This document shows, one piece after another, positions 1 to 64,000 of a stretch of 64,000 bases of DNA. The notes below the pieces were generated by a model. That model had not been told where the DNA came from and did no database searches. It saw only the letters and a program-made list of their open reading frames with translations. This stretch comes from Candidatus Tectomicrobia bacterium. Lineage in GTDB: Bacteria; UBA8248. The position numbers were made by a program, and so were the translations under genes. Position 1 is the first letter of the stretch; each line of letters starts with the position of its first letter. The DNA lies in NCBI GenBank assembly GCA_016192135.1, contig JACPUR010000003.1, forward strand, positions 1 to 64,000. The letters run 5' to 3'.

Positions 1-2056
<2,056 letters not shown>

Positions 2057-2213
2057 TCACTTCCTTTCTTAAGAGCCTCTTACGAGCCGGCATGCTGCGA
2101 GCCGCGCGCCGTTCGCGGGGGGCGAGCCGCCGTAAGCTATCAGGTCGTCGGCCCGTCCCGCAACGGCGGGGCGGGGGGGGGGCGAAAGGCCACGCCGGGA
2201 GGGGCCGGGATAG

Positions 2214-2243
2214 TTGATTTTAAGATTCGGTTGATCCTATTCT
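2214..2243 (+). promoter_or_regulatory. Candidate sigma-70 promoter of the Rieske/cytochrome b operon
   Basis: TTGATT (2214-2219), an 18-base spacer and TATTCT (2238-2243) lie in the divergent gap, about 90 bases before the Rieske ATG. This is sequence match only. Confidence 0.45.
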
Positions 2244-2330
2244 GGCCGCCATGAGGCTTGATTTTGCTTTCCTCCGTGAAACGACTGCTTGAGGAAACCC
2301 TTCCCGGTGTCTGCCTCCGAGTCGCCTCCC

Positions 2331-2774
2331 ATGCCGCAGGAGAAGCTGGATCGCAGAGAGGCGATGATCTCCCTCTCGATGGCCGCGGGGCTCGTCCTCA
2401 GCTGCGGGACCGCCGCCTTCTACGGCCTTCGCTACCTGTTCGGAAGGCAGGCCCCCGCCCGGAAGGTCAGCGTGCCCGTCGCGGTGACGGATGACGTGCC
2501 GGAGGGGAGGAGCCTCCTGCGCGAGGACCTCTCGGGCCGGAAATTCCTTCTCGTCCGGCGGGGCGAGGGCGTCCGCGCCTTTTCCACCACCTGCACCCAC
2601 CTCGGCTGCCAGGTCCACTGGAAGCCCGAGGAGAAGACGTTCTTCTGCCCCTGCCACGACGGCGTGTTCGACGCGGACGGCAACCCCGTCTCCGGCCCGC
2701 CGCCCGCCCCGCTGGCTCAGTACCCCGTGGAGCTGCGCGGTTCCACCGTCTTCGTCACCATGCCCGAGGCCTGA
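2331..2774 (+). CDS. Rieske [2Fe-2S] iron-sulfur protein
   Basis: A 147-residue protein with one N-terminal membrane anchor (about residues 12-35) and a C-terminal Rieske domain. Box I is CTHLGC (C88, H90, C93) and box II is CPCHDG (C106, C108, H109). C88, H90, C106 and H109 would bind the cluster, with C93 and C108 as the structural disulfide. In bc-type complexes this subunit takes electrons from quinol and passes them to a cytochrome c. I chose the ATG at 2331; an in-frame TTG at 2289 would add 14 residues, and neither start has a strong ribosome site. The cytochrome b gene begins 4 bases after the stop, so the two are surely co-transcribed. Confidence 0.93.
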   Translation: MPQEKLDRREAMISLSMAAGLVLSCGTAAFYGLRYLFGRQAPARKVSVPVAVTDDVPEGRSLLREDLSGRKFLLVRRGEGVRAFSTTCTHLGCQVHWKPEEKTFFCPCHDGVFDADGNPVSGPPPAPLAQYPVELRGSTVFVTMPEA

Positions 2775-2778
2775 GCCC

Positions 2779-3915
2779 GTGAGCGGGAGAATCGCCGGCT
2801 GGCTGAACGAGCGCATCCCGCTGGATTGGGACGTGCTCCGGAAGGCGCTCGGCGAGCCCATCCCGCTCCACATGCACAAGTGGTGGTTCTGCCTGGGCGG
2901 AACGCCTCTTTTTCTTTTCACCGTCCAGATCCTGACCGGGCTCGCCCTCGCCGTCTACTACGTTCCCGAGCCCGGCAAGGCCTTCGAGTCCGTCCGCTAC
3001 ATCACCCAGGAAGCCCCCTTCGGCTGGTGGGTGCGGGGCGTGCACCGCTGGTCGGCCGAGCTGATGGTGGTGTCGGTGATCCTCCACATGATCCGGGTGT
3101 TCTTCACCGGCGCCTACCGCCGGCCGCGCGAGCTGAACTGGTTCATCGGCATGGCGCTCCTCGTGGCCGTCCTGACGTTCGCGTTCTCGGGCTATTCCCT
3201 CGTCTACAACCAGCTCTCCTACTGGGCCACCGTGGTGGGCGCCAACATCACCTCCTCCATCCCGCTGGTGGGAGGCCTGGCGGGGGGCTTCATGCGGGGC
3301 GGGCCCGAGATCACCGCCAACACCCTCACGCGCATGTACGTCCTCCACGTCGTGGTGCTGCCGGGGGCGACCGCCGCCCTGATCGCGCTGCATTTGCTCC
3401 TGCTCCGCCTGCACGGCGTGAGCGAGCAGGACGGGAGGGCGGGGGAAGGCGAGGCGCCCGGGCGCTTCTTCCCGTTCTATCCCGATCACATGATGACCGA
3501 GCTGCTCGCCGGCCTCTTCCTGATCTTCCTCGCCAGCCAGCTCGCCATCGTCCTGCCGGCCGGCCTCGGCGATCCGGCCAACCCCGCCGTCACGCCCGAG
3601 CACATCCGGCCCGAGTGGTACTTCTGGCCGGTCTTCCGGTACCTCAAGCTCTTCTCCGCCCAGGTGGGGATCATCAGCATCCTCGTCTTCGTCGCGGCCA
3701 TGTTCGCCTGGCCCTGGATCGACGCTGCCCTCGAGCGGCGCTTCCCGGGGCGCAACGTGGGCTTCGGCTTCGGCGTCTTCGCCGCCGTGACGATGGTCAT
3801 GCTCATCGTGGTGGAGGGCCTCTCGGAGCAGCCGGCCTATATCGCCCTGTTCTTCGCGGTGGGCGTTGCCGTGACCCTGGCTTTGTTCGTCCTGAAGAGC
3901 CTGTTGAGACAATGA
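2779..3915 (+). CDS. Cytochrome b of a bc-type quinol oxidoreductase
   Basis: A 378-residue membrane protein starting at GTG 2779, just after the Rieske stop. It joins the cytochrome b6-type N-terminal part and the subunit IV-type C-terminal part in one chain. His residues in the helices near HRWSAELMVVSVILHM and LHVVVLPG...ALHLLLL would carry the b haems. The quinol-site motif appears as PEWYFWPVFRYLK (about residue 276). About 8 to 9 membrane segments are visible. It oxidises quinol and pumps charge together with the preceding Rieske protein. No cytochrome c1 gene is present; the octahaem cytochrome 16 bases downstream probably takes that role (inference). Confidence 0.93.
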   Translation: MSGRIAGWLNERIPLDWDVLRKALGEPIPLHMHKWWFCLGGTPLFLFTVQILTGLALAVYYVPEPGKAFESVRYITQEAPFGWWVRGVHRWSAELMVVSVILHMIRVFFTGAYRRPRELNWFIGMALLVAVLTFAFSGYSLVYNQLSYWATVVGANITSSIPLVGGLAGGFMRGGPEITANTLTRMYVLHVVVLPGATAALIALHLLLLRLHGVSEQDGRAGEGEAPGRFFPFYPDHMMTELLAGLFLIFLASQLAIVLPAGLGDPANPAVTPEHIRPEWYFWPVFRYLKLFSAQVGIISILVFVAAMFAWPWIDAALERRFPGRNVGFGFGVFAAVTMVMLIVVEGLSEQPAYIALFFAVGVAVTLALFVLKSLLRQ

Positions 3916-3931
3916 ACGGAGGGTTCCCCGC

Positions 3932-5143
3932 GTGAATTTGCAGGCCAAGCAGGTGGCGGTGACGGTGCTCAGCCTTTTCTTCCTGGGCTCGCTGCTCATC
4001 GTGGGGTACATCGAGAGCGAGCGCTTCATCCCCGAGAAGCGGCCGAAGCCGGTCGTCACGAAGAACAACCTGGGCTGCATGAACTGCCACGCCGACAAGT
4101 CCCCGGCCGTGGTCGCCCAGTGGAAGGAGAGCCGCCACGCCGCCCTCGGCGTCGGCTGCATGGACTGCCACGAGGCCAAGAAGGGGGACCCCGACGCCTG
4201 GGAGCACGAGGAGGCGCTCGTCGCCATCATCCCCACCCCCAAGGACTGCGCCCGCTGCCATGAGAAGCAGGCCGAGGAGTTCGGCCGGAGCGCCCACGCC
4301 CGCGCCGCCGAGAACGTCCCCCCCCTCGGCAGCTTCCGCGGGGAGGCGGTGGCCGGGGGCCTCGCCGAGGCGATCGCCGGGTGCCAGAAGTGCCACGGCA
4401 ACGAGGTGAAGGTCCGCCAGGGCGGGACTCTCGATCCCGCCACCTGGCCCAACACGGGGGTGGGCCGGACCAACCCCGACGGGAGCAAGGGCTCGTGCTC
4501 GGTCTGCCACACCCGCCACCAGTTCGCCTCCTCCCAGGCCCGCCGGCCCGAGAGCTGCGGCAAGTGCCACCTCGCCCCCGAGCATCCGCAGATCGAGACC
4601 TACGCGGAGTCGAAGCACGGGCTCCTCGTCCAGTCCCGCATCGGCGAGATGAACCTCACCAGCCTCGAGTGGATCGCGGGGAAGAACTACAACGCCGCCC
4701 CCACCTGCGCCACCTGCCACATGAGCGCGACCAAGAGCCTCCTCCTCACCCACGACGTGGGGGAGCGGGTGGCCCGGGTCCTCTCCCCCGCCGCCTCCAA
4801 GACGCGCGAGGACGCGGAGCGAAAGCGCAAGAACATGCTCAGCGCCTGCAACGCCTGCCACGGGCCCGAGTACACGAAGGCCTACTTCGCGCAGTCCGAC
4901 AAGGTCCTCGACGAGTACAACCTGAAATTCGCAGCCCCGGCCGAGGCCATCATGGAGGCGCTCAGGGCCGAGGGGAGGCTCACCCCCGACCCCTTCGACG
5001 AGAAGATCGAGTGGGTCTACTTCGGGCTCTGGCACCAGGAGGGCCGCCGCCCCGGGGAGGTCGCCCGCATCTTCAGGTACGAGTTCCTCCCCGAGGCCGA
5101 GCGGCTCTCCCCGGGCATCGCGGCGCGCTTCGCGAGGAACTAG
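3932..5143 (+). CDS. Membrane-anchored octahaem cytochrome c (hydroxylamine-oxidoreductase-like)
   Basis: A 403-residue protein with one N-terminal membrane segment (about 7-27) and eight CxxCH haem sites: CMNCH, CMDCH, CARCH, CQKCH, CSVCH, CGKCH, CATCH, CNACH. The spacing and the haem-rich first 320 residues followed by a haem-free tail resemble octahaem cytochromes of the HAO family and relatives. GTG start at 3932, preceded by GGAGGG at a good distance. Third gene of the Rieske/cytochrome b operon, so it probably accepts electrons from that complex and passes them outward. Whether it is catalytic (nitrogen or sulfur compounds) or only an electron carrier cannot be decided here; I could not identify a P460-type cross-linking tyrosine. 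Confidence 0.85.
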   Translation: MNLQAKQVAVTVLSLFFLGSLLIVGYIESERFIPEKRPKPVVTKNNLGCMNCHADKSPAVVAQWKESRHAALGVGCMDCHEAKKGDPDAWEHEEALVAIIPTPKDCARCHEKQAEEFGRSAHARAAENVPPLGSFRGEAVAGGLAEAIAGCQKCHGNEVKVRQGGTLDPATWPNTGVGRTNPDGSKGSCSVCHTRHQFASSQARRPESCGKCHLAPEHPQIETYAESKHGLLVQSRIGEMNLTSLEWIAGKNYNAAPTCATCHMSATKSLLLTHDVGERVARVLSPAASKTREDAERKRKNMLSACNACHGPEYTKAYFAQSDKVLDEYNLKFAAPAEAIMEALRAEGRLTPDPFDEKIEWVYFGLWHQEGRRPGEVARIFRYEFLPEAERLSPGIAARFARN

Positions 5144-5240
5144 GCGGCGAGGGCCGGGCCGGAAACGCAGATTCGCCGAGCGTAAGGTTTCCGCGCCATA
5201 TGTTATGATATGGAAGCTTTATATGATTAGGAGGCATAGC

Positions 5241-5438
5241 ATGAAGTACAAAATCGCGCTGTTGAAGACGGATGAGGGCTACAGCGTCTCCGTCCCTGGC
5301 CTGCCGGGCTGCTGGTCGCAGGGTTCGACGGAGGAGGAAGCGCTCCAGAACATCCAGGACGCGATCCGGGAATATCTCGCCGCCCGCGAGGGGCTTTTGG
5401 AGGGGGCGGAGGTGCGCGAGGTCGAGGTCACGACCTAG
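5241..5438 (+). CDS. HicB-family antitoxin-like protein, no HicA partner
   Basis: A 65-residue protein with the HicB core: KYKIALLKTDEGYSVSVPGL, then PGCWSQG, an acidic helix and an IREYL segment. HicB proteins neutralise the HicA mRNase; some solitary members act otherwise. The start at 5241 is set by AGGAGG at 5229-5234. TATGAT at 5204-5209 could be its -10 box. No HicA-sized gene (about 60 residues) lies on either side, so it is an orphan here. It opens a short patch of accessory genes inserted between the cytochrome operon and metabolic genes. Confidence 0.75.
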   Translation: MKYKIALLKTDEGYSVSVPGLPGCWSQGSTEEEALQNIQDAIREYLAAREGLLEGAEVREVEVTT

Positions 5439-5547
5439 GCGTGCCGAGAATTCCCGGCGTTAATCATCATGACAGGCAGGGCAAACACACTGGCCTTGAG
5501 AAATATTTGGTTGAAAAAGATATACGGAAACAGCGAAGGAAGAGCTG

Positions 5548-6432
5548 ATGAAGTTCATTGCTGTTGACGTCGAGACCGCCAATGCAGACATGGCCTCAAT
5601 CTGCGCGATTGGCGCGGCAGCCTTTGAGGACGGCCAGCTTTCTTCAGAATGGTATTCACTGGTTGATCCGGACGATTACTTTGACCCGGTAAATGTCTCC
5701 ATCCACGGTATTGACGAGCGCATGGTTGCCGGGTCGCCGACATATCGGGACGCAGCGAGCACCATTGAACGGCTTTTCTGTGACGCAGTGGTGGTGACGC
5801 ACACGCATTTTGATCGGGTAGCAATCCACCAAGCCGCACGTCGGTGGACCCTTGAGCCGCCTCGCTGCAACTGGCTAGACTCAGCCAAGGCGGCGCGCCG
5901 CGCCTGGGCGGAGTGTGCCCGGAGTGGCTATGGGCTTGCGGACGCGTGCAAACGGATTGGCTACAAGCTACGTCCCCACAACGCCTTGCACAATGCCTTG
6001 GAGGATGCGAAGGCCGCTGGACACGTGCTACTCGCGGCGATGTCCGAGATGGGGCTTGATCTCGAAGGCATTCTCCGACGGGTCCGCCTGCCGATCGATC
6101 CCAGCAGTGCAAGTTCCGGAGCAATTAAGCGCACAGGTAACCCGGATGGTTCGCTATTTGGTGAGGTGGTCGTATTCACCGGCGCGCTGGAAATACCTCG
6201 GCGTGAGGCGGCTGACTTAGCTGCTGTCGTTGGATGCGAGGTGGCACCGGGCGTGACTAAGGCAACGACGCTCTTGGTTGTCGGTGACCTGGATGTGAAG
6301 CGGCTGGCGGGCCACCAGAAGAGTTCCAAGCACCGCAAAGCTGAGGAGTTGATAGCCAAGGGTTTTCCTATTCGGATCATCCGCGAGACTGACTTCCGCG
6401 AGTTCATAGGAGCGGCCCAAGACGGAGTTTGA
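5548..6432 (+). CDS. DnaQ-like DEDDh 3'-5' exonuclease with C-terminal BRCT domain
   Basis: 294 residues. The N-terminal half is an RNase T/DnaQ fold: AVDVETA (D7, E9) is Exo I, and HNALEDAKAA near residue 150 carries the Exo III His/Asp. Residues about 205-285 form a BRCT domain (GEVVVFTGALE start, conserved core toward FPIRIIRE). Proteins of this architecture degrade or proofread DNA ends; BRCT domains bind DNA breaks or partners. Base and codon use is visibly richer in A/T than neighbouring genes, pointing to acquisition. Flanked by an orphan HicB and a toxin-antitoxin pair. The role (repair, or defence) is inferred. Confidence 0.85.
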   Translation: MKFIAVDVETANADMASICAIGAAAFEDGQLSSEWYSLVDPDDYFDPVNVSIHGIDERMVAGSPTYRDAASTIERLFCDAVVVTHTHFDRVAIHQAARRWTLEPPRCNWLDSAKAARRAWAECARSGYGLADACKRIGYKLRPHNALHNALEDAKAAGHVLLAAMSEMGLDLEGILRRVRLPIDPSSASSGAIKRTGNPDGSLFGEVVVFTGALEIPRREAADLAAVVGCEVAPGVTKATTLLVVGDLDVKRLAGHQKSSKHRKAEELIAKGFPIRIIRETDFREFIGAAQDGV

Positions 6433-6521
6433 AATAAGCCACTACGCCGCCTGATGGTTGGACACACCGCCCCCACCCAGCGTAAAATTTCCTTGGGTGA
6501 AGCTAAGCCAAGGAGATCATC

Positions 6522-6740
6522 ATGACCAAGGCTTTGGAGAAGGCTTTCGAGGCGGCCGCCCGGCTGCCCGAGGCGGAACAGGAGGCTCTCGCCGCCGCCA
6601 TCCAGGCCGAGATCGAGGCGGATGCGGAGTGGGAGAAGTCTTTCGCCCGCTCGCAGGATAAGCTGGCCCGGCTGGCCGAGGAGGCGCTCGCGGAATACCG
6701 GTCCGGGAAGACGCGTCCGTTCAATCCGGACGAACGGTGA
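6522..6740 (+). CDS. Small antitoxin-like protein of a RelE/ParE-type module
   Basis: A 72-residue acidic helical protein (repeated AE/EA-rich segments, ending in a RSGKTRPFNPDE-like tail). AAGGAG at 6509-6514 lies before ATG 6522. The next gene starts at GTG 6737 inside this gene's stop (GTGA overlap), the usual coupling of antitoxin and toxin. The tail resembles antitoxins that fold on binding RelE-type toxins. A possible -10 box TAAAAT is at 6483-6488. Identity as antitoxin rests on size, composition and the following gene. Confidence 0.7.
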   Translation: MTKALEKAFEAAARLPEAEQEALAAAIQAEIEADAEWEKSFARSQDKLARLAEEALAEYRSGKTRPFNPDER

Positions 6741-7006
6741 TTTCCCACACCAGCGAACGTTTCCGAAAAGCGTTTCAGGACCTTCCTCCCCATGTACAGC
6801 ACCGCGCCCGTATGGCTTACCGGACGTTTCAGCAGAATCCGAGCCATCCCAGCCTTCAATTCAAGCGGGTTCATCCCGTCCAGCCGATTTTTTCCGCCCG
6901 CGTCGGATTGGGCTACCGCGCTGTTGGCGTTCGGGAGGGCGATGTGGTGATCTGGTTCTGGATCGGGATACATGCAGATTATGAGCGGCTTTTGGCACGG
7001 CTATAG
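6737..7006 (+). CDS. RelE/ParE-superfamily toxin
   Basis: An 89-residue basic protein: an N-terminal helix pair (about 5-35), then a beta-rich segment (PIFSARVGLGYRAVGVREGD) and a C-terminal VIWFWIGIHADYERLL stretch with the His/Asp/Tyr pattern common in RelE-fold toxins. Family members cut mRNA on ribosomes or inhibit gyrase; which applies here is not visible. Start GTG 6737 overlaps the antitoxin stop. The downstream mutase-subunit gene begins right after the stop at 7006, probably by chance of insertion. Confidence 0.75.
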   Translation: MISHTSERFRKAFQDLPPHVQHRARMAYRTFQQNPSHPSLQFKRVHPVQPIFSARVGLGYRAVGVREGDVVIWFWIGIHADYERLLARL

Positions 7007-7018
7007 ATGGAGTCCCCC

Positions 7019-7438
7019 ATGCCCGAGCGCAAGATCCGCGTCCTGGTGGCGAAGCCAGGCCTGGACGGCCACGACCGCGGCGCCAAGGTGGTGGCCCGGG
7101 CGCTCAGGGACGCGGGGATGGAGGTGATCTACACCGGGCTCCGCCAGACGCCCGAGCAGATCGCCTCGGCCGCCCTCCAGGAGGACGTGGACGCGGTGGG
7201 TCTCTCCATCCTCTCGGGGGCGCACAACCTCCTCTTCCCGCGCATCCGGGAGCTGCTGGACGCCCAGGGGATGGAGGACGTCCTCCTCTTCGGCGGGGGC
7301 ATCATCCCCGAGGCGGACGCCCGCGCCCTGAAGGAGAAGAGGGTGGACGCCGTCTTCACCCCCGGCGCCCCCCTGCACACCATCGTCACCTACGTGCGGG
7401 ACGCGGTGGAGGCGCGCCGGGCCGGGAAGGGGGCCTGA
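7019..7438 (+). CDS. Methylmalonyl-CoA mutase-type cobalamin-binding subunit (stand-alone)
   Basis: A 139-residue Rossmann-like domain with the B12 base-off motif: [12 protein letters not shown] gives D-x-H-x-x-G near residues 17-22, followed by the conserved GLSIL and FGGGIIP segments. This domain supplies the lower His ligand of adenosylcobalamin in acyl-CoA mutases that rearrange carbon skeletons. Here it is separate from the large subunit, as in split mutases; no large subunit is in the window. ATG 7019 has GGAG upstream; ATG 7007 would add four residues. It overlaps the next gene by one base. Confidence 0.88.
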
Positions 7439-8271
7439 TGGCCCGGGCGAAACCCGCCCTGTCCCTCGCCGGCCTTCTTTTCCTTCTGGGAGGATGCGCG
7501 GGGGCCCCATCCCCGAAGGAGCCCCCCGCCGCGCCCCCGGCGGCGGCTTCCGGCCAAGCCAAGCCCCCCTCCGCACCCTCCACCGGGCAGGCCATCGCCC
7601 TCTTCAACCGGGGGGAGGAGCACTTCCGCCACGGGGAGTACCCCGAGGCGGAGCGCCTCTTCCTCCAGGCCGCCGAGGCCGACCCGCGCCTCCATCCCGC
7701 CTTCCAGGCCCTGGGCGAGGCCCGGGAGAAGACGGGCAAGAAGAAGGAGGCGGCCGAGGCCTACCGCCGGGCGCTCCGCCTCAAGCCGGACGACCCCAAG
7801 GCCCACCTCGCCCTGGGGCGCCTGGGGGAGGAGGGGGGCCAGATGGAGGCGGCGCTCTACCACTACGAGCGGGCGGCCGGGCTCGCGCCGGACAGCTTCC
7901 TCGCGCACTTCCGGCTGGGGCTCCTGCGGGCGGAGCGCGGGCAGGCGGACGCGGCCATCCACCATCTGCGGGCGGCCGTCCGGCTCGACCCCTCCCACCC
8001 CCGCGCCCGCTACCTCCTCTGGATGGGCCTCGCGCGGCGCGGCGGCTCGGAGGGCTACGAGGTGGAGCTGGGCCGCGGCCTCGTCGAGGAGGGCAACACC
8101 CTCCCCATCCGCTTCTACCAGGGGCAGGCGGCGGAGCACTTCCGCGCGGGGCGGGTGGAGGAGGCCCTGCGCGCCATCCAGAAGGCAGTGGACGTGAACC
8201 CGAACTGGCGCGGCCGGGAGTGGCGCGGCGTCATCGAGGACATGGAGCGCTACCGCCGGGCGAGGCGGTAG
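7438..8271 (+). CDS. TPR-repeat lipoprotein
   Basis: 277 residues. A signal peptide ends in a lipobox (LLGGC, Cys about 20), then a Pro/Ala-rich linker to about residue 50. Five or so tetratricopeptide repeats follow (AIALFNRGEEHFRHGEYPEA..., AAEAYRRALRLKPDD, ALYHYERAAGLAPDS, AIHHLRAAVRLDPSH, ALRAIQKAVDVNPNW). TPR proteins are scaffolds for protein complexes; this one would be anchored in the outer or inner membrane facing the periplasm. Start ATG overlaps the stop of the B12 subunit by one base. No specific partner can be named. Confidence 0.88.
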   Translation: MARAKPALSLAGLLFLLGGCAGAPSPKEPPAAPPAAASGQAKPPSAPSTGQAIALFNRGEEHFRHGEYPEAERLFLQAAEADPRLHPAFQALGEAREKTGKKKEAAEAYRRALRLKPDDPKAHLALGRLGEEGGQMEAALYHYERAAGLAPDSFLAHFRLGLLRAERGQADAAIHHLRAAVRLDPSHPRARYLLWMGLARRGGSEGYEVELGRGLVEEGNTLPIRFYQGQAAEHFRAGRVEEALRAIQKAVDVNPNWRGREWRGVIEDMERYRRARR

Positions 8272-8376
8272 CACTTGCGCGAAACCAATCCGAACCCAGC
8301 CTGAACGCAACCTTTCCCCGCAGGGCGCGCCGCGCCAGGACTGCGGAAAAACCTTGAGTCCGATTACGGCGAATCA

Positions 8377-8405
8377 TTGACCCTGGCGGGAGGGCTCCCT
8401 ATACT
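8377..8405 (+). promoter_or_regulatory. Sigma-70 promoter of the dihaem lipoprotein gene
   Basis: TTGACC (8377-8382), exactly 17 bases, TATACT (8400-8405). It lies 56 bases before ATG 8461. Because the promoter covers the earliest in-frame start at 8377, the true start of the gene must be downstream. Confidence 0.7.
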
Positions 8406-8460
8406 CTCTGCCGCACGTTGGCTTTATTCCGGATCCGGGCGTCATAGCATGGGAGTGCAC

Positions 8461-8898
8461 ATGAAGCGCGTGGGACAGGCGGTGGCCGCTCTCTCTCTCG
8501 CCCTGGCGCTGGGCGCCTGCGCGAAGGAACCCATCCAGAAGGCCGTGGCGGGCAGCCTCCTTCCGGCCGAGGAGAACGTGGTGGTGACGAACCACTGCCA
8601 GGGCTGCCACCTGCACGCCAAGTTCAACGCCGAGGCCCACCTCGCCAAGATCCGCGACCTCTACCCGGCGGACAGCCCCCTGCGCGAGAACACCCAGTGC
8701 CTCAAGTGCCACCAGCTCAAGCTGGAGAACATCTTCCGGAACGAGGTCCGCCGCACCGAGTTCCCCCACAAGAACCTCGTCGGTTTGACGGACATCCCCA
8801 AGCCCGCGGCCGTGGTGAAGGCCCCGGACAAGAAAGAGATGCCCAAGACCGAGGCGGAGCAGAACAAGCGGAAGTGGTACTTCTTCTATCTGTTCTGA
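8461..8898 (+). CDS. Dihaem cytochrome c lipoprotein
   Basis: 145 residues from ATG 8461 (ATG 8449 also possible). The signal peptide has a lipobox (ALGAC). Two haem sites follow: CQGCH (about residue 45) and CLKCH (about 81). The C-terminal third is charged and rich in Lys/Glu and ends KWYFFYLF. It is probably a small periplasmic electron carrier tethered to a membrane. It has its own promoter (8377-8405) and terminator (8925-8956). I do not recognise a named family. Confidence 0.85.
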   Translation: MKRVGQAVAALSLALALGACAKEPIQKAVAGSLLPAEENVVVTNHCQGCHLHAKFNAEAHLAKIRDLYPADSPLRENTQCLKCHQLKLENIFRNEVRRTEFPHKNLVGLTDIPKPAAVVKAPDKKEMPKTEAEQNKRKWYFFYLF

Positions 8899-8924
8899 GC
8901 CTGATTTCCCGCGCGAGATGATGG

Positions 8925-8956
8925 CAGGGGCGCACCGGATGCGCCCCTGTTTCTTT
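8925..8956 (+). terminator. Rho-independent terminator after the dihaem cytochrome gene
   Basis: A 10-bp perfect stem (8925-8934 with 8940-8949), 5-base loop, then a T-rich run GTTTCTTT. Confidence 0.8.
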
Positions 8957-8957
8957 C

Positions 8958-9166
8958 GGCCCTCCCCCTCCGGGGGAGGGTTGGGTGGGGGAAGCCATCT
9001 TAATGCTTGCCCTCTCCCCGTCCCCTCCCGGCGGGAGGGCAGAGCAATCTGGGTTTCATTGCCGCAGGGGCGTGTGGCATACGCCCCTGCTTTTTTGTGC
9101 GGTCCGTAAGGGCGATCCTTGTGATCGCCCCTAATTTCCTTTCCCCGGAATGGCGAACACGAGGTT
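8958..9166. repeat. Cluster of palindromic interspersed repeats
   Basis: The gap between the cytochrome and the dpp operon contains several inverted repeats: a CCCTCC/GGAGGG hairpin near 8961-8979; GCAGGGGCGT (9064-9073) with ACGCCCCTGC (9081-9090) followed by six T (terminator-like); GGGCGATC (9110-9117) with GATCGCCC (9123-9130); GGCGAAC (about 9152-9158) with GTTCGCC (about 9164-9170). The recurring GGGGCG...CGCCCC core is the same as in the 16.9-17.2 kb repeats. No coding potential is seen here. Confidence 0.75.
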
Positions 9167-9198
9167 CGCCCCTACGGACGTATTCGCGGTATCGCCCC

Positions 9199-10008
9199 CT
9201 ACCTCCTCCCCGTCGGATCGAGCCAGTCCCTGAGGCCGTCCCCCAGGATGTTCAAGCTCATCACCGTGAGCGCGATGGCGACCCCCGGGAAGAGGGTGAG
9301 GTGGGGCGCGATCAGGAGGAAATCCCGCCCCTCGGCCAGCATCGCGCCCCAGCTCGGCTCGGGCGGCTGGATGCCCAGCCCCAGGAACGAGAGCCCCGAC
9401 TCGGCCACGATGGCCCCCGCCGCCCCGAAGCTCGCCTCCACGATCACCGGCGAGATCAGGTTCGCGAGCAGGTGGCGCGCGAAGATGCGCCTAGGCTTCG
9501 CTCCCGCCGCCCGGGCCGCCGTCACGAACTCCCGCTCCCGGAGCGAGATCACCTGGGCCCGCACCAGGCGCGCGTAGCCCACCCAGCCGAAGGCCGCAAG
9601 CGAGACGACCACGTTCGAGAGCCGGGGGTCCAGCACCGACATCAGCGCGATGGCCAGGAGGATGCCCGGGAAGGCCTGGAACACGTCGGCGAGCCGCATC
9701 AGGCCCTCGTCCCAGGCCCCGCCCGCCGTGCCCGCGAGCCCCCCCACCGCGGTCCCCACCAGGAGCGAGACGAGCACCGCCGTGAAGCCCACGAGGAGGG
9801 AGACCCGCCCGCCGTGGAGCACCCGGCTCAGGATGTCGCGCCCCAACTTGTCCTGGCCGAAGGGGTGCTCCGGCCCGGGCAGGGAGAGCCCCCCGGCCAG
9901 GTCCTGGGCGTAGGGGTGGTGGGGGGCGAGCCAGGGCGCGGCCAGGGCGGCCAGCACGAGAAGGGCGAGGAGCGTGCCCCCGAAGGCGAGGGCGAGCCGG
10001 CCGCGCAT
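9199..10008 (-). CDS. dppC: Dipeptide/oligopeptide ABC transporter permease, DppC family
   Basis: 269 residues, five to six membrane segments, with the N-terminal HPFGQDKLGRDILSRVLHGG motif typical of DppC/OppC and the EAA loop (ISLREREFVTAARAAGAKP) that docks onto the ATPase. It forms the channel with DppB. Start ATG 10008 overlaps the dppB stop. Last gene of the minus-strand operon. No ATPase genes (dppD/F) follow, so ATPases from elsewhere, perhaps the set at 57.5-59.6 kb, would have to serve it (inference). Confidence 0.93.
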   Translation of the reverse strand: MRGRLALAFGGTLLALLVLAALAAPWLAPHHPYAQDLAGGLSLPGPEHPFGQDKLGRDILSRVLHGGRVSLLVGFTAVLVSLLVGTAVGGLAGTAGGAWDEGLMRLADVFQAFPGILLAIALMSVLDPRLSNVVVSLAAFGWVGYARLVRAQVISLREREFVTAARAAGAKPRRIFARHLLANLISPVIVEASFGAAGAIVAESGLSFLGLGIQPPEPSWGAMLAEGRDFLLIAPHLTLFPGVAIALTVMSLNILGDGLRDWLDPTGRR

Positions 10009-10928
10009 CAGCCGAGCCTCACGCGCGGGTCGAGCCAGGCGTAGGCCAGGTCGGCCAGGAAGTTCACCGCCACGTACACCCCCGCGATGAAGAGCACGCA
10101 GCCCTGGACGACGGGATAGTCCCGCGCGGCGATGGCCTGAATGGTGAGCCGGCCCACCCCCGGCCAGGCGAAGACCGTCTCGGTGATGATGGCGCCCGAG
10201 AGTAGCGCCCCCATCTGGAGGCCCAGGATGGTGATGAGGGGGAGGCAGGCGTTCCGCAGGGCGTGGAGCCAGAGCACCCGCCGCTCGGAGAGCCCCTTGG
10301 CGCGCGCCGTCGCCAGGTAGTCCTGGGGCAGCACCTCGAGGAGGCTCGACCGCGCCATCCGCATCAGGATGGCGGCGAGCGCCATGCCCAGCGTGGCGGC
10401 GGGCAGCACGAGGCTCAGGGGCCCCGCCCGGCCCGAGACCGGGAACCAGCCCAGCCCCAGCGAGAAGGCGATGATGAGGAGCGGCCCCAGCCAGAAGACG
10501 GGCAGGCTCGCCCCCAGCACGGCCAGCATCCCCGCGAGGAGATCCAGCCACGAGCCCGCCCGCCGGGCGGCCGCCATGCCGAGGGGGAAGGCGATCAGCA
10601 TGGCCACCGCGAGGGAGGCCAGGGCCAGCTCCGCCGTGGCGGGCGCGCGCTCGGCGATGAGGCCCGCGACGGGGCGGCGCTGATGGAGAGAGCTGCCCAG
10701 GTCGCCCCGGAGGAGATCGCCCAGGAACTCCGCGTACTGGACGGGGAGGGGGCGGTCGAGCCCCAGGGCCTTGCGCATCTCCTCGCGCTGGGCCGGGCGG
10801 GCCGTCTCGCCCAGCATGAGGTCCACCGGGTCGCCCGGGATGACGTGGGTGACGAGAAAGACGAGGGTCGAGACCCCCCACAGCACGGGGAGGAGCAGGA
10901 GCAGGCGGCGCAGGAGGAAGCGGCGCAT
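10008..10928 (-). CDS. dppB: Dipeptide/oligopeptide ABC transporter permease, DppB family
   Basis: 306 residues with the DppB signature: an N-terminal membrane segment, ending the first loop in FLVTHVIPGDPVDLMLG, the LGLDRPLPVQYAEFL segment, and an EAA loop (VLPQDYLATARAKGLSERR). Six membrane helices are visible. Partner of DppC and the lipoprotein upstream. Its start directly follows the binding-protein stop. Confidence 0.93.
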   Translation of the reverse strand: MRRFLLRRLLLLLPVLWGVSTLVFLVTHVIPGDPVDLMLGETARPAQREEMRKALGLDRPLPVQYAEFLGDLLRGDLGSSLHQRRPVAGLIAERAPATAELALASLAVAMLIAFPLGMAAARRAGSWLDLLAGMLAVLGASLPVFWLGPLLIIAFSLGLGWFPVSGRAGPLSLVLPAATLGMALAAILMRMARSSLLEVLPQDYLATARAKGLSERRVLWLHALRNACLPLITILGLQMGALLSGAIITETVFAWPGVGRLTIQAIAARDYPVVQGCVLFIAGVYVAVNFLADLAYAWLDPRVRLG

Positions 10929-12560
10929 CTAGCGCTTCTCCCCGGCCCCCGCGGGGGCGAAGCGGGCCCGGGCGAGCGAGATCAGGTCCTCGTTCGGGTA
11001 GACCTCGAAGCCCTCGATGCGGCGGTCGAGGGCGGCGGCGTTCTCGGCGTGCCAGAGGTTCACGTAGGGGAGGTCCTCCGCCAGGATCCGCTGGACCTCG
11101 TGATAGAGCGGCGCCCGGCGGCCGCGGTCGAGGACGCGCTGGGCCTCCTCCACCAGCCCGTCCACCCGCCGGTTCGAGTACCGCCCCCGGTTCAGGCCCT
11201 CGGGCGGCGCCTGGGCGCTGTGGAAGACGAAGCGGTAGATGTCCGGGTCCGAGATGCCCACCCAGGTCAGGCTGTAGAGCTGGAAGTTCCCGGTGCGGAT
11301 GTCCCCGAAGAAGGTGCCCCACTCGTAGGCGCGCACCTTCACCTCGATGCCCACCCGCGCGAGCTGATCGGCGATGACGCTCGCGGTGCGGCGGCGGATC
11401 TCGCTCTGGGAGGTCTTGAAGACGAGCGCGAAGCGCGGCAGGGGCCCCGGGCCGTCCGGGTCCGGGAAGCCCGCCTCGTCGAGGAGCTGCCGGGCCCGGG
11501 CCGGGTCGTGGTGCAGGGCGGGGAGGCCCGGCGCGTGGGCCCAGTGCCCGCGCGGGAGGAGGCCGTCCGCCTTGCGGGCCAGGCCCTTCAGGATGTGGCG
11601 GATGATGGGATCCCGGTCGATCGCCAGGGCGATGGCGCGGCGGACCTTGGGCTTCGCGAGAATCGGGTCCCGCAGGTTGAAGCCGATGTAGGTGAAGTTC
11701 GTGCCCGGGCGGCTCTGGACCCGCAGGCGCGGATGGGCCTCGAGGCGCGGGAGGAAGTCCGGCGAGAACGTGCTCTGCAGCAGGTGCAGGCCGCCGCTCT
11801 CCAGCTCCAGGATGCGGATGGTCTCCTCCGGGAGGATGCGGAAGATCAGCCGCTCGAATTCGGGCGGCGCGGGGTGCCCCGCGAAGGCGGCGAGCTCGAT
11901 CTTTTCGTCGGGCACGAAGCGGACGAAGCGGAAGGGCCCCGTCCCCACGGGCCGCGATCCGAAGTCCTTGCCCGCCCCCGCCGCGCTCCGGGGCACGATC
12001 CCGACCATGAGCGCCTCGGGGAAGGAGGCCGAGGGCCGCTTCAGGCGAAAGGCCACCTCGCGCGGGGAGGGGGTCTCGATGGCGGCCAGCTCCCGCAGCG
12101 CCGCCGCCTTGGGGGAGCCCATCGCGGGATCGCGGATGGAATCGAAAGTGAACTTCACGTCCGCCGAGGTGAGAGGAGAGCCGTCGTGGAAGCGGATGCC
12201 CTCTTTCAGGCGGAAGCGGTGGACGAGGGGCGAGGCCTCCCACGCCTCCGCCGCGTCCAGGGCGGCGGCGCCCGAGGCGTCGTAGGCGAGGAGCTGGCGA
12301 AAGAGCAGGCGCTGGAGCTGCCAGGAGATGGCGTCCTGGGAGAGGCGCGGGTCGAGGCTGGTGGGGTTGCTGTCCACCCCGACGATGAGGGCCCGGCCGC
12401 CGGCGGGAGCCTCCCCCCCGCCGCAGCCTCCCCCGGCCAGCAAGACGGCCAGCAGAAAGGCCGCCAGAATCGCGGGCGCGGCCCGCCGGGCCGGTTGCCG
12501 GAAGCGCGGGAGCGGCGAGAGGAGCTGGCGTGGCGGAGAAAAGGTCACGGGTCGGGCCAT
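10929..12560 (-). CDS. dppA: Family 5 extracellular solute-binding lipoprotein (peptide/opine type)
   Basis: About 543 residues from ATG 12560. The signal peptide ends in a lipobox (LLAGGGC), giving a lipid-anchored binding protein. The SBP family 5 fold is shown by VGVDSNPTSLDPRLSQD, RLKEGIRFHDGSPLTSADVKFT and ARQLLDEAGFPDPDG. These proteins bind peptides, nickel or opines and deliver them to DppBC. In-frame codons upstream reach a TTG at 12617, but the signal peptide fits ATG 12560 better. First gene of the operon, divergent from the selenoprotein-like gene across about 200 bases. Confidence 0.92.
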   Translation of the reverse strand: MARPVTFSPPRQLLSPLPRFRQPARRAAPAILAAFLLAVLLAGGGCGGGEAPAGGRALIVGVDSNPTSLDPRLSQDAISWQLQRLLFRQLLAYDASGAAALDAAEAWEASPLVHRFRLKEGIRFHDGSPLTSADVKFTFDSIRDPAMGSPKAAALRELAAIETPSPREVAFRLKRPSASFPEALMVGIVPRSAAGAGKDFGSRPVGTGPFRFVRFVPDEKIELAAFAGHPAPPEFERLIFRILPEETIRILELESGGLHLLQSTFSPDFLPRLEAHPRLRVQSRPGTNFTYIGFNLRDPILAKPKVRRAIALAIDRDPIIRHILKGLARKADGLLPRGHWAHAPGLPALHHDPARARQLLDEAGFPDPDGPGPLPRFALVFKTSQSEIRRRTASVIADQLARVGIEVKVRAYEWGTFFGDIRTGNFQLYSLTWVGISDPDIYRFVFHSAQAPPEGLNRGRYSNRRVDGLVEEAQRVLDRGRRAPLYHEVQRILAEDLPYVNLWHAENAAALDRRIEGFEVYPNEDLISLARARFAPAGAGEKR

Positions 12561-12697
12561 TCCGGAGGGCGGAGCATCCCTGTCCGGGACGTTGTCACAG
12601 CGGGGCCGCAGCGTCAACGGCGAGGCCCGCGCGCGCAGGATTGCACGATTTTTGCCGTTAAAATTGCATCAAATTGCCTGGATATCCCCATTAAGGA

Positions 12698-12726
12698 TTG
12701 CAGGGTGCGGATGAGGCGTTTATGAT
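12698..12726 (+). promoter_or_regulatory. Sigma-70 promoter of the peroxiredoxin gene
   Basis: TTGCAG (12698-12703), 17-base spacer, TATGAT (12721-12726). The ATG is 32 bases further on, with GGAGGA at 12743-12748 as ribosome site. Confidence 0.65.
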
Positions 12727-12757
12727 AAATCCCGTGCTTGTCGGAGGAATATCCCGC

Positions 12758-13297
12758 ATGCAGTCGAGGTTCCATGCCTGGAGGGCGATCAGCGGTTTCG
12801 TTCTCGGGCTGATCCTTCTCGCCGCGCCGGCGGTCCAGGCGCCTGCCCAGGAGGCGGCCCGGCTGAAGGAAGGCGAGAAGGCGCCCGTCTTCGAGATCCA
12901 GGGGTTCAGCTCCGAATCCCTGATCGGCAAGAAGCACCTCCTGCTGGTCTTCTACCGGGGCCACTTCTGAGGCCATTGCCAAAGGCAGCTCGTGGAGCTG
13001 CAGGAGCATCTCAAGGCCATCCGGGAGAGAAATACCGAGGTCGTCGCTGTCAGCACGGACGGCGCCTTGGAGATGAACCTCTCGATCCGGGAACTGGGTG
13101 TTCGGTTCCCCCTCATCTCGGATCCGCAGCAAAGGGTGATTCGCCAGTTCGGCGTTCCGCTTCTGAAAGATGGGGTCGCGCGGCCCACGACGGTCCTCAT
13201 CGATCTCAAGGGCATCGTCCGGCTGGTTTACGTGGGAACGGATTTTTCGGATCGGCCGTCCATCCGGGCCATTCTCCAGGCCCTGGCTTGGCTCTGA
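12758..13297 (+). CDS. Secreted peroxiredoxin (AhpC/TSA family) with an in-frame TGA at the peroxidatic position; likely selenoprotein
   Basis: Two in-frame halves are separated only by TGA 12968-12970. Read through, they give 179 residues: signal peptide (about 1-30), KAPVFEIQGF, LLLVFYRGHF, the TGA codon (residue 71), GHC (Cys74) and QRQLVELQEHL, then DLKGIVRLVYVGTDF near the end. In this family the segment reads F-x-R-G-x-x-C-x-x-C-x-x-Q-L; the TGA falls exactly on the peroxidatic Cys. A perfect hairpin at 12985-13001 matches a bacterial SECIS in spacing and loop. The 108 sense codons after the TGA remain open and family-like. The protein would reduce peroxides in the periplasm using selenium. 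Alternative: a pseudogene with one nonsense change, which I consider less likely. Start set by GGAGGA. Confidence 0.82.
12985..13001 (+). promoter_or_regulatory. Candidate bacterial SECIS element
   Basis: GCAGCTC (12985-12991) and GAGCTGC (12995-13001) form a perfect 7-bp stem with loop GTG. The loop begins with G, as bacterial SECIS loops need near their first positions. It starts 21 bases after the TGA at 12968-12970, inside the usual 16-37 base range. SelB would bind it to bring Sec-tRNA to the ribosome. Confidence 0.72.
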
Positions 13298-13320
13298 CGC
13301 CCCCGGCGAGAAGGCGCAGC

Positions 13321-15063
13321 ATGAGCGTGACCCCGGCAGTGAGAATCGGCGCTTCGGCCCTCGCGGGCGCTTTTGCGCTCCTTCTCGGCATGGGAACGGC
13401 CCATCCGGCCCCCGCCCCCAAGGCGGTGCCGAAGAAGGCCGAGCCGGGAATCATGTCGGCCGCGGCCCTGGAGGGGGGCCTCCGGCGGGCGATCGCGCGG
13501 CAGTGCCAGCGCCCCGGCAGCGTGAGCGTGCACGTGCGCTCCCTCACCGCCGGGGAAACCCTCTTCTCCCACGAGGCCCGCGAGAAGCGCATCCCCGCCT
13601 CGAACCTCAAGCTGGCGACGACCGCCGCGGCGCTCGCCCGCCTCGGGCCGGACTACACCTTCCCCACCGACGTTTACTCCGACGGCGCTTTCCGGGGCCC
13701 CCTGCTCGCGGGGAACCTCTACTTCAAGGGATACGGCGACCCGTTCCTCGTGCAGGAGCGGGTGCGGGAGCTGGCCCACGAGCTCCGCGCGCGGGGCCTG
13801 CGGCGGGTCAAGGGCGACCTGGTGGCGGACGAAACCTACTTCGACTCCGAGCGCTTCGGGAAGGGCTGGCACGCCGAGGGCTCGCTCCGCCCCTACCAGG
13901 CGCCGCACGGCGCCCTCTCGTTCAACTTCAACGTCATCTGGGTCATCGTCACGCCGGGGCAGAACCCGGGCGAGCCCGCCCGGGTGCGCCTCGACGCCCC
14001 GGCCGAAACCGTCCGGCTCGAGGGCGGAATCGAGACGGGCCCCCGAAACGGCCGGCCGGCCGTGCAGTTCTCCCGCCACCTGTCGGGCGGCCTCGACCGC
14101 ATCCGGGTGGGCGGCACCGTGCCCGCCGGGGGCTCGCAGGTCACCTATCCCGTCACCATCTCGGACCCCGCGATGTACGCCGCCGGAGCCTTCGCCCTCT
14201 TCCTGAAGGAGGCGGGGATTCTCCTGGAGGGCCGGATCCGGCGCGGCAGCACCCCGGCCGATGCCGAGCTCCTCGCCCGCACGCTCTCCCGCCCCCTGGG
14301 GGAGCTGGTGCGCGACGTGAACAAGATCAGCAACAACTTCATGGCAGAGCAGATCCTCAAGACCCTCGGCGCCGAAGAGCACGGGCTGCCCGGGACGGCG
14401 GAGAAGGGCGTCCGGGCCGTGCGGGATTTCCTGGTGTCGGTGGGGGTCCCGGCGGACGGCTTCGAGCTGGCCGACGGCTCCGGCCTCAGCCGGCTGAACC
14501 GCTTCTCGGCGGAGGGTCTGGTGGCGCTGCTCGAAGGGGTGCACCGCGACTTCCGCCTGCGCCCGGAGTTCGAGGCGTCGCTCGCGGTCGTGGGGGTGGA
14601 CGGCACGGTGCGGAAGAAGCTGCAGCGCACCGGCTCGGTCCGGCGGGTGCGGGTGAAGAGCGGCCTCCTCGACGGGGTGCAGAGCCTGAGCGGCTACGGG
14701 CTGGCCGACAACGGCGAGCTCATCGCCTTCGCCATCATCTCGAACGACAGCGCCTGCCACGCCGAGCGGCTCTTCCGCGACATGATCCTGGACATGACCG
14801 ATCTGGACCGCCCCCTGCCCCCCGCCCTGGCGCATGAGACGGCGGGCGTCCGGCGGACCCTGGCCCTGCCGATGCCCGATCCCCGCCGGAGGGACAGCTG
14901 GCGCGCCCGGCACCGGGCCCGCCTGGGGCCCGCGCCGGAGACGGCCGACACGGCCTCGGTCGGCAAGGTGAAGGCCTCGGCGGGGGAGGAGGTTCCCCCA
15001 GCCGGGCTCAGCATCATCGAGAGCGAGAGCGCGCCGCCGGGGGACCGGGGCGCGCGTCCGTGA
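13321..15063 (+). CDS. dacB: D-alanyl-D-alanine carboxypeptidase/endopeptidase, PBP4 (DacB) family
   Basis: 580 residues. Signal peptide, then a peptidase S13 fold with all three penicillin-binding motifs: SNLK (S94 nucleophile, K97), SNN (S337-N339) and KSG (446-448). It trims peptidoglycan cross-links and stem peptides in the periplasm. The C-terminal about 90 residues after the catalytic fold are Pro/Arg/Ala-rich and probably disordered, an extension beyond the usual family end. Start ATG 13321 is 23 bases after the peroxiredoxin stop. Its end overlaps recJ through GTGA. Confidence 0.93.
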   Translation: MSVTPAVRIGASALAGAFALLLGMGTAHPAPAPKAVPKKAEPGIMSAAALEGGLRRAIARQCQRPGSVSVHVRSLTAGETLFSHEAREKRIPASNLKLATTAAALARLGPDYTFPTDVYSDGAFRGPLLAGNLYFKGYGDPFLVQERVRELAHELRARGLRRVKGDLVADETYFDSERFGKGWHAEGSLRPYQAPHGALSFNFNVIWVIVTPGQNPGEPARVRLDAPAETVRLEGGIETGPRNGRPAVQFSRHLSGGLDRIRVGGTVPAGGSQVTYPVTISDPAMYAAGAFALFLKEAGILLEGRIRRGSTPADAELLARTLSRPLGELVRDVNKISNNFMAEQILKTLGAEEHGLPGTAEKGVRAVRDFLVSVGVPADGFELADGSGLSRLNRFSAEGLVALLEGVHRDFRLRPEFEASLAVVGVDGTVRKKLQRTGSVRRVRVKSGLLDGVQSLSGYGLADNGELIAFAIISNDSACHAERLFRDMILDMTDLDRPLPPALAHETAGVRRTLALPMPDPRRRDSWRARHRARLGPAPETADTASVGKVKASAGEEVPPAGLSIIESESAPPGDRGARP

Positions 15064-16850
15064 CCCCTCAGGCCGCCGGCCCCCGCCCCCTCGCGCGCGG
15101 GGCCGCGGCGCAATCGTGGCGCGTCCGCCCCGCGGATGAGGACGAGGTCCGGCGCCTCGCCGCCGGGCTGGACGCTCCTCCCCTCCTGGCCCGGCTCCTC
15201 TCGCTGCGCGGCATCCGAAGCCCCGAGGACGCCCGGCTCTTCCTCCAAGCCCCGCTCACCGGCCTCCACGATCCCTTCGAGATGCTCGGGATGGACGCGG
15301 CCGCCGCCCACCTGGCCGGGGAGGTGGAGCGGGGCGGCCCCGTCGGGGTGTACGGCGACTACGACGTGGACGGCATCACCTCCACGGCCCTCCTGGTCCG
15401 CTTCTTCCGCTCCCTGGGAATCGAGGCGCCCTACCACGTGCCCCGGCGGCTCGAGGAGGGCTACGGCCTCCACCTCGCCGGCCTCCTGCGGCTGAAGGAG
15501 GCGGGGTGCCGGACGGTGGTGACGGTGGACTGCGGAATCACGGCGGCGGAGGTGGCCGCCGAGGCCAAGGCCCAAGGCCTCCGCCTCATCGTGACCGATC
15601 ACCACCGCCCGCCCGAACGGCTCCCGGAGGCCCTGGCCGTCCTCAACCCCCGGCGGCCCGGCTGTCCCTATCCCTTCAAGGGGCTGACCGGGGCCGGGAT
15701 CGCCTTCAAGCTCGCGGCGGCGGTGCGGCGGCTCCTTCGGGACAAGGGCTTCGCGCGCTCCCTCCCCAACCTCAAGCAGCACCTCGACCTCGTCGCCCTG
15801 GGCACGGTGGCGGACGTGGCGCCCCTCCTGGGGGAGAACCACATCCTCGTGCGGGCGGGGCTCGGGGCGCTCTCCGCGCCGCCCGGCCTCCCGGACCGGC
15901 GCAAGGCGGGGGTCCGCGCCCTCCAGGCGGCGGCGGACCTCAAGGCGGACGAGATCAACGCCGGGCACGTCGGCTTCGTCCTGGGCCCGCGCCTCAACGC
16001 CGCCGGGCGGGTGGGGGACCCCCGGGCGGCGGTGGAGCTCCTCCTGACGGACGATCTGGCCGAGGCGCACGCCGTCGCCGTCCTCCTGGACGACTGGAAC
16101 CACCAGCGCCAGGAGCTCCAGCAGGAGGCGCTGGAGGAGGCGGAGGTCCTCCTCGCGGCGGCCGGGGAGGCGGGCCTCGGCGGGGCCATCGTGCTCGCGA
16201 GCGAGCGCTGGCACTCCGGCGTGATCGGGATCGTGGCCTCCAAGCTGGCGGAGGCCTACCGGCTTCCCGCCGCCCTGATCCGCCTCGACGGCGAGGGGGG
16301 CCGGGGCTCGGTGCGCGGGGTCGAGGGCTTCCACGTCTACCGGGCGCTCGAGGGTTGCGCGGACTGCCTCGTCCAGTTCGGGGGCCACAAGGAGGCGGCG
16401 GGGCTGGCGATCCGGCGCGGGATGGTGGACGCCTTCCGGGCGCGCTTCCAGGAGGCCAGCCGGCTCGCCCTGGGGCCGGAGCGCGGGGAAGAGGTGCTGT
16501 GGCTGGACGCCTCGGTGGGCTTCTCCGACCTGGACCTCGGCCTCATCGAGCGGCTGGAGGAGATGGCCCCCTTCGGGCCCGGGAACCCCCGGCCCCTCCT
16601 CGGGGCGGCGGGCGTTGAGGTGGTGGGCGTCCCGGGCTTCGCCGGCCGCGACCGCGAGCACCTCAAGCTCGCCCTGCGCCACCAGGGGCGGACGATGGAG
16701 GCCATCGGCTTCGGGATGGGCCCCCTCGCGCGGGAGGGCGGCCTCCCCCCCGGCAAGATCGACATCGCCTGCTGCCCCTGCGTCAACCGCTGGCGGGGTT
16801 CCACCAAGCTCCAGCTCGAGCTCAAGGCGATACGGCCGGCGGGGGGATAG
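15060..16850 (+). CDS. recJ: Single-stranded-DNA-specific exonuclease RecJ
   Basis: 596 residues, the usual length. DHH phosphoesterase motifs: GDYDVDGITS (about residue 97), VDCGI (about 158), TDHHRPPE (about 178), and the DHHA1 motif FGGHKEAAG (about 439). RecJ degrades single-stranded DNA 5' to 3' in recombination and mismatch repair, using manganese or magnesium. GTG start at 15060 overlaps the dacB stop. Confidence 0.96.
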   Translation: MTPQAAGPRPLARGAAAQSWRVRPADEDEVRRLAAGLDAPPLLARLLSLRGIRSPEDARLFLQAPLTGLHDPFEMLGMDAAAAHLAGEVERGGPVGVYGDYDVDGITSTALLVRFFRSLGIEAPYHVPRRLEEGYGLHLAGLLRLKEAGCRTVVTVDCGITAAEVAAEAKAQGLRLIVTDHHRPPERLPEALAVLNPRRPGCPYPFKGLTGAGIAFKLAAAVRRLLRDKGFARSLPNLKQHLDLVALGTVADVAPLLGENHILVRAGLGALSAPPGLPDRRKAGVRALQAAADLKADEINAGHVGFVLGPRLNAAGRVGDPRAAVELLLTDDLAEAHAVAVLLDDWNHQRQELQQEALEEAEVLLAAAGEAGLGGAIVLASERWHSGVIGIVASKLAEAYRLPAALIRLDGEGGRGSVRGVEGFHVYRALEGCADCLVQFGGHKEAAGLAIRRGMVDAFRARFQEASRLALGPERGEEVLWLDASVGFSDLDLGLIERLEEMAPFGPGNPRPLLGAAGVEVVGVPGFAGRDREHLKLALRHQGRTMEAIGFGMGPLAREGGLPPGKIDIACCPCVNRWRGSTKLQLELKAIRPAGG

Positions 16851-16893
16851 GAAGGAAGACATTCGGTCATGTTCATGATGATCGCCTAGCTAT

Positions 16894-17169
16894 TGTAGGG
16901 GCGGTTCGCGAACCGCCCCTACAGAAGTCGCATCGCCCAAAGATGTCATCATGAGCCCTGCGCTCAGGACAGGCTCCACGAAGAATATCAGTTTGAAATC
17001 CTTCGCTCGCTGCGCCCGGAATGACATCAGATCCCCAGGTCCTGGCGGGATGAACCCGCAGGGGCGGCCCCCCATGGCCGCCCCCGCCCGGGGCAGGCAC
17101 AGGGGCCTGCCCCTACAGAAAATCGGTCGGCGGATTTGTCCGTAGGGGCGAGGCATGCCTCGCCCCTAC
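16894..17169. repeat. Block of perfect palindromes between recJ and the MidA-type gene
   Basis: The 346 bases from 16851 to 17196 hold no gene. They contain a perfect 30-bp palindrome at 16894-16923 (ends TGTAGGGGCGG / CCGCCCCTACA), a 9-bp inverted repeat GGGGCGGCC (17061-17069) with GGCCGCCCC (17076-17084), another GGGGCAGGC (17090-17098) with GCCTGCCCC (17105-17113), and a 28-bp perfect palindrome at 17142-17169 (GTAGGGGCGAGG / CCTCGCCCCTAC). Between them, 16997-17025 contains a half-copy of the CGGAATGAC repeat also seen at 18415-18491. The last palindrome lies just past the convergent MidA stop and may terminate both transcripts. Confidence 0.85.
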
Positions 17170-17196
17170 ATATGTGCCTCCCGCGCCGCATCGGTC

Positions 17197-18372
17197 TCAC
17201 TCCCGCAGCGTCGCGTACGACTCACGGTCCTCGGGCTTCATCGAGAAGGCAGGAAACAGCGTTTCCTCCAGCCCCTTCGCGAGCAGCATGACCTTGATGG
17301 CGCTCCCGAGGCCGCCCGGGTCGAGGAGCCCCATGACGGCGCGCCGCTCGCGGGCGGCGTCCGCCCCCTCCGCGCTCGCCAGCGCCTCGGCGAGCCCCAG
17401 CCCGAGCAGGAAGTGCATCTGGTCGGTGAAGCCCCCCAGCCGGAGGCCCGCCCCCTCGGCGGCCCGGAGGAGGGAGGTGAAGTCCACGTGGGCGGTCAGG
17501 TCCGTCTCCCCGGGCCGCGCCAGGGCGTTTGGCTCCAGGGTGTGGCCGCGGTAGCCCCGGAGCGTCCCCTCGTGCCTTTCGTGGCCGTAGAGGACCCGGG
17601 CGGAGTAGCCATAGTCCCACACGAGAATCGCCCCGCGCTTGAGTTTCGCGGCGACGGCACGGACCCACTCGCCCGCCTCCGGGCAGGCCTCCGCCCGCTG
17701 GCCGGGGGCGAGCTCGATCCCCAGGCGCGCGAAGTGGCCCTCCAGCCGGGGGTCGGACAAGGGGCCTTCCACGAGGGCGAGCCCCTCCCCGCGCCGCTCG
17801 ACGTGGAGCTCCTTCAGTCCCTCCTCCGCCCGGAGGAGGAGATGGACGGGGAGGGCGTCCAGGAACTCATGGGCCAGGACCGCGCCCTCGAAGGCCCATT
17901 GGCCCGGGGGCCACTCGTTGAGGCGGGCGCAGGGGCCGCCCGGGCGCCCGGAGGCCCACGGCGCCAGGCGCTCGCCCAAGCGCTCGCGCGCGGCGGCGCT
18001 CCGCTCGATGGGCACGTACTCAAGGGCCGCGCGGAAGCCCCCGTCCACGGGTCCCTCGGAGGCGTGGGCGAGGATGTCATGGGCCAGCCAGCCCTCGCCC
18101 GCCCCGTACTCAAGGACGGGGAAGACGGCGGGGCGGCCGAGCGCCTCCCAGACCGCCTGGAGCTGGCGGGCCGCCATGCGGCCGAACCAGGGGCTCTGGT
18201 GGGGGCTGGTGAGGAAGTCCCCCCCCGCCCCGATGCGCGGGCGGGGCTGGGCGTAGTAGCCCCCCTCGGGATGGTGGAGGGCGAGCTCCATGTAGCGCCG
18301 GAAGGGGATGGGCCCTCCGGCCAGCGCTTCCTCCAGGGCCCGCGCCAGGGCGGGATGGGACGCGAGGGGCAT
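17197..18372 (-). CDS. SAM-dependent methyltransferase, MidA/NDUFAF7 family
   Basis: 391 residues. Family hallmarks: an N-terminal FRRYMELALHHPEGGYY segment, GGDFLTSPHQSPWFGRMAA, the SAM-binding motif VLEYGAGEG (about 109-117), AHEFLDALPVHLL (about 179-191) and WDYGYS (about 252). The mitochondrial homologue methylates an arginine in the NDUFS2 subunit of complex I and is needed for its assembly; bacterial targets are less clear. A single gene, convergent with recJ. Start ATG 18372. Confidence 0.9.
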   Translation of the reverse strand: MPLASHPALARALEEALAGGPIPFRRYMELALHHPEGGYYAQPRPRIGAGGDFLTSPHQSPWFGRMAARQLQAVWEALGRPAVFPVLEYGAGEGWLAHDILAHASEGPVDGGFRAALEYVPIERSAAARERLGERLAPWASGRPGGPCARLNEWPPGQWAFEGAVLAHEFLDALPVHLLLRAEEGLKELHVERRGEGLALVEGPLSDPRLEGHFARLGIELAPGQRAEACPEAGEWVRAVAAKLKRGAILVWDYGYSARVLYGHERHEGTLRGYRGHTLEPNALARPGETDLTAHVDFTSLLRAAEGAGLRLGGFTDQMHFLLGLGLAEALASAEGADAARERRAVMGLLDPGGLGSAIKVMLLAKGLEETLFPAFSMKPEDRESYATLRE

Positions 18373-18414
18373 TTCCGCCGCTCCAAGGGTGAAATCCGCT
18401 GCGAATCAGGGAAA

Positions 18415-18491
18415 GTCATTCCGAGGGCCGAAGGCCCGAGGAATCCGCTTCTCGTCTTGAAAAGCAGATTCCTCGCTGCGCTCGGAATGAC
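18415..18491. repeat. Interspersed inverted repeat (REP-like), about 77 bp
   Basis: Outer arms GTCATTCCGAG (18415-18425) and CTCGGAATGAC (18481-18491) are perfect complements. Inner arms GAGGAATC (18438-18445) and GATTCCTC (18467-18474) pair too. A small GGGCCGAAGGCCC hairpin sits at about 18425-18437. A half copy lies at about 16997-17025. This sequence type is a common intergenic repeat in many GC-rich genomes; mobility is unproven. Confidence 0.8.
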
Positions 18492-18531
18492 ATGCCTCCA
18501 AAGTGGTACCCCGTCGCGTGATTGGGGCGCC

Positions 18532-18560
18532 TTGATCGTTCGCCGCCGCGATTCTATCCT
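18532..18560 (+). promoter_or_regulatory. Sigma-70 promoter of moaDE
   Basis: TTGATC (18532-18537), 17 bases, TATCCT (18555-18560), ending 49 bases before the moaD ATG. Confidence 0.55.
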
Positions 18561-18609
18561 TTTTGAAGCGCGCGGCCTTCCGCCGCCGGCCGCCGCGCCG
18601 GAGGCGTCC

Positions 18610-18861
18610 ATGCAAGTGCTTCTCAAGTGCTTCGCCTGGGCCCGGGAGGTGACGGGCGAGGAGGATATCTCGGTCGACATCCCCGACGGGGGGACGGTGG
18701 CCGACCTGCGCGCCCGCCTGGAGGAGCGCTACCCGGTCTTCGCCGGCCGCATGGAGTCCATCGCCGTCTCGGTGAACCAGGAGTTCGCCGGGGACTCGGC
18801 CCCCATCCGCCCGGGGGACGAGGTGGCCCTCATCCCTCCCATCAGCGGAGGACGCTCGTGA
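18610..18861 (+). CDS. moaD: Molybdopterin synthase sulfur-carrier subunit MoaD
   Basis: 83 residues with the ubiquitin-like fold: VLLKCFAWAREVTGEEDISV, DGGTVADLRARL, and the C-terminal PPISGG. Its terminal Gly normally carries the thiocarboxylate used by MoaE to build molybdopterin. Oddity: the chain ends SGGRS, two residues past the double Gly, so it would need trimming before activation. Its stop overlaps moaE through GTGA. The cofactor would supply the formate dehydrogenase encoded 20 kb away. Confidence 0.9.
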   Translation: MQVLLKCFAWAREVTGEEDISVDIPDGGTVADLRARLEERYPVFAGRMESIAVSVNQEFAGDSAPIRPGDEVALIPPISGGRS

Positions 18862-19313
18862 TCTGCCGGATCGTGGAAACCCCCATCGACATGCAGGCCC
18901 TGGCCGCCCACGTGGAGGAGGCGGAGTCCGGGGCGGTGTGCACCTTCGCCGGGCTCGTGCGGAACCACAGCCGCGGCCAGCGGGTGACCCACCTGGAGTA
19001 CCAGGCCTACCGGGAGATGGCCGAGAAGAAGATGCGGCAGGTGGCCGAGGAGATCGAGGAGCGCTTCGGCGTCACCCGCCTGGCGATGGAGCACCGCGTG
19101 GGCGCGCTGCGGATCGGGGAGGTGGCCGTGGGCATCGCCGCCGCCTCGCCGCACCGCGACGCCGCCTTCAAGGCCTGCCGCTACGCCATCGACCGCATCA
19201 AGCAGATCGTGCCCATCTGGAAGAAGGAGTTCGGGGAGAACGGCGCCGTCTGGGTCGAGGAGTGCGCCGTGGACGCCGCCTCCGCCCGGGAGCCGGAGCG
19301 CCCGAAGAAATAA
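18858..19313 (+). CDS. moaE: Molybdopterin synthase catalytic subunit MoaE
   Basis: 151 residues, the usual size. Conserved segments: GAVCTFAGLVRNHSRG (about 24-39), LEYQAYREMAEKKM, HRVGALRIGEVAVGIAAASPHR, and the C-terminal PIWKKEF with the catalytic lysines. It converts precursor Z to molybdopterin by adding two sulfurs from MoaD. Start GTG 18858 overlaps the moaD stop. Convergent with the TRAP permease gene 34 bases away. Confidence 0.95.
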   Translation: MICRIVETPIDMQALAAHVEEAESGAVCTFAGLVRNHSRGQRVTHLEYQAYREMAEKKMRQVAEEIEERFGVTRLAMEHRVGALRIGEVAVGIAAASPHRDAAFKACRYAIDRIKQIVPIWKKEFGENGAVWVEECAVDAASAREPERPKK

Positions 19314-19347
19314 CCGCCTTCGTGACCTCTCCCCCGCCGCCGCTCTC

Positions 19348-21309
19348 TCAGGTCGCGGGCCGCGGCTGGAGCTCGCCCTTCGGGGGCGCGACCAGCCGGT
19401 GGCGCCAGATGCCGTAGATCGTCGCCGGCAGCAGGAAGACCGCCGCCGCGACCGCCACCTTGTCGTTCGGGTGCAGAAGCACCGCGAGCGAGAACAGCGC
19501 CAGCGCGGCCCGGAACATCCAATTGGCGCCGGCGCGGTCGAAGAAGCGCCCGAAGATGGCGCAGGTCATGCCGCAGCAGCCGATTACGATGAGCAGCATG
19601 TCCGCGATCTGGGCCCACCCGGGATTCACCACGATATCCTGGCGCACGAAGATGGCGAAGGACATGAGGGTGATGGGCAGGCACAGCTTCAGCGCCAGCC
19701 ACATGGTCTGCATGAAGGAGGCCTCCGCTATCCGCGCGGCGACCGCGGCGGTGAGGGAGGTCGGCGGGGACAGCTCGCCCCAGACCGCGATCAGGAACGC
19801 GAAGAAATGGGCGACCCAGGGGTCGATGCCGAGCTTGCGCAAGGGGTCGACCACGATGACCGCGAGGATGATGTAGGTGGCGGTGGGCGGCAGGCCCGCG
19901 CCGGCCAGCCAGCCGAAGACCCACGCCATAAGGATGGTGGCGATGACGCTCCACGCGCCGAGCTCGAGCAGGATCGCCCCCATGCGGTTGATGAAGCCGG
20001 TCACCGTGAACAGGCCGATCATGATCCCGAGCGTCGCCAGCATCAGCGTCAGGTAGGACGTCATCTCGGCGTGCGTTTCGATTGCGCGCCGGACGTTGCC
20101 GAGGAATGTTTCCTTCCCGGCCTCCGGATCCTTCAGCAGGTTCTTGAAATAGAGGAACGCGAGGAGCAGGAGTATGAACATGAAGAGCGCGGTGAATAGC
20201 GCGGCGCGCAGCGAGCCGTAGTTGAGCCACCCCATGAGCATGAGCAGAAAGCCCACCGAGAGGAAGAAGATGGCGGTTTTGACCTGGTCGTAGCGCGGCA
20301 CCGCCTGCAACGGGATCGGCTCGGGCGGCAGCAGCCGCACGCTCAGGAGGTAGACGGAGAGAGAAACCGTGGAGTAGTAGACGAAGGCCAGGGCGAAGCC
20401 CCGGATCACCACGTCCCAGTAGGGCACGCCGAGAAACTCCGCCATCAAGAAGCCGGCCACCGCCATCATCGGCGGCATGATGAGGCCGCCCATGGATGCC
20501 GCGGTCTCCACCGCGGCGGCGAAGGCCGCCGGCACGCCGTAGCGCTTCATCAGCGGAATCGTGAAGCTGCCGACCACCGCGGCGTTGGCGGCGCCGCTGC
20601 CGCTCACCAATCCGAGCGAGGCCGAGGCGAGCACCGCCGTCTGCGTGACCAGCTGCCGCGACCGGCCGGCGAGCCGCCGCATCACCATGACCATCGCATT
20701 CTGCGCCTCGAAGCCGCTCGCGGTACCCGCCAGGAGCATGAAAGCCGCGATCAGCGTCAGCGCGATCTGGGCGTAAAGCCCGTAGATGCCGGTGGCGAGC
20801 TCGACGGTGCTCGAGGTGACGACCCGGTAGAAGGTGGTCCCAGGGTGCCAGAAGAAATCGATCGGGCTCAGGTACCCCCACATGGTGTAGGCGACCAGCA
20901 CGACGTTCACCCAGAACAACTCGTTATGGCAGATCCGGGACAGCTCCATCACCAGGAGGAAGACCAGCAGGCCCACGATGAAGTCCTGTGTGGTGTAGGA
21001 TCCCTGCCGGTAGATCGCAATCTCCTCGTAGTCGAGAAAGAAGTAAATGAAGGCATAAAGGCAGATGCCGACGTAGCACGCGACGATGGCGTTTTTCGTG
21101 GGGCCGGAAAGGGAAGGGTAGAGGCCGTTATCCCGGTGGAGAATCAGGATTTGCAGGATCAGCGCGATCGGCAAGAGGTAGGTGGCGAGCTCGCTCGGGC
21201 CGCCAAAGCCCGTGTAGAAGTACCAGATCAGCCAGACGAACATGATCAACGAGACGGCGAAGATCAGATTCTTGACGTTGGCGAGGCGCTTGATTCGCTC
21301 CATCGGCAT
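19348..21309 (-). CDS. TRAP transporter fused 4TM/12TM permease (TAXI type)
   Basis: 653 residues, about 16 membrane helices. The DctQ-like 4TM part (1-170) is joined to the DctM-like 12TM part, the usual form in TAXI-TRAP systems. Recognisable segments: GASGFEAQ-like start of DctM (LAGTASGFEAQNA), GSGAANAAVVGSFTIPLMKRYG, MGGLIMPPMMAVAGFLMAE, AGAGLPPTATYIILAVIVVDPL, and WGELSPPTSLTAAVAARIAEASF. It imports organic acids with a sodium or proton gradient. The binding protein is encoded just upstream on the same strand. Confidence 0.93.
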   Translation of the reverse strand: MPMERIKRLANVKNLIFAVSLIMFVWLIWYFYTGFGGPSELATYLLPIALILQILILHRDNGLYPSLSGPTKNAIVACYVGICLYAFIYFFLDYEEIAIYRQGSYTTQDFIVGLLVFLLVMELSRICHNELFWVNVVLVAYTMWGYLSPIDFFWHPGTTFYRVVTSSTVELATGIYGLYAQIALTLIAAFMLLAGTASGFEAQNAMVMVMRRLAGRSRQLVTQTAVLASASLGLVSGSGAANAAVVGSFTIPLMKRYGVPAAFAAAVETAASMGGLIMPPMMAVAGFLMAEFLGVPYWDVVIRGFALAFVYYSTVSLSVYLLSVRLLPPEPIPLQAVPRYDQVKTAIFFLSVGFLLMLMGWLNYGSLRAALFTALFMFILLLLAFLYFKNLLKDPEAGKETFLGNVRRAIETHAEMTSYLTLMLATLGIMIGLFTVTGFINRMGAILLELGAWSVIATILMAWVFGWLAGAGLPPTATYIILAVIVVDPLRKLGIDPWVAHFFAFLIAVWGELSPPTSLTAAVAARIAEASFMQTMWLALKLCLPITLMSFAIFVRQDIVVNPGWAQIADMLLIVIGCCGMTCAIFGRFFDRAGANWMFRAALALFSLAVLLHPNDKVAVAAAVFLLPATIYGIWRHRLVAPPKGELQPRPAT

Positions 21310-21467
21310 GGCGGCGTCCTATCGCGAAGGGTATCCCTTGCTTTTCGGGTTGCCGGGGCGGGGACTCATGGCGACCGGAAATCACCCTCCCGCCGGGGCG
21401 GGGAGCCCGCGCCGGCCATGCGCGGGCCTCCCCCCTGGCGAGAATCAGGCGTTTCCGGATATTCCGC

Positions 21468-22508
21468 TTACTTGGCGATCTTCCACTTGTCGTTCCACGC
21501 CTTGTGCTCTTTCAGGAACTTGGCCATCCCGGCGTGCACGGGGATATGGGGATTGGCGTTGATTCCCTGCACCTGCATGCCCACGAAGTCGCGCGCCATC
21601 GGGGTGAAGCCCGGGTCCGCCTTCGCCAGCACCGCGCGCTGGTTGTAGAACGCGGAGAGCATCTTGTAGACGACGTCCTCCGGCATGTCTGGGCGCACGT
21701 TGTAGGCGAAGAGGATGGGCACGCCCAGGACCTTCGCCACGCCGACGTCCTTGCTGAAGGCCTGCTTCGGGTCGACCTCCGCGATGGCGAGGCCCGCCGC
21801 CTTCAGCTTCTCGACCTCGTTCGGGCAGGGGTTGATCAGCTTCACGTCCGTGCGCAGCTCTGTCTCGCGCCAGTAGGAGGCGAGCGAGCGGCCGGCGGTC
21901 GTGTAGGCGACGGCGCCGACGATCGTGCCGGCCTGGAACGCGTCCGACTGGGTCGCGGGGTCGATCTGCACGTGCTTGAACTGGTAGCCGAGCACCTTGT
22001 AGATGCGCTGGAAGTTCAGCCAGTTCATGAAGCCGGCGGTGGTGAAGAAGACCGGCTTGCCGCTGAAGTCGCCCCAGCACTTGTACTGGCCGGCCTTGGC
22101 GGCGGGGGCCGCCATGAACGACTCCATCGGGTAGGAGTACCAGGCGTGCACCAGCAAGCTCTTGGCCGGCTTGTAGTTCTTGAACCCGCCCTCGCGCGCG
22201 TAGAGCTGGGTCATTCCGACGTCGGCCGTGTAGCCGATCTCCGCCCCGCCATCCATCGCGGCCTTCATGGCGCCGGTGGTCGAGGGATACGGGTTGACGG
22301 TGATGGTGTACTGGCCGCCGAGCGCCTCCTCGAGCACCTTGACCATCGAGGCCGCCACCTTGTAGCCGTAGGAGCCCGTGTTCGACGTGGCCCAGCGGAT
22401 TGACTTTCGCTCCTGGGCGGAAGCCGGCCCGGCCGCCGAGGCCAGCGAGACGGCGGCCAGGGCCGCCAGGATCAGGCCAAATCGATGAATCCATCTCCTG
22501 TTTAACAT
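21468..22508 (-). CDS. TAXI-family TRAP transporter solute-binding protein
   Basis: 346 residues. Sec signal peptide to about residue 32 (SAQ cleavage), then the TAXI pattern: RWATSNTGSYGYKVAASMVKVLEE, TGAMKAAMDGGAEIGYT, NAR-like AREGGFKN. It would capture a periplasmic ligand for the fused permease encoded downstream. Substrate unknown; TAXI proteins bind glutamate, other amino or keto acids. Start ATG 22508 has AAGGAGAAG before it and a good promoter (22597-22625). Confidence 0.92.
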   Translation of the reverse strand: MLNRRWIHRFGLILAALAAVSLASAAGPASAQERKSIRWATSNTGSYGYKVAASMVKVLEEALGGQYTITVNPYPSTTGAMKAAMDGGAEIGYTADVGMTQLYAREGGFKNYKPAKSLLVHAWYSYPMESFMAAPAAKAGQYKCWGDFSGKPVFFTTAGFMNWLNFQRIYKVLGYQFKHVQIDPATQSDAFQAGTIVGAVAYTTAGRSLASYWRETELRTDVKLINPCPNEVEKLKAAGLAIAEVDPKQAFSKDVGVAKVLGVPILFAYNVRPDMPEDVVYKMLSAFYNQRAVLAKADPGFTPMARDFVGMQVQGINANPHIPVHAGMAKFLKEHKAWNDKWKIAK

Positions 22509-22809
22509 CAAGCTTCTCCTTGGTTCGGGTAGGACGGCTGCCGCGGACGTTCGTTCGCCCATCTGCCGGGAGGGCCAAAACCTTGAGATTTCGCGGATTA
22601 TGAGACATCGGCTCCGTTTTCTCAACCCAGGATGGCTTCGTTCCGCCCGATTTTCCGCCCCCCCCGGCGCCAAGCGGGATACCCCCGAAATGCGCCGGCG
22701 GCGCACCGGGAGGGCCCCCGGCCTCCCCCGCGCGCGCCTTTTCGCCCCGGTGTGCTATAACTGGCCCCCTGCCCGCCGGGAAGATTGCCGCCCGGCGCGG
22801 GAGGAGGCT
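22509..22809. other. Divergent regulatory gap between TRAP and trp genes
   Basis: No coding signal over 301 bases. It contains the minus-strand promoter at 22597-22625 and, for the plus strand, only a lone TATAAC (22756-22761) without a clear -35. I see no trp leader peptide or T-box. Confidence 0.5.
22597..22625 (-). promoter_or_regulatory. Sigma-70 promoter of the TAXI-TRAP operon
   Basis: On the minus strand: TTGAGA (22625-22620), 17 bases, CATAAT (22602-22597). Each box matches the consensus at five of six positions. About 89 bases lie between it and the ATG at 22508. Confidence 0.65.
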
Positions 22810-23454
22810 ATGATTCGGATCAAGATTTGCGGCGTCACCACCCCGGAGGATGCCCGCTTCGCCCTGGACTGCGGGGCGGACGCCCTGGGCCTGAACTTCG
22901 TGCCCGGCACCCCCCGATGCCTGGAGGCCGACGCCGCCCAAAAGCTGGCCGCTGCGCTGCCTCCCTTCGGCGTCCGGGTGGGCGTCTTCGTGAACGAGGA
23001 TCCCCGGCGCATCGAGCAGATCGCCCGGAAGGCCGGGCTGGACGCCGTCCAGCTCCACGGGGACGAGCCCCCCGGGGACTGCCACTGGCTCCAGGAGCGG
23101 GGCCTGCGGGTCATCCGGGCGCTGCGCGTCCGGGGGCCGGAGACCCTGGCCGAGGCCGGGCGCTTCCCGGGCTGCGCCATCCTCCTGGACGCTTACGCCG
23201 AGGGGAAGCCAGGGGGGACGGGGAAGATTTTCGACTGGTCCCTGGCCCGGGAGCTGGCCGGGCGGCGCACCGTCATCCTCTCGGGCGGGCTCAGGCCCGA
23301 GAACGTGACCCAGGCCATCCAGGAGGTCCGCCCCTACGGGGTGGACGTGAGCAGCGGGGTGGAAGGAGACGCGCCCGGCCGGAAGGACCCGGAGCGGGTG
23401 CGCCGCTTCATCGAGAACGCGCGCGGGGTGTTCGCCGCGATGGGAGAGGCATGA
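22810..23454 (+). CDS. trpF: Phosphoribosylanthranilate isomerase
   Basis: 214 residues, a (beta/alpha)8 barrel. Motifs: [12 protein letters not shown] (Cys7 general base), [31 protein letters not shown] and the phosphate-binding [10 protein letters not shown]. It catalyses the Amadori rearrangement in tryptophan synthesis. GGAGG precedes ATG 22810. The stop overlaps the trpB start. First gene of a run trpF-trpB-trpA-leuC-leuD-leuB-asd. Confidence 0.95.
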
Positions 23455-24686
23455 TGGCCACGGCCCCGGCCGAGCCCAAGGGGCGCTTCGGGAAGTTCGG
23501 GGGGCAGTTCGTCCCCGAGACGCTGATGCCCGCCCTGGAGGAGCTGGAGGCGGCCTACGCGGAGGCGCGGAGCGATCCGGCCTTCCACGCGGAGCTCGCC
23601 TCGTACCTCAAGGTCTACGTCGGGCGCCCCACCCCGCTCTACCACGCGGCCCGGCTCTCGGCGAGGCTCGGGACCCTCAAGGTCTATCTCAAGCGCGAGG
23701 ACCTCTGCCACACCGGCGCCCACAAGATCAACAACACGCTCGCCCAGGCCCTGCTCGCGAGGCGGCTCGGCAAGCGGCGCCTCATCGCCGAGACGGGGGC
23801 GGGGCAGCACGGCGTGGCCACCGCCACGGCGGCGGCCCTCTTCGGGCTGGAGTGCGACGTCTACATGGGCGAGGAGGACGTGGCCCGCCAGGCCCTCAAC
23901 GTCTTCCGGATGCGGCTCCTGGGCGCCCGCGTCATCCCGGTCACCTCGGGGAGCCGCACCCTAAAGGACGCGACGAACGAGACACTGCGCGACTGGACGG
24001 CCTCGGTCCGCACCACCCACTACATCATCGGCTCGGTGGTGGGGCCGCATCCGTTTCCCACGATGATCCGCGACTTCCAGTCCGTCATCGGCCGCGAGGC
24101 GCGCGAGCAGGCGCAGGCCGCCGAGGGGCGCCTGCCCGACTGCTGCGTCGCCTGCGTGGGCGGGGGGAGCAACGCCATCGGCCTCTTCCATCCCTTCGTC
24201 GAGGATAGGGCCGTCCAGCTCATCGGGGTCGAGGCGGCGGGCCGGGGCATCGAGACGGGCGAGCACGGCGCCTCCCTCACGGCGGGGCGGCCGGGCGTTC
24301 TCCACGGCTGCCGGACCTTCCTCCTCTACGACGACGACGGCCAGATCATCCCCGCGCACTCGGTCTCGGCCGGGCTCGACTACCCCGGAGTGGGGCCAGA
24401 GCACGCCCATCTCAAGGACACGGGCCGGGCGCGCTACGTGGCGGTGGACGACCGCCAGGCGCTCCGGGCCTTCCGGGAGCTCGCCCGGCTCGAGGGCATC
24501 ATCCCCGCCCTCGAGAGCGCCCACGCCATCGCCTACCTGGAAACGCTGGCGAAGGAGGCGGGCGGCGGCGCCGCGAGGCCCAAGGTCGCCGTGGTGTGCC
24601 TCTCCGGCCGGGGGGACAAGGACGTGCAGCAGGCCGAGGGCCTGCTCCAGGAGATGCTCGACGAGCGGGCGGAGGGGCGGGGCTGA
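23451..24686 (+). CDS. trpB: Tryptophan synthase beta chain
   Basis: 411 residues. [17 protein letters not shown] start, PLP lysine in [27 protein letters not shown], the phosphate loop GGGSNAIG, and [16 protein letters not shown]. It condenses indole with serine. Two adjacent ATGs (23451 and 23454) are possible, both overlapping the trpF stop. Coupled with trpA by ATGA-type overlap. Confidence 0.97.
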
Positions 24687-25534
24687 TGCAGAAATCCTCC
24701 CGGCTCGCCGCCTGCTTCGAGCGCCTGCGCGCGGAGGGAAGGGCGGGGCTTTTTCCCTTCGTGACGGCGGGGGACCCGGACCTCGCTTTCACCCGGAAGC
24801 TCCTCCCGGCCCTGGCCCGCGCCGGGGCGGACGGCTTCGAGCTCGGCGTCCCCTTCAGCGATCCCCTGGCGGACGGCCCGACCATCCAGCGCGCGAGCGC
24901 CCGGGCCCTGGAGGCCGGCACCCGGCTCAAGGACGTGCTCGCCCTCGTGGGGGACGCGCGGAGGGAGCTCCCGGAGGCCCCCATCGTCCTGATGACCTAC
25001 TACAACCCGGTCATCGCCTTCGGGGAGAAGAACTTCGCCCGGGAGGCGGCGCGGGCGGGGGCGGACGGGGTGATCGTCCCGGACCTCCCGCCGGAGGAGG
25101 GCGGGCCGCTGCTCGAGGCGATGCGGGATTTCCCGCTGGACGCCGTGTTCATGCTCGCCCCGACGAGCGGCCGCTCGCGGGCCGAGATCGTGAACCGTGC
25201 GGGCAGCGGCTTCATCTATTATGTGGGGCAGATGGGAGTGACCGGGGCGCGCGACAGCCTGGACGCCGGCCTCCGCGGGGCGCTGGAGGAACTGCGCCCC
25301 ATCAAGAACCGGCCGGTGCTGGTGGGCTTCGGCATCAAGACCCCCGAGCAGGCGGCCGACGTGGGCGGGTACGCCGAGGGGGTGATCGTGGGCAGCGCCC
25401 TCATCGACGCGATGGAGAAGGAGGCGGGCCGGGCGGCGAAGATTGAGGCCGCCTCCCGCTACATCGGCTCCCTTCGGAAGGCCCTGGAGCAATCGGCGGC
25501 GGCCCGCCCGGGCGGCGCCGGCCGGTCCTCCTGA
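24686..25534 (+). CDS. trpA: Tryptophan synthase alpha chain
   Basis: 282 residues. [31 protein letters not shown] (catalytic Glu), [11 protein letters not shown] (catalytic Asp), [12 protein letters not shown] and [11 protein letters not shown] are all present. It cleaves indole-3-glycerol phosphate and channels indole to TrpB. Start overlaps the trpB stop by one base. leuC begins 26 bases on. Confidence 0.97.
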
Positions 25535-25560
25535 ACATCGACGGACGAAAGGAACGGCGC

Positions 25561-26961
25561 ATGTCCGAGCGGACGCTCTACGACAAGGTGTGGGACAGCC
25601 ATACGGTGGCCAAGCTGCCGACCGGCCAGGACCAGGTCTTCATCGGGCTCCACCTCGTCCACGAGGTGACCACCCCCCAGGCCTTCGACATCCTGAAGGA
25701 GCGGGGGCTCAGGGTGGCCTTCCCGGAGCGCACGGTCGCCACGGTGGACCACATCATCCCCACCCTCGTCCAGATCCGGCCCTTCGAGGACGCGCAGGCG
25801 GAGGAGATGTTCGCCGCCCTCGAGAAGAACGTGGACGAGAACGGCATCCGCTTCCTCCACCTGGGCACCGGGCGGCAGGGCATCGTCCACGTCATCGGTC
25901 CCGAACTCGGGCTGAGCCAGCCGGGGATGACCATCGCCTGCGGGGACAGCCACACGAGCACCCACGGCGCCGTGGGCTCGCTCGGCTTCGGCATCGGCAC
26001 GACCGAGGTGGCCCACGTGCTGGCCACGCAGACCCTCGCCCTGAGCCGGTTGAAGGTGCGCCGCATCAACGTGACGGGGGAGCTCAGGCCCGGCGTCTTC
26101 CCCAAGGACGTGATCCTGCGCATCATCCACGACCTCGGCATCAACGGCGGGCTCGGCCACGCCTACGAGTACGGCGGCGCCGTCTTCGACAAGATGACGA
26201 TGGAGGGGCGCATGACCGTCTGCAACATGAGCATCGAGGGCGGCGCGCGCATCGGCTACGTGAACCCCGACGAAGCCACCCTCGCCTATCTGAAGGGCCG
26301 GGATTTCGCCCCCCAGGGGGAGGCCTTCGACAAGGCCGCGGCCTACTGGAAATCGGTGGCCTCCGAGAAGGACGCCGCCTACGACCACGTCTTCGACATC
26401 GAGGGGGAATCGATTGAGCCGATGGTGACCTGGGGCATCAATCCCGGCCACTCGGTCGGCATCTCGGAGAAGCTCCCCAGGCTCTCGGACTTCGAGGGGG
26501 AGGACCGGCGCACGGCCGAGCAGGCCTATGCCTTCATGGGCCTCAAGGCGGGGGACGCCATCCAGGGCACCAAGATCGACGTGGCCTTCCTGGGCTCGTG
26601 CACCAACTCCCGGCTCACGGACCTCCGCGAGGGGGCGCGCATCCTGAAGGGGAGGAAGGTGAACCCCAAGGTGAAGATGCTCGTCGTGCCGGGCTCCCAG
26701 AAGGTGAAGGAGCAGGCCGAGGCGGAGGGCCTCCACGCGATCTTCATGGAGGCCGGGGCCGAGTGGCGCGGGGCGGGGTGCTCCATGTGCCTGGGCATGA
26801 ACCCGGACAAGCTCGTGGGCTCCGAGCGGAGCATCTCCTCCTCGAACCGCAACTTCATCGGCCGGCAGGGGAGCCCAAAGGGCCGCACCCACCTGGGCAG
26901 CCCGGCCATGGTGGCCGCCTCGGCCATCGAGGGCTGCCTCACCGACCCGAGGGAGTTCTAG
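25561..26961 (+). CDS. leuC: 3-isopropylmalate dehydratase large subunit
   Basis: 466 residues, aconitase fold. Cluster-binding cysteines are in the [13 protein letters not shown] and [14 protein letters not shown] motifs, with the substrate segment [23 protein letters not shown]. Isomerises 2- to 3-isopropylmalate in leucine synthesis, with LeuD. Start ATG 25561 after GAAAGGAACGG. Confidence 0.97.
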
Positions 26962-26963
26962 CC

Positions 26964-27602
26964 ATGGGCGCGGAGAAGGGCACCGTCATCCGCCAGATCC
27001 GGGGGAAGGCCATCCCCCTGCCGGGGGACGACATCGACACCGACCGCATCACCCCGGCACGGTTCCTGAAGGCCATCACCTTCACCGGCATCGAGAAGGC
27101 CCTCTTCTGCGACGAGCGGGAGCTCACGCCCGACCACCCTATCGACAACCTGGCCCACCGGGGCGCCCGGCTCATGTTCGTGGGCAAGAACTTCGGCTCG
27201 GGCTCCTCCCGCGAGAGCGCCCCCCAGGCCATCCAGCGCTTCGGCATCCAGGCCCTCGTCGGGGTGTCCTTCGCGGAAATATTCGCGGGCAACTCCTTCG
27301 CCATCGGGATGCCCCTGGCGACCGCCTCGGCGGAGAACGCCGCCCGCCTCATCGCCCACGCCCAAAGGCACCCCCAGACGGAGTTCGTCCTGGACCTCGA
27401 GAAGCTCACGGTGAGCTTCGGCGGCGAGAGCCTGCCGGTCGAGATGCAGGAGAACCGGCGCAGGTCCTTCCTGGCCGGCACCTGGGACATGCTCACCAAC
27501 CTGGAGGCCAACCTGCCCAGGGTGCGGGAGGTGGCCTCTGGGCTTCCCTACATGGCCGGATTCACCATCGGCGAGAGAGGCGATCGCGTTGGGCGCGTAT
27601 AA
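26964..27602 (+). CDS. leuD: 3-isopropylmalate dehydratase small subunit
   Basis: 212 residues: DDIDTDRITPARFL and FGSGSSRESAPQAI swivel-domain motifs. Pairs with LeuC, two bases upstream. The C-terminal 14 bases overlap the leuB start. Confidence 0.96.
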   Translation: MGAEKGTVIRQIRGKAIPLPGDDIDTDRITPARFLKAITFTGIEKALFCDERELTPDHPIDNLAHRGARLMFVGKNFGSGSSRESAPQAIQRFGIQALVGVSFAEIFAGNSFAIGMPLATASAENAARLIAHAQRHPQTEFVLDLEKLTVSFGGESLPVEMQENRRRSFLAGTWDMLTNLEANLPRVREVASGLPYMAGFTIGERGDRVGRV

Positions 27603-28677
27603 TATCGCGGTCCTTCCCGGGGACGGCATCGGGCGGGAGGTGACGGTCCAGGCGCGCAAGGTGCTCGAGGCGGCGGGCCGGAGGTTCGGGGTTTCGTTCC
27701 GGTTCGAGGAGGCCCTGTGCGGCGGGGCGGCCTGCGACGCCGTGGGGGAGCCCCTACCCCGGAAGACCCTGGACCTCTGCCGGGCGAGCGACGCGGGGCT
27801 CTTCGGCGCCGTGGGCGGGCCCAAGTGGGACAATCTGCCCAAGGAGAAGCGGCCCGAGCAGGCCATCCTGGGGCTCAGGAAGAACCTCAACCTCTTCGCC
27901 AACCTGCGCCCCGCCAAGATGTTCGACCCGCTGGTGGACGCCTCCTCGCTCAAGCCCCAGTTCGTGAAGGGGCTGGACCTCCTCGTGGTGCGCGAGGGAG
28001 TGGGGGACATCTACTTCGGCCAGCCGCGGGGCATCGAGAGGCTCCCGAACGGGGACGAGCGCGCGGTGGACACCATGGTCTACACCACCCCCGAGATCCG
28101 CCGCATCGTGAAGACGGCCTGCGAGCTGGCCCGGGTGCGCCGCAAGCGGGTGTGCTCGGTGGACAAGGAGAACGTCCTCGACAACAGCCGCCTGTGGCGC
28201 CGGGTGGCCTCGGAGGTGGGGAAGGACTACCCCGACGTCGAGCTCTCCCACATGTACGTGGACAACGCTTCGATGCAGCTCATCCGCAACCCCCTGCACT
28301 TCGACGTCATCGTGACGGGGAACATGTTCGGGGACATCCTGAGTGACGCCGCCTCCATGCTCACCGGCTCCATCGGCATGCTGGCCTCGGCCAACCTGAA
28401 CGAGACGGGCTTCGGCCTCTATGAGCCGGTGCACGGCACCGCGCCGGACATCGCCGGGCAGGACAAGGCCAACCCCATCGCCGCCGTCATGTCGACGGCC
28501 ATGCTCTGCCGGTATACCCTCAAGCGGCCCGACATGGCGGACGCCATCGAGGCCGCGGTGGGCGGGGTGCTGGCGGAGGGCTGCCGCACCCCGGACATCT
28601 ACACCCCGGGCGCCCGGGCGGTGGGCTGCAACGAAATGGGCGAGTTGATCGCGAAGCGAGTGGGAGGAAGCAAGTGA
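27589..28677 (+). CDS. leuB: 3-isopropylmalate dehydrogenase
   Basis: 362 residues. IAVLPGDGIGREV, GLFGAVGGPKWDNL, the substrate-site Arg cluster (LRKNLNLFANLRPAKMF), VDKENVLDNSRLWR, DNASMQLIRNP and NMFGDILSDAASML. Oxidises and decarboxylates 3-isopropylmalate with NAD. No ATG is available; TTG 27589 is the fitting start, with GAGAGG upstream, overlapping leuD by 14 bases, which suggests translational coupling. Confidence 0.95.
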   Translation: MGAYNIAVLPGDGIGREVTVQARKVLEAAGRRFGVSFRFEEALCGGAACDAVGEPLPRKTLDLCRASDAGLFGAVGGPKWDNLPKEKRPEQAILGLRKNLNLFANLRPAKMFDPLVDASSLKPQFVKGLDLLVVREGVGDIYFGQPRGIERLPNGDERAVDTMVYTTPEIRRIVKTACELARVRRKRVCSVDKENVLDNSRLWRRVASEVGKDYPDVELSHMYVDNASMQLIRNPLHFDVIVTGNMFGDILSDAASMLTGSIGMLASANLNETGFGLYEPVHGTAPDIAGQDKANPIAAVMSTAMLCRYTLKRPDMADAIEAAVGGVLAEGCRTPDIYTPGARAVGCNEMGELIAKRVGGSK

Positions 28678-29702
28678 TGGGCCTGCGGGTGGCCGTGGCC
28701 GGCGCGACCGGCGCGGTCGGAAGAGAAATGCTCCGGATCCTCGAAGAGCGGGCTTTCCCGGCCCGGGAGGTCGTCGCCCTGGCGAGCGCGCGGAGCGAGG
28801 GGAAGACGCTCCCCTATAAGGGCGGGGATCTCAGGGTGCGGCGCCTGACGCACGACGCCTTCGAGGGGATAGACCTCGCCCTCTTCTCGGCGGGGGCCTC
28901 GCGCTCCCTGGAGTTCGCTCCCTCGGCCGTGAAAGCGGGCGCGGTGGTGGTGGATAACTCCAGCGCCTTCCGGATGGACCCGGGCACCCCCCTCGTGGTG
29001 CCCGAGGTGAACCCGGACGCCCTGCGGGCCCACAAGGGCATCATCGCCAACCCCAACTGCTCGACCATCCAGATGGTGGCGGCCCTCAAGCCCCTCCACG
29101 ACGCGGCGCGCATCAAGCGCGTGGTGGTGAGTACCTACCAGGCGGTGAGCGGGGCGGGCCAGGCGGCCGTGGACGAACTCGAGCGCCAGGTCGAGGCCCG
29201 GGCGCGGGGAGGAGAGTCCAGGCCCGTCAAGTTCGCCCACACCATCGCCTTCAACTGCCTGCCCCAGATCGACGTCTTCCTCGAGGCCGGGGACACCAAG
29301 GAAGAGCGCAAGATGGTGGACGAGACGCGGAAGATCATGGGCCTCCCGGACCTCCCCGTGAGCGCCACCTGCGTCCGCGTGCCCGTCTTCAACGCACACT
29401 CCGAGTCGGTGAACGTAGAGTTCGAGCAGCCCATCACCCCCGAGAAGGCCCGGGAGCTCCTCTCGCGCGCCCCGGGGGTCGAGGTGGTGGACGAGACGGG
29501 GAAGTCCGCCTATCCCATGCCCATCCATGCCTCGGGCGAGGACCCGGTGTACGTGGGCCGCATCCGGCGCGATCCCTCCGCCCCGAACGCCCTGAACCTC
29601 TGGATCGTGGCGGACAACCTCCGCAAGGGCGCCGCCCTGAACGCGGTGCAGATCGGGGAGCTCCTGCTGGCGAAGGGCCTCCTCCGGGTGAAGGCGGCTT
29701 GA
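28677..29702 (+). CDS. asd: Aspartate-semialdehyde dehydrogenase
   Basis: 341 residues from ATG 28677 (GTG 28674 adds one residue). VAGATGAVGREML nucleotide loop, DNSSAFRM, NPNCSTIQM with the catalytic Cys, and the C-terminal SAxCVRVPVFNAHS-type segment with catalytic His. Makes aspartate semialdehyde for lysine, threonine and methionine. GGGAGGAAG upstream; overlaps the leuB stop. Confidence 0.97.
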   Translation: MGLRVAVAGATGAVGREMLRILEERAFPAREVVALASARSEGKTLPYKGGDLRVRRLTHDAFEGIDLALFSAGASRSLEFAPSAVKAGAVVVDNSSAFRMDPGTPLVVPEVNPDALRAHKGIIANPNCSTIQMVAALKPLHDAARIKRVVVSTYQAVSGAGQAAVDELERQVEARARGGESRPVKFAHTIAFNCLPQIDVFLEAGDTKEERKMVDETRKIMGLPDLPVSATCVRVPVFNAHSESVNVEFEQPITPEKARELLSRAPGVEVVDETGKSAYPMPIHASGEDPVYVGRIRRDPSAPNALNLWIVADNLRKGAALNAVQIGELLLAKGLLRVKAA

Positions 29703-29736
29703 GCCGCCGCTGGCGGTCCGGGGAGGATTCCGGGGC

Positions 29737-30587
<851 letters not shown>

Positions 30588-30591
<4 letters not shown>

Positions 30592-31874
30592 CCGCACGGC
30601 CGAAGTCCGAAGCCCTCTTCCAGGCGGCCCAGAAGCGCATCCCCGGCGGGGTGGACAGCCCCGTGCGCGCCTTCCGCGGGGTGGGCGGCACCCCTTTCTT
30701 CGTGGAACGGGGGAAGGGCAGCCGAATCTGGGACGCGGACGGCAACGCCTACATCGACTACGTCCTATCCTGGGGGCCGCTCATCCTGGGGCACGCCCAC
30801 CCGCGCGTGGTGGAGGCCCTGCGCGAGGCCGCCGCCCGGGGGACGAGCTACGGAGCCCCCACGGCGCTGGAGACCGAGCTGGCCGGGTTGACCCAGGCGG
30901 CCTACCCCTCGATGGAGATGCTCCGCTTCGTGAACTCGGGGACCGAGGCCACCATGTCGGCCATCCGGCTGGCGCGGGGGTTCACCGGGCGGGACGCCAT
31001 CGTCAAGTTCGAGGGCTGCTACCACGGCCACGCCGACGGTCTCCTGGTCAAGGCGGGGAGCGGGGGCGCGACCCTCGGCGTGCCGGACAGCGCCGGGGTG
31101 CCGGCCGATTACGCCCGCAACACGTTGACCCTCGCCTACAACGACACCGGGGCCGTGGAGGAAATCTTCGAGGTGATGGGCGGGAAAATCGCGGCCGTCA
31201 TCGTGGAGCCGGTGGCGGGGAATATGGGCCTCGTGCCCCCCCGGCCGGGCTTTTTGGAGGCCCTGCGGCGGGAGACGGAGAAGGCGGGCGCCCTGCTCAT
31301 CTTCGACGAGGTGATGAGCGGCTTCCGGGTGGCCTGGGGCGGCGCCCAGGCTCGCTTCGGCGTCCGGCCCGACCTCACTACCCTGGGCAAGGTGATCGGG
31401 GGGGGGCTCCCCGTCGGGGCCTTCGGCGGCCGGCGGGAGGTCATGGAGCGCCTGGCCCCCTTGGGCCCGGTGTACCAGGCGGGGACGCTCTCGGGGAACC
31501 CCCTCGCCATGACGGCCGGCATCGAGACCCTGCGGGTGATGAAGGAGGAGGGGCTGCCCGAGGCCCTAGAGGGCCGGACGGCCCGGCTGGCGGAGGGGAT
31601 GCTGGCCGCCGCCCGGGAGGCCGGGATCCCCGCCTGGGGCGCCCACTGCGGCACCATGTTCTGCCTGTTCTTTCAGGAAGGGCCGGTGTACAATTTCGCC
31701 GACGCCAAGCGGTCGGATACGAAAGCGTACGGGAGGTTCTTCCACGCGATGCTGGAGCGCGGGGTGGCCCTGGCTCCGAGCCAGTTCGAGGTGGGTTTCC
31801 TCTCGAGCGCGCACCAGGAGGCGGACGTGGAGGCCACCCTGGCCGCGGCGCGGGAGGCCTTCGCCTCCCTCTAG
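30588..31874 (+). CDS. hemL: Glutamate-1-semialdehyde 2,1-aminomutase
   Basis: 428 residues. [11 protein letters not shown] start, [35 protein letters not shown], and the PLP lysine K268 in [16 protein letters not shown]. It makes 5-aminolevulinate, the C5-route precursor for the many haems this window requires. ATG 30588 overlaps the mtnP stop. Confidence 0.97.
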
Positions 31875-31882
31875 GCATCGGC

Positions 31883-31962
31883 TGTAGGGCTCGAATCCGC
31901 CCGCCCGGGCGGGAGGACAAGGCGCTGACCCTTCGACAAGCCCAGGTTCACGGCGAGCGGGC
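31883..31962. repeat. GC palindrome and interspersed-repeat-like segment
   Basis: CCGCCCGCCCGGGCGGG near 31899-31915 is largely self-complementary. The stretch from about 31928 (CCCTTCGACAAGCCCAGG...) looks like a widespread intergenic repeat type. Only one copy is in the window. Confidence 0.4.
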
Positions 31963-31968
31963 CGAACC

Positions 31969-32295
31969 ATGAGGCTTCTCCGGCTGCCCTGGCTCAAGAT
32001 CACCGGCGGGGGCTGGCGCCTGTTCACTTGGCTGGCCTTCTCCCTCTGCCTCCTGATGCTGGGCTCGGCCGTCCTGGGCCGGGACGGCTTTCTCTCCGTC
32101 TGGGTGAACCGCGAGCGTCTGGCGGGCCTGCGGGCCGACCTTGGGGAGATGGAGCGGGCGAACGGACGCCTGCGCCGCGAGGTGCAGTCCCTCCGGGAGG
32201 ACATGCGGGCCATCGAGCGCATCGCCCGGGAGGAGCTGGGTCTCGTCAAGCCGGGCGAGACCGTGTACGAGTTCACCCCCGCGGAGGAGCGGTAG
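31969..32295 (+). CDS. ftsB: Septum-formation protein FtsB/DivIC family
   Basis: 108 residues: one membrane helix (about 18-40), a periplasmic coiled coil (about 48-85, RLAGLRADLGEMERANGRL and following) and the C-terminal ARxELGLVKPGE motif typical of FtsB. It belongs to the FtsQBL divisome subcomplex. The tRNA promoter starts 21 bases after the stop. Confidence 0.92.
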   Translation: MRLLRLPWLKITGGGWRLFTWLAFSLCLLMLGSAVLGRDGFLSVWVNRERLAGLRADLGEMERANGRLRREVQSLREDMRAIERIAREELGLVKPGETVYEFTPAEER

Positions 32296-32316
32296 GCCCG
32301 CTTCGGGCGCCGCCGC

Positions 32317-32345
32317 TTGACAATGCCCCCGGCGGGACGTAAAAA
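32317..32345 (+). promoter_or_regulatory. Promoter of the initiator tRNA gene
   Basis: A perfect TTGACA (32317-32322), 17-base spacer, TAAAAA (32340-32345), 17 bases before the mature tRNA 5' end. Confidence 0.75.
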
Positions 32346-32362
32346 AACCAGAGAGATGACGG

Positions 32363-32439
<77 letters not shown>

Positions 32440-32452
32440 ATCGAAATTCAAG

Positions 32453-32483
32453 GGGTTGCCGGTGATCCGGCAACCCTGTTTTT
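32453..32483 (+). terminator. Rho-independent terminator of the tRNA gene
   Basis: A 10-bp perfect stem (32453-32462 with 32467-32476), TGAT loop, followed by TGTTTTT. Confidence 0.9.
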
Positions 32484-32790
32484 CTGGTCTAGACAACATT
32501 TTAGACAAACATGATTGGGGCTGATGCAAATTCTATAGGCTAAAATCCGCTCGCCTTCCGTTTCCCCGCCGGCGGCTCCTGAAAGTCTCATCGGCACCGG
32601 GAAGACTCAGGCATTGGCCATCTCGCGGCAAGATTCCAGGCCGGCCGCGCCGCCGCTCTCTTCTTGCTGTAGGCGAGCCAGCCGAAGAGGAGCACCGACG
32701 GCGATGACCCCGTCCGATAGCCTTGCGCGCCGCCGCCCCGGTTGTCCTCCCAAGCCCGCATGAGGTTGGGAAAAGCCGACGGGAATTGCT
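32484..32790. other. Gap without a recognised gene after tRNA-fMet
   Basis: An A/T-richer stretch right behind the tRNA terminator holds two direct copies of TAGACAA (32490-32496 and 32502-32508). The rest is GC-rich with only implausible short frames. It could be the scar of an element once inserted at the tRNA 3' side, but no integrase is visible. Confidence 0.35.
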
Positions 32791-33060
32791 TCACCCCAGT
32801 CCCGCGCGCCCCTTGGCGCCTTGCCCGACGGCCGACAAGAGCGCCCGCTTGATGGTTTCGATGGCGCGCCCAGCCTCGCCGAATTTCTCCTCCACATCGG
32901 CGAGAAGCTCGCAGAGGTCGCGCAGAAGGGCAGCGACCTCCTCGGCCGAGGCGCCGGGGAGGCCTGCGGCGCGCTCTTGGATTCGCGCGGCTTCGTCCGC
33001 GAAATCGGTGGCGGCGACGCCAAAAACCTTCAGGATCCTCCGCAATTCGCCGGTGGCCAT
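32791..33060 (-). CDS. Small alpha-helical protein of unknown function
   Basis: 89 residues, almost entirely predicted helix: MATGELRRILKVFGV start, Ala/Glu-rich heptad-like segment with EEVAALLRDLCELLADVEEKF, ending in a Gly-rich tail. GGAGAGG is placed well before ATG 33060. On the minus strand a perfect TATAAT (33162-33157) lies about 100 bases upstream, next to a 16-bp palindrome shared with fdhD. Function unknown. Confidence 0.6.
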   Translation of the reverse strand: MATGELRRILKVFGVAATDFADEAARIQERAAGLPGASAEEVAALLRDLCELLADVEEKFGEAGRAIETIKRALLSAVGQGAKGRAGLG

Positions 33061-33178
33061 TGGCCTCTCCCTCCGTGTGCGGCCCTTCCGGCGGGTAGGA
33101 CCATTTTTTCATCGTTGACGCGGCGGATCCGCCGGAATAGAATCTTGTAAATCATGATTATAGGCGTAGTTACGGAAA

Positions 33179-33194
33179 TGCACCGGCCGGTGCA
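33179..33194. promoter_or_regulatory. Perfect 16-bp palindrome between divergent fdhD and small gene; operator candidate
   Basis: TGCACCGGCCGGTGCA is fully self-complementary and sits 41 bases before the fdhD ATG, just upstream of the minus-strand TATAAT. A second perfect palindrome CGGCGGATCCGCCG is at 33121-33134. The size and place suit a dimeric regulator; which one is unknown. Confidence 0.5.
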
Positions 33195-33235
33195 GAATTT
33201 GCCGTTTTTGGCAGTTTCGTGAAGGACGGCGCGCC

Positions 33236-34606
33236 ATGTATCACCACGTCTACCATTTCAGCGCCGGCAAATTCTCTCAGAAGAAGATTCATGTGGTGGC
33301 CGAGATGCCGTTCTCCATCCGGGTGAACGGGCGCGAGCTGGCCACCATGATGTGCACTCCGGTGAAACTCCGGGAGCTCACCCTGGGATTCCTCGCCTTC
33401 GAGCGGTTCATCGATTCGATTGACGATGTCAAGAGCATCGAGGTGGATGAAGAGGAAGGCGAGGCGCACGTCGAGCTGAACAAGCCTCTCATCCAAATCG
33501 AGCGGCGGGTCTTCACCTCGGGCTGCGGGGGCGGGATCACCTTCCACCTGGACATTCACGACTACCCCCCGATCCGGACCAGCCGCGTCCTTGATCCTCT
33601 GACGATCCCCGGCCTGATCGAGAAGCTGACGGCGGCGGCCGTGCTTTACCGCCAATCGCGCGGCATTCACACCGCCGCCCTCTCCGATGGGGAGGAGCTG
33701 ATTGCCGTGGCCGAGGACGTGGGGCGTCACAATGCACTCGATAAGCTGCGCGGCGAGACCCTGGAGAAAAGGATCGACACGCGCGACCTCATCCTGGTCG
33801 GCACCGGGCGCATTTCCTCCGAAATGCTTCGCAAGGCGGCGCGCATGAACGTGCCCTTCGTCGTTTCGCGGACGTCGCCGACGAGCCTCTCGATTGCCGT
33901 CGCCAAGCGGCTGGGCATCACCTTGGTCGGCTATGCCCGGCCGGGCCGCTTTACGGTGTATTCCCATCCCGAGAATCTGGCCCTGCCCAAAGCCGGCGGA
34001 GAGGAGATGGATGAGAGTCCCCGGCGGGGCGCGGCCCTCCGCGGAAACGGGATCCAGGGCGAGGGAAGCTCCGGCGGCCAAGCCGGTGCGGGGCGCTTGC
34101 CGGAGGCCGGCTCCCCTTCGAACGGGCAGGCCGGGTCCGCCGCGCCGGCGGTGCGCCGCGGCGAGCGGCGGGGAAAGCGGAAGGGCGGCCAGGCGGGGCG
34201 GAAGAAGGAAAAAGAGTTTCTCGACGTCGCGGACCAGGCCTTCGCGCATCAGGTCGCCGTTTCCACCTGGCGTGAGGCGGAAGAGGTGCTCGCGTCCGCC
34301 CCCTCGTTCGAGGAGGGCATCCGTCATTTGCGGGAGTTGGGGGATTTCGCGGAACGGGGGGAGTACGCGCCCATCTGGAAGCGGCATTGGGGCGAAGCCC
34401 TCGGCCGGCTGGAGCCGGCGGCTCCGCCTCACGCGCGCTTGGAGGTCCTGCGGGAGGCGGTTTTGAAATCGGTGGAGGAAGAGGATGAAGCCCGCCAGCA
34501 CGAGGGACGGCTCTCCATCATCTATGACAAGGAAGGGCAAGAGTTCATTGACTACGCGATGCGGCGCTTGCTCGAGGAGGCCAGCGGTGAGATCGAGGAT
34601 ATCTGA
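33236..34606 (+). CDS. fdhD: FdhD formate dehydrogenase accessory sulfurtransferase with long C-terminal extension
   Basis: 456 residues. Residues 1 to about 250 are FdhD: FTSGCGGG active-site loop (a single Cys here), AEDVGRHNALDKLRG, GTGRISSEMLRKAARM, and SRTSPTSLSIAVAKRLGITLVG. FdhD moves sulfur from IscS to the Mo/W-bis-MGD cofactor so that formate dehydrogenase is active. The remaining about 200 residues are unusual: a disordered Gly/Ala/Arg-rich linker (about 255-325, basic toward its end), then an acidic helical domain (about 325-456) that I do not recognise. FdhD is normally about 260-280 residues. Upstream gene of the formate dehydrogenase locus. Confidence 0.92.
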   Translation: MYHHVYHFSAGKFSQKKIHVVAEMPFSIRVNGRELATMMCTPVKLRELTLGFLAFERFIDSIDDVKSIEVDEEEGEAHVELNKPLIQIERRVFTSGCGGGITFHLDIHDYPPIRTSRVLDPLTIPGLIEKLTAAAVLYRQSRGIHTAALSDGEELIAVAEDVGRHNALDKLRGETLEKRIDTRDLILVGTGRISSEMLRKAARMNVPFVVSRTSPTSLSIAVAKRLGITLVGYARPGRFTVYSHPENLALPKAGGEEMDESPRRGAALRGNGIQGEGSSGGQAGAGRLPEAGSPSNGQAGSAAPAVRRGERRGKRKGGQAGRKKEKEFLDVADQAFAHQVAVSTWREAEEVLASAPSFEEGIRHLRELGDFAERGEYAPIWKRHWGEALGRLEPAAPPHARLEVLREAVLKSVEEEDEARQHEGRLSIIYDKEGQEFIDYAMRRLLEEASGEIEDI

Positions 34607-34880
34607 CGTTCTGCGCGCTGTCCGCACGCCGGGTGCCGCCGGGGCGGCGTCGCTTTCCGCGGCGGCGCTTCTGGTCTTGCTCCTTTCGGGGTGCGGGCAG
34701 GTAGAGAGCGGAGCCCAAGGCACCGGGAGGACCGTCCGCCAGGAGAAGCACATGAGCGTCAACGGCCTGGGCGGCTATCGTTCCGTGGAGATGCCTGAGC
34801 GGGCCCGCCAGAATCTTGTCGAGGCGAAGCCAGACGCGCCTGGAGCGGCCGCCTACCGGCACACGCTCGCCAACCGCTGA
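34587..34880 (+). CDS. Small lipoprotein in the formate dehydrogenase locus
   Basis: 97 residues from GTG 34587, with GAGGAGG ahead of it inside the fdhD end (20-base overlap). The signal peptide ends in a lipobox (LLLSGC, about residue 33). The mature part of about 65 residues has no Cys or obvious fold and contains YRSVEMPERARQNLVEAK. Unknown function. Position and coupling suggest a role with the formate dehydrogenase system, perhaps at the membrane. Confidence 0.65.
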   Translation: MRSRISDVLRAVRTPGAAGAASLSAAALLVLLLSGCGQVESGAQGTGRTVRQEKHMSVNGLGGYRSVEMPERARQNLVEAKPDAPGAAAYRHTLANR

Positions 34881-34980
34881 GAAGGGGAACGAACGGGATT
34901 CCCCGCTGACCCGGGGCGCCCGCGTACTGCCATCGGGGCGAGGCATCCCCTCGTATGGCATTTCCTTGCATGAGGTGGTC

Positions 34981-37167
34981 ATGCCCAAGGATCGATGGGC
35001 GGTGCATCTTTGCACGTGCAATGGCGCCCTGCCGGTTTCGGCGGAGGAGATTGCCCGCCTGTCCGGACTCGATGGCGCGCCTTCCTTTCACCCGATCCTT
35101 TCGCGCGCCGGGATAGGCGTCTTTCGGGAAGGGGAGAAGCTTGGCGCAGACTTCCATCTCGTCTGTTGCTGCAGTCCCAGGGAGTCGTTCGCTCCCGTCC
35201 TTCGCGAGGCCGGGATCGACGAGGACAGGGTTGTATATCTCGACTTGAAGGGAGACGCCTTCTGGCGCGCGGGGGAGGCCGGGGACGGAAACCGGATGGC
35301 CGCCCGGCTGATTCGCTCCGCCATCACCCGCGCGGAGACAGAGCGCCCTCGCCCCGGGCTCGCTCTCTCCGTGCCCTCGACGGTGCTCGTCTACACGGAT
35401 CGGCCCGAGGGGCTCCGGCTGGCGAGCCGCCTGGCGGAACAGATGGATGTGTGCGTCGTCCTCGATGAGGAGGCGGCGGGCTTCGACGAGTTGAAGCCCG
35501 GCCGTGCCTCTTCTTCCCTGACGCGGGGGAAGATCGTCCGGATCAAGGGCCATCTGGGCTCCTTCCGCGCCACCCTGCGGACGCGGCAGGCAATCGACCT
35601 GGACGTCTGTACCCGCTGCGACCGCTGCATACCCGCATGCCACACCCAGGCGATCACCCAGGGGCTCCGCTTGATCGCCTCGAAGTGCGACGAGTGCGGC
35701 GATTGCCTGAAGGAGTGCGCCGGAGTCGGCGCCATCCGCATCCCGCGAGATGAGACGAGAGAGATCGCCGTGGGCCAAATCGTCGCTCTCGTCGAGGGAG
35801 CGAGGGCGCCTCAATCCGGCCTGCATACGGGCTATCACCTCGTGCCGGCGGACGATGGCGCGTTCGACCTGGACGCGATCGCCTATCGGGTGTCCCGCCT
35901 CAGCGGCGGGTTCAGCCGGCCCGCCTATGTGAGCTATGAGGAAGAAATTTGCGCCGGGGGTTCCGCTCAGATCGAGGGGTGCGGGATTTGCCTCAGCCAG
36001 TGCCCCTATGACGCCCTCTCCCGGGCGGGCGCGCGGATTCGGGTGGAGGAGGCCTGCTGCGAGGGGTGCGGCGGCTGCGTTTCGGCGTGCCCGACCTCGG
36101 CGCTGCGTTTCCGCAGCCCCTCGCTCGAGGAGGTTGACGCCCAGCTGCGCGCGTTCCTGGCGCCGCTTCCGGACGAGCCTCCGGGGGGAAACCGCCCGGC
36201 GGTCGTCTTCCACTGCGGCGAGCGGGGGGCCGAGGCCCTCCGCAGGGCGGGGGAGAACCGGTGGCTGCCGGGGAGGAACTTTCTCGCGGTCGAGGTCCCT
36301 TGCCTGCGGTTCGTTTCGGAGGCGCTTGTGTTTCGCAGCTTCCAGCTGGGAGCCGCCGGGGTGGCGCTTTTGGGGTGCGCGGCCTGCCCGAACGGGGAGC
36401 GTCCCATGCTTGAGGCGCGCATGGCGTTCTGCCGCGCCACGCTCGAGGCCTTCGGTTTTGGTGAAGAGCGCCTGTCGCTGATCGCCGTGGAGGCTTCCGA
36501 GGAGCCCTACTACCTCGCATCGGCCGCCGGCGAGCTCGGGGCCTTCCTCGGCGCGCTCGGGCCGGCCCCGCTGCCCCCGTTCGGGGGCGGCGCCTTTTCA
36601 CCTCCGGGGGAGGATGGAGACGGCCCCGGCGGATCCGCCGCGAACCGCCGGATGGTGGTCGACGCGTTGCGCGCCTTCCTGGGCGCGACAGGCAGGCAGC
36701 CGGGGCGGATACTCGGGGACACGCCCCTGCCTTATGCGGAGGTCAAGGTACGCAAGGAGGGCTGCACGCTTTGCGCCGGATGCGTCTTCGTCTGCCCGAC
36801 GAACGCCCTCGTCATGGAGAATCCCGATGGCGCCAAGGCGCTGGCGTTCAACCATCTGAAATGCGTCGCGTGCGGCATGTGCGAGAAGGCGTGCCCCGAG
36901 GGCGTGGTGACGATCGAGCGCGGATTTGCCGTCAGCCGCGCCGCGCTGGGCTATCAGGACCTCGCCCGGGACGAGATGGTCAAGTGCATCGGCTGCGGGC
37001 GCGAGTACATCAATAAGCAGGCGCTCGAGGGCATCCTGGGCAGGCTGGTGGGGCTGGAGGGGCTCGGCGACACCTTCGCCGGCGGCCGCAAGGATCTGCT
37101 GCGGATGTGCCCGGACTGCCGCGGGGCCCAGGCGATGCTGGAAGTGGAGCGGGGCTGGACGCCATGA
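34981..37167 (+). CDS. Multi-[4Fe-4S] protein with MvhD/hydrogenase-type iron-sulfur domain
   Basis: 728 residues, very Cys-rich. Order: N-terminal domain with LCTCNG and CCCSPRES (about 10-65, HdrA-like); ferredoxin clusters CTRCDRCIPAC (about 213) and CDECGDCLKEC; CGICLSQCPYDA and CEGCGGCVSACPTSA (about 340-375); an MvhD/FlpD-like domain (VVFHCGERGAEAL... LLGCAACPNGE, about 410-480); clusters CTLCAGCVFVCPTNA and CVACGMCEKACPEG (about 595-645); a final C-x-x-C...CPDC set. Genes of this type often stand beside formate dehydrogenases with torD. It probably carries electrons in the cytoplasm or helps maturation; no flavin site is seen. ATG 34981 chosen; an upstream in-frame extension looks non-coding. 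Confidence 0.85.
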   Translation: MPKDRWAVHLCTCNGALPVSAEEIARLSGLDGAPSFHPILSRAGIGVFREGEKLGADFHLVCCCSPRESFAPVLREAGIDEDRVVYLDLKGDAFWRAGEAGDGNRMAARLIRSAITRAETERPRPGLALSVPSTVLVYTDRPEGLRLASRLAEQMDVCVVLDEEAAGFDELKPGRASSSLTRGKIVRIKGHLGSFRATLRTRQAIDLDVCTRCDRCIPACHTQAITQGLRLIASKCDECGDCLKECAGVGAIRIPRDETREIAVGQIVALVEGARAPQSGLHTGYHLVPADDGAFDLDAIAYRVSRLSGGFSRPAYVSYEEEICAGGSAQIEGCGICLSQCPYDALSRAGARIRVEEACCEGCGGCVSACPTSALRFRSPSLEEVDAQLRAFLAPLPDEPPGGNRPAVVFHCGERGAEALRRAGENRWLPGRNFLAVEVPCLRFVSEALVFRSFQLGAAGVALLGCAACPNGERPMLEARMAFCRATLEAFGFGEERLSLIAVEASEEPYYLASAAGELGAFLGALGPAPLPPFGGGAFSPPGEDGDGPGGSAANRRMVVDALRAFLGATGRQPGRILGDTPLPYAEVKVRKEGCTLCAGCVFVCPTNALVMENPDGAKALAFNHLKCVACGMCEKACPEGVVTIERGFAVSRAALGYQDLARDEMVKCIGCGREYINKQALEGILGRLVGLEGLGDTFAGGRKDLLRMCPDCRGAQAMLEVERGWTP

Positions 37168-37934
37168 CGGGAAATCGGGAACTCCTCGCCCTGAGATCGG
37201 AGTATTGCACCTTGCTCTCCCGGCTCTTTCTGGCCGAGGCGGCCGCGGACTTGATGCGCGTTCTGGCCCAGGGAGCGCGGGAGAGGGGGCGAAATGCGGC
37301 GGCGATGGATCCCCTCATCTCCGAGGGCTGGTTCCAGCTGGGAGAACTCTGCGCCAAAGGAGAGGTTCAGCAGTGGGCGGATGATTGCAGCCGGGAGTAC
37401 GTGACCCTTTTTGTGGGGCCGGGAATTCCCCGGCTCACCCCCTGCGAATCGTACTACCGCTCCGGCCGGGCCTATGGCCCTCATCTGGCCCTTGTGCGCG
37501 GCTTTATGGAGAAGGCCGGGCTCGAGGCCGCGGAGGATGCCTCGGAGCCTGCAGACCACATCTCTTTTGAATTTCAGATTCTCCAATGCCTCATCGAGAA
37601 GCAGGCTTCCTGCGAGGCTCCCGACGACGAGGCGGAATGGCTTTCCCTGCAGGGAGAGTTCGTCCGGCGCCACCTGGGAGCATGGGCCCCGCGGTTTTTC
37701 GAGGATATCGCCAATGAAAAACCCTTGTTCTTCGGAGCGTTTGCGAAAATAGGGAGTGGCTATATCGCATGGGAGCGATCCCTGCTCAAGGAGTGGGGGC
37801 CGCAGGCCGAGGAGGAAAATCTCGTTCAAATTCGGCTGGATCGGCCATGGAAAGGCCCTCTTTTCGATCCTTCTCCGCCTCATCCGGAGAGGATCGAGCA
37901 GCCTCTCTCCGAGGAAAAGGATTCCAGAAGCTGA
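37164..37934 (+). CDS. TorD/DmsD-family molybdoenzyme chaperone
   Basis: 256 residues, all-helical. Family signs: N-terminal LRSEYCTLLSRLFL, the central EYVTLFVGPGIPRLTPCESYYRS segment (proline-rich loop after the LF motif) and DHISFEFQILQCLIEKQ. These chaperones hold a Tat signal and cofactor site of a molybdoenzyme until it is loaded; here the client is most likely FdhA or the small Tat peptide downstream. ATG overlaps the stop of the preceding Fe-S gene. Confidence 0.88.
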   Translation: MTGNRELLALRSEYCTLLSRLFLAEAAADLMRVLAQGARERGRNAAAMDPLISEGWFQLGELCAKGEVQQWADDCSREYVTLFVGPGIPRLTPCESYYRSGRAYGPHLALVRGFMEKAGLEAAEDASEPADHISFEFQILQCLIEKQASCEAPDDEAEWLSLQGEFVRRHLGAWAPRFFEDIANEKPLFFGAFAKIGSGYIAWERSLLKEWGPQAEEENLVQIRLDRPWKGPLFDPSPPHPERIEQPLSEEKDSRS

Positions 37935-37949
37935 TACTCCGATATTTTT

Positions 37950-37990
37950 TCAGGAATTTTGCAATTGTCCTGAATGTTTTGTCGTATAAT
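37950..37990 (+). promoter_or_regulatory. Promoter and inverted repeat before the formate dehydrogenase structural genes
   Basis: A perfect -10 box TATAAT (37985-37990) with no standard -35 at 17 bases. Instead the inverted repeat TCAGGA (37950-37955) / TCCTGA (37968-37973) covers the -35 zone, suggesting an activator-dependent promoter. Confidence 0.5.
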
Positions 37991-38171
37991 TTTGCCATCA
38001 TCCATTTGCCGCACGCATCGTGCCACGAGCCTCCGCCCGGGTCTTGAAACGCGCATCGCTTTTGGCGCGTTCCAGGGGCGGGCTATCCGTGCGGATGGCT
38101 TGTGCCCTAAGTGAAATTTTCCAGAGCTGAGCATTTCGGATTTGAAAGGCCTCTTGATAGGAGGGCGGACG

Positions 38172-38414
38172 GTGGTGGAAGCCCAAGTGAAGCAGGTGGA
38201 CCGCGCGAACAAGGTGCTGGTCGTCCAGACCGCAGACGGCAAGGAAATTTCGATGCACGTCGGCGAGCACGCGAATGTCGAGGTGCTCGAGCCGGCGACG
38301 GCGGGGCTCATAAGCGGCACTCTCGACGACATCGAGGTGGGCTACCTGGTGAATCTTGAGTACACCGAGGGGGCCGGCGGCTGCAGCTGCAGTTCCCTCG
38401 AGTGCATCAGCTAA
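38172..38414 (+). CDS. Small protein with Cys-rich tail, formate dehydrogenase locus
   Basis: 80 residues from GTG 38172, set by AGGAGGG at 38158-38164 (a TTG at 38142 is also in frame). Predicted beta-rich (VEAQVKQVDRANKVLVVQT, EISMHVGEHANVEVLE) with a C-terminal GCSCSSLEC motif that could bind metal or a cluster. No known family recognised. First gene after the TATAAT promoter and just before the Tat-target peptide gene. Confidence 0.65.
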   Translation: MVEAQVKQVDRANKVLVVQTADGKEISMHVGEHANVEVLEPATAGLISGTLDDIEVGYLVNLEYTEGAGGCSCSSLECIS

Positions 38415-38430
38415 CCGAGGAGGCGAGGCC

Positions 38431-38631
38431 ATGAGCGAGGAGAAAAAGGAAAGCACCCGGAGGGGGTTCCTCCTCGGCCTTCTGGCGGGAGTGGGGGCCA
38501 TCGCGGCCTTCGGAGGCGCGGCGAAGGGGTCGGCGGCCCCGGGGCCGTCCGGCGCGAAGCGGCCGCACGACCCGGTCCTGTACCGGAGGACGGAAGAGGC
38601 GGAGCGGTACTATCGGACCCTCTATAACTAA
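38431..38631 (+). CDS. Small Tat-signal protein of the formate dehydrogenase region
   Basis: 66 residues: STRRGFLLGLLAG twin-arginine signal (R about 10-11), then a short tail RPHDPVLYRRTEEAERYYRTLY. This matches the small 'formate dehydrogenase region Tat target' type found before fdhA in many bacteria (FdhX-like). Exported; may assist the enzyme complex. CGAGGAGGCGAG precedes ATG 38431. Confidence 0.85.
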   Translation: MSEEKKESTRRGFLLGLLAGVGAIAAFGGAAKGSAAPGPSGAKRPHDPVLYRRTEEAERYYRTLYN

Positions 38632-38655
38632 CCCTTTCTGGGAAGGGGATGCAAA

Positions 38656-41520
38656 ATGAAGCTCAAGAGGATGTCCGTTGAGAAGAAGGCGGAGATTTCC
38701 CCCTCCTGGACCCGTACGCTCGATCCCCTGATCCAGCGGCGCAGCTTCCTGAAGAAGGCGGGCGCGGGCCTTGGCGCGGGCGCGCTGGCGGCCATTCTTC
38801 CGAAGCCCCTTGTCCGCCAGGCGGAGGGGGCCGAGACCCGCAAGGCGCCCAGCCCGCCCAAGCTTGAGCAGCATAAGACCATCTGCGGCAACTGCTCGGT
38901 GGGCTGCGGCTTCATCGGAGAGGTCCAGAATGGCGTGTGGGTGAGCCAAGAGCCCTGGTTCGAGCATCCCATCAACCGGGGGAGCCTGTGCTCGAAGGGA
39001 GCGTCCGCCCGCGAGCATGTCATCAGCGAAAAGCGCCTCCGCTATCCCATGAAGCTCGAGGGAGGGAAATGGAAGCGCCTGAGCTGGGACCAGGCGATGG
39101 GCGAGATCACCCAAAAGCTCCAGGACATCCGCCAAAAGCACGGCCCCGACGCGCTGATGATCCTCGGCTCGGCCCACCACAACAACGAGACGGGTTACTC
39201 CCTCCGCAAGTTCGCCGCCCTTTGGGGGTCGAATAACATCGACCACCAGGCCCGCATCTGCCACTCCACCACGGTCGCGGGCCTGGCGAACGTGTGGGGC
39301 TTCGGGGCGATGACGAACAGCATGAACGACATCAGGAACAGCAAATCCATCCTGATGATCGGCGAGAACGCCGCCGAGTCCCACCCCATCTCCATGCAGC
39401 ACATCCTGCACGCGAAGGAGGTCAACAAAGCGGTCTTCATGGTGGTCGATCCGAGGTTCTCGAAGACCGCCGCCTTCGCGAACATCTATGTCCGCCATCG
39501 CACCGGGACGGATGTGGCCTTCATCTACGGGCTGATCAACATCATCCTGGCGAACGGGTGGGAAGACAAGAAGTTCCTGAACGAGCGCACCTACGGTTAT
39601 GAGCAGTTCCTCCAGATCGTGAAGGACTACACGCCCGAGGCCGTCTCCGACATCACGGGCGTGAGCGTGGCGGAGCTCAACCGAATCGCGAAGACCATGG
39701 CCGACAACCGCCCCGGAACGGTCATCTGGGCCATGGGCGGAACGCAGCATACGAACGGTACGGGCGTGGTGCGCTCCTACTGCCTGCTCCAGCTCGTGCT
39801 GGGGAACATGGGGGTTCCGGGCGGCGGGACGAACGTGTTTCGCGGCCACGACAACGTGCAGGGGGCGACCGACATCGGCGTGCTTTCGGATTCCCTGCCG
39901 GGGTATTACGGCCTGAGCCAGGGCGCCTACAAGCACTGGGCGAACGTGTGGGACCTCGACTTCGACTGGCTGAAGGGCCGCTTCAAGAACGAGAAGATGA
40001 TGGGGAAGTCGGGCTTCACGGTGGCGCGCTGGTACGAAGGCGTCCTGATGGACAAGAAGGACCTAGGCCAGGATGAGAACATCCGCGCCGTCGTCTATTG
40101 GGGTCACGCCAGCAATTGCCAGTCCCAGTACCACCGCGTGAAGCAGGGTCTCGAGAAGGTCGAGCTCCTGATCGACATCGACCCCTTCGTCACCAACACG
40201 CCGATCATCCCGGATCGGAAGGACGGCGTCTACATCCTGCCGGCGGCCACCCAGTACGAGCAGTACGGGACGGTGACGGACTCCAACCGAGGCATCCAGT
40301 GGCGGAACCGGATCGTCGCTCCGGTCTGGGAGAGCCGAACGGACCTGGCCATCCTCCTCGATTTGGCCGAGCGGCTCGGCCTGAAGAAGCAGCTTGTTCA
40401 CAGCAAGAAGGGGGACTGGAAAGGCGTTGCGGCCAGCATGAAGAACGTGAAGGAACTGCCGGAGGAAACCCTCGCCTCGATCATCGACGAGTGGAATCTC
40501 GGCATGCGCTCGGTCGGGATGATCGGCCAGACCTACAAGCGTCTCAAGCGCCAGCAAGAGTGGGGGCATGCCTTCGGGATCGATGACAAGCGGGCCGAGG
40601 GCGGCCCGGTCCACGGCGAATACTGGGGGCTCTCGTGGCCCTGCTGGAGCGACAAGCACCCGGGTTCGCCCATCCTTTACCGCACCGAGGTCCCCGTGAT
40701 GGAGGGGGGCGGAGGATTCCGGGCGCGCTGGGGAGCGAAGGCGCCGGACGGAGCGAACATGCTCGCCTCGCCTGGCTCGGCGCCCAAGGGGAGCTCCATC
40801 GAGGGCGGCTACCCCGCGGCGGCGAACTACGCGACTGACCTCACCGGGAAGGCCATCGACGACGCTCTCGCGAAGGGGCTCAATCCCTACGGCAACGGCC
40901 GGGCCCGCTTCAACGTCTGGAACCTCGCCTTCGAGCCCGTCCCGGTCCACCGCGAGCCGTTGCACAGCCCGCGGCCCGACTTGCTCGCCAAGTATCCGAC
41001 GTATGACGACGTGAAGGATCACTACCGCGTCCCGACCCTCTACAAGAGCCTGCAGAAGGCCGACTGGAACAAGCAATTTCCGATCATCCTCACCACCGGC
41101 CGTCAGGTCGAGTTCGAGGGTGGGGGCGCCGCGGAGCGCGCCGCCTGGTGGCTCGTCGAGTTGCAGCCCGAGATGTACGTGGAGATTCATCCCAAGCTCG
41201 CCAATGACTATGGGGTGAAGAACGGCGAGTTCATTTGGATCGAAAGCCCGCCCGACTTCCCCGGCAAGCCGTATGGCGGCCGCGTGAAGGTGAAAGCGAA
41301 AGTATCCAGGCGCGTGGGACCGGACACGATCTTCCTGCCCTTCCACTGGGGCGGCAGCTACGAGGGTAAGTCGCTTGCGCAAAAGTATCCGGATGGGACG
41401 ACGCCGTACGGCGTCGGCGACTCGGCCAACGTAGTCACCAACTACGGCTATGACCGGGTCACGCAGATGCAGGAGACCAAGACCGGCCTCTGCAGAATCC
41501 GCAAAGTGACGGAGGTGTAA
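38656..41520 (+). CDS. fdhA: Periplasmic formate dehydrogenase catalytic subunit (Cys form)
   Basis: 954 residues. Tat signal RRSFLKK (28-34); [4Fe-4S] ligands C77, C80, C84, C112; metal ligand C202 in ARICHSTTVAGL followed by His203, where selenoenzymes have Sec; pterin-binding segments GGTQHTNGTG, GGGTNVFRGHDNVQGATD; C-terminal FLPFHWGG and dinucleotide-binding domain. It oxidises formate to CO2 (or the reverse) at a Mo or W bis-MGD centre and is exported folded by Tat. The ATG is 24 bases after the Tat-peptide gene. Overall length suits the FdhABC periplasmic type. Confidence 0.95.
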   Translation: MKLKRMSVEKKAEISPSWTRTLDPLIQRRSFLKKAGAGLGAGALAAILPKPLVRQAEGAETRKAPSPPKLEQHKTICGNCSVGCGFIGEVQNGVWVSQEPWFEHPINRGSLCSKGASAREHVISEKRLRYPMKLEGGKWKRLSWDQAMGEITQKLQDIRQKHGPDALMILGSAHHNNETGYSLRKFAALWGSNNIDHQARICHSTTVAGLANVWGFGAMTNSMNDIRNSKSILMIGENAAESHPISMQHILHAKEVNKAVFMVVDPRFSKTAAFANIYVRHRTGTDVAFIYGLINIILANGWEDKKFLNERTYGYEQFLQIVKDYTPEAVSDITGVSVAELNRIAKTMADNRPGTVIWAMGGTQHTNGTGVVRSYCLLQLVLGNMGVPGGGTNVFRGHDNVQGATDIGVLSDSLPGYYGLSQGAYKHWANVWDLDFDWLKGRFKNEKMMGKSGFTVARWYEGVLMDKKDLGQDENIRAVVYWGHASNCQSQYHRVKQGLEKVELLIDIDPFVTNTPIIPDRKDGVYILPAATQYEQYGTVTDSNRGIQWRNRIVAPVWESRTDLAILLDLAERLGLKKQLVHSKKGDWKGVAASMKNVKELPEETLASIIDEWNLGMRSVGMIGQTYKRLKRQQEWGHAFGIDDKRAEGGPVHGEYWGLSWPCWSDKHPGSPILYRTEVPVMEGGGGFRARWGAKAPDGANMLASPGSAPKGSSIEGGYPAAANYATDLTGKAIDDALAKGLNPYGNGRARFNVWNLAFEPVPVHREPLHSPRPDLLAKYPTYDDVKDHYRVPTLYKSLQKADWNKQFPIILTTGRQVEFEGGGAAERAAWWLVELQPEMYVEIHPKLANDYGVKNGEFIWIESPPDFPGKPYGGRVKVKAKVSRRVGPDTIFLPFHWGGSYEGKSLAQKYPDGTTPYGVGDSANVVTNYGYDRVTQMQETKTGLCRIRKVTEV

Positions 41521-41523
41521 GCC

Positions 41524-42120
41524 ATGGCGACCCTGTCTCCTGCCCGGATGAAGTTCTACATCGACACCAAACGGTGCATTGAGTGCGGCGGCTGCGAAGT
41601 GGCTTGCAAGAACGAGAACAACGTTCCCCAGGGGATCGCCCGCATCCGCGTCGTGACGGTCAACGAGGGCCAGCCCGGCGAGACGAACGTGGCCATCCCC
41701 TGCATGCACTGCTCCAAGGCGCCGTGCGTGGCCGTCTGCCCGGTGGACGCGCTGTACCACCGCCCCGACGGCATCGTCCACGTGAACAAGGAGACGTGCA
41801 TCGGTTGCGGCTACTGCCTCTACGCGTGCCCCTTCGGAGCGCCCCAGTTCCCCAAGGGCTCGCCCTTCGGCGCGCGCGGCGTGATGGACAAGTGCACGTA
41901 CTGCGCGGGCGGCCCCGAGGAGGCTTTCTCCCCCGATGAGCGGCGCAAGTACGGATCCAACCGCATCGCCGAGGGCAAGCTGCCCATGTGCGCCTCGGTC
42001 TGCTCCACGAAGGCCCTGGTGGCAGGCGACGCGGAGGAAGTGGCCAGGGTGGTGCGCGAGCGGATCGCGGCCCGCGGCTCCGGCGGCGGGGCCTGGGGGT
42101 GGGGCACCGCCTACCGGTAG
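41524..42120 (+). CDS. fdhB: Formate dehydrogenase iron-sulfur subunit
   Basis: 198 residues with four [4Fe-4S] cysteine sets: CIECGGCEVACKNEN, CMHCSKAPCVAVCP, CIGCGYCLYACPFGAP and CTYC...CASVC. A ferredoxin relay from FdhA to the membrane subunit. No signal of its own, so it probably rides out with FdhA through Tat. Gly-rich C-terminus. Three bases after fdhA. Confidence 0.94.
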   Translation: MATLSPARMKFYIDTKRCIECGGCEVACKNENNVPQGIARIRVVTVNEGQPGETNVAIPCMHCSKAPCVAVCPVDALYHRPDGIVHVNKETCIGCGYCLYACPFGAPQFPKGSPFGARGVMDKCTYCAGGPEEAFSPDERRKYGSNRIAEGKLPMCASVCSTKALVAGDAEEVARVVRERIAARGSGGGAWGWGTAYR

Positions 42121-42220
42121 GCGGGAGCCTAAATCGGGATTCGCTTGGGAGGAGGGCCGTTGGCCTAGGAGGGGCGGTCCTCCTCCTTCGTTTCAGGGTT
42201 CTGCGAAGCGGGGGGAGTGA

Positions 42221-43270
42221 ATGGAACCCATCGTCCTGATGCAAACCAAGTGGGGCGCGACCTTCAACATCCCCTGGTACCTGTTCCTGGGCGGGATGTC
42301 GGGCGGCATTCTCATCATCGCCGCGTGCGCCGAACTGTTCGGCGGGAGGAATCCGCGCTTCCAGGCCCTGGCGGGCCTTTCGGCGCTGCTGAACCTCCCC
42401 TTCATGGTCATCGGGGGCCTGGCGCTCACGTTTCACCTGGGGAAGCCCGAGCGAGGCTTCTTTTTCCCCATTTTCATGACGAACTATCACTCCTGGCTGG
42501 TCATCGGGGGTTGGATCATCGGGATCTTCGTCCCGGCCAGCATCGCGATGGCCATGGCCTGGTATTACGAAGTAAGGCGCAGCCTGAGGATGATTTTGGC
42601 CATCGTCTCCCTTCCTCTCGGGGTGGCGATGTGCTTCTACACGGGCATCCTGCTCTCCGAGGCCCAATTCGTGCCCCTCTGGGCCTGGCAGTTCCTGCCG
42701 GTGCTCTTCCTCCTCTCGGGGCTGTCCACGGGCTTGGCGGCATGCGCGATCAACGCCTACGTGGTCAAGTTCCTCCCCTTCCCGGCGCGCGCGCGGGATC
42801 GGATCCAGCGCGCCGGCCTGGAGGAGACCGCGCCCCTCCTGGGCCTCATCGACGTGGCCGTCCTTCTCCTGGAGCTCCTTTGGCTCTTCCTTTTCATCGC
42901 GGCCCTGAACAACGGCGCCCCGGGGCACCGTCTCGCGGCCTACATGCTGACGAAGGGCGAGTTGTCCCATTGGTTCTGGGTGGGCGTGGTCACGATTGGA
43001 TTGGTCCTTCCCCTGGCCTTGAGCCTCCTTGAGTCCCTCCTGAAGAAACTCTTGCGGCGCGAGGAGGGGTGGGCGGTGGGATGGCCGCTCTTCTGCAAGC
43101 TTCACTTGGTTCTCCTCGGCGGCATCATCCTCCGCTACGTGATCGTCTGGGGAGGGGACATCAAGCAGCCGCTCATATTCCCCTCTCAGCAGGCGCAAGT
43201 GCCGATGGTTTCGGGTCAGGGCTCGCCGGAATCGCTCGGCGAGGCCCTCCGGATGATCAATCGCCGCTGA
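42221..43270 (+). CDS. NrfD/PsrC-type membrane subunit
   Basis: 349 residues with about nine membrane helices. NrfD family signs: WGATFNIPWYLFLGGMSGGILIIA start, ALTFHLGKPERGFFF and FMTNYHSWLVIGGW. Such subunits exchange electrons between an Fe-S subunit and quinone without haem. Here it replaces the cytochrome b561-type FdhC of many formate dehydrogenases. Separated from fdhB by 100 bases containing a GGAGGAGG/CCTCCTCC hairpin. Overlaps the cytochrome gene. Confidence 0.9.
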   Translation: MEPIVLMQTKWGATFNIPWYLFLGGMSGGILIIAACAELFGGRNPRFQALAGLSALLNLPFMVIGGLALTFHLGKPERGFFFPIFMTNYHSWLVIGGWIIGIFVPASIAMAMAWYYEVRRSLRMILAIVSLPLGVAMCFYTGILLSEAQFVPLWAWQFLPVLFLLSGLSTGLAACAINAYVVKFLPFPARARDRIQRAGLEETAPLLGLIDVAVLLLELLWLFLFIAALNNGAPGHRLAAYMLTKGELSHWFWVGVVTIGLVLPLALSLLESLLKKLLRREEGWAVGWPLFCKLHLVLLGGIILRYVIVWGGDIKQPLIFPSQQAQVPMVSGQGSPESLGEALRMINRR

Positions 43271-43698
43271 TGCGGAACACTCTCCGCCGCCCGGCCCCGA
43301 CCGCCGTCGTTTTGTGGGGCTCCGTCCTCTGGGCGGCTTTTTTCCCGTCCGGCGCGGCTTCGGCGGCGAGCGCGCCCAGGGAAAGCCTGGAGCGGGGAAA
43401 GATTCTTTATACGGAGCGTTGCGTCTTCTGCCACGGGAAGGATGGCAGGGGATGGGATATGCAATCGAGGATCGCACGCCCTCCCGTGCCGGTTCCGGAC
43501 TTGACCGATTCCGCTTTCATGCGCGGCTTCACCGAAAAGGAGCTGTTCCGCGTCATCAAGGAAGGGGGGACGCGTGAGGGGAAGTCCCGTTTCATGCCGC
43601 CCTCGGGCCTTTGGCTGAGCGATGAGGACATCCGGGACGTCATCATCTACGTGCGAAGCCTGGAGCGGAGGCCCGCCGGTGGCCAAGATGGCCGGTGA
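43270..43698 (+). CDS. Monohaem cytochrome c, formate dehydrogenase locus
   Basis: 142 residues: signal peptide (to about 32, SAASA), one haem site CVFCH (about 51-55) and an axial Met candidate in SRFMPPSGLWLSDEDI (about 108). Class I cytochrome c fold with typical IRDVIIYVRSL ending. Probably an electron partner of the NrfD-type complex or another periplasmic step. ATG 43270 overlaps the preceding stop. Confidence 0.88.
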   Translation: MRNTLRRPAPTAVVLWGSVLWAAFFPSGAASAASAPRESLERGKILYTERCVFCHGKDGRGWDMQSRIARPPVPVPDLTDSAFMRGFTEKELFRVIKEGGTREGKSRFMPPSGLWLSDEDIRDVIIYVRSLERRPAGGQDGR

Positions 43699-44875
43699 AG
43701 AGAGGCTCCCCGCCCCTTTCGTTTCCTCGGCGCCTCCGCCCACGGCTCGTTTTTCCGCCCTTCTAATGTTGTTTCTCGCTCTCTGCTCCGCCTTCCTCCC
43801 CGGCGTCTCGGATGCGGCCATCAATTACCTGAAGGCCGGCCGTTTCCCTCACGCCCTGACCCTCGCCGACATCGATCGCGATGGCAAGCTGGATGTCGTC
43901 GTCGCCGCCTCGGCGGCGAGGCAGATCGTCGTCTTGATGGGGGACGGGAGAGGGGGCGTTTCCCGTACCCTCGAGCTCCCGGTGGGACAGGGGCCGGGCT
44001 GGGTGGAGGTGGGCGACCTGGACGGGGACGGCCACGCGGACATCGTGAGCGCCGAAACGGGCGCGGGACAAGTGACCATCCAGTATGGGGACGGAGGGGG
44101 AGGGTTCCCCCGGCGGCGCACGCTGAAGGTGCCGGCGGCGGCCTCGGTCGGGGTGGACGATCTGAACGGAGACGGGAAATCGGATCTCGTCGTCTCCCAG
44201 GCCGTGCCCGGGAAAATCCTGGTGTTCCTGGGACGGCCGGGCGGAGATTTCGAGAAGCCCGCGGAGCATGAGCTCTTCCGCGGCCTCCACATCCTGGTGG
44301 TGGCGGACGTGGATGGAGACGGGAAGAAGGACATCGCCGTGGGGGGGCTCGGCCAGCACCACGTATCGGTCCTGCCCAATAAGGGGGATGGTACCTTCGG
44401 GCCGCCCCGGCATTACTCCCCCGGCCGCCTGCCCCACTACATGGCGGTCCGCGATTTCAACCGGGACGGGCTGCCCGATATCGCCGTGGTCCTCGGAGGG
44501 GAGGATGCCGTTCAAATGCTCTGGGGAGACCGGAAGAGCGGCTTCGCTCCCGGCGCCCGCTGGAAAGTGGGCGCGAATCCCCACGGGATCGCCGTCGGGG
44601 ATTTCAACGGGGACGGGTTCAGTGACTTCGCCGTGGGGAGCCGGACCTCACACGATGTGTCCGTTTATCTGGGAAGTCCAGAAGGCGCCTTCCGCCTGGC
44701 CAGAGTGTTCCGCGTGCCGGACGACGTCATCACCCTCGCGGCGGGGGATATGAACGGGGATGGCAGGCTCGATCTTGTCCTTGCCTTTGCCAGCCGCCAT
44801 GAGGTGGGGATTTATCTCGGCGATGGCAAGGGAGGGTTTTCCCCCTCCGACGCGCCCCCGAATGGCCGGCGCTAA
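43688..44875 (+). CDS. FG-GAP/VCBS repeat beta-propeller, exported
   Basis: 395 residues with a signal segment (about 22-43) and about seven FG-GAP/VCBS repeats carrying Asp-rich calcium loops: ADIDRDGKLDVVV, GDLDGDGHADIVS, DDLNGDGKSDLVV, ADVDGDGKKDIAV, RDFNRDGLPDIAV, GDFNGDGFSDFAV, GDMNGDGRLDLVL. A seven-bladed propeller is expected. Overlaps the cytochrome c end by 11 bases, so co-transcribed. Role unknown; such propellers act in adhesion or as binding scaffolds. Confidence 0.88.
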   Translation: MAGEERLPAPFVSSAPPPTARFSALLMLFLALCSAFLPGVSDAAINYLKAGRFPHALTLADIDRDGKLDVVVAASAARQIVVLMGDGRGGVSRTLELPVGQGPGWVEVGDLDGDGHADIVSAETGAGQVTIQYGDGGGGFPRRRTLKVPAAASVGVDDLNGDGKSDLVVSQAVPGKILVFLGRPGGDFEKPAEHELFRGLHILVVADVDGDGKKDIAVGGLGQHHVSVLPNKGDGTFGPPRHYSPGRLPHYMAVRDFNRDGLPDIAVVLGGEDAVQMLWGDRKSGFAPGARWKVGANPHGIAVGDFNGDGFSDFAVGSRTSHDVSVYLGSPEGAFRLARVFRVPDDVITLAAGDMNGDGRLDLVLAFASRHEVGIYLGDGKGGFSPSDAPPNGRR

Positions 44876-45058
44876 GGAGGGTTGGCCGGGAGAGCGGATG
44901 CGCTGCCGCCGGGCGGCTGACGGGGAGACCCACATCCGCGTCACGCATTTCTTCATCGATCCCGCCGGTGCCCGCGAAGTCGCCCTTGCCTCCGCCCCCC
45001 GCCCTTTGGCACCATGTTTTCTTCAAACCACATTCCGGCGAAGAGAAGGGGGAGGCCC

Positions 45059-45781
45059 ATGGCGTACCGCGTCGAGACGGTCCAGGTGAAAGGCAGCCCG
45101 ATGGAGGTGTTCCTCTTCGATCCCAAGGGGCCGGGGCCGCACCCGGGACTGGTGCTCTGCCAGCACATCCCCGGCCACACGGGAATCGACAAGGACCCCT
45201 TCACCCTGAAGACGGGGGAGCGCTTCGCCGAGAACGGCTACGCCGTCTCGGTGCCCTTCCTCTACCATTGGTGGCCCAAGGAAGCGGACATGCAGGTCAA
45301 GCGCGAGGAGTTCCGGGACGACTGGACGGCGCCCGACCTGAGGGCGGGCTTCGACGTGCTGGCGGCGCAGAAGAACGTGGACGCCGGGCGCATCGGCATC
45401 GCCGGCCACTGCTGGGGCGGGCGGGTGTGCTGGCTCGGCGCGTGCACGGACTCCCGCTACAAGGCCTGCGCCGTGTTCTACGGGGGCGGGGTCAAGGAGG
45501 TGCGGGGGAAAGGGAATCCGCCCGCCATCGAGCTCGCGGGAAAAATCCCCTGTCCTGTCATCGGTTTCTTCGGGAACGACGACACCAATCCCTCCCCCAA
45601 GGACGTGGACGACTACGAGGCCGCCCTCGAGAAGGCGGGCGTCGAGTACGCCTTCCACCGCTACGACGGCGCGGGCCACGCCTTCCAGTGGGCCGATAAC
45701 CCGGAGCGCTACCGGGAGAAGGCCAGCGAGGACGCCTGGGAGAAGGTGCTCGCTTTCTTCGCCGAGAAGTTGAAGAAGTAG
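45059..45781 (+). CDS. Dienelactone hydrolase family protein
   Basis: 240 residues, alpha/beta hydrolase. Nucleophile Cys in IAGHCWGGR (about 119), acid Asp in FGNDDTNPS (about 173) and His in YDGAGHAFQW (about 206): the Cys-Asp-His triad of dienelactone hydrolases. Hydrolyses lactones or related esters, usually in aromatic breakdown. GGGGGAGG precedes ATG 45059. Adjacent FAH-family gene suggests a small catabolic unit. Confidence 0.92.
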   Translation: MAYRVETVQVKGSPMEVFLFDPKGPGPHPGLVLCQHIPGHTGIDKDPFTLKTGERFAENGYAVSVPFLYHWWPKEADMQVKREEFRDDWTAPDLRAGFDVLAAQKNVDAGRIGIAGHCWGGRVCWLGACTDSRYKACAVFYGGGVKEVRGKGNPPAIELAGKIPCPVIGFFGNDDTNPSPKDVDDYEAALEKAGVEYAFHRYDGAGHAFQWADNPERYREKASEDAWEKVLAFFAEKLKK

Positions 45782-45806
45782 CCACCCTTTCCTGGAGGCG
45801 GACGGC

Positions 45807-46784
45807 ATGCGACTGGCGACCTACCGCAATCTCTCCCCCGGCGCCAGCGGCGACCGGCTGGGGGCGCTCCTCTCGGACGGGCGGCTGGCGGACCTGCGGC
45901 TGTGCTACGCGGCCTGCCTGGCGGAGAAGGAGGGGGAGGGCCGCCCTTACGCCATGGCCCACGCCCGCGTCCCCCGGGACATGCGGGAGTTCCTCCTGGG
46001 CGGCGGGCCCGCCCTGGCCGCCGCTCGGAAGGCGCTGGAGCACGCCGAGGGCGTCCTGAAGGCGGGGAAGATGCCCTCCGGGCCGGACGGGGAGGCCGCC
46101 GCCCTGGCCGCCGGGCAGTACCGGCTGCGGGCCGTCATCCCGAAGCCGGGCAAGTTCCTGCACACCGGCCTCAACTCCATCAAGCACGTCGAGCACACGG
46201 GCAACAAGAAGCCGCCCCAGGTGCCGGGCGCCCCGCGCTTCAACACCAGCCTGATCGGCCACGAGGAGCCCGTCGTCTACCCCAAGCAGACGAAGATGCT
46301 CGACTACGAGGTGGAGGTGGGGATCGTCATCGGCAAGCGCTGCAAGGACGTGGCGCGCGAGCGGGCCTTCGACGTCATCGCGGGCTACACCATCTACAAC
46401 GACGTCACCGCCCGCGATATCCAGCGGGACGCGGCTCGGGGCGGCGTCTTCCTGGGCAAGAACTTCGACGCGACGAATCCCCTGGGTCCCCATCTCGTGA
46501 CGGCGGACGAGGTGCCCGACCCGGAGTCGCTGCGGGTGTTCTGCCGGGTGAACGGCCAGACGCGCCAGGACGAGCGCCTCACCGACATGATCTTCAAGAT
46601 CCCGGACCTCGTCGCGTTCTACAGCCAGATGACGCTGGAGCCGGGCGACGTCATCTCCTCGGGCACCTTCTCTGGCGTGGCCATCGAGCAGGCCGACCCC
46701 GGGCCCTTCCTCCTCAAGCCCGGGGACGTGGTGGAGTGCGAGGTGGAACGCCTCGGGGTGCTGCGGAACCCCATCGTGGCCTGA
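45807..46784 (+). CDS. Fumarylacetoacetate hydrolase (FAH) family protein
   Basis: 325 residues. The C-terminal FAH domain shows the metal ligands in LDYEVEVGIVIGK, the GYTIYNDVTARDIQ segment, GKNFDATNPLGP and LEPGDVISSGTFSGVA. Family members cleave C-C bonds in acylpyruvates or hydrate/decarboxylate dienols in aromatic degradation. Lies 25 bases after the dienelactone hydrolase. Exact substrate unknown. Confidence 0.92.
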   Translation: MRLATYRNLSPGASGDRLGALLSDGRLADLRLCYAACLAEKEGEGRPYAMAHARVPRDMREFLLGGGPALAAARKALEHAEGVLKAGKMPSGPDGEAAALAAGQYRLRAVIPKPGKFLHTGLNSIKHVEHTGNKKPPQVPGAPRFNTSLIGHEEPVVYPKQTKMLDYEVEVGIVIGKRCKDVARERAFDVIAGYTIYNDVTARDIQRDAARGGVFLGKNFDATNPLGPHLVTADEVPDPESLRVFCRVNGQTRQDERLTDMIFKIPDLVAFYSQMTLEPGDVISSGTFSGVAIEQADPGPFLLKPGDVVECEVERLGVLRNPIVA

Positions 46785-46864
46785 GGGCCGGGGTGCCTGC
46801 AGCCCGTTGTATCCAGGCCGTTTTCGGCCGAGAACGAATTCGCTCCCTCGCCTGTTCGGTAGGC

Positions 46865-47185
46865 ATGGTGTTCCGGTCGGCGGCGGCGCGCCTTGGGCGG
46901 CCGGGGGGAGCCGTCAAGTCGCTCCGGGCGGTCGAGAAGCTGGACTTCGAACGCATCATCCCCGGGCACGGGCTGGCGACTGCCCCGGCCCCGGCGGTGC
47001 GCGAGACGCGCGAGTATTTCGAGGACCTGATCGCCGCCGTCAAGGAAGCGATGCAGAAGACGAGGGACGTGGACAAGATCAAGGAGATGGTCAGGCTCCC
47101 CAAGTACGAGAAATGGGGAATGTATGACCGGTGGCTCCCGCTGAACGTCGAGCGAATCGCGGGCTGGCTGAACGTGGGGCAGTGA
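46865..47185 (+). pseudogene. C-terminal remnant of a metallo-beta-lactamase-fold hydrolase
   Basis: An open frame encodes about 106 residues whose clear part starts near SLRAVEKLDFERIIPGHG (a metal-binding PGHG motif) and continues with the helical tail AVRETREYFEDLIAAVKEAM and YDRWLPLNVERIAGWL. The N-terminal two thirds of the fold, with the HxHxDH metal site, is missing, and the preceding bases to 46785 show no homology I recognise. It looks like a truncated relic. Confidence 0.7.
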
Positions 47186-47453
47186 GCGGCGGGGACTTCA
47201 CCGGCGGGAGTTCCGGCCGCTTGCCGGGATTCGCCCCGGAACGAAAGGAGGAATTTCGCGGCGAAAATTAGGGTGGTCCCCGGCGCCGCAATTCATTATG
47301 ATATTCCCCATCGGATTCGTTTGGTCGCCTAAAGGAAAACGTATTGTGTTTTCCGGAGTCGCCGCCTACGCGGAGCAGGTGCGCGGCGCAGGAAAACACG
47401 GGGGTTCGTTTATGCTTTTGGCCGAAAGATGCTCTGCCGCGTGGAGGTGACAG
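47186..47453. other. Structured leader region before the first NMT1-type gene
   Basis: No gene seen. TATGAT (47297-47302) is a possible -10. GTGTTTTCC (47346-47354) pairs with GGAAAACAC (47391-47399), and inside it GCCGC (47361-47365) with GCGGC (47383-47387): a nested stem 55-108 bases before the ATG. It does not match a TPP riboswitch or another class I know. Confidence 0.5.
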
Positions 47454-48443
47454 ATGAAACCGATGGGGAAATGGTGGCTGGGCGCCGCGCTGGCTTTCTG
47501 CACGCTCGCCGCGGGATGGGGCGCCGAAAGCGCGGGGAAATTCCGCATCGGAATCCACCGCTCCGTGTACGGCTCCTATGAAGTGGTGGCCGACCGGATG
47601 GGCTACTGGAAGGCCGAGGGGCTGGACTATACCGTCCAGTACTTCAAGCAGGGCAAGCTCATGCGCAACGCCGTCATCCAGGACAACCTGGACGTGGGGA
47701 CGACGGGCTTCTCCCCCTTCGTGACGGCGCAATCCAAGGGCGCCCAAGTGACGGGCATTGCCGTCACAGCCGACACCTGCGCCCACCAGCGCATCATGGT
47801 TTTGAAGAATTCCCCGCTCAAGAGCGTCAAGGAGCTCAGGGGCAAGACCGTCGCCACGAGCACGGGGACGAGCGTGGACCTCTCGTTCAAGACCTTCATG
47901 CTTCCGGCTCACGGCCTGACCGAGAAGGACCTGAAGTGGATCAGCGTGGTCACCACGGACCGCGTGCCGGCCCTGATGTCGGGCAACGCCGACGCGGCCA
48001 TCGTGGGGGACCCGCAGGGCGAGATCGCGCTTCAGAAAGGCCTGGTCCGGGCCATTGACACCTTCTGCCCCTACGATCGGCCCCGGCTGATCCACATCGG
48101 CAATCCGCAGACCCTGAAGGAGAACCCCGAACGATACGTGAAGTTCTTCAAGGGCTGGCTCAAGGCCCAGAAACTGCTGCGGGAGGAACCCGAGAAGTTT
48201 GCCAAGAGCTACCATGAGGCCCTGCAGGAAGTGGGCGACAAGACGGAATACAAGGTCGCGCTGGCCGTTGTGAAGCGCCTCACGACGGAGCCCCTGATCG
48301 GCGACGAGATCCGCAAGAACATGCAGGACATCGCGCGGACGCAGAAAAAGCTCGGCTGGATCAAGAGCGAGCCCGATTTCATCAAGGGAAAGATGCTGGA
48401 TGATACCCTCTTGAGGAAGGCGGCCAGCTCGCTGGCCAACTGA
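47454..48443 (+). CDS. NMT1/SsuA-like ABC substrate-binding protein, copy 1
   Basis: 329 residues. Signal peptide (1 to about 24), then an NMT1/thiY-like fold: YGSYEVVADRMGYWKAEGL, VGTTGFSPFVTA, LKSVKELRGKTVATSTGTS, and GNADAAIVGDPQGEI. Such proteins bind sulfonates, nitrate, pyrimidines or related small molecules. No permease or ATPase is nearby. GGAGGTGA precedes ATG 47454. It is a close paralogue of the next gene, sharing long identical segments such as LDYTVQYFKQGKLMRNAVI. Confidence 0.9.
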   Translation: MKPMGKWWLGAALAFCTLAAGWGAESAGKFRIGIHRSVYGSYEVVADRMGYWKAEGLDYTVQYFKQGKLMRNAVIQDNLDVGTTGFSPFVTAQSKGAQVTGIAVTADTCAHQRIMVLKNSPLKSVKELRGKTVATSTGTSVDLSFKTFMLPAHGLTEKDLKWISVVTTDRVPALMSGNADAAIVGDPQGEIALQKGLVRAIDTFCPYDRPRLIHIGNPQTLKENPERYVKFFKGWLKAQKLLREEPEKFAKSYHEALQEVGDKTEYKVALAVVKRLTTEPLIGDEIRKNMQDIARTQKKLGWIKSEPDFIKGKMLDDTLLRKAASSLAN

Positions 48444-48758
48444 GCCGTCCGGCGCAGCGGTCGGGGCGGGCCGAGGTTCCCGCCGCTTTCCTAGAGGTAC
48501 CGACGCCGATGACGCCGCACGGTCGCCTCGGCCGGAGTCCCGAGGGGGCCCTCGCCGGGAAGAAAGGGCGCCCGGACGGAGTGAAAAAAAGAGTAGTCAG
48601 CGGCGGCATGCTGGGATAGGATGTTTCCATCTAAAAGAAAGCGATTGTGGGGTTGCGATATGGGGATTCCGTTCCTCCGAATGGCGGAACAGGGAAGGGC
48701 CGGAAAGTCTTCGGTTTTACCCTGCATGGGTGGGATTTTCTTGAGAGGAGGAGGTTTG
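48444..48758. other. Gap between the paralogous binding-protein genes
   Basis: No convincing gene in 315 bases. A hairpin GTTCCTCC/GGCGGAAC with one mismatch is at 48671-48690. A weak TAGGAT lies at 48617-48622. The leader is unlike that of copy 1. Confidence 0.4.
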
Positions 48759-49751
48759 ATGAATCGAATCGCCAAATGGTTTATCGGTATCGCGCTCGCG
48801 GGCGGCATGCTCGCTCCGGGATGGAGCGCCGAGGGCGCGGAGAAGTTCCGCATCGGCATCCACCGGGCGATCATGGGCTCCTTCGAGGTAATCGCCGACC
48901 GGAAGGGCTACTGGAAAGAGGAAGGGCTGGACTACACGGTCCAGTACTTCAAGCAGGGCAAGCTCATGCGCAACGCGGTCATCTCGGGCGACCTCGACAC
49001 CGGCACGACCGGGTTCTCCCCCTTCGTGACGGCCGTCTCGAAGGGCGCCAAGGTGACGGGCATCGCCGTGACAACGGAGATCTGCGCCACCTCGGGACGC
49101 ATCATGGTGCCGAAGGATTCGCCCATCAAGAGCGTGAAGGACCTCAAGGGCGTGACCTTCGCGACCCTCGAGGGGACCAGCACGGACTTCGCCTTCCGGA
49201 CGAAGGTCCTGCCCCGCTACGGCCTGAAGGCGGACGACCTGAAGTGGCTTAACGTCGTCGCCACGGACCGGGTGGCGGCCGTCGTGTCGGGCAACGCGGG
49301 CGCGGCCCTCATCGGCGATCCGCAGGCCGAGATCGCGGTCCAGAAGGGGCTCGTCCGGGAGCTCGAGAATGTCTGCGAATACGACCGCACGCGCATGATG
49401 CACATCGGGAACCCCCAGACCCTGAAGACGAAAAGCGTGCAGTACGAGAAGTATTTCAGGGGCTGGCTCAAGGCGCACAAGCTTCTGAAGGAGAACCCCG
49501 AGGAGTTCGCGAAGGTCTATCACGCGGCCCTGCAGGAGGTCGGCGACAAGACGGAGTACAAGGTGGTCCTGTCGGTCATAAAGCGCCTGCCTTCCACGCC
49601 TCTCTTCACGGATGTGTCGAGGAAGGACCTCCAGGACATGGCGAAGATGCAGATCAAGCTCGGTTACATCAAGAAACACCCCGACTTCACCAAGGGCGCG
49701 ATGATGGACGATTCCATCGTCCGCAAGGTGGCCGGCGCGCCCAAGAACTGA
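48759..49751 (+). CDS. NMT1/SsuA-like ABC substrate-binding protein, copy 2
   Basis: 330 residues, same layout as copy 1: signal peptide, MGSFEVIADRKGYWKEEGL, TGTTGFSPFVTA, VKDLKGVTFATLEGTS, GNAGAALIGDPQAEI. The two align without large gaps along their length, so they arose by tandem duplication and have diverged, mainly around residues 100-200. Start ATG 48759 follows GAGGAGGAGG. Followed by a strong terminator. Confidence 0.9.
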   Translation: MNRIAKWFIGIALAGGMLAPGWSAEGAEKFRIGIHRAIMGSFEVIADRKGYWKEEGLDYTVQYFKQGKLMRNAVISGDLDTGTTGFSPFVTAVSKGAKVTGIAVTTEICATSGRIMVPKDSPIKSVKDLKGVTFATLEGTSTDFAFRTKVLPRYGLKADDLKWLNVVATDRVAAVVSGNAGAALIGDPQAEIAVQKGLVRELENVCEYDRTRMMHIGNPQTLKTKSVQYEKYFRGWLKAHKLLKENPEEFAKVYHAALQEVGDKTEYKVVLSVIKRLPSTPLFTDVSRKDLQDMAKMQIKLGYIKKHPDFTKGAMMDDSIVRKVAGAPKN

Positions 49752-49767
49752 GTCCGCGCGAAACACG

Positions 49768-49805
49768 AAAGCCCCGGGGGAAGCTCCCCCGGGGCTTTCT
49801 CTTTT
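49768..49805 (+). terminator. Rho-independent terminator after binding-protein copy 2
   Basis: A 13-bp perfect stem (49768-49780 with 49786-49798), AAGCT loop, followed by CTCTTTT. Its A-run on the left arm could also terminate the convergent minus-strand gene. Confidence 0.9.
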
Positions 49806-49824
49806 CCCGCGCGGGCGGCGAAGG

Positions 49825-50685
49825 CTACATCCGCACTTTCCGGGGGCGCCGCTTCGGGCGATCGTCCGGGAAGGTGACGCCGCTCGCGTTCACCCCCAGC
49901 CCCACCAGCATCTTGGCGAGCTGGATGGCGGCGCTGTAGCCCTCGAGCACGGGAACCTCCCACCCGAGTTCCAGGAGCCTCTCCTGGACGAACGGCTGAA
50001 GCCAGAAGGTCCCCGAGCACCCGAACGTGATGACCTCGGCGCCGTCCTCCTCGAGCGCCGAGACGGCCTCCTTCACCGCGCGCTCCACCGCCTCCGAGCG
50101 TTCGCCGCGCCGGGCCTTGTCCCTCTCGTGCTCGAGGACGGGCTCGCCGCTGTAGCCCGGCCTGGGATGGTAGTAGCCGATGTTCCGGATGGAGGCGCAC
50201 CGGTGGTCCATGCGGTGCTGGTACACGAGGTTGCGGTAGTACATGTTGTGGGTCTCGGCGAAGTCGATGACGCTGAACTTGTCGCCGAGCATGCAGGCGA
50301 TGTGCATCTGGGAGAAGGCGCAGGCGGTGACGACGACGCCGTGCTTGCGGGTGATCTCCCGCGCCTCCAGGAAACCGGGCTCGCCGCCGCCGAGCAGCAC
50401 GATGCCGTTGTACTTCCCGCTCTCGCACGCCTCCTTCACGATGGGCAGGCGCGCCACCGACGCGTAGGCGAACTCCTCGCGGTTCTCGACCTGCCAGTCT
50501 CCGTAGGGCGCCAGGGCCCCCTCGTGAAGGTCCCACTCCACGTCCTCGAGCAGGCTCAGCACGTTGACGTAGCTCCTCACGCGCTGCTCCTTGGTGAGCT
50601 TGGGATCGTACTTCACGAAGCGGCCGTTCTCCGGCAACCGGAACGCGGGGACGAGCAGGAAGCGGAATTTTCTTGAGTCGGCCAT
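49825..50685 (-). CDS. Asp/Glu/hydantoin racemase-superfamily protein
   Basis: 286 residues. Two active-site-type cysteines lie in the superfamily positions: VVTACAFSQMHIA (near residue 123) and VITFGCSGTFWLQPF (near 218). Overall fold cues include LLGGGEPGFLEA. These enzymes racemise amino acids or hydantoins or act on malonates by Cys-based proton transfer. Here the first motif is less standard, so the chemistry may differ. ATG 50685 has AGGAGGG upstream. Convergent with the paralogous binding proteins. Confidence 0.7.
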   Translation of the reverse strand: MADSRKFRFLLVPAFRLPENGRFVKYDPKLTKEQRVRSYVNVLSLLEDVEWDLHEGALAPYGDWQVENREEFAYASVARLPIVKEACESGKYNGIVLLGGGEPGFLEAREITRKHGVVVTACAFSQMHIACMLGDKFSVIDFAETHNMYYRNLVYQHRMDHRCASIRNIGYYHPRPGYSGEPVLEHERDKARRGERSEAVERAVKEAVSALEEDGAEVITFGCSGTFWLQPFVQERLLELGWEVPVLEGYSAAIQLAKMLVGLGVNASGVTFPDDRPKRRPRKVRM

Positions 50686-50870
50686 ATCGGCCCTCCTGGT
50701 TCTGCGAGCGCCGGAAAATGGGGGATGAACGGCCGGCGCGAAACCGCGCGCAGTATATGTCTTCGGCCCGGCGGGTGGAATCGCGGAAGGCGCCTCGGGA
50801 AAGACGGGAACTCGGGAAGGACGGGAAGGAAAAGCGGGTCTGAAATCACCCGCCCCGGGGGGAAGGCCGG

Positions 50871-50900
50871 GGGCCGGGCCGCCGGCGGGCGGCCCGGCCC
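50871..50900. repeat. GC-rich hairpin just beyond the binding-protein gene
   Basis: A 13-bp perfect stem (50871-50883 with 50888-50900) with a GGCG loop, without a T-run, immediately 3' of the minus-strand stop at 50910. Likely mRNA 3'-end protection. Confidence 0.6.
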
Positions 50901-50909
50901 GGCCGGGGG

Positions 50910-52493
50910 TTACTTGTCCAGCCAGACGTCCCGCATGTCGAAGAATAGCTTGTTCAGGTTCTTGTTGCCCTTCACGTAGTCGCGGGTGGCCTGGACGAAG
51001 GGCGATCCGGCGAAAGCCGGGTAGTAACCCATCTCGACCATGTAGCGCTGCATCCGGTGGCTGAGGTCGAGTTGCTTCTTCGCGTCCACCGTGGAGCGCC
51101 AATCCTCCAGCCAGTTGTCCAGCTTCGGATCGTTCATCCCCAGGTAGTTGATGGGGCTCTTCGTGTGCCAGATCTGGGAGGTGGAGTTGATGTCCAGGAC
51201 GGGCAGGGTGTCCTGCAGGGTCATGTCGAGGGCCTTCCGCCGCACGAGGAGCCCGATCCAGGCGGCCCGGTCCACCACCTGGATGTCCATCTCCGCGCCC
51301 ACCTTGGCGTACATGGTCTTGAGGGCCTGGGAAATCTCCACGAAGGTGGGGTCGGTGTTGTTGATCACCATCGTGAACTTGAAGGGCTTCGAGGGCCCGT
51401 AGCCCGCCTCGGCCAGAAGTTGCTTCGCCTTCGCGGGATCGTAGGGACACATCGAAGTGAGGTCGATGGCGTCGACAGACCCCGGCGCCGAGTAGCTGTT
51501 CCAGGGGATGGTGAGCCCGCGGAGGGCGGTGTTCACGATGTGTTTCCGGTCGATGGCGTAGCAGCCGATGGCCCTGCGGACGCGCACGTCCTTCCAGACG
51601 GGGCGCTGGCTGTTGATCGTCGCCACGAAGGTGGTGGCCGTCTTCCCCGCGTCCACGACGACGCCCTTCGTCTCCTGCAGGGTTTTCACGATGCCCTTCG
51701 GCACGTTCAGGATCATGTCGATCTCGCCCGAGCGGAGGGCGTTCATCCGCTGCGTGGCGTCGGGTATGACGTAGGCCTCGATGCGGTCCAGGTAGGGGCG
51801 ATCCTTGATGAAGTAGCCCTTGAAGCGTTCCATGATGACGTGCTGGTTCGGCTTATACTCGACGATCCGGAACGGCCCGCCGTAGACGGGGTGCCGCCGG
51901 AACCGCTCAATGTCCTTGTCGTAGGCCTTGGGGGAGACGAGCACGGGCCGGTTCCAGTAGCCCCCGAGGGCGGCCAGCGTCATCCCCTTGCCCACGTCGG
52001 ATTGGTGGAAGCGGACGGTATACTTGTCCACCACCTCTACCTTCTTGATTTGCATGAGATAGGCGGTGTAGCTGGAGCCCAGCCTTGCCTTCGGGTTCTT
52101 CTTCTTTTGCTCCTTCAGCCATGCGGGGTCGAGCCGGCCGGTGAGCATATCGATGTTCCACTTGACCGCCTCGGCGTCGAGGTCCGTCCCGTCGTGGAAC
52201 TTGGCGCCCTTGTGGAGATGGAAGGTGATTACCCGGCCCTCATCCGCGACCTCCCATTTGTGGGCCAGCTCTCCGATGAGCTTGTAGTCCTCGTTCAGTC
52301 CCAGGAGGCCCGCCCCCATCGTGTCCCGGTAGAACTTGATGGGGATCCCCAGGGCGACGGTACCGTCCATGTGCTCGACGTTGCCCTCAATGGCGATGCG
52401 GAGGGTGCCTCCTCTCTTGGCCGCCGAGGCGGCCTGCCCCCCGATGAGCAGTCCCAGGAACAGGAACGGAAAAATGCGGACGAAACGTCTCAT
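50910..52493 (-). CDS. Family 5 extracellular solute-binding protein, no transporter genes adjacent
   Basis: 527 residues. Sec signal (to about 25, ASAAKRGG), then SBP family 5: GGTLRIAIEGNVEHMD, HLHKGAKFHDGTDLDAEAVKW, RRHPVYGGPFRIVEYKPN, AKQLLAEAGYGPSKPFKF. Not a lipoprotein, unlike the dppA at 10.9 kb. Binds peptides or similar ligands. No permease in the neighbourhood, so it must feed another system. ATG 52493 with GAGGGAA ahead. Confidence 0.9.
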   Translation of the reverse strand: MRRFVRIFPFLFLGLLIGGQAASAAKRGGTLRIAIEGNVEHMDGTVALGIPIKFYRDTMGAGLLGLNEDYKLIGELAHKWEVADEGRVITFHLHKGAKFHDGTDLDAEAVKWNIDMLTGRLDPAWLKEQKKKNPKARLGSSYTAYLMQIKKVEVVDKYTVRFHQSDVGKGMTLAALGGYWNRPVLVSPKAYDKDIERFRRHPVYGGPFRIVEYKPNQHVIMERFKGYFIKDRPYLDRIEAYVIPDATQRMNALRSGEIDMILNVPKGIVKTLQETKGVVVDAGKTATTFVATINSQRPVWKDVRVRRAIGCYAIDRKHIVNTALRGLTIPWNSYSAPGSVDAIDLTSMCPYDPAKAKQLLAEAGYGPSKPFKFTMVINNTDPTFVEISQALKTMYAKVGAEMDIQVVDRAAWIGLLVRRKALDMTLQDTLPVLDINSTSQIWHTKSPINYLGMNDPKLDNWLEDWRSTVDAKKQLDLSHRMQRYMVEMGYYPAFAGSPFVQATRDYVKGNKNLNKLFFDMRDVWLDK

Positions 52494-52563
52494 GGTGGTT
52501 CCCTCAAAGGAGATGTCCAAACGAGCACCCGGGCAGCATGATGTTCACGCGTCGAATGGGGAA

Positions 52564-52592
52564 ATTATAGGGGAAAGAGGCGGGGGTGGCCA
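52564..52592 (-). promoter_or_regulatory. Sigma-70 promoter of the orphan binding-protein gene
   Basis: Minus strand: TGGCCA (52592-52587), 17 bases, perfect TATAAT (52569-52564), about 70 bases before ATG 52493. Confidence 0.6.
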
Positions 52593-52607
52593 GGCATGCG
52601 CGGAGAG

Positions 52608-53063
52608 CTATGCGTCCTTGAGGCGCTTGGTCAGCTCGCGGTCCAGGGCCGAGGCGAAGCGGTGCCGATCCAGGGGAGAGAAAGGGGCGGGCCCGCCCTG
52701 GATGAGCCCCCCGCTGCGGAGATCCTGGTAGAAGTCGCGGAGGGAGAGCTTCTCCTGCGCGTTTTCGGAGTCGAAGACCTCGCCCCGCGGGCTGATGGAG
52801 ACGCCGCCTTTCTCCGCCACGGCGGCGGCCAGGGGGACGTCGGCCGTGACCACGATGTCCCCCGCGCCCATGGCCTCGGCGATGTGCTTGTCGGCGGCAT
52901 TGAAGTCCCGGCCCACCAGGACGGACCGGATGAGAGGGGATTCCGGGAGCGTCACCCTCCGGTTGGCCACGAAGCAGACCGGGAGCTGCAGGCGTTCGGA
53001 GGCCCGGAAGACGATATCCCGGATCTCCCCCGGGCACGCATCGGCATCAATCCAGATTTGCAA
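52608..53063 (-). CDS. YaiI/YqxD (UPF0178, DUF188) family protein
   Basis: 151 residues, typical length. PIN-like family motifs: IWIDADACPGEIRD (acidic start), VLVGRDFNAADKHI, GDIVVTADVPLAAAV and the C-terminal DRHRFASALDREL. The function of the family is not firmly known; a nuclease-like role is proposed from the fold. Probably co-transcribed with the isomerase gene upstream on the minus strand. Confidence 0.93.
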   Translation of the reverse strand: MQIWIDADACPGEIRDIVFRASERLQLPVCFVANRRVTLPESPLIRSVLVGRDFNAADKHIAEAMGAGDIVVTADVPLAAAVAEKGGVSISPRGEVFDSENAQEKLSLRDFYQDLRSGGLIQGGPAPFSPLDRHRFASALDRELTKRLKDA

Positions 53064-53110
53064 CGCGCATCCTTTTCAGCGCCCGCGGCGGCCGGGGCGC
53101 TGGAAGCCGG

Positions 53111-53854
53111 TCAACTTTTCCCGGCGGGGGCGCCGGGCGCGGGCGAGTTCACGGACGCCCGGGCGCGGGCCGCCTCGTGGCGGCGCCGCACCGCCTGGAT
53201 GGCCGCCAGGTTGCTGGTCATGATGGGTAGCCCGGGATAAGCGGACCGCAGCAGGTGCAGGGCCCGCACGGCGGGAAGATTGGTGCAGGAGATGAACAGG
53301 CAGTCGGCCCGGGCCAGGAGGGAGGAGGGGATGGTTTCCCGGGCGAAGGCGAGAATCTCGGCGCCGCTCAGGCCGCCGATGCGGGTGTTCTCCACGATGC
53401 CCATGCCCCGGATGAAGAGGACCTCCAGCCCGTCCTCCTGGAGGCTTGCCCCCACGGCCTCGGTGAGATCGGGCGTGTAGGGCGTCAGGACGACGAGCCT
53501 CCGCGCCCCGAGCAAGCCGAATTCCTCGCCCAGGGCCGAGAGGATGGTGATGGCTTCGGTCCCGGTGGTGGCCTCGATGGACTCCTGGATGCGGCGGTCG
53601 TAATCCCGGCCGAAGAGGGCGCCGCCCGAGGTGCAGCCGAAGACGGCGACGTCGGGCTTCATCGTCCGGAGCGCCCGCGCCGCCTCGGGGAGGGAGTCCT
53701 CGATCATCCGGATCTCGCCCTCCCGCGTCGTGTCCTCGAGGTACATCCGCGCGGTGGCCGTCTCCACCTCCTCCGGCAGGGTGCGGTGGAAATCCACCTC
53801 CATCGTCGTGTTGGAGGAGGGGACGATCAGTCCAGCCCGGTACGTATCCATCAT
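53111..53854 (-). CDS. Maleate isomerase / arylmalonate decarboxylase-like protein
   Basis: 247 residues, Asp/Glu racemase superfamily. AGLIVPSSNTTMEVDFHR is the maleate-isomerase-type start, with the two catalytic cysteines in VAVFGCTSGGALFG (about 74) and LFISCTNLPAV (about 193). These enzymes isomerise maleate to fumarate or decarboxylate malonates. ATG 53854. Divergent from an acyl-CoA dehydrogenase operon; nearby binding proteins suggest uptake and use of organic acids (inference). Confidence 0.88.
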   Translation of the reverse strand: MMDTYRAGLIVPSSNTTMEVDFHRTLPEEVETATARMYLEDTTREGEIRMIEDSLPEAARALRTMKPDVAVFGCTSGGALFGRDYDRRIQESIEATTGTEAITILSALGEEFGLLGARRLVVLTPYTPDLTEAVGASLQEDGLEVLFIRGMGIVENTRIGGLSGAEILAFARETIPSSLLARADCLFISCTNLPAVRALHLLRSAYPGLPIMTSNLAAIQAVRRRHEAARARASVNSPAPGAPAGKS

Positions 53855-53940
53855 CGCCTCGAACTGAGCGCGCAGCGATCACAGCCCCCGTGGATTCTCG
53901 CACGGCACCCCCGCCCGGGCCAACCCGCCGCCGGGGGATG

Positions 53941-53969
53941 TGGACCGGCCCTCGGTATCGGAATAAAAT
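53941..53969 (+). promoter_or_regulatory. Candidate promoter of the acyl-CoA dehydrogenase operon
   Basis: TGGACC (53941-53946), 17 bases, TAAAAT (53964-53969), 63 bases before the GTG start. Confidence 0.5.
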
Positions 53970-54032
53970 AATTCATCTGACTTTCATTCGAGGCGGAGAA
54001 TCGGCGGGCCGGGAGCCCGCCGGGAGGGGGAC

Positions 54033-55187
54033 GTGGACTTCCAGCTCAGCGCCGAGGACCGCCTTCTCCAGCAGACCGCCCGCGAGCTGGCCCTGCGGGA
54101 ATTCGCGAAGGACGCCTACGGCTACGAGAAGACGGGAGAATACCCGCGCCGCTCCATGAAGGTTCTGGCCGCGCACGGGATGATGGGCATGACGGTGGCC
54201 GAGCCCCACGGCGGGGGCCGCTCCATCTTCGATGCCTGCCTGGTGATGGAGGCCGTCTCCCAGGTGTGCCCCCACAGCGGGGACGTGGTGCAGATGGGGA
54301 ACATGGGTCCCATCCGGATTATCGACGAGCTGGGGACGGAGGCGCAACGGTCGCTCTTTCTCCCCCCTCTGTGCCGGGGCGAGAAGATCATCTCCATCGC
54401 CATGTCCGAGCCCGAGGCCGGCTCGGCCGCGACAGACCTCAAGACCTCCGCCCGATACGACGGCGAGAGCGCCGTCCTGAACGGCCAGAAGTGCTTCAGC
54501 TCGAACGCGCCGCACGCGGACCTCTTCGTGGTCTACGTCCGCTTCGGCCCCCGGACGCGGGACTGCGGCGCCGTGGTGGTGGAGACGGGGACGCCCGGTT
54601 TCACGAAGGGCGGGGCCGAGCGCTACATGAGCGGCGAGGCCTACTGCGCCCTCTACTTCGACGAGGCGCGGGTGCCCCGGGAGAACGTCCTCGTCGACGA
54701 CGACGGTTTCAAGGTCCTGATGCCCATCTTCAACGTCGAGCGACTGGGAAACGCCACCCGCTGCCTCGCCCTCGCCCAGGCGGCCTACGACATGGCGGTC
54801 GAGCACACCCAGACGCGGCGCCAGTTCGGGCGCCCTCTGTGCGAGTTCCAGGGGGTGCAGTGGATGGTGGCGGACATGCGGGTGAAGCTGGAGGCGGCCC
54901 GGCTCCTCCTCTACCGGGCGCTAGCGAACGCCCGTGCGGGCATGCCCTCGGCCCTCGAAACCACCGCCGCCAAGCTCTACTGCAACGAGATGGCCCGCCA
55001 AGTGGCCGACGACGCGATCCAGCTCCACGGGGCCTATGGCTACTCGACCCAGATGCCGCTGGAGTTCCTCTACCGCAAGATCCGGGGCTGGTCGATCGCG
55101 GGCGGCACGACGCAGATCCTCCGCAACCGGATGGCCGACCTCATCTACGGGCGCTCGTTCAGCCAGCGCCCGCCGCGCCCGGAATGA
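54033..55187 (+). CDS. Acyl-CoA dehydrogenase
   Basis: 384 residues. FAD/acyl-CoA fold: ISIAMSEPEAGSAATDLKTSA, CFSSNAPHADLFVVY, QTRRQFGRPLCEFQGVQWMVADM, and the C-terminal QLHGAYGYSTQMPLEFLYRKIRG followed by IAGGTTQILRNRMA. It introduces a trans-2 double bond in acyl-CoA, passing electrons to ETF. GTG 54033 follows GGGAGGGGGAC. Coupled by ATGA overlap to an acyl-CoA synthetase, a pair that would activate and oxidise short or branched acids. Confidence 0.94.
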   Translation: MDFQLSAEDRLLQQTARELALREFAKDAYGYEKTGEYPRRSMKVLAAHGMMGMTVAEPHGGGRSIFDACLVMEAVSQVCPHSGDVVQMGNMGPIRIIDELGTEAQRSLFLPPLCRGEKIISIAMSEPEAGSAATDLKTSARYDGESAVLNGQKCFSSNAPHADLFVVYVRFGPRTRDCGAVVVETGTPGFTKGGAERYMSGEAYCALYFDEARVPRENVLVDDDGFKVLMPIFNVERLGNATRCLALAQAAYDMAVEHTQTRRQFGRPLCEFQGVQWMVADMRVKLEAARLLLYRALANARAGMPSALETTAAKLYCNEMARQVADDAIQLHGAYGYSTQMPLEFLYRKIRGWSIAGGTTQILRNRMADLIYGRSFSQRPPRPE

Positions 55188-57319
55188 GCGATCCCTCCGC
55201 CACCCGCCAAAGCCTCCGCCGCCTCCTCGCCCCGGCCTCCGTGGCCGTGGTGGGGGCCTCGGCGGACCTCGAGCGCTTCAACGGCCGGGTCCTCAAGAAC
55301 CTCCTGCGCCACGGCTACCCGGGCCGCGTCTATCCGGTGAATCCCAAGTACAGCGAGGTGGCCGGGGTTCCCTGCTGGCCCTCCCTGGACGTTCTTCCCG
55401 AGACGCCGGAGACCGTCTTCATCGCGGTGGGGCGGGAGCATGTCCTGGGCGTGGTGGAGGAATGCGCGGCGCGGGGAGTCGCGGCCGTCACCATCTACAC
55501 GGCGGGTTTCTCCGAGACGGGCGGGGAGGGGGCGCGCCTGGAGCGGGGGATACTCGCCCGCGCCCGGGCCTCGGGAATGCGCGTCTGCGGTCCCAACGCG
55601 GCCGGCTACCACAATTTCCACGCGCGGCTCCACCTGGCGGGCATCATCGCCCTGGAGATCGACGGCGTGCTCCCGGGCGCCGTGGGGGTGGTGTGCCAGA
55701 GCGGGAGCATCGGGGGCGCGCTCCTCTCGCGGGCCACCCGGCGGGGGATCGGCTTCAGCTACATGATCTCCTGCGGGAACGAGATGGACCTCGAGGCCGC
55801 GGATTACGTGGACTTCCTGGTGGAGGATCGCGAGACGCGCGCCATCGCGCTCTACCTGGAGGGCCTGCGCGACGGCCCGAAGTTCCTGCGGGCGGCCGAG
55901 CGGGCCCTGGCGGCGGGTAAGCCCATCGCCGCGCTGAAGGTGGGCCGCGCCGAAGCGGGCCGCGCCGCCGCGGTGAGCCACACGGGAGCGCTGGCGGGGG
56001 AGGATTTCGCCTGCGACGCGGCGTTCCGGCACTGGGGGGTGACCCGGGTAGAGGGGCTGGAGGCGCTGTTCGAGACGGCCCACATGTTCGCCTCGACCCC
56101 TCTTCCCCGGGGCCGCCGGGTGGGGATCGTCTCCACGACGGGGGGAGGAGGGGCCCTCGTGGCCGACGCCTGCGGCGCCCTGGGGCTGGAGGTGCCTCCC
56201 CCGGGCGAGCGGCTCGAGGCGCGCCTGCGGGAGGCGCTCCCCGGAGCCGCCCCGGCGGCCAATCCGATGGATACGACCATTGCGGGCATCCAGGCCTTCG
56301 GGGCCGTCCTGCGGGCGGCGCTGGAAGAAGGTCCCTTCGATCTGGCGATCCCGGTGGTGGGTTCGAGCGCCCAGTTCCGGCCCGAGATCGGAGTGGCCCC
56401 CATCCTCAAGGCCAAGGAGGAGAACTGGGGCGGGGGGCGTCCTCTCCTGGCCTATTTCAATCCCCAGGCGGACGAGGCCCACCGCCTGATGGCGGGTGCG
56501 GGGATCGCTTCCTTCCAGTCGGCCGAGGGCTGCGCCCGGGCGGCGGCCCATCTGGCCGCCTATGCGGACCATCCCGCCCGGCGCCGGGGAAGGGCGCCCG
56601 TCCCTCCGGTGCCGGCGGGAGCCCGGCCGTTTCTGCAAAAGGCCGGCCCTCTCGGCGAGGGGGAGAGCCTGTCGCTGGCCGAGATGTTCGGCATCCGCGC
56701 CGTCCCCCGCCGCCTGTGCCGGGACGGGGAGGAGGCGGTCCGGGCCGGGCGGGAGCTGGGCTACCCGGTGGTCCTCAAGCTCTCCTCTCCGGATGTCCCC
56801 CACAAGACGGAGGCGGGCCTCGTCTCCGGCCGGCTGGCGGATGAGGCCGCCCTCCGCGCCGCGCACGCGGCCATGGCGGAGCGTCTCCGGCGCCTCCCCG
56901 GCCTCCGCCGGGAGGGCTTTTTGGTCGAAAGATGGATAGAGGGGGGGGCGGAGTTCCTGCTCGGAACGGTGTGGGACGCGCAATTCGGCCCGGTGGTGAC
57001 GGTGGGCCTGGGCGGGCTGGCGGCGGAAGCGCTCGGCGATGTGAGCGCCCGCCTCGCCCCGCTCGCCCGGGAGGATGCCGAGGCCATGCTCGGCGAGCTT
57101 CGGGGCGCCCGCGTTCTCGGCGCCTTCCGGGGGCGGGGAGCGCTGGACCGGGGGGCGCTGGCGGAGGCCATCGTCGCCCTGGGGACGCTCGCCGCGGCGC
57201 TCGGGGGGCGCCTCCGGGAGGCGGACATCAACCCGCTTTTCGTCCTGCCCGAGGGGGAGGGCTGCCTGGCCGCCGACGCCCTCATCGTGCTGGGAGGGGG
57301 GCCCGGCCAGCCCGGATGA
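55184..57319 (+). CDS. ADP-forming acetate/acyl-CoA synthetase (alpha-beta fusion)
   Basis: 711 residues. N-terminal CoA-binding domain (VAVVGASADLERFNGRVL), succinyl-CoA-ligase-like domains with the phospho-His H266 in AVSHTGALAGEDF, and a C-terminal ATP-grasp domain from about 490 (AEMFGIRAVPRRL, GYPVVLKLSSPDVPHKTEAGLV, EADINPLFVLPEG). Converts an acid plus CoA and ATP to acyl-CoA and ADP, or the reverse for energy gain. Fused form, as in many bacteria. Substrate unknown. Confidence 0.93.
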   Translation: MSDPSATRQSLRRLLAPASVAVVGASADLERFNGRVLKNLLRHGYPGRVYPVNPKYSEVAGVPCWPSLDVLPETPETVFIAVGREHVLGVVEECAARGVAAVTIYTAGFSETGGEGARLERGILARARASGMRVCGPNAAGYHNFHARLHLAGIIALEIDGVLPGAVGVVCQSGSIGGALLSRATRRGIGFSYMISCGNEMDLEAADYVDFLVEDRETRAIALYLEGLRDGPKFLRAAERALAAGKPIAALKVGRAEAGRAAAVSHTGALAGEDFACDAAFRHWGVTRVEGLEALFETAHMFASTPLPRGRRVGIVSTTGGGGALVADACGALGLEVPPPGERLEARLREALPGAAPAANPMDTTIAGIQAFGAVLRAALEEGPFDLAIPVVGSSAQFRPEIGVAPILKAKEENWGGGRPLLAYFNPQADEAHRLMAGAGIASFQSAEGCARAAAHLAAYADHPARRRGRAPVPPVPAGARPFLQKAGPLGEGESLSLAEMFGIRAVPRRLCRDGEEAVRAGRELGYPVVLKLSSPDVPHKTEAGLVSGRLADEAALRAAHAAMAERLRRLPGLRREGFLVERWIEGGAEFLLGTVWDAQFGPVVTVGLGGLAAEALGDVSARLAPLAREDAEAMLGELRGARVLGAFRGRGALDRGALAEAIVALGTLAAALGGRLREADINPLFVLPEGEGCLAADALIVLGGGPGQPG

Positions 57320-57418
57320 ACCTCCCGCTTTCCATGGGCCTCCCGAAACACCGTTCCGGATCAGGTTTTCATCTGAAGCAAGGATATTTTCCCCCAAATA
57401 GGTCCCCAAAATAGGGCG

Positions 57419-57447
57419 TTGACATAAACTGCGACAGCCGCTACGGT
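57419..57447 (+). promoter_or_regulatory. Promoter of the dppDFABC operon
   Basis: Perfect TTGACA (57419-57424), 17 bases, TACGGT (57442-57447). The -10 box is weak, so an activator may help. About 100 bases to the dppD start. Confidence 0.5.
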
Positions 57448-57544
57448 TTACCCATACCAAATTCACGGTTGTCGGCAGAAAAAGCCACCAAACCCTCTGT
57501 TTTTGCAGGGGGAGCTTATCCGCCGGCGAGGAGGGAGTGTCCCT

Positions 57545-58540
57545 GTGGCCCAGCTTCTCCGGATTGAGGACCTCCAGACGCATTTTTTCACGTCCGGCGG
57601 GGTGGTGAAGGCCGTCAACGGGATTTCCTATGACGTGGAGGAGGGCGAAACCGTCGCCATCGTCGGGGAATCGGGCTGCGGGAAATCCGTGAGTGCCCTC
57701 TCCATCCTCCGCCTCATCCCCGATCCCCCCGGGCGTATCGTCGGGGGGAGCATCCAGTTCAACGGCATGAACCTCCTCTCCCTCTCCGACGAAGAGATCC
57801 GTAAGGTGCGCGGGCATCAGATCGGGATGATCTTCCAGGAGCCGATGACCTCGCTCAATCCCATCCTCACCATCGGCCTCCAGCTCACCGAGACGATGGA
57901 GGTGCACCTCGGCCTTAAGCGGGCCGACGCGCAGAAGCGGGCGGCGGAGTACCTGCGGATGGTGGGAATCCCGGAGCCGGAGAGGAGGCTCCAGCAGTAC
58001 CCCCACCATCTGAGCGGAGGCATGCGCCAGCGGGTCATGATCGCGATGGCGCTCTGCTGCGAGCCCAAGCTCATCATCGCCGACGAGCCCACCACCGCCC
58101 TCGACGTCACCATCCAGGCGCAGATCCTCGAGCTGATGAAGGACCTCACCAAGCGCATGGGCGTGGCTCTCATCGTCATCACCCACAACCTCGGGGTGGT
58201 GGCCCGCTACGCGGACCGCGTGAACGTCATGTACGCGGGCAAGATCATCGAGCGGGGGCCCGCCCGGGCCATTTACTCCCGGCCTTCGCACCCCTACACG
58301 CTGGGGCTCCTGCGCTCGGTCCCCCGCCTGGACCACCCCCGCCGGGAGCGCCTCGACCCCATCGAGGGCCAGCCGCCCGACTTGTCCCGCCAGATCGCGG
58401 GCTGTTCCTTCCAGCCCCGCTGCCGGTTCGCCTTCGACCGGTGCGCCGAGTATCCGCCCCTGGAGCCGGCCGAGAGCGGCCATCTCGCGGCCTGCTGGAA
58501 GAAGGACGAGCTGCTCCGTCTTTCGGCGAGGGCCTCCTGA
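57545..58540 (+). CDS. dppD: Peptide ABC transporter ATP-binding protein, DppD/OppD family
   Basis: 331 residues. Walker [13 protein letters not shown]-loop [10 protein letters not shown], signature LSGGMRQRV, Walker [13 protein letters not shown], and the C-terminal oligopeptide domain with the Cys set in [14 protein letters not shown] (possible Fe-S site). Powers DppBC. GTG 57545 is set by GAGGAGGGAG upstream. One-base overlap with dppF. Confidence 0.95.
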
Positions 58541-59571
58541 TGGCGACGGATTTCTCCACCCGCGCCAAGCCGCTGCGCTCCCGGGGAGGGGAGGGGGACG
58601 GCGTCCTCCTCGAGGTGAAGGGGCTCAAGAAGCACTTCCCCATCACGGAAGGAGTGCTGATCCAGAGGACGGTCGTGACGGTGAAGGCGGTGGACGGAGT
58701 GAGCTTCTCCATCCGGAGGGGCGAGACCCTGGGGCTCGTCGGCGAGTCCGGCTGCGGCAAGACCACCACGGGCCGCTGCATCCTTCAGCTCGAGCGCCCG
58801 ACGGAGGGGGAGGTGATCTTCGGGGGGACGAACCTCGCCACCCTGGACCAGAAGGAGCTCCGCTCATGGCGCCGGAGGATGCAGGTGATCTTCCAGGATC
58901 CCTACAGCTCCCTCAATCCGCGGATGAAGATCGGCGACATCATCGAGGAGCCGATGTACGTCCACGGGCTGGCCCAAGGCGGCCGGGAGCGGCGGGAGCG
59001 GGTCCGGGAGCTCCTCACGGTCTGCGGGCTGGGCGCCCGGATGGGCGATCGCTTCCCCCACGAAATGAGCGGCGGCCAGCGCCAGCGCGTAGGCATCGCC
59101 CGGGCGCTGGCCATGAGGCCGGAGTTCATCGTATGCGACGAGCCCGTCTCGGCCCTGGACGTCTCGATCCAGGCCCAGATCATCAACCTGCTCGAGGACC
59201 TGCGCCAGCAGTACGGGCTGACCTACCTGTTCATCGCCCACGACCTCAGCGTGGTGCGGCACCTGTGCCACCGGGTGGCGGTGATGTACCTGGGCCGGAT
59301 CGTGGAGATGGCGGACTGCGACGAGCTGTACGAGAACCCGAGGCACCCCTACACCCGCGCCCTCCTTTCGGCGGTCCCCGTCCCGGACCCCGAGGTGGAG
59401 CACCGCCGGAAGCTGGAGGTGGTCAGGGGGGAGGTCCCGAGCCCGATCAACCCGCCGAGCGGCTGCGTCTTCCACCCACGCTGCCCGCTCACCGTGGAAA
59501 GCTGCATGAGCGATGTTCCCGCGCTCCGGGAAATCGGCCCTGGCCACTGGGTGGCCTGCACGGAGGTTTAG
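58540..59571 (+). CDS. dppF: Peptide ABC transporter ATP-binding protein, DppF/OppF family
   Basis: 343 residues. FPI-type N-terminus ([15 protein letters not shown]), Walker [25 protein letters not shown], signature [15 protein letters not shown], Walker [14 protein letters not shown]-terminal [15 protein letters not shown]. Second ATPase of the transporter. The stop is 76 bases before the binding-protein ATG. Confidence 0.95.
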
Positions 59572-59647
59572 GCGTATGCGGCCGGCGCGGCATGGCCGGC
59601 GAGAAGGGCAACACGGCCCGTTGCCTTCTGACTGAGGAGGTTCAATC

Positions 59648-61267
59648 ATGAATCGCTTGTCGATGAGAACGGCCCTGGCGCTCGGGGCGGCCCTGGCGCT
59701 CGCGCTGGCTGGCTTCGCGGCCACGGCGGAAGCCGCTCCCAAGAAGGGAGGAGTGCTCAAGTACATCATCCCCGCGGAGCCGCCAAGCTACGACGGGCAC
59801 AGGGAAACCACCTTCGGGCTCATCCACCCGATCGCGCCCTTCTACAGCTTGCTGATCCGGGTGAACCCCGACAACCCCGCATCTCCCACCGATTTCGTGT
59901 GCGACGTCTGCACCGAAATGCCCAAGCCCACGGACGGGGGGAAGAAGTACACGTTCAAGATGCGCAAGGACGTCAAGTTCTGGGACGGCCAGCCGCTCAC
60001 GGCGAAGGATGTCGAGGCCACCTACAAGAAGATCATCTTCCCTCCGGAGGGAGTGGCCAGTGCCCGCAAGGGCCAGTTCTCCATGGTGGCGAAGGTGAGC
60101 GCGCCGGACGACGGGACGGTGGTTTTCGATCTGAAGTATCCCTCCGGGGCCTTCCTCCCCGCGCTGGCGACCCCGTATAATTTCCTCTACAGCGCGAAGA
60201 AGCTCGCCCAGGACATACACTGGTACGAGAAGAACATCCTGGGCTCCGGGCCCTTCAAGTTCAAGCAGCACCAGCGGGGGGCCTTCATCGAGGGCGAGCG
60301 CAACCCTGACTATCACTTCAAGGGCGTGCCCTACCTGGACGGCTTCCACGGCATCTTCTCCGACAAGCTGGCGGTGCGCGTGAACGCCATCCGGAGCGGC
60401 CAGGCCTACATCGAGTTCCGGGGCTTCCCGCCCAGCCACCGCAACGACCTGAAGAAGGCGCTGGGGGACAAGCTCACCGTCCAGGAGAGCGACTGGAACT
60501 GCTCCCTCCTCATCAACCCGAACCACCTCAAGAAGCCTTTTGACGACCCGCGCGTCCGCCGGGCGCTCACCCTCGCGATCGACCGCTGGGGCGGCTCGCA
60601 GTATCTCTCCAAGACCGCCATCGTGAAGCCGGTGGGGGGCGTGGTGTTCCCCGGCCATCCCCTCGCGGCGAAGAAGGAGGAACTGGAGAAAATCGCCGGC
60701 TACTGGCCCGACATCAAGAAGTCCCGGGCCGAGGCGAAGCGGCTCCTGAAGGAGGCGGGCATTCCGGAGGGATTCGAGTTCACCTTGCACAACCGCGGCG
60801 TGGACCAGCCCTACAAGATCGTGGGCACCTGGCTCATCGACCAGTGGCGGCAGGTGGGCCTCAAGGTGAAGCAGTGGGTGCAGCCGACGGGCCCCTTCTA
60901 TCAGGTGCTCCGCAGCAAGTCCCAGCAGTATGACGTGAGCATGGACTTCAACTGCCAGGCGGTGGTGAATCCTTTGGCCGACGTGTCCAAGTACCTGTCC
61001 TACGACAAGTCGGGCAGCAACCACGCGAATTACATCAACCGCGAGGTGGACGGGCTCTACGAGAAGATGAACCGATCGGGGGACGTCGAGGAACAGCGGG
61101 CGGTCATGCGGCAGTTCGAGAAGCTCGTGCTGGATGAGCAGGCCCATTACTTCGTCACCTTGTGGTGGTACCGGATCATCCCGCACCGCTCCATCGTGAA
61201 GGGATGGAAGATCAGCCCGAGCCACTACCTGAACCAGGACCTGTCCAACATCTGGCTCGAGGAATAG
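59648..61267 (+). CDS. dppA: Family 5 extracellular solute-binding protein of the dpp operon
   Basis: 539 residues. Signal peptide to about residue 28 (TAEAAPKKGG), then SBP family 5 segments: KKGGVLKYIIPAEPPSYDGH, FKMRKDVKFWDGQPLTAKDVEATY, ILGSGPFKFKQHQRG, AKRLLKEAGIPEGFEF. Captures the peptide or related ligand for DppBCDF. TGAGGAGG before ATG 59648. Followed by a strong intercistronic hairpin. Confidence 0.93.
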   Translation: MNRLSMRTALALGAALALALAGFAATAEAAPKKGGVLKYIIPAEPPSYDGHRETTFGLIHPIAPFYSLLIRVNPDNPASPTDFVCDVCTEMPKPTDGGKKYTFKMRKDVKFWDGQPLTAKDVEATYKKIIFPPEGVASARKGQFSMVAKVSAPDDGTVVFDLKYPSGAFLPALATPYNFLYSAKKLAQDIHWYEKNILGSGPFKFKQHQRGAFIEGERNPDYHFKGVPYLDGFHGIFSDKLAVRVNAIRSGQAYIEFRGFPPSHRNDLKKALGDKLTVQESDWNCSLLINPNHLKKPFDDPRVRRALTLAIDRWGGSQYLSKTAIVKPVGGVVFPGHPLAAKKEELEKIAGYWPDIKKSRAEAKRLLKEAGIPEGFEFTLHNRGVDQPYKIVGTWLIDQWRQVGLKVKQWVQPTGPFYQVLRSKSQQYDVSMDFNCQAVVNPLADVSKYLSYDKSGSNHANYINREVDGLYEKMNRSGDVEEQRAVMRQFEKLVLDEQAHYFVTLWWYRIIPHRSIVKGWKISPSHYLNQDLSNIWLEE

Positions 61268-61284
61268 GGGGGCATTTTCGCGGC

Positions 61285-61319
61285 GGCCGGCCCGCCGGCG
61301 TGAAGCCGGCGGGCCGGCC
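61285..61319 (+). promoter_or_regulatory. Intercistronic hairpin between dppA and dppB
   Basis: A 15-bp perfect GC stem (61285-61299 with 61305-61319), GTGAA loop, no T-run. Such hairpins protect the upstream message, giving more binding protein than permease. Confidence 0.75.
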
Positions 61320-61333
61320 CGCGGAGCGTTTGC

Positions 61334-62305
61334 ATGCACAAGTACATCCTCAAGCGGACCCTGCTCATGATCCCCACGCTCTTCGGGGCGGCGGTGCTCG
61401 TATTCGTGCTGCTCCGGCTGATCCCGGGTGACACGTGCGAGCTCCGCCTGGCCGGGACCGGCGCCTATTTCGACGAAAGCGCGCTCAAGGTGTGCCGGGA
61501 GCAGGCCGGCCTGAACCGGCCCATGGCCGCCCAGTTCCTCGACTGGATGTGGGGCATCGTGCGCCTCGACTTCGGTTACTCCATGTGGACGGGCCAGCCC
61601 GTCACGGCCGAGATCGCCCTCCGCTTCCAGCTTTCCCTCCAGGTGGCCATCATGGCCACCCTCGCCGCCACGATCCTCGCCATCCCGCTGGGCACCATCT
61701 CGGCGATCAAGCAGGACACCTGGGTGGACTACGTGGTGCGCGGCTTCAGCATCGCCGGCCTGGCGATGCCCTCCTTCTGGCTCGGCATCCTCATCATCCT
61801 GGGCCTGCTCATCTCCACCCAGCGCTTCCTGGGGGAGCCGTGGATGCCGCCGCTCGAATACATCCCCATCTGGGAGGACCCGGGGCGGAACCTCATCCAG
61901 CTCGTCTGGCCCGCGCTGGCGACGGGCTACCGCTACTCCGCCGTCGCCACCCGGATGACGCGCTCGGCCCTGCTCGAGGTTCTGCGCGAGGACTACGTCC
62001 GCACGGCCCGCGCCAAGGGCCTCATCGAGAAGCTGATCATGCGCCGCCACGCCCTCAAGAACGCCCTCCTCCCGGTGACGACGGTCATCGGCCTGGAGTT
62101 CGCCTTCCTCATCGGAGGGCTGGTGGTGACCGAGCAGGTGTTCAACCTGAACGGCGTGGGCAAGCTGTTCGTCGAGGCGGTGTCCCACCACGATTACACC
62201 TTGACCCAGGCGCTCGTGATGCTCGTGGCGTTTGTCTTCATCCTGACGAACTTCGTCATCGATATCTTCTACGCGTGGATCGATCCGCGCATCCGGTACC
62301 GCTAG
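61334..62305 (+). CDS. dppB: Peptide ABC transporter permease, DppB family
   Basis: 323 residues, six membrane helices. LLMIPTLFGAAVLVFVLLRLIPGD start, EAA loop VLREDYVRTARAKGLIEKL, and the LIGGLVVTEQVFNLNGVGKL segment typical of DppB. Pairs with the DppC encoded 10 bases downstream. Confidence 0.94.
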   Translation: MHKYILKRTLLMIPTLFGAAVLVFVLLRLIPGDTCELRLAGTGAYFDESALKVCREQAGLNRPMAAQFLDWMWGIVRLDFGYSMWTGQPVTAEIALRFQLSLQVAIMATLAATILAIPLGTISAIKQDTWVDYVVRGFSIAGLAMPSFWLGILIILGLLISTQRFLGEPWMPPLEYIPIWEDPGRNLIQLVWPALATGYRYSAVATRMTRSALLEVLREDYVRTARAKGLIEKLIMRRHALKNALLPVTTVIGLEFAFLIGGLVVTEQVFNLNGVGKLFVEAVSHHDYTLTQALVMLVAFVFILTNFVIDIFYAWIDPRIRYR

Positions 62306-62315
62306 GAGCGAGGCC

Positions 62316-63221
62316 ATGGTCGAATTGCGCACCCCGCCGCTCGCGGCGCCGATGGAAGGCGAGGCCGCTCCGCGCAGCTTCTGGCGCGAGGCCGTCCGGA
62401 ACGTGACCTTCCGCAAGCCCCTCGGGGCGGCGGGGGCGTTCATCATCCTCCTCATGATCGCCATGGCTCTCCTGGCGCCGGTCATCGCGCCCTACAACCC
62501 CGTGGCGAACGTCTATGAGAAAATCCATCAGCCGCCGAGTTTCGAGAATTGGCTGGGGACCGATCAGTTCGGCCGGGACATCCTGAGCCGCATCATCTAC
62601 GGCGCACGCACGGCGCTTCTGGTGGGCTTCGTCTCCTCTCTTATCGGAGCGACCCTGGGCCTGCTCCTCGGCGTGGCCAGCGCCTACTTCGGCGGGCGCT
62701 TCGACCTCATCTTCCAGCGGGTGATGGACGTATTCATGGCCTTCCCGCTCATCATCATGGCGCTGGCGGTCGTGTCGATCTTCGGCACGGGCGTCCAGAA
62801 CGTCATCATCGCCATCACCATTCCCTTCATCCCCCGTTGCGCCCGCGTGGTGCGATCGAGCGCCCTCGCCATCCGCGAGATCCCCTACGTGGACGCCGCC
62901 CGCGCGCTGGGCTTCCGGCACGGCCGGATCATCGTCCGCCACATGGTCCCCAACGTGATGGCCCCCTACCTGATCATGCTGACCTCCTTCATGGCCCAGG
63001 CCATCCTCCTGGAGGCCTCCCTCTCCTACCTGGGGCTGGGCGTGCAGGAGCCGGTCCCCGCCTGGGGCCTCATGCTCCAGGGCGGGGCCGAGGAATACGC
63101 CGAGAGCGCCCCGTGGATCGCCATCTTCCCCGGCTTGGCCATCAGCCTCTCCGTCTTCGCCTTCAACCTGTTCGGGGACGCCCTGCGGGACGCCCTGGAT
63201 CCCCGGCTCCGCTCCGACTGA
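62316..63221 (+). CDS. dppC: Peptide ABC transporter permease, DppC family
   Basis: 301 residues. An N-terminal cytoplasmic stretch, then WLGTDQFGRDILSRIIYGAR, EAA loop IREIPYVDAARALGFRHGR, and ASLSYLGLGVQEPVPAWGLM, as in DppC. Six membrane segments. Last gene of dppDFABC. Confidence 0.94.
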   Translation: MVELRTPPLAAPMEGEAAPRSFWREAVRNVTFRKPLGAAGAFIILLMIAMALLAPVIAPYNPVANVYEKIHQPPSFENWLGTDQFGRDILSRIIYGARTALLVGFVSSLIGATLGLLLGVASAYFGGRFDLIFQRVMDVFMAFPLIIMALAVVSIFGTGVQNVIIAITIPFIPRCARVVRSSALAIREIPYVDAARALGFRHGRIIVRHMVPNVMAPYLIMLTSFMAQAILLEASLSYLGLGVQEPVPAWGLMLQGGAEEYAESAPWIAIFPGLAISLSVFAFNLFGDALRDALDPRLRSD

Positions 63222-63333
63222 CGCGCCGCTCCATATCATCCTCCGCCCCCGGCCCGCCCGCGATCCGCCCGCCTCCTATGCGCCCGCCCCGCCTTCGCGG
63301 TAGGCTATGTCCTCCTTGAGAGGAAGGGTCCTC

Positions 63334-64000
63334 ATGGCGGCGCAGATGCGATCGGTGGCCGGGCCCGTCCTGTGCGTCCTCCTGGCCTTCTGGGGGTTCG
63401 GCATGGCGGGGGATCGGGACGCGCGCCCCGTGAAAGGGCGGGCGCCCCTCGAGGCGGTTGCGCCCGCCGGCCCGTGGAGCGCCCCCGGCCCCTACGAGCG
63501 CTCGTCCCGCGCCGTCCAAAGCCGGGGGGCGGCCCCCGGGCTCCGGATCCCCTTTCCCGCGGCGGACGCCTACCGGCTCCGCATCTTCTACAAGCTCGAA
63601 GGGAAGGCGCCGGGCGAAGCCCTCATCGGCGGACAGGCCGTGGCCCAGCTCGAGCCGGGGGGGTGGGGCCGCGCCAGCTTCAAATCTCCCCTGGTCCGGC
63701 CGGGGGAACCCCTGCCCGTCGCCTTCCGGGTGCCCGAGGGAGGCAAGCTGATCCTCCGGCGGGTGGACTTCCAGAACTACCTCGTCCGGGCCGGCTCGCT
63801 CGCGCTTCTCAAGCCCGCGGGCGGCCGCGGCGTCCCCCCCTCGCCCGGGCAGACGGGCCTCTTCCTGTTCGCGCTCGTCTTCCTGGGCGCCTGCCTCTCG
63901 CTCGCCGGCCGGGGCCGCCGGGAGGGCGAGGCCCTGGATGGCCCCTTCTGGCGGTGGTGCGGCGGCGCGGCGGGGCTCCTCGTCCTCCATCAGTGGCTCT
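63334..64000 (+). CDS. Exported/membrane protein of unknown function, cut by the right edge
   Basis: 222 codons visible from ATG 63334 (AGGAAGG upstream; ATG 63307 is also in frame). N-terminal hydrophobic segment (about 7-25), a soluble beta-rich region (about 50-160: YRLRIFYKLEG, VAFRVPEGGKLILRRVDFQNYLV), then a membrane helix (about 175-190) and the start of another at the edge. The soluble part could be a carbohydrate-binding-like sandwich before a polytopic membrane domain, as in some glycosyltransferase or O-antigen-related proteins. Not recognised. Confidence 0.6.
   Translation, partial: MAAQMRSVAGPVLCVLLAFWGFGMAGDRDARPVKGRAPLEAVAPAGPWSAPGPYERSSRAVQSRGAAPGLRIPFPAADAYRLRIFYKLEGKAPGEALIGGQAVAQLEPGGWGRASFKSPLVRPGEPLPVAFRVPEGGKLILRRVDFQNYLVRAGSLALLKPAGGRGVPPSPGQTGLFLFALVFLGACLSLAGRGRREGEALDGPFWRWCGGAAGLLVLHQWL

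Follow-up and report, generated by a model that had tools for sequence, protein, structure and literature searches.

A predicted selenocysteine in the active site of a peroxiredoxin-fold protein from Candidatus Tectomicrobia

The in-frame TGA at positions 12968-12970 of the 64-kb stretch of Candidatus Tectomicrobia DNA analysed here (the window) very probably encodes selenocysteine (Sec) in the active site of a peroxiredoxin (Prx)-fold protein. This reading, put forward in the original prediction, is backed by tRNA-Sec, selA and selB in the host genome, by the occurrence of the TGA throughout the family, by a covarying SECIS hairpin and by a few homologues that have Cys instead. The gene and its main features are as follows.

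12743-12748, forward strand: Shine-Dalgarno sequence GGAGGA, 9 nt before the ATG at 12758, identified by inspection
12758-13297, forward strand: predicted selenoprotein gene for a probably exported Prx-like UxxC protein of 179 residues, with Sec71 as TGA and a normal TGA stop at 13295-13297
12758-12847, forward strand: signal-peptide-like N-terminus MQSRFHAWRAISGFVLGLILLAAPAVQAPA, with possible cleavage after A28-P29-A30, identified by inspection
12968-12970, forward strand: in-frame TGA, predicted Sec71, the first UxxC residue, in the identical column in 14 family relatives
12977-12979, forward strand: Cys74, the second UxxC residue, aligned to the AhpE peroxidatic Cys
12985-13001, forward strand: putative bacterial SECIS hairpin GCAGCUC-GUG-GAGCUGC, with a 7 bp stem and a 3-nt loop that begins with G, 21 nt downstream of the UGA
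13184-13186, forward strand: Pro143, at the thioredoxin cis-Pro position and at AhpE R116, the catalytic Arg of true peroxiredoxins

The TGA lies in frame in the context FYRGHF-TGA-GHCQRQL and is followed by 108 open sense codons, just as first described. Both halves are indeed family sequence, since a single match to the Pfam AhpC-TSA model (PF00578) crosses the TGA, covering residues 41-156 of the read-through product with a score of 84.8 bits against a cut-off of 26. When all TGAs in the six frames of the 64-kb window were screened for flanks that both stay open for 30 or more codons and both have codon-like GC, exactly one passed, that at 12968 on the forward strand, and its occurrence in frame is therefore not due to chance. 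TGA is also the stop of the selenoprotein gene itself (13295-13297) and of five of the nine clear neighbouring genes.

The TGA occupies one column in all 14 family orthologues that span both sides of it, the host included, and is kept in a contig-edge fragment from a fifteenth family genome (G015, locus L039); those relatives that carry a name are metagenome-assembled genomes of Candidatus Tectomicrobia and Nitrospinota. Chloroflexi, Planctomycetes and Verrucomicrobia have the TGA at the corresponding position too. Outside the family, a scan of GTDB contigs in which the matched motif lies 3' of the Sec codon recovered 29 loci, of which 27 have TGA and two Cys; this contig scan recovered relatives with an alignment as the query but none with the single protein, and a search of plasmids returned distant Prx relatives only. 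The 108 codons downstream of the TGA align with 13 relatives without a single gap, and comparison with two same-genus genomes gives a dN of 0.20 against a dS of 0.56-0.76 for this part (dN/dS about 0.26-0.36). For the upstream part, including the signal peptide, dN/dS is 0.53.

The alignment of Cys homologues that had been proposed as a check did turn up a few with Cys at the Sec site. One, from a member of the Gemmataceae (locus L106, 5181-5234), has TGC there, yet at the SECIS offset it keeps a perfect hairpin, GCAACTGGTTCAGTTGC; this is possibly a recent Sec-to-Cys change that has left a fossil SECIS, or possibly an effect of codon constraint. Three soil Chloroflexi loci (L118, L120 and L126) have a motif without RG, FYEGAGUGACQKQL or FYEGASUGACQRQL, and keep both the UxxC and the hairpin.

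A model of the bacterial SECIS element, in the passages covered of PMC13188914, specifies a loop of 3-9 nt, a stem of 4-16 bp, a G in the first two loop positions, a spacing of 16-37 nt and a minimum free energy of at most -7.5. The hairpin at 12985-13001 falls within every one of these limits, with a loop of 3 (GUG), a stem of 7, a spacing of 21 and an energy of -10.1 kcal/mol. The energy of a single hairpin is nevertheless weak evidence, because, in a window as rich in GC as this, an equally acceptable one is obtained at 25% of the coding positions tested; an Rfam search of the region gave no match. Folding of the single sequence gave no significant result (z about -1.4), and the evidence was therefore sought in conservation and covariation. 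The offset of the hairpin is constant in 39 Sec loci and 92.3% of cells are paired, with a stem mismatch in a minority of relatives. The covariation score for these 39 sequences is 0.269, compared with 0.135 when shuffled; none of 500 shuffles reaches it, and slid versions all score lower. Certain covarying changes leave the amino acid unaltered in each arm of the stem (Gln CAA with Leu TTG, as against CAG with CTG), and protein constraint is therefore no explanation for them. The proposed search for a SECIS near 12960-13010 has thus yielded a hairpin that both fits the bacterial model and covaries.

Does the host possess the machinery to decode such a codon? In its assembly, which comprises 41 contigs and is 96.8% complete, the check that accompanied the original prediction succeeded for selA, selB and tRNA-Sec (selC) and failed for selD. 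The tRNA-Sec scores 74.8 bits against a gathering score of 47, and ARAGORN likewise reports a tRNA-SeC with anticodon TCA; selA (540 bits) and selB (389 bits) are neighbours on one contig, C15. No selD was found above cut-off in the host assembly, the top match, on contig C13, being rejected as ThiL-like: it falls below the cut-off and adjoins a ThiE-like reading frame. Within the family set, selB is above cut-off in 14 of 18 genomes, and selD in nine of the 11 relatives tested, every one with an in-frame TGA. In the same-genus genome G002, selD has as its two neighbours msrA and a protease-like gene, both identified by inspection, and the host assembly lacks these as well. Because these flanking genes are missing too and selD is present in nine of 11 relatives, the failure to find it in the host assembly is more likely due to a gap, with a whole block missing, than to loss of the trait. 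The SelD of relatives is itself a selenoprotein, with the motif AGGUGSK or similar and an in-frame TGA (L052, L053, L055, L057, L060 and L061).

Could the TGA have some other origin? If it were confined to one genome, a pseudogene derived from an ordinary Cys gene, with TGC or TGT mutated to TGA, would look alike. The TGA, however, is common to all family orthologues and to distant phyla, the downstream half is under purifying selection and the SECIS covaries; conservation of the TGA refutes this reading, to which we attach practically no weight. An error of sequencing or assembly at 12968 might be suspected of any single assembly, but is scarcely conceivable here, given that the TGA recurs in genomes that many studies assembled independently. 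The frame would also stay open if UGA had been reassigned across the whole genome, for example to Trp, Cys or Gly. Against this, UGA terminates the selenoprotein gene and five of nine clear neighbours, the window has just one TGA with coding sequence on both sides, and tRNA-Sec, selA and selB are present; the normal UGA stops within the window refute reassignment, and its probability is negligible. Under the favoured reading, of the TGA as a Sec codon, SelB with tRNA-Sec would act together with the hairpin at 12985-13001, the SECIS, to decode the UGA at 12968 as Sec71.

The selenoprotein is probably exported, with the periplasm as its probable location. Export was judged by eye from the N-terminus, and the relatives have similar hydrophobic N-termini in sequence comparison; residues 1-30 have low pLDDT in the AlphaFold model. 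The signal peptide originally proposed for the gene is thus probable, and the ribosome site is visible as GGAGGA at 12743-12748. A promoter of its own, also claimed, was not borne out, as a consensus scan gave no matches; a weak promoter-like sequence, TTGCAG-17-TATGAT, which agrees with the consensus at 8 of 12 positions, lies at 12698-12726. The neighbouring genes, all named by inspection, are listed below.

10929-12617, reverse strand: divergent upstream gene for an ABC-type substrate-binding protein, with permeases beyond
13321-15063, forward strand: D-Ala-D-Ala carboxypeptidase (dacB)-like gene, 23 nt past the selenoprotein stop
15060-16850: recJ-like gene, after the dacB-like gene

The selenoprotein gene and the dacB-like gene are probably co-transcribed. 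The family shares the ABC-type substrate-binding neighbour and the order of the genes surrounding this locus. Elsewhere in the window, reading frames with several CxxCH motifs, at 3932-5143 and 8377-8898, resemble multihaem cytochrome c-type proteins.

In the original prediction the TGA took the place of the peroxidatic Cys of a peroxiredoxin. Alignment with AhpE shows a different register, in which Arg67 falls on Pro, Sec71 on Thr, Cys74 on the peroxidatic Cys and Pro143 on Arg116; the U-x-x-C site itself, formed by Sec71 and Cys74, was correctly identified. The protein thus has neither the PxxxT/SxxC motif of peroxiredoxins, with R67, U71 and C74 at the P, T and C of AhpE, nor their catalytic Arg (AhpE R116), where it has Pro143. 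The thioredoxin cis-Pro position is that occupied by Arg in peroxiredoxins (PMC2757866), and Pro143 is almost invariant in an alignment of 32 homologues. AlphaFold predicts a Prx fold with a pLDDT of 89, the nearest folds being Bcp, Prx and AhpE. From the UxxC register and the location of Pro143 at the catalytic Arg position, the predicted site is a thioredoxin-like UxxC plus cis-Pro arrangement on a Prx fold.

What chemistry might such a site support? Classical Prx catalysis by a genuine Sec protein, with Cys74 as the peroxidatic and Sec71 as the resolving residue, would accord with the Prx fold and with the alignment of Cys74 to the AhpE peroxidatic Cys. It appears improbable, however, in that the protein has Arg67 and Sec71 for the Pro and Thr of the PxxxTxxC motif, and Pro143 for the catalytic Arg. 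On balance the sequence leads us to lean towards chemistry of the thiol:disulfide oxidoreductase type, with Sec71 acting first, over catalysis through Cys74. In this oxidoreductase mechanism Sec71 would be the N-terminal nucleophile of the U-G-H-C site, with Pro143 as the cis-Pro; its selenol would attack a disulfide or peroxide, Cys74 would then form a selenenylsulfide to resolve the intermediate, and the enzyme would be recycled by a thiol-reducing relay in the envelope, of the DsbD/CcdA/TlpA type. Its role could be to reduce disulfides in the envelope or to remove peroxides. A more tentative and rather doubtful proposal is that proteins of this type, as a widespread and mostly Sec-bearing branch of the Prx fold with a thioredoxin-type UxxC and cis-Pro site, act in the envelope as a selenium-dependent disulfide reductase that is neither a peroxiredoxin nor a TlpA/ResA protein.

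Standard gene callers cut the gene at the TGA, and an active-site selenoprotein is therefore lost from view in an environmental lineage about which little is known. The Sec orthologues assembled here are numerous and share a covarying SECIS, which makes them useful for training selenoprotein finders, and the protein is a target for studying the envelope role of UxxC Prx-fold proteins.

How does the protein compare with known systems? Its best phmmer match is the 1-Cys Prx AhpE of Mycobacterium tuberculosis (29% identity), also among the nearest solved folds (TM-score 0.88 by target length). AhpE, however, has TxxC and the catalytic Arg116, in contrast to the UxxC and Pro143 of the Tectomicrobia protein. 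PrxU and other PxxxTxxU peroxiredoxins share the Prx fold and a Sec in the active-site loop, but their Sec is at the peroxidatic position (TxxU), whereas that of the Tectomicrobia protein is predicted three residues earlier (UxxC), and the NCBIfam PrxU score is 31.5 against a cut-off of 270. The top NCBIfam match by score is to SelL-related redox proteins (NF040769), yet at 60.4 bits this is far below the cut-off of 120. Among titles and abstracts searched for Tectomicrobia with selenocysteine, none describes proteins of this type. Prx-like selenoproteins with UxxC and PF00578 are, however, described in passages covered of the Sargasso Sea and GOS surveys and of two reviews (PMC1088965, PMC2398784, PMC9312934 and PMC13188914). 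These Prx-like thiol:disulfide oxidoreductases match the Tectomicrobia protein in their PF00578 domain, in UxxC replacing TxxU, in a UGA-encoded Sec with a bacterial SECIS and in having Cys homologues; the Tectomicrobia protein differs in its putative export signal, and the Tectimicrobiota/Nitrospinota group goes unmentioned in the same passages. It has the AhpC-TSA domain and UxxC (CxxC in homologues) that define the family, of which WP_010940744.1 is a published representative, and by this domain and motif the predicted selenoprotein is a member of it. The kind of selenoprotein is thus known, and what is new is a member in a Tectimicrobiota/Nitrospinota-group lineage; the novelty is therefore modest.
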